Both the position numbers and the translations under genes were made by a program. A stretch of 21,278 nt of DNA, taken from positions 1 through 21,278 of the IMG/VR virus record IMGVR_UViG_3300047550_001806. One strand, written 5' to 3'. Position 1 is the stretch's first letter. Every line of letters starts with the position of its first letter. A model generated the notes under the pieces. That model had not been told where the DNA came from, made no database searches, and was given only the letters and a program-made list of their open reading frames with translations. Positions 1-21,278 of this stretch are shown here, piece after piece. The stretch comes from a virus.

Positions 1-103
1 CCCCCACCCTCCGTGGGAGGTACACGAAGGTTGTCCGGCAGTATTGGTCGCCCAGCCTGCCGCATCCTGGAACGTACAGCATTAACTCTTGGGAGCGACG
101 CAG

Positions 104-424
104 ATGAGTCCCGAAATGTTGACATCCAGCCTCGGATTTTTGCCGTATTTGGCAGGACCTGGCGCAGCCGTTGTCGCGCTTATGCTCCTGCTTGTGGGGC
201 TCTATGCGCTTGTAGTGCGGCATATCATCCCCCTGGCTGCTGCTCTTGGCAAACGGCATCTGGACCAAATCGATACTCTGATTGGAAATCAGAAATCTGC
301 CAACGACACGATCACCAAGGCTCTCCAATCGATTGACCGGCGCTTGGGGGTTATCGATGCCCGGCGAACCGTGTCACAGGACATCCCCCACTCCTATCCC
401 CACTCCCCTGACCGCCTCACCTGA
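104..424 (+). CDS. Small membrane protein, holin-like
   Basis: This encodes a 106-residue protein with one clear hydrophobic segment at about residues 19-38 (GAAVVALMLLLVGLYALVV). A polar, probably helical tail follows and may form a coiled coil at about residues 50-85. I chose the ATG at 104 over the in-frame TTG at 89 because GGGAG at 91-95 sits 8 bases upstream and overlaps the TTG start. It lies two genes upstream of a peptidase endolysin, which is where phages often keep a holin or another lysis membrane protein. It would act in the host inner membrane. It has only one membrane helix and no family motif that I recognise, so holin is an inference from position and topology. A spanin or an unrelated small membrane protein is possible. 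Confidence 0.6.
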   Translation: MSPEMLTSSLGFLPYLAGPGAAVVALMLLLVGLYALVVRHIIPLAAALGKRHLDQIDTLIGNQKSANDTITKALQSIDRRLGVIDARRTVSQDIPHSYPHSPDRLT

Positions 425-441
425 GCACCAAGGAGTGCCCC

Positions 442-696
442 ATGCCCACTTCCCGCAAGCCTGCACAGGGCAAGGCCAAGGTGAAAACCACCAAGGAAGG
501 CAAGAAGGTCTCCTACGGGGAGGCCGGGGCGAAGGTCGCCCCTGGTACCTCCCGTGGGGACGCCTACTGCGCGAGGTCCATGGGCATCAAGCGGGAGCTT
601 CCCGTCGATAAGGCCAATGACCCGGACACCCCCAACAACCTCTCCCGCAAGGCGTGGCGCTGTGTGGGGGAGAAGTCCAAGCGGAGCAAGAAGTGA
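442..696 (+). CDS. Small basic conserved phage protein (DUF6321-like)
   Basis: This encodes an 84-residue, lysine-rich soluble protein. Its second half reads like a family of small phage proteins I recall as DUF6321. The recognisable parts are a GDAYCARSMGI stretch at about residues 39-49, an acidic-proline linker, then NNLSRKAWRC and a basic tail. The two conserved cysteines (C43 and C74) and the SRKxW motif are the key positions. The start at 442 has AAGGAG about 7 bases upstream. The stop codon overlaps the GTG of the endolysin gene (GTGA), so the two are probably translationally coupled. No biochemical function is known to me. Relatives are common in T7-like and other podophages, often near lysis or structural genes. 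The family name is from memory. Confidence 0.6.
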   Translation: MPTSRKPAQGKAKVKTTKEGKKVSYGEAGAKVAPGTSRGDAYCARSMGIKRELPVDKANDPDTPNNLSRKAWRCVGEKSKRSKK

Positions 697-1172
697 GTCA
701 CGTCATACATACTCGGCTCGACGGGCAGCCCGGTGCGTTCTTCTCGTGGGCGGAACTCACCCGCACGGGCACCGGCTTGCCGAACGAGCCCATCCCCGAA
801 CACAGGCTGAACCTGCAAGTTCTCACGCAGGTGATTTTGGATCCATTGCGGGAACACCTCGGCAAGCCGGTTCGAGTGACCTCTGGTTACCGGACCCCCC
901 AAGTCAACGCGCGCATTGGGGGGAGCAAGACCTCGGCGCACATGACGGGTGAAGCGGCCGACCTGAAGGTGGACGGCCTTGATGCACATGCGCTTGTTGA
1001 GGCCCTGTACCTCGTTGACCCGTCCGGAGGCTGGGACCAAGTCATCGCCTATGCCCCTGCACGGGGGGGCCACGTCCACGTCGGCATCAAGGCCGGGGCC
1101 TGGGCCCGCCACCGGGGACAGGTGCTGTGGGCTCCTGCTTCCGGTGGTTACGAGCCCTATAGGCGCCCCTAA
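693..1172 (+). CDS. M15-type peptidase endolysin
   Basis: This encodes a 159-residue zinc peptidase of the M15 (D-Ala-D-Ala carboxypeptidase/Hedgehog-like) fold, which cuts peptide cross-links of peptidoglycan at lysis. The core is SGYR at residues 64-67, SAHMTGEAAD at 81-90 and HVHV at 127-130. Together they give the expected zinc ligands H83, D90 and H129. The sequence before the motifs is a helix-rich lead typical of M15A proteins. The GTG at 693 was chosen because it overlaps the previous stop (GTGA) and has GGAG 8-10 bases upstream. The longer GTG start at 654 would add 13 residues read out of frame through the upstream gene. No signal peptide is visible, so export would need the upstream membrane protein. 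The stop overlaps the stop of the convergent gene at 1169-1417. Confidence 0.85.
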   Translation: MSHVIHTRLDGQPGAFFSWAELTRTGTGLPNEPIPEHRLNLQVLTQVILDPLREHLGKPVRVTSGYRTPQVNARIGGSKTSAHMTGEAADLKVDGLDAHALVEALYLVDPSGGWDQVIAYAPARGGHVHVGIKAGAWARHRGQVLWAPASGGYEPYRRP

Positions 1173-1417
1173 GACTCCCCCGGCTTGTTATCGAGCGTGT
1201 CGAGGTCCGCACGCACGGAGTCCAGCTCCGCTCGGGTGGACTCAAGCTCGACCAGAAGTTTTTCCAGGCGGCGATGTTGAGCCCACAAGCGGACCTGTAG
1301 GCTCTCTGTCGCCGAGAGCAGGTCCATGGGGTCGTCGGGCAGCACCTCGCGAGGACCCCGGCCAATGGCCTTGAGGAGGAGCTGAAGGCCAAGGGGAGTG
1401 TTTTTATTGCCCATCAT
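1169..1417 (-). CDS. Unknown 82-residue coiled-coil protein
   Basis: I do not recognise this protein. It is 82 residues long with a hydrophobic N-terminal half (LGLQLLLKAIGRG). Its C-terminal half has heptad-like spacing (LEKLLVELESTRAELDSVRA), which suggests a parallel coiled coil and hence a dimer. Two adjacent ATGs are possible starts. The first overlaps the stop of the upstream gene as TAATG and has GGAGG 6 bases before it, so the two minus-strand genes are very likely co-translated. Its stop overlaps the endolysin stop from the opposite strand. It is the last gene of the minus-strand replication operon. Confidence 0.6.
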   Translation of the reverse strand: MMGNKNTPLGLQLLLKAIGRGPREVLPDDPMDLLSATESLQVRLWAQHRRLEKLLVELESTRAELDSVRADLDTLDNKPGES

Positions 1418-1749
1418 TAGGAACCTCCCTTCGGAGCTGCAAGACGAGTCCGGACACGCGATGCGACTTCACGGAGGTCCTGCAAGAGAACTTCGCTGCA
1501 AGGCGCCCGACGGCCGTTACGGCCGTCACGGCGGGGCTCGGCGCGGACCTCAAGCTGAGCCCGGTCCCTGCGGCAGGCCACCGCGACCTGCCCGGGGTAC
1601 TCGTTCCCGCCGCCGTGGTTTGCGTGGAGGAAGACGGCCCAAACCACCGGGCCGGTGCCGTAGTTCTGCGAAGTCACCGGCCCGAAGTGGATGGCTCCGG
1701 CCTTCTGACCGGAGAGCTTCTTGAGAAGCTCAAGGGCTTGAGCTTGCAT
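1417..1749 (-). CDS. Unknown 110-residue protein
   Basis: I do not recognise this protein. It is 110 residues long and soluble. An N-terminal helix (ALELLKKLSGQ) is followed by a stretch rich in aromatic residues and glycine around residues 20-55, and a very arginine-rich second half that could bind nucleic acid. The ATG at 1749 has GGGAG about 6 bases upstream on the minus strand, and the stop overlaps the next start (TAATG). It lies between the primase-polymerase gene and the 82-residue gene, so a role in early metabolism or replication is the simplest guess from context. Several opposite-strand ORFs cover the same bases, but none has this coupling or ribosome binding site. Confidence 0.5.
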   Translation of the reverse strand: MQAQALELLKKLSGQKAGAIHFGPVTSQNYGTGPVVWAVFLHANHGGGNEYPGQVAVACRRDRAQLEVRAEPRRDGRNGRRAPCSEVLLQDLREVASRVRTRLAAPKGGS

Positions 1750-1773
1750 GGGTGGCTCCCGCCTTCCGTAGGA

Positions 1774-1808
1774 AGTGTAAGAGCGCGGGGGGGTCCGGCT
1801 CTTACACT
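1774..1808. promoter_or_regulatory. Perfect 11-bp inverted repeat between minus-strand genes
   Basis: The arms AGTGTAAGAGC (1774-1784) and GCTCTTACACT (1798-1808) are perfectly complementary and flank a 13-base G-rich loop. The element sits in the 80-base gap after the primase stop and before the ribosome binding site of the 110-residue gene. No T-run follows on either strand, so it is not a standard intrinsic terminator. It could be an mRNA processing or stability hairpin that uncouples the primase from the small genes, or an operator. Confidence 0.55.
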
Positions 1809-1829
1809 AAGGGGGTCCTCATAGAAGAG

Positions 1830-3956
1830 CTATTGAGAGAGTTCGAGCATCAAGGCATCAATGTTTTGCCGGTGCTTCGCACGAGCCTTGCCCGCCGTGC
1901 TGCGAGCGTTCTTCGCCGCCCGTGCTGACTTACAGGTGGGGATACGGCCGTCCTCAATGCCCTCCGAGACGACCACCACGGTATCTACCGGGAGGACATG
2001 CCCCTCGACACCGAGGGGGTATTCACGCTCCACGACCTCTTGCCCCCCCAAGGCTTCGGCCACCACATCGTTGACCTTGCCCGGTCGCCAAGTGGTGAGG
2101 GACACACGCCGGGGGTCGGTCGAAGGGCGAGGGTCGGTCGAAGGGGTCGCACCACTTCCCTGTTCGCCCTCTTCGGGCTCTTGCTTGCCCGACCGCCCGA
2201 GCAGGAAGTTCTGCAAGGCGTAGACCGCCTTCTGCATGGCAGACGGCCCCGTGAGCATCTGTTGCCCACGAACGGGGACTTCACGCCATGCGGCCAAGTC
2301 CACCTCCGCGAACACGTCGCCCACCAAGGCATCCACCTCGTCGGCGGTCGCCGGGCGAACGTCGCCCCCGTGGGCCTCCAAGAGGTCATGCAGAGTGCCG
2401 CCTTCACGGGGCTCCGAGTTCGGCCCCCACACGCAAATCAGGTGGAACTCCGCCGGGGTCGGTGCGACCTTGGCCCACACGAACTCGGTGGTGGCTTCGA
2501 GGCGCCGAAGCGCCATAGCCATGCCGCTCGACCAAACCGAGTCCACAACCCGAATGGAGGCCACCCGGAGGCCAAAATCGTTACGAGAATATATAGAAGA
2601 AGATACCTTATATTCTCGTAACGATTTCTCAGAAGTGAGCCTTCCAAGGTAGTTTTTCAGCCATGCCTTCATGGCGGCTTGGAGGGCGTCCACCATGGTA
2701 GGCCCGCAGGAAGGGCAGCCGAAGTTCCAGCAACCCATCTTGTTGTGGCGCACGACCCCTTGGGTTCGGGGGCCGTTCACCAAGGCCGTCGTGAGCCACG
2801 GGGCACGGTTGCAGGCGAGGGTCCAGGTGGGCCGATAGCTGAACATGGCCTCGGTGGCCACGGCCTTCAGGTGCTCCTCGGCGTCAATGGGGGCCCATTC
2901 CTCAACCACCCCACCGAGCATGGCCTCAACCCCACGGTCCACGGCGGCTTGGTCCACGGCCTCATCCCCCTGCAACCGGCGAAGCTCTTGGACTGCACGG
3001 CCCCGGTCCTCGTTGTCTTCCCGGCGCAGCTCCCTCGGGTCGATGGCGATACCCCCACCGGGGACCGTGGGGGGCTCCACAGGGCCCGGGGGGCGGCCCT
3101 TGGCCGCGACCACGCCCTCGGGCGCGTACAGGCGAACCTTGGCGGCTCCACGGCAGTCTGCGTGGAAGCAGGCCATGGTGGAGGTGTACTTCGTGGACCG
3201 CACCAAGGTCTTGTTGCCGCACTCGGGGCAACGCTGGCGAGCACCCGACGCCGTGTTGATCCCGGCCCACTTCGGGTCCTTGAAGTCAATAGCTGCCCAA
3301 GCCTCCTCGCCCCCGCCTGCACGGCTGCCCTGCATCTCTTGCCACACGGCATGGGGGAGAACGTGCAGCGCCTTGAAGAACTTGTCGAAGGTCACCGCTT
3401 GCAGGGTGTCGGCCCCCGACAAGCACCCCTCCCACCGGTACACGGTCGGCATGATGCCGGGCTTGGCGTAGCGGGAGCCCGGCAGAATGGCGCAGGTCTT
3501 GGGTCCGCGCAGGTCCACGCAGGAGGCGGTCTTGCCGTCTACCTTGCGGAACTCACCCCACATGGGGGCATCTCCACTGGCGTAACCGCCCCGGTCCTCA
3601 CACTTGAAGTAGAGTTGGAGCCCACGCCCGGTCTTGACCGCCGGAATGTAGAGAACGTGCAGGCGCAACTGAAGCCAGCGGAGCACGGCATCCACCTTCG
3701 CCTCGTCGTCTATGTCCACGACGCACAGCCTCCACCCAGGGCCGTCCAAGAGCATGCCGGCGCCGTCGCACCCGTCCTTGGCGAACAGGTTGAACCGGGC
3801 GAGGTCCGTATGGCACGGCTTCGCCCCCCATAGGTGGGCGTATTGCACGCCGGGGCACGGCTTCCGGTCAAGCAGGGGGACTACGGTTGCCCGGCCCTCG
3901 GCCCATTCAAGGGCTTCGTGGTAGCGTGTCGCACCGGTCACAGTTATAGTGGCCAT
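1830..3956 (-). CDS. Primase-polymerase-type replication protein
   Basis: This encodes a 708-residue protein that probably primes phage DNA synthesis. The first 200 residues look like a bifunctional primase-polymerase (PrimPol/AEP) domain. They contain VVDIDDE at 79-85, with catalytic-type acidic residues D81 and D83, GRGLQLYF at 110-117, and a C-V-D-L-R-G...ILPGS stretch at 146-161. A zinc finger follows (C243, C246, C263, H265/C268), then a second cysteine cluster at 409-417 (CWNFGCPSC). No Walker A helicase motif is seen. Residues 432-460 are encoded by the AT-rich palindromic element duplicated near 19.5 kb and look foreign in codon use. The start at 3956 has AGGGAG 6 bases upstream. The upstream in-frame start at 4031 would run through an intrinsic terminator hairpin. 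Primase is the best reading; the function of the C-terminal half is unknown. Confidence 0.75.
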   Translation of the reverse strand: MATITVTGATRYHEALEWAEGRATVVPLLDRKPCPGVQYAHLWGAKPCHTDLARFNLFAKDGCDGAGMLLDGPGWRLCVVDIDDEAKVDAVLRWLQLRLHVLYIPAVKTGRGLQLYFKCEDRGGYASGDAPMWGEFRKVDGKTASCVDLRGPKTCAILPGSRYAKPGIMPTVYRWEGCLSGADTLQAVTFDKFFKALHVLPHAVWQEMQGSRAGGGEEAWAAIDFKDPKWAGINTASGARQRCPECGNKTLVRSTKYTSTMACFHADCRGAAKVRLYAPEGVVAAKGRPPGPVEPPTVPGGGIAIDPRELRREDNEDRGRAVQELRRLQGDEAVDQAAVDRGVEAMLGGVVEEWAPIDAEEHLKAVATEAMFSYRPTWTLACNRAPWLTTALVNGPRTQGVVRHNKMGCWNFGCPSCGPTMVDALQAAMKAWLKNYLGRLTSEKSLREYKVSSSIYSRNDFGLRVASIRVVDSVWSSGMAMALRRLEATTEFVWAKVAPTPAEFHLICVWGPNSEPREGGTLHDLLEAHGGDVRPATADEVDALVGDVFAEVDLAAWREVPVRGQQMLTGPSAMQKAVYALQNFLLGRSGKQEPEEGEQGSGATPSTDPRPSTDPRRVSLTTWRPGKVNDVVAEALGGQEVVEREYPLGVEGHVLPVDTVVVVSEGIEDGRIPTCKSARAAKNARSTAGKARAKHRQNIDALMLELSQ
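2579..2662 (+). repeat. AT-rich palindromic element, copy 1 (inside the primase gene)
   Basis: This 84-base stretch matches 19526-19609 in the same orientation with three mismatches. It has a perfect inverted repeat, here extended to 19 bp (arms 2575-2593 and 2609-2627) around the 15-base loop TAGAAGAAGATACCT. A downstream CTCAGAAGTGAG mini-hairpin and a T5 run follow. Its composition is strongly AT-rich against the GC-rich flanks. All three plus-strand frames contain stops. The minus-strand frame used by the primase is open and adds 28 codons. I infer an inserted, possibly mobile, palindromic repeat. I could not identify a clear target-site duplication. Confidence 0.85.
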
Positions 3957-3992
3957 AGGTGTCTCCCTATTGGTCATTGACGGCACCTTCAG

Positions 3993-4026
3993 CCCCACGT
4001 CGTTTGCAGCGGCGTGGGGTTTTTTT
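3993..4026 (+). terminator. Intrinsic terminator facing the plus strand
   Basis: CCCCACGTCG (3993-4002) can pair with CGGCGTGGGG (4010-4019), with one mismatch and a short loop, and is followed directly by seven T residues (4020-4026). This is the classic rho-independent form on the plus strand. On the minus strand the hairpin lies in the primase leader without a T-run. Transcripts reaching it from the left would be antisense to the whole minus-strand operon. Confidence 0.75.
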
Positions 4027-4048
4027 CGCACCTGCGTGGTGCGTCCAC

Positions 4049-4077
4049 AGTATAGCCCCGGGAACAGGGCTGTTGTA
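4049..4077 (-). promoter_or_regulatory. Possible promoter of the primase operon
   Basis: On the minus strand TATACT (4049-4054) is a good -10 hexamer. It lies 17 bases from TACAAC (4072-4077), which is a poor -35. Transcription would start about 85 bases upstream of the primase ATG. The call rests mainly on the -10 match and position. Confidence 0.3.
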
Positions 4078-4087
4078 GGCGTTTCTT

Positions 4088-4126
4088 CCTATCGAAGACC
4101 CGGACTTCGATAGGTTCGCCTTATGA
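4088..4126. repeat. Palindromic repeat R1
   Basis: The arms CCTATCGAAG (4088-4097) and CTTCGATAGG (4105-4114) are perfectly complementary and separated by 7 bases. They are followed by TTCGCCTTATGA. The same right arm plus this 12-base tail recurs at 4187-4208 and 4544-4565. The symmetry suggests a dimeric protein-binding site or a hairpin. It lies just upstream of the possible primase promoter. Confidence 0.7.
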
Positions 4127-4142
4127 AGCCCTCTCCCGGCCC

Positions 4143-4225
4143 CCCCGGCCCCGAGACTGACAACCTATGCCTATCGAGGCTCAGGTCTTCGATAGGTTCG
4201 CCTTATGATGCCCTTCCACCCTCCG
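4143..4225. repeat. 83-base direct repeat, copy A (contains palindrome R2)
   Basis: This is identical base for base to 4500-4582, offset by 357 bases. It contains the palindrome CCTATCGAGG (4170-4179)/CTTCGATAGG (4187-4196) with one mismatch. Its right end matches the last codons and stop of the minus-strand regulator gene, which lies in copy B. Copy A therefore carries an orphan copy of that gene's 3' end, as if produced by a local duplication. Confidence 0.85.
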
Positions 4226-4244
4226 GGCGGGGGGGGCTGTATGG

Positions 4245-4469
4245 GGTGTAACCGCGGGAACTCCGTGCCCGTCGTCGTTCTGGGCCGGTTACGGGGGTTA
4301 CACACTTCTCGCGCTTAGGGCGGGGGTGTCCATATATACTCCGCCGTCCGCCCTGCCTCTCCACCTCGAATATAAATACCCCCCCGTAAGTCTTGAAGAA
4401 GTAGTAACCACTGTACCCGGCCGTAAGAGCTGCTCCAACCTACATTATCCAGGTAACGGCAGGGTTACC
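4245..4469. promoter_or_regulatory. Cluster of GGTTAC/GTAACC motifs
   Basis: The hexamer GGTTAC or its complement occurs at 4248-4253 (as TGTAACC), 4287-4292, 4296-4301, 4404-4409 (GTAACC), and as the inverted pair GGTAAC/GTTACC at 4452-4457 and 4464-4469. Spacing is irregular. They lie between the two 83-base repeats. They could be iterons for a replication initiator or operator half-sites. There is no direct evidence for either. Confidence 0.4.
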
Positions 4470-4499
4470 CCCCCCGCAACCAACAGCCCGAACAACGAG

Positions 4500-4582
4500 C
4501 CCCGGCCCCGAGACTGACAACCTATGCCTATCGAGGCTCAGGTCTTCGATAGGTTCGCCTTATGATGCCCTTCCACCCTCCG
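4500..4582. repeat. 83-base direct repeat, copy B (contains palindrome R3)
   Basis: This is identical to 4143-4225. The palindrome arms are at 4527-4536 and 4544-4553. The copy begins downstream of the minus-strand regulator gene and extends about 22 bases into its 3' end, including the TAA stop. The hairpin just after the stop could end or stabilise that transcript, but no T-run follows. Confidence 0.85.
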
Positions 4583-5267
4583 AGCGCCGGGGGCGGGTGC
4601 TCAGGAGGGAGGGCCGGTCGCGAATGGCGAGGACCACCGGCCCCGACCGACCGAGGCGGCCCCACGCGGTCGACTGCCGGACCCCCACCGCCCGTGCGGC
4701 CTCCGCCGAGTTCCATGTGTCGAGGTAGGCCGTCACGAGGTCGGGCCATGGACTCTCCCCCACCACTCGGGCCCGGTCCCACTTGCCCCCCGAGATGCGA
4801 GCGAAGTTTGCCACCACCGCGAGGTGCTCCTCGGCGCCGTCGAGCATGGCGACCCACCGGGGCTGTACGACCCCGAGCACGCGAGCGCACCACACCCCGT
4901 CTCCCGACCGACCACCCCGTCCGGCCCACTCGTCCGGCCTGCCCCCGTAGGCGAGGGTCAGTACCTCGCGGTCCTGCCGGGGCAGGAGGGTCACGGTTCG
5001 CCAGAAGACAGCATACCAGTCCTCGTCCACACGCCCTCTCGCCCTGCCCCTGGCTGCCTCACCAGGGAGTCCGAGGTAGGTGGGAGGGTCAAGGGTCAGG
5101 GGCCAAGCCGGGGCCGCCCGTAGGCCCACCACGGCCCAACCAAGGGGGTCTGCGCCCCCCCGGCCGAACCCCAACCGGCACCGGTCGGACTTCTCCTCCT
5201 GAGCGACTTCGCACCAATAAGCTTCGGTGTCCTCGGCGGTCCACACCATGCCCGTCTCTTGCTCCAT
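4560..5267 (-). CDS. Helix-turn-helix DNA-binding protein, probable regulator
   Basis: This encodes a 235-residue protein with two DNA-binding-like regions. Residues 94-107 (LLPRQDREVLTLAY) resemble the start of a sigma-factor region 4. Residues 186-206 (SAEAARAVGVRQSTAWGRL) form a convincing helix-turn-helix. A tryptophan-rich middle segment links them. The ATG at 5267 is preferred; a TTG at 5312 would add 15 residues, and neither has a strong ribosome binding site, so the start is uncertain. It is divergent from the terminase operon, and the gap between them carries a tandem TCTCGTAA-type repeat and a TATAAT box, so it could control the late genes. Its last codons and stop lie in an 83-base direct repeat. 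Regulator is inferred from the fold and position; the family is not recognised. Confidence 0.6.
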   Translation of the reverse strand: MEQETGMVWTAEDTEAYWCEVAQEEKSDRCRLGFGRGGADPLGWAVVGLRAAPAWPLTLDPPTYLGLPGEAARGRARGRVDEDWYAVFWRTVTLLPRQDREVLTLAYGGRPDEWAGRGGRSGDGVWCARVLGVVQPRWVAMLDGAEEHLAVVANFARISGGKWDRARVVGESPWPDLVTAYLDTWNSAEAARAVGVRQSTAWGRLGRSGPVVLAIRDRPSLLSTRPRRSEGGRAS

Positions 5268-5310
5268 GGGGCTACTACCCGATGGGTTGGGTAGTAGGAG
5301 CGCCAAGTAC

Positions 5311-5355
5311 AAATCTCGTAAATCTCGTACTCGGCGCCGTGCCGTGCGCTATAAT
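5311..5355 (+). promoter_or_regulatory. Tandem AAATCTCGT repeat and possible late promoter
   Basis: AAATCTCGT occurs twice in tandem (5311-5328), so TCTCGTAA lies at 5314-5321 and TCTCGTAC at 5323-5330. A perfect TATAAT follows at 5350-5355. The -35 position 17 bases upstream reads GTACTC, which is poor and overlaps the second repeat. This fits an activator-dependent promoter for the terminase operon, with the repeats as the binding site, but a start so near the ATG at 5376 leaves a very short leader. TCTCGTAA is also part of the arms of the AT-rich palindromic element. Confidence 0.4.
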
Positions 5356-5375
5356 GACCCCCGAGGTAGTGCAAG

Positions 5376-5879
5376 ATGAAGTGCCCCGCCTGTGGTGGCC
5401 CGACAACCGCAGTTCAAACAATTCCGGCCGAGCGCCGGAACGACAACCGGGTGTATCGGGTCCGTCGGTGCAAGGACATACTGTGCTCGACGCCATGCAC
5501 CACGTTGGAGATATTCCATCACGACCTGAAGAAGGCCGATCAAGACCTGAAGGAGGCAGAGCAAGCCAGCCGCAGGCCCCGCCCTCAACCGGCCATCCCT
5601 ATCGCCGCCCCGCCCCCGGCCATGTACGACCTCGAAGGCAACCTTGAGCGTGGCCTCGCCCCCGCCGTGGAGTATGTCATCGACGCTGTTCAGCCCGGCA
5701 CTCACCCTGACAAGGTCAAGCTCGACGCCGCCAAGTGGCTCATTGAGGACCGCCGTCGGTGGCGTATTGCGACCGCCGAGCAGGCTGCTCGTGGAGGGAC
5801 CGAAGTCCCAGCCGACCCCGCCCTCGCGCAGCTCACGAACATCCTGCGGCTGGTACCCGACCCCGAGGCGGTGGCGTGA
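5376..5879 (+). CDS. Probable small terminase subunit with Ogr/Delta-like zinc finger
   Basis: This encodes a 167-residue protein. The N-terminus is a zinc-ribbon with C3, C6, C32 and C37 (plus C41). The spacing CX2C...CX4C recalls the Ogr/Delta phage transcription-activator finger and, less closely, NrdR. After a proline-rich linker (about residues 65-82), residues 88-150 form helices of the type A-V-E-Y-V-I-D...LDAAKWLIEDR, which resemble small terminase subunits. It lies directly upstream of the large terminase, with GTGA overlap, where the small subunit normally sits and recognises phage DNA for packaging. GAGG lies 9 bases before the ATG. The zinc finger would bind the packaging site or act as a late activator. 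The position argument is strong; the domain assignment is from visible motifs only. Confidence 0.6.
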   Translation: MKCPACGGPTTAVQTIPAERRNDNRVYRVRRCKDILCSTPCTTLEIFHHDLKKADQDLKEAEQASRRPRPQPAIPIAAPPPAMYDLEGNLERGLAPAVEYVIDAVQPGTHPDKVKLDAAKWLIEDRRRWRIATAEQAARGGTEVPADPALAQLTNILRLVPDPEAVA

Positions 5880-7432
5880 GAAGCCCTGTTTGGACCCCGC
5901 CGGGCCTGCCCAAGACCATGTTGGCGCCGGTGCAGCGTCTCATTGGGGACCGGGGGCTGTTCTGTCAGCTCTTGCCCGTTACGCACAAGGGCACAAGCAA
6001 GCACACCAAGTTCTCGCCCCTGCCCGCGCAGAAGCTCGTGTGGGACGCCCTGGACCGGTCGAACCGCGTCATTGTGCTCAAGGCCCGGCAGATGGGAGTG
6101 TCCACGGCGGTTAGGGCGTGGCAGTTCCATCGGGTTTTTCAGAGCTTGGACCCGGTCAAGTTCGCCGTGTTGAGCTTCCACCAGCGCTCTGCCACCAACT
6201 TGCGGCGCCTGGACCGTGAGTGGCTCAAGGCCCTCCCCGATGCGTTCCGCCGTGAGCTGCGAGAAGACAGCGCGGCGGACACAATCTTCGACGACACCGG
6301 AGCCGGGCTGTCTGCGTTCACGACCGGCGGACGGGGCGGCACCCGAAGCTTCTCGTTCACCGGTGCCCACCTCTCCGAGTTCGCGTTCTATCAGAACCCC
6401 GACGAAGTGCTGGCGCAGGTCCTCGCGACCGTCGGTGACGGCCCCGTGGTGATTGAGAGCACCGTGAACGTGCCCGGCGATGCGTTCCACCGGCTCATTG
6501 AAGGCAGCCCCGAGAACGGCTGGGAGCTGCTGTTCCTGCCTTGGTTCACGCATCAGGAGTACAGGCACAGCACTCCACCGGACTTCAAGCGCACCTCCGA
6601 GGAGGAGCAGCTTACGAGTCTCTATGGGCTCGACGACCAGCAGCTCATGTGGCGCAGGACCCAGGTCCTGACCCTCGGCCCGCACAAGTTCGCCCGCGAG
6701 TTCCCCGCCTGTATCGACGACTGTTTTGTCGGACGGGAGGGAGGTTGGTTCGAGGAAGAGCTGCTGCGCAACATACATGTGGTGGAGCACCAGCTTCACG
6801 GCCACACGACCGGTCGCGAAATCGAGCGCCCCCAACCTAACGATAAGTACGTCATGGGCGTTGATGTCGGCGGGGGTGTCGGCGGGGACTACTCGGCTCT
6901 CGCAGTGGTGTCAGCGACTACGATGCAGCCGGTCTACGCCGAGCGAAACAACAAGCTCACCCCGCAAGCCTGGGCCCACCGGGTCGTGCAAGTGGCGGCC
7001 CGGTACAACAACGCGCTGGTCCTGACCGAGAGCAACAATCACGGGCACGCGCTCTTGCTTGAGCTTCAGAACTGCCACTACACGAACCTATGGCACTCCC
7101 CACAAGGCAAGCCGTGGGTCACCACCTTGCAGAGCAAGCTCGACGCCCTGAATACACTTCGGGAGAGCTTGCAGGTCGTTAGGGTCATGGACCGCGTGAC
7201 TTGGCTTGAGCTGCGGGCGCTCACCGTCCCGGCCGGCAAGGTCGCCCCCGAGGCCCCCCTTGGAGGCTACGACGACAGTGCGATGGCCCTCGCATTGGCA
7301 TATAGGTGTATGCGCGACGTGCCCCCCTCCTATCGCCACCAGCTTGGTGGTTCAGGTGGTAAAACAAGGGTCGACGATATGCTTGCGGCAAGCCGTGCGC
7401 GGCGTATTCGCAGCGCCGCCCTCCCCTTCTAA
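5876..7432 (+). CDS. terL: Terminase large subunit
   Basis: This encodes the 518-residue DNA packaging motor: an ATPase plus nuclease that docks on the portal. The ATPase shows a Walker A variant KARQMGVST at residues 69-77, a Walker B-like HLSEFAFY at 165-172 with the catalytic-type E168, and the coupling motif IESTVNVPG at 193-201. The nuclease domain shows GVDVGGGVGGDYSA at 328-341 (D330), LTESNNHG at 383-390 (E385) and GGYDDSAMALALA at 463-475 (D466, D467). These are the usual three acidic clusters of a large terminase. The GTG at 5876 overlaps the stop of the previous gene and has GAGG about 8 bases upstream. The in-frame ATG at 5759 lies inside that gene and gives a nonsense lead. The length is typical. 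The stop region is repeated 15 bases downstream. Confidence 0.95.
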   Translation: MRSPVWTPPGLPKTMLAPVQRLIGDRGLFCQLLPVTHKGTSKHTKFSPLPAQKLVWDALDRSNRVIVLKARQMGVSTAVRAWQFHRVFQSLDPVKFAVLSFHQRSATNLRRLDREWLKALPDAFRRELREDSAADTIFDDTGAGLSAFTTGGRGGTRSFSFTGAHLSEFAFYQNPDEVLAQVLATVGDGPVVIESTVNVPGDAFHRLIEGSPENGWELLFLPWFTHQEYRHSTPPDFKRTSEEEQLTSLYGLDDQQLMWRRTQVLTLGPHKFAREFPACIDDCFVGREGGWFEEELLRNIHVVEHQLHGHTTGREIERPQPNDKYVMGVDVGGGVGGDYSALAVVSATTMQPVYAERNNKLTPQAWAHRVVQVAARYNNALVLTESNNHGHALLLELQNCHYTNLWHSPQGKPWVTTLQSKLDALNTLRESLQVVRVMDRVTWLELRALTVPAGKVAPEAPLGGYDDSAMALALAYRCMRDVPPSYRHQLGGSGGKTRVDDMLAASRARRIRSAALPF

Positions 7433-7448
7433 GCCCCCCCCTTCTAAG
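7423..7448 (+). repeat. 15-base tandem repeat spanning the terL stop
   Basis: CCCCTTCTAAG occurs at 7423-7433 and again at 7438-7448, a 15-base period that keeps the frame. It places a second TTC-TAA 15 bases after the true stop. It lies in the 37-base gap before the portal gene. Confidence 0.8.
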
Positions 7449-7469
7449 TTCAGGGAGACTCCCGAGCCC

Positions 7470-9176
7470 ATGCTGACTCCACAACATGTCGCCGAAATTG
7501 TCGCCGGCCATGACCGCTACTTCAGCGACCGACGCGAGGAGCTGCGTGAGGCCCGCCGGCTCTACATGACCGACTTCTGGTCCCGTGAGCAAGGGGAGAG
7601 CCAAGCCGGTGGGCTTCGCACTGAGGTGCCCAAGGCATATGCCGTCGTCGAGAGCTACCTCGGCAGTCTCTATGCCAAGAACCCCGCCGTGTTTGTGCAG
7701 CCTGATGTGCGCGCACGGGGCAATGCAGAAGTGGCCGAGGCCACCGCCAACCTGTACTTGCTGAGCGTGCGCGAGCAGCTTGAGGACGCAACCCGCCTCG
7801 CATTGATCTACCCGTGCTCGTTCATCAAGCTGAGTCCGGTCCCGAGCGTGGACCCACTCAAGCGCGTGGCAGCGGCAGCGCTGCCCCCGTGGGAGGTCAT
7901 TGTTGACGCCACGGCCTGCGCTTGGGAGCAACAGCGCTACGTAGGGCATGTCTACTTGATGCCCCTTCCAGAGGCGACCGAGCGCTACGGCAAGGCCGAG
8001 ACGGACTTCACCCCGCGCAGTTACTCCAAGTGGCTCGACTCTACATGGTCGGCGAGCACCCGCGGGTGGGGCTCGGGGCCCACGGGGGGCAACACCAACA
8101 CTGTGCCGGGAGTCGAGAAGTTCATCAGGGTGGTTGAAATCTACGACCTCCTCGCCGATAAGCTGCTTGTGTGGTCCGAGGACTACTCGGGCGGGCAGCA
8201 GTTCCTCTTCACGGGCGTCAAGGTTCAGGTCGGCGCCCTCCAGCCCACCCCCGAAGAGAAGGAAGAGCCCGAGCTTCAACACGAAACCAGTGGCATCCCC
8301 TACAAGAGCGCATCGGGCAGGCCCGTCGTGCCTATCCTCCCGCTCTACTTCTCTCGTGACCCCGACACCCCGCTCCGTGGATACAGCCTCATTAGCCGGA
8401 GCCGGGATCAGTTCAGAGAACTCAACCTCATGCGCTCCTACCAAGCGCAGGGCGTCCGCCGTATGGCTCGGCAGTGGATGGTCCGGGCGGGCTTCTTGAG
8501 CGAGGACGCTGCGGCCAAAATCACGCAGGGCATCGACGGCGAGATGATTGAGGTCGATGTTGCACCGGGCACCCCGCTCGATGGCAACATCACCCCCGTC
8601 CCGCAGGCGCCCATTCCCGGTGACATTGCAGCCTATGCTCTGACCGTGGACAACGACCTCAAGGACGCGGGCCTGCTTGCCCCCTTCACCCGTGGAGAAG
8701 TCACCAAGAGCACCGCCACCGAGCAACAGCTCCTTGCGGCCTACACGTCGAGCGAAATCGGGCGCATGGCCCGTATCCGAGACGGTGTCATCACCGGGGT
8801 CGCCAGCACCTACAACATCATGTTGAGCGTGGTCTTGGGTGACGAGGCCGAGCCCTTGGCCCTGCCAAACCCGGTCGGCCCGACATTCCTCTCGGCGGAG
8901 GACCTGACCGGGGACTTCTCGTATTGGGCAGTGGATGCGGGCACCACGCCGATGAGCGACCTTGCCCGGCAAGCGTCGCTTGAGAGGCTCGCCCCCCTGC
9001 TGCTTAGTCTCGGGGCTCCCAAGGAGGCCGTCTTGGCCGAGCTTGTGAGGGCCTACCAGTTGCCCGAAGCCTTCGCGAAGGCGGTCGAGCAAGCACAAGC
9101 ACCCGCGAGCGGGCAAGAGCAACCCCCCTCTTCCTCCCCCCTGCCTTCAAGTATGCTTCCCATCACCGGAGTTTGA
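7470..9176 (+). CDS. Portal protein
   Basis: This encodes a 568-residue portal, the dodecameric ring at the capsid vertex through which DNA is packaged and ejected. Evidence is the position directly after the large terminase and before the scaffold, the length, and the sequence style. A helical N-terminus (ARRLYMTDFW) is followed by KAYAVVESYLGSLYAKNP, a typical portal membrane-like helix region. A beta-rich wing with PPWEVIVDAT comes next, then a long helical stem around residues 305-345 (SRSRDQFRELNLMRSYQAQG) and an acidic C-terminus. I start it at the ATG at 7470 because the longer frame to 7206 runs through terL. AGGGAG lies 12 bases upstream, slightly far. The Q/P-rich C-terminal tail is low complexity. 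The stop overlaps a TTG, but the next gene starts at 9179. Confidence 0.88.
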   Translation: MLTPQHVAEIVAGHDRYFSDRREELREARRLYMTDFWSREQGESQAGGLRTEVPKAYAVVESYLGSLYAKNPAVFVQPDVRARGNAEVAEATANLYLLSVREQLEDATRLALIYPCSFIKLSPVPSVDPLKRVAAAALPPWEVIVDATACAWEQQRYVGHVYLMPLPEATERYGKAETDFTPRSYSKWLDSTWSASTRGWGSGPTGGNTNTVPGVEKFIRVVEIYDLLADKLLVWSEDYSGGQQFLFTGVKVQVGALQPTPEEKEEPELQHETSGIPYKSASGRPVVPILPLYFSRDPDTPLRGYSLISRSRDQFRELNLMRSYQAQGVRRMARQWMVRAGFLSEDAAAKITQGIDGEMIEVDVAPGTPLDGNITPVPQAPIPGDIAAYALTVDNDLKDAGLLAPFTRGEVTKSTATEQQLLAAYTSSEIGRMARIRDGVITGVASTYNIMLSVVLGDEAEPLALPNPVGPTFLSAEDLTGDFSYWAVDAGTTPMSDLARQASLERLAPLLLSLGAPKEAVLAELVRAYQLPEAFAKAVEQAQAPASGQEQPPSSSPLPSSMLPITGV

Positions 9177-9178
9177 CC

Positions 9179-9694
9179 ATGCCCCTCACCATGCCTGACA
9201 TGCCTGACATGCCCCAAGACCTTCGGGACGCTGCCGACGCCTCTGACGCTGAGGTCGAGGCCACCCTTGCGGGGCTTATCCCGCCCCCGGAGAAGCCCTA
9301 CAACCCCAAGGTCGTGACCGCACTCGCCAACGCCGTTTCGGCCGTCGCGAAGGTCATGGGGGTCCGCCTGACTCCCGAGTCCTACACCGGGCCGGTCGAG
9401 GAGCTTGACCCGACCCTCGTGCGCTTCCTCGCCATGGCGGACGCCGCCGCCAAGGACTACGGCTCCCCTCTTCCGGTCGCCCTTGAGAACGTGAAGGGCG
9501 ACCGTGAGTTGATTGTTTTGACGGTCTACCTTGACCGCCTCGCCAAGGACGCCGACTTCAAGGCGTTCCTGAACATGCCCATCCCCGAGGAGGAGGGCGA
9601 GGAGACCGAGGTCAAGGTCAAGCCCGGCAACCGCATGTCCGAAGCCAGCGAGGGCGGGAAGGAAGACTTCGACTTCGCCTCCCGCATGCGGTGA
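9179..9694 (+). CDS. Unknown acidic head-region protein
   Basis: I do not recognise this 171-residue protein. It is acidic and helical, beginning with repeated MPDMPDMP (a 9-base tandem repeat ATGCCTGAC), so several ATGs near 9179, 9191, 9200 and 9209 could start it. The first is favoured by GGAG 7 bases upstream. Residues 40-120 are helix-rich without motifs. The tail has a run of glutamates followed by EVKVKPGNR. It lies between the portal and a WYL-like protein, in the head operon. A role in head assembly, for example as a portal-associated or packaging accessory protein, is a guess from position. Confidence 0.6.
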   Translation: MPLTMPDMPDMPQDLRDAADASDAEVEATLAGLIPPPEKPYNPKVVTALANAVSAVAKVMGVRLTPESYTGPVEELDPTLVRFLAMADAAAKDYGSPLPVALENVKGDRELIVLTVYLDRLAKDADFKAFLNMPIPEEEGEETEVKVKPGNRMSEASEGGKEDFDFASRMR

Positions 9695-9698
9695 CACA

Positions 9699-10181
9699 AT
9701 GGCACTCTTCGGCGCCCTCACAAGCGTAGCCAACAAGCTTAAGCAAGCCTTCGGGGTCTCCAAGCCGGCGACGGTCATCCCCAAGGCTCGCGGGCAGTTC
9801 TATCGCACCTATGCGGGGGGCAACGAAGCCAACCTGACGGACGCCATTCAGCGCCGTCAGCCCGTGACGTTCTACTACGACGATAAGTGGCAAGAGGACG
9901 GTGTGCCCGGCAAGGCGGGGCAGCGCATCGGTAACCCTCATGCCATTTGGGTCGGCAGCAACGGCACCAAGTACCTCCACCTGTATGTGGACCCACAGTC
10001 AGCGTCGGCGACAGGAAGCCTGCCTGGCTGGCGCACGTTCATCCTGAGCAGGATACAGAACGTGTCGGTGCTTGAGCTTGGGTCCAGCTTCTTCGGACGC
10101 AAGGTCGAGTTTGTGCAGGCACCGGGCTTCAACCGAGCGTGGTACTCGCGTGTAGGCACGCCCGTAGTCCTCCTCAAGTAA
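9699..10181 (+). CDS. WYL-like domain protein in the head operon
   Basis: This encodes a 160-residue protein whose residues 46-132 follow the WYL domain plan. They run LTDAIQRRQPVTFYYDD (beta strand pair), then a GNPHAIWV...KYLHLYV core at 79-97, then LPGWRTFILSRIQNVSVLE at 108-126 and a following FF. WYL domains bind ligands or nucleic acid and are best known in bacterial transcription regulators and CRISPR or phage-defence regulators. Here there is no helix-turn-helix; the N-terminus is only a short amphipathic helix. It starts 4 bases after the previous stop without a clear ribosome binding site, so it may depend on coupled translation. Alternative reading: a small beta-barrel virion protein that mimics WYL. 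The stop context is tandemly repeated three times. Confidence 0.6.
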   Translation: MALFGALTSVANKLKQAFGVSKPATVIPKARGQFYRTYAGGNEANLTDAIQRRQPVTFYYDDKWQEDGVPGKAGQRIGNPHAIWVGSNGTKYLHLYVDPQSASATGSLPGWRTFILSRIQNVSVLELGSSFFGRKVEFVQAPGFNRAWYSRVGTPVVLLK

Positions 10182-10213
10182 ACCCCCTCAAGTAAACCCC
10201 CTCAAGTAAACCC
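10172..10213 (+). repeat. Three tandem 14-base repeats covering a stop codon
   Basis: CCTCAAGTAAACCC occurs three times in tandem at 10172-10185, 10186-10199 and 10200-10213. The first copy contains the TAA stop of the WYL-like gene, so the stop context is repeated twice in the gap before the scaffold gene. It probably arose by replication slippage. Confidence 0.9.
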
Positions 10214-10226
10214 CGAGGTAACCACC

Positions 10227-11039
10227 ATGGCCGAGCCCAATAGCACCGCTCCCTCCCCGTCCAATTCTGCACCGTCGGTCCCGTCCGTCGCACAGGCGGC
10301 CCTCGACGAGTACAACAGCCGCAACGCGGCAGCCGCCCCCGGCGCCCATGCAGAAGGCGGAGAGGAGGGGGCAGAAGCCCACGCAGGCGAGGGCGAGGGT
10401 GAGCCCCGGGTGCGCAAGCTCTCCTGGAACGACGCGCTCAAGCAGGTCCCCCCGGATGTCCGCGAGCTGATGAAGTCGATGCAGCGGGACTACACCCAGA
10501 AGACGCAGGAGCTGAGCACGCAGCGCAAGGAGTTTCTCCGCGAGCGGGAAGCCCTGCTCAAGGGTCAGCAAGCTCTGCCCAAGGAGCAGCCCGCCCTGCC
10601 CGAGTACGACCCCTTCAACGAGGCGTCTATCAACGCTCGCATTGAAGCCGAGGTCAACAAGCGGCTCAACATGGTCCTTGAGCCCATGAAGCGTGAATAC
10701 GAGGTTATGGCGGCCGAGGAGAGCTACCAGAGCTTCCTGTCGAAGAACCCCGACTTCAAGACCGATAAGGCACTCCGGGCCGAGGTGCAGGCCCTGCTCG
10801 AAGCATCCCCCTCACTCGACCTTGAGACGGCCTACTACGCCGCCAAGGGCAAGCGCGGCCCTCTCGTGCAGCAGGCCGAGAGGGCCGCTGCACAGGCTCG
10901 ACGCACTGCCGACCGTGAGGCCGCTACCCGTGGGACCGCCCTCCCTCGCAAGGGGTCCGGGCTGCCCGTGGCAGGTGACGTCAAGCGCATGTCGAACGCA
11001 GACATTCTCGCCATGGCCCGGGCTCTACAGCGCCGTTGA
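10227..11039 (+). CDS. Scaffolding protein
   Basis: This encodes a 270-residue scaffold that guides capsid assembly and leaves before maturation. It has the expected make-up: a disordered Ala/Ser/Pro and Glu-rich N-terminus (about residues 1-60), then a conserved-looking WNDALKQVPPDVRELMKSM segment at 67-85. A long charged coiled coil follows (about 86-170), then a LETAYYAAKGK motif near residues 199-209, and a basic C-terminal helix that would bind the coat protein. It lies directly before the major capsid gene, as usual. The ATG at 10227 has CCGAGG about 8 bases upstream. It could also be called a capsid assembly protein; no protease is seen in this window. Confidence 0.8.
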   Translation: MAEPNSTAPSPSNSAPSVPSVAQAALDEYNSRNAAAAPGAHAEGGEEGAEAHAGEGEGEPRVRKLSWNDALKQVPPDVRELMKSMQRDYTQKTQELSTQRKEFLREREALLKGQQALPKEQPALPEYDPFNEASINARIEAEVNKRLNMVLEPMKREYEVMAAEESYQSFLSKNPDFKTDKALRAEVQALLEASPSLDLETAYYAAKGKRGPLVQQAERAAAQARRTADREAATRGTALPRKGSGLPVAGDVKRMSNADILAMARALQRR

Positions 11040-11043
11040 GAAC

Positions 11044-11061
11044 CCCCGTGCCATGGCACGG
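11044..11061. promoter_or_regulatory. 18-base perfect palindrome after the scaffold gene
   Basis: CCCGTGCCATGGCACGGG reads the same on both strands and can fold as a 7-bp hairpin with a CATG loop. It sits 5 bases after the scaffold stop and just upstream of the -35 box of the capsid promoter. It has no T-run, so an operator or RNA 3'-end hairpin is more likely than an intrinsic terminator. Confidence 0.6.
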
Positions 11062-11062
11062 G

Positions 11063-11091
11063 TTGGCAAAACGTCACATCCTTGCTATTAT
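11063..11091 (+). promoter_or_regulatory. Sigma70-type promoter before the capsid gene
   Basis: TTGGCA (11063-11068) and TATTAT (11086-11091) are separated by exactly 17 bases. Both hexamers are close to consensus in an otherwise GC-rich genome. Transcription would begin near 11098 and give a leader of about 120 bases. It would boost capsid and decoration protein synthesis over the upstream head genes. Confidence 0.65.
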
Positions 11092-11218
11092 GTCTCAGCT
11101 TCGGGACAATATGCCACCCCCCACGGTCACCACGGGGCGCTGTTGTTCCTGAGAGCGTGGAACCCGGACTTCCGGACACTCCCTTGACCCCCCCTCAAGA
11201 AGCGTCAGAGGTTCGACT

Positions 11219-12229
11219 ATGCGTTCCATTCTCTCGTCCACGCTGCCCCTCCTGCGTGACAAGCTCATCGACAACTCCTTCGTGAGCCATCCCCTGTTCC
11301 GGGCCATTGAAGCCTCGGGCAACCTCGTGAAGATTTCGGGCGGCTCTCGTATCGAGCAGCCGGTCATCTTCGGCGAGCACTCCAGCCTCAGCGTGCTGAG
11401 CAACGGCTTCGAGCCGGTGTCCATGGCCGTGACCGACCCCTTCTACACGGCCAACTTCGAGTGGGCCAACTTCACTCAGCCAATCGTGTTGAGCGCAGTG
11501 GAGAAGGCCGCCAATAAGGGCGACGACGCCATCGTCAACATCCTTGAGGGCAAGATGAAGAACGTCCTCCTCGGGATGAAGAAGGCGGTGAACCAGCAGG
11601 TCATGGTTGGCACCGGGGCGGTGTCCACCCTCCAGACCCTCAACGGCAACGGCACCAGCACCTCTGCCCCCGTCACCACGGGTTGGTTCGAGGCCCTGGC
11701 GAGCACCGCGCAGACCAACACGGTCGGCGGCCTCTCCAAGACCACATACCGCAGCAAGAACTGGTTCAACCAGTGGTATGACAGCGCCGGCAGCTTCGCT
11801 CTCAGCCACCTCGATGAGCTGTTCATCAACTGCCAGACCTACCACCCCGCCGGGAAGACCCCCGACATCATCCTGATGTCCCCGAAGTGCTTCGGTGCCT
11901 TCCAGGCGCTTCAGCAGTCCTCGGTGCAGTACGTGAGTGCTTCCGACCGTGAGTCCCTGGACCGGGACATGGTGGCCATGTGGCGCGGCGCGAAGATTTA
12001 CGTGGACCCCAACCTCGGCTTCACCTCGGCTGGTGGGGCGCCCGTGTCGGCCTACGTGCTGAGCAGCGACCTGTTCCAGCTCTACACCGACACCGACGGT
12101 TGGTTCCACGTGAGCGACCTGATGCCCGTCCCCGGCACCGCGACCGAGGCGGCCATGGTGTTCTGCCGCATGCAGCTCGTGACCGGTCACCTCGCGAGCC
12201 ACGGCATCCTGACCGACGCCGAGGCTTGA
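11219..12229 (+). CDS. Major capsid protein
   Basis: This encodes a 336-residue coat protein. Its position after the scaffold, its own promoter and a good ribosome binding site (AGAGG 7 bases upstream) fit the most abundant virion protein. Recognisable features of the HK97-fold phage coat group are an N-terminal helix (LPLLRDKLIDNSFVSHPLFRA), a GSRIEQPVIFG-type E-loop region around residues 42-52, and a long spine-like helix rich in Ala/Lys (AVEKAANKGDDAIVNILEGK) at 92-111. A P-domain-like segment with DIILMSPKCFGAFQAL at 217-232 and a closing beta-rich A-domain complete it. It has no N-terminal delta domain because the scaffold is separate. The fold assignment is from visible motif style. 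Confidence 0.88.
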   Translation: MRSILSSTLPLLRDKLIDNSFVSHPLFRAIEASGNLVKISGGSRIEQPVIFGEHSSLSVLSNGFEPVSMAVTDPFYTANFEWANFTQPIVLSAVEKAANKGDDAIVNILEGKMKNVLLGMKKAVNQQVMVGTGAVSTLQTLNGNGTSTSAPVTTGWFEALASTAQTNTVGGLSKTTYRSKNWFNQWYDSAGSFALSHLDELFINCQTYHPAGKTPDIILMSPKCFGAFQALQQSSVQYVSASDRESLDRDMVAMWRGAKIYVDPNLGFTSAGGAPVSAYVLSSDLFQLYTDTDGWFHVSDLMPVPGTATEAAMVFCRMQLVTGHLASHGILTDAEA

Positions 12230-12294
12230 TGCAGCCTACGGGCTGCTGACCCTTCAAGTCACCTTCTCCCCCCTCTTCAATTGGAGCCTTCAAC

Positions 12295-12750
12295 ATGGCT
12301 ACCTCGAACCTCATTCAGTACCTCTCGGCCGGTGAAGCCGCCAACACGAGCAACCGCCGGGTGGTGGAGACGTACCTCACCGCTGGCGCGGTCGCGCTCG
12401 GTGACTGGTGCGCGCTCGACACCAGTCAGACCGGAGCGGACAAGGCCCTCTACGTGACCCCCACGCCGGCTACCGCCGGCCGGGGCAACGTGGTTGGTGT
12501 CGCCATCGAAGCCATCACCGGGACGGCCTCTGCGCCCGCCCAGGTGAAGGTGTGCATCGCCGGCTACGTGGCTGCGGCGAAGGTCGCTGCCGGTACCGCG
12601 CAGCATGCCTCCCTGACCACCTCCGCCACCCTCGGAACCGCCGTGACCTACGCCACCGGCACGCATACCGCCACCGGCCCGGCAGGCGTTGCCCTGACCG
12701 CCGAGGCGGCCGGCTTCTCCGAGTGCTTCGTGTACGGGCGCTTCTGCTGA
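12295..12750 (+). CDS. Probable capsid decoration/stabilising protein
   Basis: This encodes a 151-residue protein rich in Ala, Thr and Gly, with alternating beta-strand patterns (AGAVALGDWCALDTSQ; VVGVAIEAITGTASAPAQVKVCIAGYV). Small all-beta proteins of this composition next to the coat gene are commonly decoration or head-stabilising proteins, several with a DUF2190-like repeat plan. TTGGAG lies about 9 bases upstream of the ATG at 12295. It follows the coat gene by 65 bases and is followed by a highly folded gap, so it probably ends the strongly transcribed capsid unit. It could instead be a minor head protein. The identity is inferred from context and composition. Confidence 0.6.
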   Translation: MATSNLIQYLSAGEAANTSNRRVVETYLTAGAVALGDWCALDTSQTGADKALYVTPTPATAGRGNVVGVAIEAITGTASAPAQVKVCIAGYVAAAKVAAGTAQHASLTTSATLGTAVTYATGTHTATGPAGVALTAEAAGFSECFVYGRFC

Positions 12751-12759
12751 AACCCCCTT

Positions 12760-12793
12760 CCCGAGGGGGCGGCCCACAGGTCGCCCCCTCGGG
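12760..12793 (+). terminator. Strong hairpin after the decoration gene
   Basis: CCCGAGGGGGCG (12760-12771) pairs perfectly with CGCCCCCTCGGG (12782-12793) across a 10-base loop, 10 bases after the stop codon. There is no T-run, so it may pause polymerase, protect the capsid mRNA 3' end, or partly terminate. A second larger hairpin follows. Confidence 0.5.
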
Positions 12794-12801
12794 CCTCTCC
12801 C

Positions 12802-12878
12802 GGCCCTTCGTTCTCGTTCGGCTTCAGATAGCTGACCTGCCTCGGGGCTCCGGGGGGTCCGTACGAGGACGAAGGGCC
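12802..12878 (+). promoter_or_regulatory. Second, 20-bp long-stem structure
   Basis: The arms at 12802-12821 and 12859-12878 pair over 20 positions with two mismatches and enclose 37 GC-rich bases. The structure occupies most of the gap before the adaptor gene, starting 9 bases after the previous hairpin. It may lower expression of the tail genes relative to the capsid, or serve as an RNase III site. Confidence 0.5.
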
Positions 12879-12916
12879 TCTCTCGTCCCCCCTCTGAAGT
12901 GAGGTTGTAGACCCCA

Positions 12917-14290
12917 ATGAACCTCGGCAACCTCATTGACTTCGTCGGCAACCTCCTCGACTACGACCCGACAAACGACACCTATCGGGAGCAGCTTGTC
13001 TCCCTGCTGAACGACGCGCAGACCCGGTGCTTGACCGACCGCCCGTGGGACTTCGCAACCCGCGACCGCAAGCTCAACGTCTACACCGACGCCTCCGTGA
13101 GTGTGGGTGTGACCAATGGCAGTGGGTTGGTCACCGGTGGGCCCTTCCCCGTGAGCACCACCAATGTGCGGCCCGGTTCCTCCTATGAGTTGGGCATCTT
13201 GCGCGTGACAGACAGCGCAAGTGTGACCGCGGACTATCGCGTCATGTACGTGTCCACGGGCAACCAGCTCTTCTTGGACCGGGACTTCACGGGTGTAACG
13301 GGGGCCTATACGGCCACCTTGTTCAGGCGTGAGGTCTACCTACCCTCGGACTGCGCCCAAGTGCAGAACGTGGCTGACCCGGCCGTTGGTGTGCCTGCCA
13401 AGCTGCTGGCCCTAAGCAAGTGGGAACGCGAAGACGCGAACCTCGACCCCGCGCAGCTCGGCACCCTTGAAGCCTACTTGCCCTCCGAAGGGCTCAGGGT
13501 CCAAGCCCCGACCACTCCCCGCGGTGTGCAAGTCGTGGCTGCCGCTCCGGGGCAAGGCATCCGCACTATCAAGCTCTACATGGTCAATGTGCTTGGTCCC
13601 GCGAGCCCTCCCTTCCCCGTCTATCCCCGGGATGTGAGCGACGGCTTCGAGAGCGCGTTCAGCAAGCCCGAGACCTACACGCTCTCGGACACCGAGACTC
13701 TGCGCATGACCCCGGAGACAATCCCTAACAAGACTGGTTTTTATCGGCGCTACTACTTCACCTGCCCCGAGGCGAACATCCTCGCGCCCGTTCGGGTGAG
13801 GGACGCCTTAATCAACAACCTCACGGTGACGGGCGTAGATACCGTCCCGCCTCCGGGGGGTATCACCCTTGCACCGAACCTTGCGCTGAGCCACTTGAGC
13901 GGGCAGAGCTTCCAGGCGACCAGCATCCGCTATCAGTTCGACCAGAGCGCGGTGTATCAGTCCGTGCAGCTCTATCCCCATCCGTCGGAGGACCAGGAGC
14001 TTGACTGCCGCATGGTCATTTCGCCGTCACGGATGTTGGAGGACCAAGACGCCCCTCTCATTCCTGCGGCGTATGCACAGCTCATTGCATATGCCGCGCT
14101 TGAGTCCCTGACCCTCAAGGTGGACAACGCTGCATTGTCGCAGGTCTACGCCCGCAAGAAGGACGTGCTCTACAAGGGCATGGAGCAGACCTACTTGAAG
14201 GTCGTCCCTCGGCGCCTTGTGAAGGGCGAGCCTACTTCGGGCTTCCGCTTCGGCTCCAACCCCTTCGGCCCCTTGCGGCTCATCCCCTAA
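12917..14290 (+). CDS. Head-to-tail adaptor protein
   Basis: This encodes a 457-residue protein placed between the capsid and nozzle genes, where T7-type phages have the gatekeeper (gp11). The N-terminus (LLDYDPTNDTYREQLVSLLNDAQTRCL) and the C-terminus (AYAQLIAYAALESLTLKVDN followed by a long KKDVLYKGMEQTYLK helix) are the helical bundle typical of podophage adaptors. A beta-rich insertion between about residues 60 and 370 makes it much longer than gp11 (about 200 residues). This is a form seen in many uncultured podoviruses. It would form a ring on the portal and carry the nozzle. GAGG lies about 12 bases before the ATG, a weak ribosome binding site. Confidence 0.7.
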   Translation: MNLGNLIDFVGNLLDYDPTNDTYREQLVSLLNDAQTRCLTDRPWDFATRDRKLNVYTDASVSVGVTNGSGLVTGGPFPVSTTNVRPGSSYELGILRVTDSASVTADYRVMYVSTGNQLFLDRDFTGVTGAYTATLFRREVYLPSDCAQVQNVADPAVGVPAKLLALSKWEREDANLDPAQLGTLEAYLPSEGLRVQAPTTPRGVQVVAAAPGQGIRTIKLYMVNVLGPASPPFPVYPRDVSDGFESAFSKPETYTLSDTETLRMTPETIPNKTGFYRRYYFTCPEANILAPVRVRDALINNLTVTGVDTVPPPGGITLAPNLALSHLSGQSFQATSIRYQFDQSAVYQSVQLYPHPSEDQELDCRMVISPSRMLEDQDAPLIPAAYAQLIAYAALESLTLKVDNAALSQVYARKKDVLYKGMEQTYLKVVPRRLVKGEPTSGFRFGSNPFGPLRLIP

Positions 14291-14312
14291 GCCACAAGAG
14301 AGGAGACACGCC

Positions 14313-16499
14313 ATGCAGGGCACCGTCTTCCAAACACCCCTTGCCGGGGGCCTTGAAACCCGCCAACCGCAGAACCCGCAGAATGCGGGCCGGGTGGAAA
14401 ACTGGAGCACTGACAAGAACACCGGGGGCTGGACTTCCATGCTCGGCTACGAGCCGTTCAGGCCGGGCCAAACTACTTGGGACCCCTTCGGGACATGCGG
14501 GCCGGTCTACTCGCTGCATGTCGCTCAGCACCTTGCAGGCGGCGCCCGTCAGCATGTTCTCTTCGAGGAGGGGGGCAACCTCCACCTGCTCTATGACTCG
14601 ACCGGAACACCCGTTCTGCGCACCCTCGCCACGGGGCGCCATGTCCCGACCGCCATGGAGCCAGGCTCTTGGTACACCGACACCGGCTATGGCACGGTCG
14701 TGACCAACGGGGTGGACCGACCCGTGCTCGTCAGGCCGTGGCCGCTCTCGGGCCTCTCTGATAGCGCGAACACCATTTCGCAGTGCATCCGCCCCTTCGG
14801 CTTCGACGGGCTCCCGGCACCCCCGGACCCGCACAACGTCAAGCCCGTTCCCCCGCCCCCTTACCCGCCGAACATCCCCATCCCCGGAGGCGGTGCTACG
14901 ACGTTGTGGTGCCCCGCTGACGGGAACGCGGTCCCCGACGGGGGTCGGTGGGGCCTGGGCTTCGCGAACAACGTGGGCGGGAACGACGGAGACAAGTCGG
15001 CCATCTTCGGTTGGGCCGTGAGTTTTATTAGCGACACCGGGAGCGAAGGGCCAACATCCACCCTTGCAAGTGTGCGGTGGGCCCTTCAAGCCGACGCCGA
15101 GGGGTTCCGCCATGCCTGCTGCGTGGACCTCCCGCTCGGCCCCAAGGGCACGGTCGCACGCAAGGTCTACCGCACGACCAACTACTCGGACGACTACAGC
15201 TTCCCGGGAGACACGACCCTCTACTTCATTGATGTGGTGCGCAACAACGTAGAGACCACGTTCTTCGACGCGGTGGCCACGGCGAACCTGGGGCAGCCGA
15301 GCCCTGAGATTGCGACCGGTCCCCTACCAGCTCCAAGAGCCCGGTTTTCTGCCCTGTACAACGGCTGCTTGTTCCTCGACGGCGGAGTCGACGATAGCCG
15401 CACCCTCTACTACAGCGCCGCCGGCCTTATCGAGCAGTTTGCCGCCGACGCATACATTGAGCTGGCTTCCACCGGGGGCGGAGTCACCGCGCTCTATGCG
15501 AGCTACACGGCCCTGCTTGTCTTCCGTGAGAACGGCATTGATGTGGTGCAAGGGGACTACGCTTCGGGCTTCACGGTCACCACCGTGAGCAACAACGTGA
15601 CCTGCCGGGCCCCACACAGCATCAAGACGGTCCCGGGCTTGGGCGTCGTGTTCCTCGCGAATGACGGGGTGTACGCGGTCACGGGCGGCCTCGTGGGCGG
15701 TGCCAACACCGAGGTCTTGAACCTGACGGCGAACCTCGACGCGGTTCTCACAAGGGTGACGGCCGACTGCCATGCCAAGGCAGTCGGTGTCTATTCGGAG
15801 AAGCTCCGGGAGTACCAGCTCCACGTCCCGGTGGACGGCAATGACCGGCCCAACATGGGGCTGGTCCTACACCTTGATCGCCTGTTGAACCCGGGCGGGG
15901 CCGCTCCTCTAAGCCCGTGGTCGACCCGTGTTGGTTTCCCCGTGGGGGGTGCAAGCACCTTCTTCGACGGCACGGTGCTCTTCGGCCACAACACCGGCAG
16001 TCAGGACGCAACCACGAACTCGCAGCGTGGGTTGTTCGTCATGTCGGGCAAGAGGGCCGCGGGCAAGGTGCCGTCCAACAACACGCTTGTCTATGCAGCC
16101 CTACCTGCAAGCGTCTACCGGAGCGCTTGGTGCAGCTTCGGTGACCCCCAAGTGCAGAAACAAGTGACCTATGTGACCTTGTGGTTGTCTACCACCGGGA
16201 ACATCCCCGTGACCGTGCGGCACTACAAGGACTTCAGCCTGACGCCCGTGGAAGAGCGCACCTACTATGCGCAGCCTCCTGATGCCCCGCGCCTGCCCGT
16301 GCTCGACAAGGCGGTCATTGGGAGCACGGGCACCACCTACTCGGACGAGCGGTTGGTCCCGCTGCGTGTCAGCGTGGCTCACATGAGCGCCGCTTGGTTC
16401 TGTTTCGAGCTTGAGACAACCGGTGTCCTCACCCTCGTGGGCTATGAATATGAGTTCGCGACCAAGGGCACCAAGGTCGTTGCGGGGGTGCGCGCGTGA
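14313..16499 (+). CDS. Tail nozzle protein (T7 gp12-type)
   Basis: This encodes a 728-residue protein, the large tubular tail component that forms the DNA exit channel. Length, position after the adaptor and the beta-propeller style support this. Repeated blades of the type G-x-V-Y-S-L, HLLYDSTG, LFLDGGVDDSRTLYYSA and VVFLANDGVYAVTGG appear along the chain. A proline-rich linker (VPPPPYPPNIPIP, about residues 179-191) separates the N-terminal docking part from the propeller. A marked run SALYNGCLFLDGGVDDSRT near residues 347-365 is typical of gp12 relatives. GGAG lies about 8 bases before the ATG at 14313. The stop overlaps the next GTG (GTGA), implying coupled translation. Confidence 0.75.
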   Translation: MQGTVFQTPLAGGLETRQPQNPQNAGRVENWSTDKNTGGWTSMLGYEPFRPGQTTWDPFGTCGPVYSLHVAQHLAGGARQHVLFEEGGNLHLLYDSTGTPVLRTLATGRHVPTAMEPGSWYTDTGYGTVVTNGVDRPVLVRPWPLSGLSDSANTISQCIRPFGFDGLPAPPDPHNVKPVPPPPYPPNIPIPGGGATTLWCPADGNAVPDGGRWGLGFANNVGGNDGDKSAIFGWAVSFISDTGSEGPTSTLASVRWALQADAEGFRHACCVDLPLGPKGTVARKVYRTTNYSDDYSFPGDTTLYFIDVVRNNVETTFFDAVATANLGQPSPEIATGPLPAPRARFSALYNGCLFLDGGVDDSRTLYYSAAGLIEQFAADAYIELASTGGGVTALYASYTALLVFRENGIDVVQGDYASGFTVTTVSNNVTCRAPHSIKTVPGLGVVFLANDGVYAVTGGLVGGANTEVLNLTANLDAVLTRVTADCHAKAVGVYSEKLREYQLHVPVDGNDRPNMGLVLHLDRLLNPGGAAPLSPWSTRVGFPVGGASTFFDGTVLFGHNTGSQDATTNSQRGLFVMSGKRAAGKVPSNNTLVYAALPASVYRSAWCSFGDPQVQKQVTYVTLWLSTTGNIPVTVRHYKDFSLTPVEERTYYAQPPDAPRLPVLDKAVIGSTGTTYSDERLVPLRVSVAHMSAAWFCFELETTGVLTLVGYEYEFATKGTKVVAGVRA

Positions 16500-17170
16500 A
16501 GCACTGGACCGAGCGGGAAGCCGCAACAAACACGACCGTCTCGCCAGACCTCCTCAACAAGGAGCTTCAAGCGAGTCAGTCAAGCATGACCACGCTAAGT
16601 CGGGAGCAGCTTCCAAGTGCGGTGTTGGACCCCACCCGCATGGAGGACCATGCACTCCATAGGGTGTGGACCTCTTCGCGGTGGCCGACCGCCACGGAAG
16701 GCCAGCAGGACGCCGACGCGGACCCCGACGTAGAGGGCCGGACGTGGCGCGCTTCGACTATTCAGGTACACGCCGGAGGCTGGACCGACGTTGGCGCCAC
16801 GCCCATTACCTTGACGGGGTTCAAGGGAGGGAGCCTCTACTTCGAGTATGGGTGCAACGTCTACGCCAACAACATGTTCGCCAAGGGCGTCAACGACGGT
16901 GCCCCTGGGTCGCCGGGGTTCATGCGCATGCGCGTCCTCGTGAATGGCGTGCCCCTCGTTGAGCGCCGGGGCAAGAGCTTCGTTGGCCGGCAACGGGTGT
17001 TCGGCTCCGGGGTGTTCATGGCCGGGGACTTGACCGTGCAGGTGCAGTTCCGCTTGACTGAACCCTCGGGGGACGGCAACTCGAACTCCAATGCCGCACC
17101 GCCCAACAACAACATTGTCTTCGGGCACGTCTATAGCGGGAGATACCTCGCCGTAGGCAGGTGGAGGTAG
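16496..17170 (+). CDS. Tail-associated structural protein
   Basis: This encodes a 224-residue protein starting with GTG inside the previous stop (GTGA). The first 50 residues (TVSPDLLNKELQASQSSM, TLSREQLPSAV) are a helical lead of a type seen in podophage tail accessory proteins, probably the anchor to the nozzle. The rest is beta-rich with many Gly/Asn residues (TLTGFKGGSLYFEYGCNVYA, RMRVLVNGVPLVER), as in fibre or receptor-binding modules. A specific family is not recognised. It is the first of three mid-size proteins after the nozzle gene, which is where tail fibres, or their anchors and baseplate-like parts, are usually coded. Confidence 0.6.
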   Translation: MKHWTEREAATNTTVSPDLLNKELQASQSSMTTLSREQLPSAVLDPTRMEDHALHRVWTSSRWPTATEGQQDADADPDVEGRTWRASTIQVHAGGWTDVGATPITLTGFKGGSLYFEYGCNVYANNMFAKGVNDGAPGSPGFMRMRVLVNGVPLVERRGKSFVGRQRVFGSGVFMAGDLTVQVQFRLTEPSGDGNSNSNAAPPNNNIVFGHVYSGRYLAVGRWR

Positions 17171-17173
17171 CCC

Positions 17174-18073
17174 ATGTCTCGTATCACCACCCCCCCGGCG
17201 CAGGACGGGCAAGCCCTCACAGCCGCCGACTTAAACTCCCGCTTCACGGCGTTCTCCCAAGCCGGAGCTGTGAACGGGTTCAACACACGAGACGGTGCCT
17301 TCGACCTGCCGCAGTTCAGCTCGACGCCGTTTATGGCGCCTCTCATGGCGACCGGAGTTATTGGGCGGGACGACTGGAAGCACACGGCCTACAACACGGA
17401 CGCCGCCCCGGCGGCCGGTCCTGCTTCGCCCTTCTTGGTGCGGGACGCCGCAGGAACTGCAACCCCGCTGGCTCTCGGAGGAGCCAGCGGCTGGACCATG
17501 ACCACCGAGCAGGTGCTTCGGGTCTATTGGGACCTGAGCGTCCGCCCCCGCTATACGCCGGGCACGACTCCGTGGCTTACAGTCGGCTCGCTTGGTTTCT
17601 GGGATGTGGGTTCGGGGGCCGCAACCCTCGTGGGGTCTGGTATGTCTTGTTGGGCGTTCTGGCTGCAATGGGACCTGACCAGCAGCGCCCTTGTGAACTG
17701 GGTCGATGTGCCGCAACAGTCGTCCTTCAACGACGCGGTCGGGGGCCTTCTCGGTGCTTCGCTTGGCAACACCATGGGCACTACCGTGGTTCCGCCATGG
17801 TTTGACGTAACCAGAGGGCTCGACAATGGGAACTTCTCCTCGACCTCTGACTACGCCGTCGGGTGGACCGGCATTTCCGGGGACTGGAGCTTCCAGCCCG
17901 TGATGAACACCACCGTCTACGGGCTAAGGGTCGTGTTCACCGGAACCCTCCATGCGTGGAACACAGGCGGGGTCAACTACCTTGTCCGTGACGACGCATG
18001 CAACGCCACCGGCGATGTGTTTATCGACCACAACGGGGGCCGGCTTGGTGCTATGGTTATGCGTGACCGCTGA
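17174..18073 (+). CDS. Putative tail fibre or tail structural protein
   Basis: This encodes a 299-residue protein with GGAGG 8 bases before the ATG. The N-terminus (PAQDGQALTAADLNSRFTAFSQAGAVNGFN) has the L-x-S-R-F pattern of short helices that open many podophage tail proteins. The remainder is aromatic- and glycine-rich beta sequence (WTMTTEQVLRVYWDLSVRP, MSCWAFWLQWDL). It ends with FIDHNGGRLGAMVMRDR. I do not recognise a family, catalytic motif or collagen-like repeat. Location and composition suggest a receptor-binding or fibre component exposed on the tail. Confidence 0.55.
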   Translation: MSRITTPPAQDGQALTAADLNSRFTAFSQAGAVNGFNTRDGAFDLPQFSSTPFMAPLMATGVIGRDDWKHTAYNTDAAPAAGPASPFLVRDAAGTATPLALGGASGWTMTTEQVLRVYWDLSVRPRYTPGTTPWLTVGSLGFWDVGSGAATLVGSGMSCWAFWLQWDLTSSALVNWVDVPQQSSFNDAVGGLLGASLGNTMGTTVVPPWFDVTRGLDNGNFSSTSDYAVGWTGISGDWSFQPVMNTTVYGLRVVFTGTLHAWNTGGVNYLVRDDACNATGDVFIDHNGGRLGAMVMRDR

Positions 18074-18121
18074 CCACCCACCGGCCCCTCCATTCTCCCC
18101 ACACTGATTGTAGCAGGCATC

Positions 18122-18838
18122 ATGGCCTACACCCCACCGACCACCTTCACCACCAACACCGTGCTCACGTCCTCGGCGCTTGAGGGGAACATGGAGGCGT
18201 TGCGGGTCTACCTGCATGAGGGCATTGTTGTGGGGGACCTTGAGGCGGCGAAGTGGGTCCAAACCCGGCATGTCCAGCCCCCGGACTACCTGCCCTATGC
18301 CGGGCTCAATCATGGCGTCACGGGCTACCAAGGCGGTCAGAACGCTGGCGGCGCCAACGTCCGACTGAGCTTCGCGACCAAGTTCCTGACGGGGAATGGG
18401 CGCACGGGGAGCAACAGCTTCGTGAACGTCCCCAACAGCAGCTTCGCCCTTGATATCCGTAGGCCCGCCAAGCTCCTCTTCCACTATTGGTGGGAGTGGG
18501 AGGTCGGCCGGGACAGCTCGACCCCCGCGTACCAACCGGCTGCCGACGAGCGCTTGGTGTGGTTCGCCCCGTGGGTCGGCGACATCACGAACGCATACGA
18601 CCTGTACCGAGCGGCTGCGCAGGAAACCCGGAACGCCGCAGTCGGGATAGGTAACACCTACCCCATTGGCCTCGCAGACCCCCCATCTCAAACCGGGGGC
18701 TATGATGCCAAGCAAGGCACCCTCATGCTCGACTACAATGTGGTCGGCGTTCTCAAGTTTGGGCTGGCTTCGCACTCGCAGGTTGATCGCGTTGGTGTGG
18801 TCAATTGGGGTGTGGCCGCCGAAGTCTTCTACTTGTAG
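18122..18838 (+). CDS. Putative tail structural protein
   Basis: This encodes a 238-residue protein. Its N-terminus has the recurring podophage pattern TVLTSSALEGNMEALRVYLHEG followed by VVGDLEAAKWVQTRHV (residues 13-50). This is a helical anchor also seen in tail fibres and their tip proteins. A beta-rich domain with AFATKFLTG-like and FHYWWEWEVGRD segments follows. The upstream site is weak (AGCAGG-type), and the 48 bases before it contain no promoter that I can see. The sequence resembles its two neighbours in architecture (short helical anchor plus beta domain) but not in detail, so three related surface proteins seem likely. Confidence 0.6.
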   Translation: MAYTPPTTFTTNTVLTSSALEGNMEALRVYLHEGIVVGDLEAAKWVQTRHVQPPDYLPYAGLNHGVTGYQGGQNAGGANVRLSFATKFLTGNGRTGSNSFVNVPNSSFALDIRRPAKLLFHYWWEWEVGRDSSTPAYQPAADERLVWFAPWVGDITNAYDLYRAAAQETRNAAVGIGNTYPIGLADPPSQTGGYDAKQGTLMLDYNVVGVLKFGLASHSQVDRVGVVNWGVAAEVFYL

Positions 18839-18850
18839 CCGGAGGCACCT

Positions 18851-19543
18851 ATGGACCCCATTACACTGGCCCTCCTCGGAGGGGGACTCGCCAAGGCCGG
18901 GGCGGGCATTGCCTCGGGCATCGGGACAGCGCGTGCCGCCAAGAAGCAGTTCTTGACCCCCGCGGAGGAGCAAGAGCTTGCAGAGCTTGAGGCCCGCAAG
19001 CGTGCGGGCACCCTTGGCCTCACCGAGGGTGACAGAGGCCGGCTTGAGCAGCAGTTCTTGGCGGAACAGGCCGGGGCCCAACGGGAGCTTGAGGCCACGG
19101 CCCTGCAACAGGCCGCTGCCCGTGGCTTGCAGAGCGGTGTCTCCGGAAGGGAACTGTTCCTTCAGGAGCAGGCACAAGCCTCGGCTGAGCGGGGCATGCG
19201 CCAACAGCAGAACCTCGCGCTGCTTGAGGTCGACCGCTCGCAGCGCGAAGCAGAGCTGGCCCGTATCGACGCCATGCGGGCCCAACAGAAGGGTGCCGAG
19301 GCCCAGCGTGCTGCGGGCATTGCCCAAGCCGTATCCCTCGGGCTCGCCGGAGCTGGCGATGTAGCCCTGCAAGCCGCCTCCATGAGGCAGCAGGCCAAGC
19401 TGAACGAGCTTGAAGCAGCCGCCCGTGCAGAGACGGACCAGTCCCTCCTCAACAGGCTCTTGGCCTACCCGGGTGGGGTCACGGGTGGTGGCATCGTGCC
19501 CCCCGTGACCCGCCCCCCTACCGTCCGTTACGAGAATATATAG
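18851..19543 (+). CDS. Coiled-coil internal virion-type protein; stop from palindromic element
   Basis: This encodes a 230-residue, Ala/Gln/Glu-rich helical protein. A glycine-rich hydrophobic N-terminal segment (LALLGGGLAKAGAGIASGIG, residues 5-24) resembles the membrane-active start of phage ejection proteins. A long predicted coiled coil (LEARKRAGTL... to about residue 150) and a second helical region follow. The position after the tail genes is where T7-like phages code internal virion proteins. GGAGG lies 7 bases before the ATG. The last codons YENI and the TAG stop (19541-19543) come from the AT-rich palindromic element. Without it the frame would have continued, so the ancestral C-terminus may be longer. 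Confidence 0.6.
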   Translation: MDPITLALLGGGLAKAGAGIASGIGTARAAKKQFLTPAEEQELAELEARKRAGTLGLTEGDRGRLEQQFLAEQAGAQRELEATALQQAAARGLQSGVSGRELFLQEQAQASAERGMRQQQNLALLEVDRSQREAELARIDAMRAQQKGAEAQRAAGIAQAVSLGLAGAGDVALQAASMRQQAKLNELEAAARAETDQSLLNRLLAYPGGVTGGGIVPPVTRPPTVRYENI

Positions 19544-19609
19544 AAGAAGATACCTTATATTCTCGTAACGATTTCTCAGAAGTGAGCCTTCTAAGATAGT
19601 TTTTGAGCC
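19526..19609 (+). repeat. AT-rich palindromic element, copy 2 (3' end of a virion gene)
   Basis: This is the second copy of the element at 2579-2662, same orientation, three mismatches. The perfect stem is 15 bp here (arms 19526-19540 and 19556-19570) with the same 15-base loop. The loop's first codon is the TAG stop of the upstream gene. Downstream, TCTCAGAAG (19574-19582) pairs with CTTCTAAGA (19588-19596) with one mismatch and is followed by TAG and T5 (19600-19604), which resembles an intrinsic terminator. In copy 1 the two changed bases in that right arm weaken the stem. Confidence 0.85.
19574..19604 (+). terminator. Possible terminator within palindromic element copy 2
   Basis: The 9-bp stem with one mismatch, a 5-base loop (TGAGC), and five T residues three bases after the stem fit a weak rho-independent terminator. 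It lies between the coiled-coil gene and the partial gene at 19650, so it could limit read-through within the late operon. Confidence 0.4.
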
Positions 19610-19649
19610 CTCCCCGACTCTTGGCCCCACCATGCGAGAGGTCCACCAC

Positions 19650-21278
19650 ATGCCTCCGAAGACTTCCACCCCCCTCCCCGCCCGGACCCCGACCTATCTC
19701 CAGCAGTACAGCCGCGTGCTCAATGCGGCCTATCGATACGAGCGTATCCAACGGGAGGTCCAGGACGAGCAGGCCCGGGTGCAGTACCTTGACTCGCTCA
19801 TTGGGCAAGAGCGGCAGACCCTCGCCGGGTTGCAGCAGGTTTTCCGGGCCGAGCCCTTGTCTCTTGAGGTGGCGCAAGGGCTCCTGCGGGACATGTCCGC
19901 GGCGGACACAGCCCGTGCCCTGGCAGAGGCCCGTGGTGCTGCGGCCTACAAGGCCGGGACGACCGTATCGAAGGGGGAGGCAAGCGAGCTTCGCAGCGCC
20001 TACGCACAGAGCGCGGAGCTTGGTTACTCGACCACCGAGGCACTCCTGGCGGGGGCCTCGCCCGAGAAGCAAGCCGCCATTCTGAAGGCCCTGCCTTCCT
20101 CCGTACCCGCGCAAGACCGAGCGGCCCTTAGCAAGTACGCAGCATCCGTGGCCTCCAAGAAGCCCTTGGGCACGGGAGGAGGTGGCGCTGCCGCTGCCGA
20201 GCAGGCCAAGGCCGTAAGCAGCGCCCTTGAAGCCGCCTACTTCGCGGGGCCGACCGGCATCCGTGGTGGATACCAGGGCCTCGCCGTCGTCGAGCGCCGC
20301 AAGCTGACGGCCGCCCAGCTTGAAGAAGGTGGAGACAAGAAGGCGGCCGAAGCGCTCCGCAAGAGCGGCTATGCCACGCAGCAAGACGCGCTGGATGCGG
20401 CTCTTGAGAGCGTGCGGGGCAGCGGCGACCCTCAAGCTATTCCTGACCAGTACGCTCGGGACATCTACCTTGAGGCCCGCAATACGCAGGCATATACCAA
20501 CGCTGAACGGGCAGACTTCGAGCAGGAGGTCTTGGACTCCCGGAAGCGCATCGCCAAGCTTGAGGGGGAGCGCGCGTCCATTGCCGGGGCGTACAAGGAC
20601 CCGGCACAGGAAGCCATCAAGCGTGAGCTGACGGCCCGGGGCTACAAGTTCGCGGGCGTGGGCTCGGTCGATGAGTGGCAGAACCGCTACTTGCCCTATC
20701 AGAACACCCCCTACTACGATGTGCTCCTCAAGGCCGACCGGCTCGTGGACTCGGCCAAGCAAAACGCGAAGCCCCTCTCGCCGACCTCCAAGGCGCAGAA
20801 CATGGTTGCTACGCTGACCATGCAGTACGAGCGCACGGGCACCAAGTTCGACTTGGACACCCTGCGCAAGCAGCTCTCCAAGGCGCAGGACCTTAGCCCG
20901 GCCGACATCGACGACGCCCTGAGCTTCATTGTGGCCTACCGCGAACTCGGCGGAGATGCGCAGGACCCGAAGCAGTTGGAGTTCCTCAAGCAACAAGAAG
21001 AGTCCGAGAAGAGAAACGCCGAGGCATACCGTGCTGAACGGGAGCAGAAGGCGCTTCTCAAGCAGCGCGAGATTGATGCCGCACGGGAGGACGCCCGCCT
21101 CATCGAGGAGAAGCTCAAGAGGACCCCCGCAGAGGTCCGGGCCGAGCACGCCCGGGACGAGGCCCCCGGCAAGTACTACGCCCGTCTCCGCGCCCTCGGC
21201 GTTGACGCCGAAGACGCTCGCTCCCTCGCCGTGAAGCAGGTCCCCCCGCCCCCCGCCCCCCGGGCGGCTCCTGTGGCG
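19650..21278 (+). CDS. Large coiled-coil, probable internal virion protein (partial)
   Basis: The open frame continues past the right edge; 543 codons are visible without a stop. The ATG at 19650 has AGAGG about 8 bases upstream. An ATG 18 bases earlier lacks a good site. The sequence is helical and charged throughout, with long Ala/Glu/Arg/Lys runs. It has a Gly/Ala-rich hinge around residues 176-184, a possible coiled coil near residues 455-500 (EESEKRNAEAYRAERE), and a proline-rich stretch at the cut end (VPPPPAPRAAP). There is no lysozyme or transglycosylase motif in the visible part. By position it probably forms part of the ejectosome with the preceding coiled-coil protein. The downstream part may carry a catalytic domain that cannot be seen here. 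Confidence 0.65.
   Translation, partial: MPPKTSTPLPARTPTYLQQYSRVLNAAYRYERIQREVQDEQARVQYLDSLIGQERQTLAGLQQVFRAEPLSLEVAQGLLRDMSAADTARALAEARGAAAYKAGTTVSKGEASELRSAYAQSAELGYSTTEALLAGASPEKQAAILKALPSSVPAQDRAALSKYAASVASKKPLGTGGGGAAAAEQAKAVSSALEAAYFAGPTGIRGGYQGLAVVERRKLTAAQLEEGGDKKAAEALRKSGYATQQDALDAALESVRGSGDPQAIPDQYARDIYLEARNTQAYTNAERADFEQEVLDSRKRIAKLEGERASIAGAYKDPAQEAIKRELTARGYKFAGVGSVDEWQNRYLPYQNTPYYDVLLKADRLVDSAKQNAKPLSPTSKAQNMVATLTMQYERTGTKFDLDTLRKQLSKAQDLSPADIDDALSFIVAYRELGGDAQDPKQLEFLKQQEESEKRNAEAYRAEREQKALLKQREIDAAREDARLIEEKLKRTPAEVRAEHARDEAPGKYYARLRALGVDAEDARSLAVKQVPPPPAPRAAPVA

Follow-up and report, generated by a model that had tools for sequence, protein, structure and literature searches.

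How a palindromic, AT-rich segment comes to be read in frame within a replication gene of a GC-rich phage, and whether it lies there as an inserted element, a signal or an original part of the protein, is the question raised by a gene for a bifunctional DNA primase/polymerase (prim-pol; 1830..3956, minus strand). The window, which is the whole stretch of DNA analyzed here, is an entire IMG/VR virus record of 21,278 bp. Its genes include those for a terminase, a portal and an SU10-like capsid protein, as in a GC-rich tailed phage, and in our reading the phage is podovirus-like. A small ORF at 654-1172, with SAHMTGEAADLKVDG and HVHVGIK, is by its look presumably an M15-type peptidase endolysin. 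The prim-pol protein has 708 amino acids, counted from the ATG at 3956, and an N-terminal PF09250 domain.

The segment in question is an 84-bp AT-rich unit that is present twice in the window, at 2579..2662 (copy 1) and 19526..19609 (copy 2); the two copies differ by 3 mismatches in 84 bp (96% identity), and their exact ends are uncertain by a few bases. Each unit consists of a perfect 15-bp inverted repeat, a 15-nt loop and a 39-bp tail, with the inverted repeat confined to unit positions 1-45. Four sites in the window match the repeat half, CGTTACGAGAATATA, with no further site at three or fewer mismatches (expected 0.06), and AGAAGAAGA is confined to the two element loops. In copy 1 the inverted repeat is 4 nt longer, as flanking AAAT extends the stem, and the long hairpin (2575..2627, plus strand) has a stem of 19 around the loop TAGAAGAAGATACCT. 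The corresponding hairpin of copy 2 (19526..19570, plus strand) has a stem of 15 and a loop of 15. Read directly from the sequence, the tail of copy 1 (2628..2662, plus strand) contains the small hairpins CTCAGAAGTGAG and CCTTCCAAGG, followed by TAGTTTTT. Relative to shuffled sequences, the single strand folds with a z of about -6.5 in either orientation.

Both copies recur exactly in a near-identical, complete sibling genome in IMG/VR, a contig of 28,487 bp whose terminal repeat measures 241 nt, and copy 1 is also found in a third contig, RFQY01000186.1, which was binned in a Rhodobacteraceae MAG. The element is therefore no accident of assembly. An 18-base pattern from the tail matches the sibling alone in IMG/VR. 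The 15-base half site by itself also matches 23 other IMG/VR contigs, each time as a single, unpaired site, and these matches were taken as chance.

Copy 1 is antisense to the prim-pol gene. In the protein, the CxxC motif is followed by a conserved helix, and the element comes directly after this helix. Reading of the frames confirmed the proposal of an earlier note that an 84-base element is carried in frame by a 708-codon gene, with the minus frame open and the plus frames stopped. The frame used by the gene is the only open minus frame, its codon boundaries are shifted by 2 nt relative to the element ends, and stops occur in all three plus frames. The encoded residues, previously given as 432-460, are about 433-460 when counted from the ATG at 3956. 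The codons had also been described as AT-rich and unlike their neighbours, and this proved correct. The 28 codons have a GC content of 0.36, compared with a minimum of 0.51 elsewhere, and a GC3 of 0.32. Their codon score is -0.69; the 4888 other windows of 28 codons average 0.27 (sd 0.13) and none falls below -0.23, which puts the segment about 7 sd from the mean. Because GC content and codon score both fall outside all phage windows, the segment is foreign to the coding style of the phage.

Upstream of prim-pol are three near-identical 27-bp palindromes (4088-4114, 4170-4196 and 4527-4553; CCTATCGA..TCGATAGG). Direct repeats of 95 bp contain two of the three. These palindromes are likely origin iterons or operators, and their presence upstream of prim-pol makes it less likely that the 84-bp element is itself a replication origin. 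A contig of the same phage (L116) joins 4237 to 4500 without the 263 nt that separate the 95-bp repeats, either by deletion through repeat recombination or by assembly collapse.

At the second site, the history of the element can be read from filled and empty junctions. Copy 2 interrupts the 3′ end of a late gene (18851..19543, plus strand), giving it its last codons and stop (..PTVR|YENI*), and the 106-nt gap to the next late gene (19544..19649) is made up of the rest of copy 2 and about 40 nt. In the ten relatives with a reliable reading of this junction, other rows having been left out as misread frames, the genes abut with a gap of -4 to +8 nt, whereas the gap in the window is 106 nt. In L040 and L035, which share about 68-71% DNA identity along the region, and in L100, stop and start overlap. 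By this comparison of sequences, copy 2 is demonstrably a clear insertion. Inspection by eye of the sequence on both sides of each copy showed no target-site duplication. Elsewhere, in L127, an AT-rich palindrome with a stem of 19 and one mismatch (15098-15146) ends an ORF (..NKYTLIY*) like copy 2 of the window.

Palindromes also occur in the prim-pol genes of related phages. L100, a 28 kb phage, is the sole prim-pol relative found by primase similarity, with palindromes not used. Its prim-pol homologue contains the palindrome CATTACACCTCGGGTCTC, with a loop of 12, and this palindrome is present a second time at a late-gene junction. Among 48 loci, the two late genes are tightly spaced at this junction in 41 (<=18 nt); in the other seven (L100, L090, L034, L035, L037, L082 and L039) it spans 66-95 nt, and all of these hold a palindrome whose sequence differs among lineages. 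L090 is 93% identical to L100 over 7.7 kb, and its junction arms differ by clustered changes that are mirrored in both arms. Two more phages, L161 and L165/L167, were matched with a pattern from the L100 and L090 core and, having been found via the palindrome, are unusable for the frequency of palindromes in such prim-pol genes. The L161 and L165 proteins are 34% identical to the prim-pol of L100 and 26% identical to that of the window, and the palindrome is at the L100 position in both. L161 and L165 also possess two tandem units before the capsid gene, the first starting at the stop codon of the preceding gene. At the same junction, the window has a perfect 18-bp palindrome, CCCGTGCCATGGCACGGG (11045-11062), just past the stop of gene 10227-11039.

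All copies, including those of the window, share one order on the late-gene strand, the long hairpin preceding the small one, with the prim-pol copy antisense. When seven distinct copies were aligned without the window, the long hairpin was paired in 100% of cells. Five pairs had changed on both sides, two G.U forms occurred on the late-mRNA strand, and the covariation of the arms exceeded that of all 500 shuffles and all slid versions. Some copies within a single genome have the loop inverted relative to one another. The late copy (11936-12004) and the prim-pol copy (19572-19645) of L176 have exactly inverted hairpin loops. In L100, a third strong palindrome at 19838-19887 (stem 16, loop 18; DEPEGVDTVAPAATPSGSV) lies in frame in another gene. 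The relative G003 (L122) contains eight TTTACANTGTAAA sites (8131-8293, 13904-13945, 881 and 3447), comprising four iterons, a pair that forms the late-junction hairpin and two single sites.

The unit of the window follows the L100-type plan, with a long hairpin, a GAAGAAG-type loop, a small hairpin, the same strand and a presence in both prim-pol and the late operon. The prim-pol loops of the window (GGTATCTTCTTCTA) and of L161 (GGTCTCTTCTTCTA) are identical at 13 of 14 positions, on the same strand and in the same reading frame (VSSS), with a p of 0.0085 as a single comparison and 0.05 as the best of the family. A covariance model built without the window found copy 1 as its best hit in the window, on the right strand, but at 13.3 bits and an E of 0.21. 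The window unit and the L100 family agree in plan, orientation, kind of site and loop, and kinship is likely, although in sequence it is weak and no more than suggestive.

The best explanation of these observations, at about even odds, is that this phage lineage has in the 84-bp unit an insertion element of its own, one that is short and non-autonomous and forms a hairpin. Near-identical 84-bp copies are present at two unrelated sites, and the variation of sites between phages and the empty sites of many relatives favour such an element. Palindrome and tail would have been copied as a single block into the prim-pol gene and the 3′ end of the late gene, where copy 2 would now serve as the gene terminus. 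The prim-pol copy would have survived because it adds a whole number of codons and is free of stops in the frame used, so that it would be translated as 28 residues. In the relatives, units in prim-pol and at or near late stops occupy several different sites, and these differences indicate repeated acquisition or movement. We infer that the unit is mobile, that it is akin to the units of the relatives and that the enzyme tolerates the peptide, much as the palindromic elements of Rickettsia (RPEs) are tolerated in genes (PMC2229807). Against an insertion element stand the number of copies, two per genome, and an inverted repeat that occupies one half of the unit. No transposase or other mobilizing enzyme was identified in the window.

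A less probable but serious alternative is that the hairpin is not a selfish insert and acts in cis as a functional signal, in the form of RNA or single-stranded DNA. It might process or protect late mRNA at stops, bind a protein as an operator hairpin, or provide a start or loading site for prim-pol, and each phage would retain a single copy in prim-pol and at least one among its late genes. Such a role is favoured by the recurrence in prim-pol, since L100, L161 and L165 hold the unit at the same place in genes just 34% identical, and by the shared strand, every copy in four phages being oriented alike on the genome, against the reading direction of prim-pol and with that of the late operon. 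It is also favoured by the fully paired hairpin, whose five double changes and two G.U changes preserve pairing on the late-mRNA strand, and by late copies at or near stop codons. Moreover, a palindrome is present in each of the four prim-pol genes of this type known so far, and all copies are on one strand, which hints at function over chance insertion; however, this count is biased, as two of the four genes, those of L161 and L165, were retrieved by palindrome search. The covariation of the arms is not decisive alone because hairpin-templated correction, which needs no function, can maintain complementary arms (PMC6649704). In addition, the sites vary by phage, with two positions in prim-pol and three late junctions, and most relatives in the clade lack a hairpin at these junctions. 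Several specific candidates were rejected. Kissing loops between prim-pol and late mRNA would fit the window, but the L100 and L161 loops are not complementary, and by eye the motifs of integron attC sites and hammerhead-like cores do not fit.

It is unlikely that the unit stems from the bacterial host, as a miniature element that a host transposase inserted into the phage in the manner of a MITE. Its length of 84 bp, its inverted repeat and its AT-richness within a GC-rich phage do agree with general MITE traits (PMC2229807). However, the MAG with the third contig has no further copy, and none was present in 395 genomes of the same family, which may not be that of the host. Across 84,980 GTDB species genomes, the palindrome pattern matched only the phage's own contig and one sequence in Clostridia (L117), a different palindrome whose match was taken as chance. 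Only the phage contig was matched when 398 Pseudomonadota genomes were searched with the covariance model and the profile A3, a null that shows little, and comparison with Rfam gave no meaningful match for the element. Terminal inverted repeats are also lacking, as is a visible target-site duplication.

Whether the 28 residues are extra to the enzyme was addressed with three prim-pol homologues, 20-25% identical to the window protein. All three lack this peptide and possess a palindrome-encoded peptide of their own about 30 residues downstream of the window element position. None carries the same peptide without the DNA element, as an original part of the protein might have led one to expect. 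In pairwise deletion scans, removing 28 residues at exactly 431-432 gave the best gain in score, +2 to +4. In contrast, an HMM built from the three homologues slightly favours keeping the segment, the domain scoring 32.6 bits with it and 29.8 without it, a difference of about 3 bits. AlphaFold models from two and four sequences had a pLDDT of 36-37, too low to place the segment. Weak HMM matches in Rhodobacterales genomes were set aside, the one inspected (L156) not being this prim-pol, and what looked like a homologue in L090 comes from a shadow reading of that phage's own palindrome. Copy 1 is foreign by composition, but the alignments, at 20-25% identity, point both ways on whether its residues are extra. 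From the earlier proposal of an inserted foreign element, a foreign, palindromic, multi-copy, in-frame unit and the insertion of copy 2 are retained, and an added surface loop at residues 432-460 is no more than a possibility, as scan and HMM disagree and the models are too poor. That the segment is an original part of prim-pol and copy 2 a later duplication of this piece of the gene nevertheless seems improbable, the slightly better HMM score and a spacing of conserved blocks that is similar overall when each protein's own palindrome is counted being set against GC and codon usage unlike the rest of the phage, an inverted repeat that is perfect over 19 bp within the coding region and no clearly related peptide at that place in the homologues.

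Palindromes that encode protein segments have been described in Rickettsia, Wolbachia and some mitochondria (PMC2229807, PMC10969869, PMC6649704), and none was found for a phage in the literature searched. It is conceivable, with somewhat less than an even chance, that a small, uncultivated podovirus lineage has protein-coding palindromic units of its own, with private arms that have changed in pairs, a common type of loop and tail, one copy in prim-pol, the others at late stops, and all on one strand. If so, they would be the first selfish element of phages to resemble RPEs, or else a hairpin signal of a new kind that connects a primase gene with the late operon. Because the unit is located in both a replication gene and the late operon, a selfish nature can be tested against a signal. 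In a virus of 28 kb whose relatives have their units at different sites, insertion, movement and upkeep would also become visible on a short time scale.

Several known systems resemble the unit in part. The origin of phage lambda, within gene O, is a replication signal inside a replication gene; there too, inverted-repeat DNA in the gene of a replication protein is read in frame. Unlike the lambda origin, the phage unit is a single long hairpin, and the likely iterons lie elsewhere, upstream at 4088-4553. In nematomorph mitochondria, perfect inverted repeats within genes keep their arms complementary while changing, but these arms reach 142 bp and are scattered over mitochondrial genes, while the phages have small units with a shared loop and tail that are copied between sites (PMC6649704). 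Bacterial MITEs and small mobile repeats such as ERIC, Correia/NEMIS, RUP and YPAL are less than 200 bp, non-coding, structured in their transcripts and sometimes fused in frame (PMC2229807). The phage unit is AT-rich, as are most MITEs, and copy 2 has the empty sites of ten relatives as its counterpart. It differs from MITEs in that it has no terminal inverted repeats at both ends and no target-site duplication visible by eye; no matching insertion sequence was identified in the window.

A likeness also exists to the protein-coding palindromes of Rickettsia (RPEs) and Wolbachia, which are likewise short palindromic DNA with a strong stem-loop, lie in frame in genes and at gene ends, and encode a peptide of tens of residues (PMC2229807, PMC10969869). 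The resemblance to RPEs noted earlier holds for the long, stable stem-loop (stem 19, loop 15) and for placement both in frame, as in prim-pol copy 1, and outside genes, as with copy 2 at a gene end. It does not extend to membership. RPEs measure 105-146 bp with terminal inverted repeats and number dozens per Rickettsia genome, whereas the phage unit measures 84 bp, is present twice in a complete genome, combines an inverted repeat in one half with a tail and differs in sequence in each related phage. The unit is therefore best read as RPE-like in anatomy and outside the RPE family.

Follow-up and report, generated by a model that had tools for sequence, protein, structure and literature searches.

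A predicted HTH-less, single-domain WYL protein with a constant position among the head genes of a large clade of uncultured phages

WYL domains in described systems

In the accessible parts of the literature, the main role of WYL barrels is sensing, within bacterial regulators of damage and defence, a helicase fusion being one exception. As reported in the available portion of PMC9122588, Tyr145, Arg183, Phe185, and Arg189 form the proposed pocket of CapW, whose WYL-triplet Trp lies on the opposite face, tied to the wHTH. The function of PafBC is harmed by mutation of the β-1 Tyr/His, the WYL Tyr, the loop Phe, or the loop arginine pair, with an expression caveat for the loop Phe mutant (accessible sections of PMC6789036). 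According to the part of PMC11804915 at hand, ssDNA binding by PafB requires R211/R214, R181, and Y196. The titles of PDB entries describe DriD and CapW as bound to ssDNA. The residues of the WYL triplet are not highly conserved across the superfamily, as stated in the excerpted text of PMC4012209.

Two further comparisons concern WYL domains in other settings. In Pif1 helicases whose C terminus carries a WYL domain, as in the phage protein described here, the domain stands outside a transcription factor, and that of TePif1 binds ssDNA (as told in the available part of PMC9964779); in these enzymes it is fused to the helicase, whereas the phage WYL protein stands alone. Limnohabitans phage DC31 ORF40 likewise carries a WYL annotation in a phage, but in the part of PMC12195039 available it is listed as an auxiliary metabolic gene. 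No report of a head-operon WYL protein was found among the matches listed in our literature searches (titles, abstract openings, and excerpts), which covered few subscription papers and no bioRxiv preprints, nor in the accessible parts of PMC9503650, PMC12195039, PMC7824862, PMC5512222, PMC6789036, PMC9122588, PMC4012209, PMC6563490, PMC11804915, and PMC9964779.

The window analyzed here, a virus record of 21,278 bases, encodes a 160-residue protein that we predict to be an HTH-less, single-domain WYL protein. It shares with PafBC, DriD, BrxR, and CapW the WYL barrel (Z 9.1-10.1, best chains), the β-1 Tyr, the WYL Tyr, and the R-x-F-x-x-x-R motif. In contrast to the HTH-WYL-WCX regulators, it has no HTH, no WCX, and no W of the WYL triplet, and the equivalent of PafB R211 is missing in 102 of 103 phage proteins. 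Because 41 residues precede and 34 follow the barrel, with no such Pfam match, the phage protein is not a member of that group.

Gene, predicted fold, and cellular relatives

The ORF (9699-10181, + strand) opens with an ATG, and its assignment draws on Pfam, on relatives, and on the predicted structure. Conserved relatives are carried by 73 loci of viral contigs, and the ORF is therefore a real gene. The WYL (Sm-like) barrel core spans residues 42-126 (9822-10076, +); within it the Pfam stretch covers residues 45-123, and structural matches mostly run from residue 39 to 144-154. The basic N-terminal segment, residues 1-41 (9699-9821, +), has a median net charge of +6 over the aligned phage proteins. 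The C-terminal extension, residues 127-160 (10077-10178, +), carries the motif F..APG(Y/W)NP, and part of it, into residue 148, aligns in hhalign with a cellular single-domain WYL family. The Pfam scan and the model gave no HTH, residues 1-41 being modeled mostly at low confidence with one short helix, and neither the scan nor the model showed an effector domain.

Scanned alone, the window protein matches PF13280 with an E of 0.0025 and 18.2 bits, under the curated cut-off of 21.8. A family alignment was built from the window protein and 39 of the 73 viral-contig loci, with near-copies left out, and PF13280 matches 38 of these 40 sequences at E<=1 (best 3e-10). When ten relatives were scanned singly, four exceeded the cut-off (L066, L070, L072, and L073; 33.4-40.4 bits), and the remaining six fell under it (13.0-18.9 bits). 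A PDB sequence search returned nothing convincing, and PHROGs offered no useful family for the protein (best value 0.25 for the window protein; phrog_13105 at 0.0062 in six of the 40 members).

The AlphaFold2 model of the window protein, predicted from the 40-member alignment (pLDDT 76.8, pTM 0.71), shows an N-terminal helix and five strands, as in the Sm-like WYL barrel. Foldseek against the PDB placed PafBC, BrxR, and CapW at the top (E 1.3e-3 to 1.3e-2, probability 1.00). In VIA-align, the top 14 rows are all WYL regulators with Z of 7.1-10.1, including PafBC (10.1), DriD (10.0), BrxR (9.8), and CapW (9.1), and the rows below, with Z near 6, are mainly Sm/Hfq-type barrels. A plain decoration or head-completion barrel, which is absent among the best structural rows, was rejected. 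In a structural search of a viral library, the best match was an uncharacterised 154-residue protein (E 1.6e-4), and a weak match to a TP-84 protein was also obtained.

An earlier note on this DNA had read the ORF as a WYL plan without an HTH. The matches of the relatives to PF13280, the nearness of the model to WYL regulators, and residues 1-41 without an HTH all agree with that reading. The note had looked to a WYL profile match, which most relatives give and four of ten give above the cut-off, but the window protein alone does not reach that level; it had also looked to a structure superposing on a WYL barrel, which the uniformly WYL top rows bear out. The outcome that by the note's own account would have spoken against it, a plain head-completion or decoration barrel lacking any WYL match, was not observed.

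To place the family among cellular proteins, the phage profile was compared with 84,980 species genomes, which gave two loci, L075 and L076, both in Gemmatimonadales MAGs and both encoding small proteins with LPGWRTF and without an HTH. With L075 as the query, matches were found in 26 of 298 genomes from the phylum of the L076 MAG. The resulting cellular single-domain alignment holds 18 proteins, namely L075 and 17 of 20 loci taken from the 26 matches; L256, L262, and L263 were excluded as partial or divergent, and L243 because it duplicates L246. A second set comprised 17 HTH-WYL domain stretches (one a fragment), obtained from 24 motif stretches by removing copies, with motif-less loci dropped. 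By hhalign, the phage family aligns with the cellular single-domain proteins over residues 44-148 (Prob 98.3, E 1.6e-14) and with the HTH-WYL stretches at Prob 91.9 and E 7e-7, and the two cellular sets align with each other at Prob 96.5 and E 8e-10. The best of 50 column shuffles for each comparison reached only E 0.032 (single-domain) and 0.035 (HTH-WYL), and a control comparison of the phage family with the capsid alignment gave Prob 1.1. Collectively, these scores and controls indicate that the phage proteins are a WYL family, closer to the single-domain cellular proteins than to the HTH regulators. We infer a shared ancestry of the phage protein with the HTH-less cellular WYL proteins. 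Both groups have a single barrel, R..(E/N)PH, S.SG.LPGWRTF, and a C-terminal F...P.(Y/F). In contrast to the phage proteins, most of their cellular counterparts are acidic (median pI 5.4, n=18), most have no equivalent of Arg118, and no phage head context was seen for them.

It might be argued that the phage protein is an unrelated small barrel that merely resembles WYL, since the window protein alone scores under the Pfam cut-off, the PDB Foldseek E is only ~1e-3, and, of 15 phage records, PF13280 detects 2 against 7 for the family profile. We regard this as very improbable, given that four relatives pass the cut-off, the hhalign comparisons lie far beyond the shuffles, the 14 best structures are all WYL, and the site residues coincide.

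Two observations were made on the cellular side. A search with L254, one of the single-domain WYL proteins from cells, gave matches at E 4e-5 to 5e-8 in five uncultured phage records of 635-735 kb (LR756501, LR756502, LR756503, LR756504, and LR745206). In the Gemmatimonadales MAGs of L075 and L243, the cellular WYL gene is flanked by ORFs that we take to be purE-like and pyruvate phosphate dikinase-like.

Ligand-site residues and charge

The residues of the ligand site were mapped by motif spacing and by hhalign with HTH-WYL domains, CapW and PafB themselves being outside the alignment. Tyr60 (9876-9878, +), at the β-1 tyrosine position of WYL domains as placed by this hhalign comparison, and Tyr92 (9972-9974, +), the Tyr of the WYL triplet, are present in 103 of 103 distinct phage proteins. 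The β-4/β-5 ligand-site motif, Arg112-x-Phe114-x-x-x-Arg118 (10032-10052, +), is similarly kept, with both arginines in all 103 and Phe114 in 101. The W position of the triplet holds W in 0 of 103 proteins; because the triplet is not strongly conserved in the superfamily (accessible text of PMC4012209), the missing W is not defining. By this mapping, the residue tied to HTH coupling appears to be gone, as is the HTH itself. Residue 115, equivalent to PafB R211, is R in one protein and I or L in 102 of 103. R211 is a ligand feature of PafBC and lies outside the four residues named for CapW. With a hydrophobic residue at this position, the ligand site is mostly, not wholly, kept. The most divergent phage WYL protein (L229 3217-3645, ~30% identity) reads R-x-H-R-V-D-R and has the second loop arginine, and L336 appears to belong to the same branch.

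The phage WYL proteins are uniformly basic, with a pI of 9.8-12.0 in 103 of 103 (median 10.6), whereas the 18 cellular relatives have a pI range of 4.97-10.69 around their acidic median. The retained Tyr/Arg/Phe/Arg positions correspond to the ones that bind ssDNA in PafBC (PMC11804915, part available), which by analogy favors nucleic-acid binding. With most of the binding-site signature kept, the protein probably grips nucleic acid during late infection or head assembly.

Head-operon context and proposed function

The WYL gene lies within a run of head genes, all on the + strand, in the fixed order portal, u173, WYL, scaffold, and major capsid protein. Upstream, TerL is encoded at 5759-7432 (+; Terminase_6C, below cut-off), and the portal ORF spans 7206-9176 (+; phrog_156, E 1.2e-8), with an in-frame ATG at 7470 as the likelier start, as read off the translation. 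Between portal and WYL lies u173 (9173-9694, +), a conserved, acidic, helical protein of 173 residues whose model (pLDDT 83.0) has no clear relative in the PDB (best Z 3.5). Downstream, the scaffold protein is encoded at 10227-11039 (+; phrog_3927, E 4.1e-5); next comes the gene for the major capsid protein (11219-12229, +; phrog_9953, E 1.1e-19). The earlier note had put the gene between portal and scaffold; the position was right, although u173 separates portal from WYL. It had also held that a virion-borne or head-assembly version would be unusual; a head-operon setting is indeed unusual by the literature searched, in whose accessible parts no such WYL protein was found. The interpretation given in the note is supported in part, for the WYL fold, the missing HTH, and this setting. 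By eye, a CCCCTCAAGTAAA-like unit occurs in three near-tandem copies at 10168-10216, across and just past the WYL stop codon.

Adjacency was counted over 139 loci, some of which overlap on one contig. The scaffold gene adjoins the WYL gene in 118 of 118 loci with room, and u173 adjoins it in 128 of 129, at a median of 2 nt from the u173 stop to the WYL start (n=111, range -1 to 137). As a scan with a single u173 protein gave two loci only, u173 was tracked by synteny. In the exception, L115, the sequence ahead of the WYL gene shows no detectable u173 or portal, and relatives of tail genes lie ~3 kb upstream.

The pI of u173 is 4.05-4.62 in 48 of 48 proteins, and together with the adjacency this charge suggests a u173-WYL contact. 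On this evidence, the barrel might serve protein-protein contact only, as an assembly chaperone or connector among u173, portal, and scaffold, with its conserved residues belonging to the fold or interface. The constant company of u173 and scaffold, the pairing of an acidic with a basic protein, and the loss of one ligand arginine are consistent with such a role; the strictly kept Tyr, Arg, Phe, and Arg and the high pI suit nucleic acid better, and we consider a pure contact function doubtful.

To describe the distribution of the gene, capsid sequences were used as anchors. Among the capsid-anchored loci (80 in all), the WYL gene was found in 59 of 59 with >1600 upstream bases. Subsequently, 241 loci with a complete capsid were reduced to 121 distinct capsid sequences, of which 97 have the WYL gene upstream, 7 do not, and 17 are cut off. 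The 7 WYL-less capsids, a sister group reached through a more distant capsid query (L229), form one clade in a quick, unrooted tree (one change, SH-aLRT 99). No WYL match was found anywhere in the available sequence of eight WYL-less records, two of which are 28.9 and 30.4 kb long, and u173 and scaffold are spaced ~35-60 nt apart in six WYL-less loci. The best reading of these sequence data is that the gene was gained or lost once, either direction being compatible with the unrooted tree. With a single WYL-less clade, the gene has been a stable fixture since one event, and this head type can form without it, which argues against a WYL role required for this head type in general. Across these loci, a large clade of uncultured phages keeps the WYL gene at one constant position among its head genes.

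Over 102 loci, the median identity to the window is 70% for portal, 70% for capsid, 61% for WYL, 54% for scaffold, and 48% for u173, so that WYL falls between scaffold and capsid; for TerL it is 53% (76 loci).

Beyond this clade, INPHARED named phages gave no relatives of the window protein, L229, or the portal, and capsid relatives were limited to three records at 22-23% identity. In two of these records, the portal-scaffold slot holds a zinc-ribbon protein (MW202489) or a 127-residue protein without a Pfam match (Mx9). Small proteins of other kinds lie near the portal in phages with a distant capsid relative: in L206, a zinc-ribbon (FmdB-like) protein is encoded at 5491-5904 between portal and p47, and in L208 the ORF at 2911-3171, directly before the portal-like ORF, is presumably GroES-like. 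The L070 query gave 95 INPHARED records, and the ones listed, mycobacteriophage integrases at E 0.03-0.06, were taken as chance.

The late position of the gene is by itself no proof of a structural role. The place in the head operon might reflect late timing only, and the protein could be a late-made nucleic-acid sensor or decoy that targets the host or late gene expression, for instance by sequestering the trigger ligand of WYL regulators in the host (CapW, BrxR, or PafBC among them). Anti-defence genes usually spread patchily, unlike the phage WYL gene. Its fixed place, its presence in all 97 informative capsid contexts outside the WYL-less clade, and its steady conservation therefore make an anti-defence role less likely, and neither an HTH nor an effector domain was seen. 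The ligand site is mostly kept, and according to the available parts of PMC9122588 and PMC11804915, the WYL proteins described there are nucleic-acid sensors in regulators of defence and damage responses. Although we judge it unlikely on the whole, the sensor or decoy still carries considerable weight, since sensing is what WYL proteins are known for and the gene is dispensable for the head type as such.

The reading that we favor, tentatively and at somewhat less than even confidence, is a nucleic-acid-binding WYL protein of the late head operon that acts in packaging or assembly. An HTH-less barrel of cellular type would have retained most of its single-strand nucleic-acid site and turned basic. 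Presumably co-produced with the portal, u173, scaffold, and capsid proteins, it would most likely use the Tyr60/Tyr92/Arg112/Phe114/Arg118 face to bind nucleic acid, either RNA or ssDNA at ends or gaps, and this step would be timed to head assembly or DNA packaging. Its neighbors, perhaps the very acidic u173, may hold it at the procapsid, and it may remain in the virion. Two results stand against this explanation: as mapped, the site is not whole, its R211 equivalent being hydrophobic in nearly all proteins, and the sister clade builds the same head without the gene. A more specific proposal, which we rate as possible rather than probable, is that a WYL sensor barrel was converted into a head component, packaged with the genome or bound to it at the portal or procapsid, with the single-strand site holding a DNA end or RNA. 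If so, it would be the first WYL protein in a virus particle, as far as the literature searches show. A basic, single-domain phage WYL protein fixed among head genes with its site mostly kept suggests that phages reuse the fold in another way, and the assignment gives a name to a conserved but so far nameless protein of this phage lineage, of which our searches found no close cultured relative.

Finally, repeats were observed elsewhere in the window. In the region that separates the head genes from the primase ORF, a 95-nt repeat occurs twice and a 45-nt repeat three times (4088-4132, 4143-4237, and 4500-4594), and Rfam gave no family in the window at the gathering score. An 89-nt direct repeat (94%) is located at 2579-2667 and 19526-19614, one copy sitting inside the primase-polymerase ORF (1830-4031, -). 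This repeat starts as a perfect, AT-rich hairpin, the genome itself being GC-rich, and elsewhere the exact 45-nt hairpin was found only in contig IMGVR_UViG_3300043442_000575, where it occurs twice.
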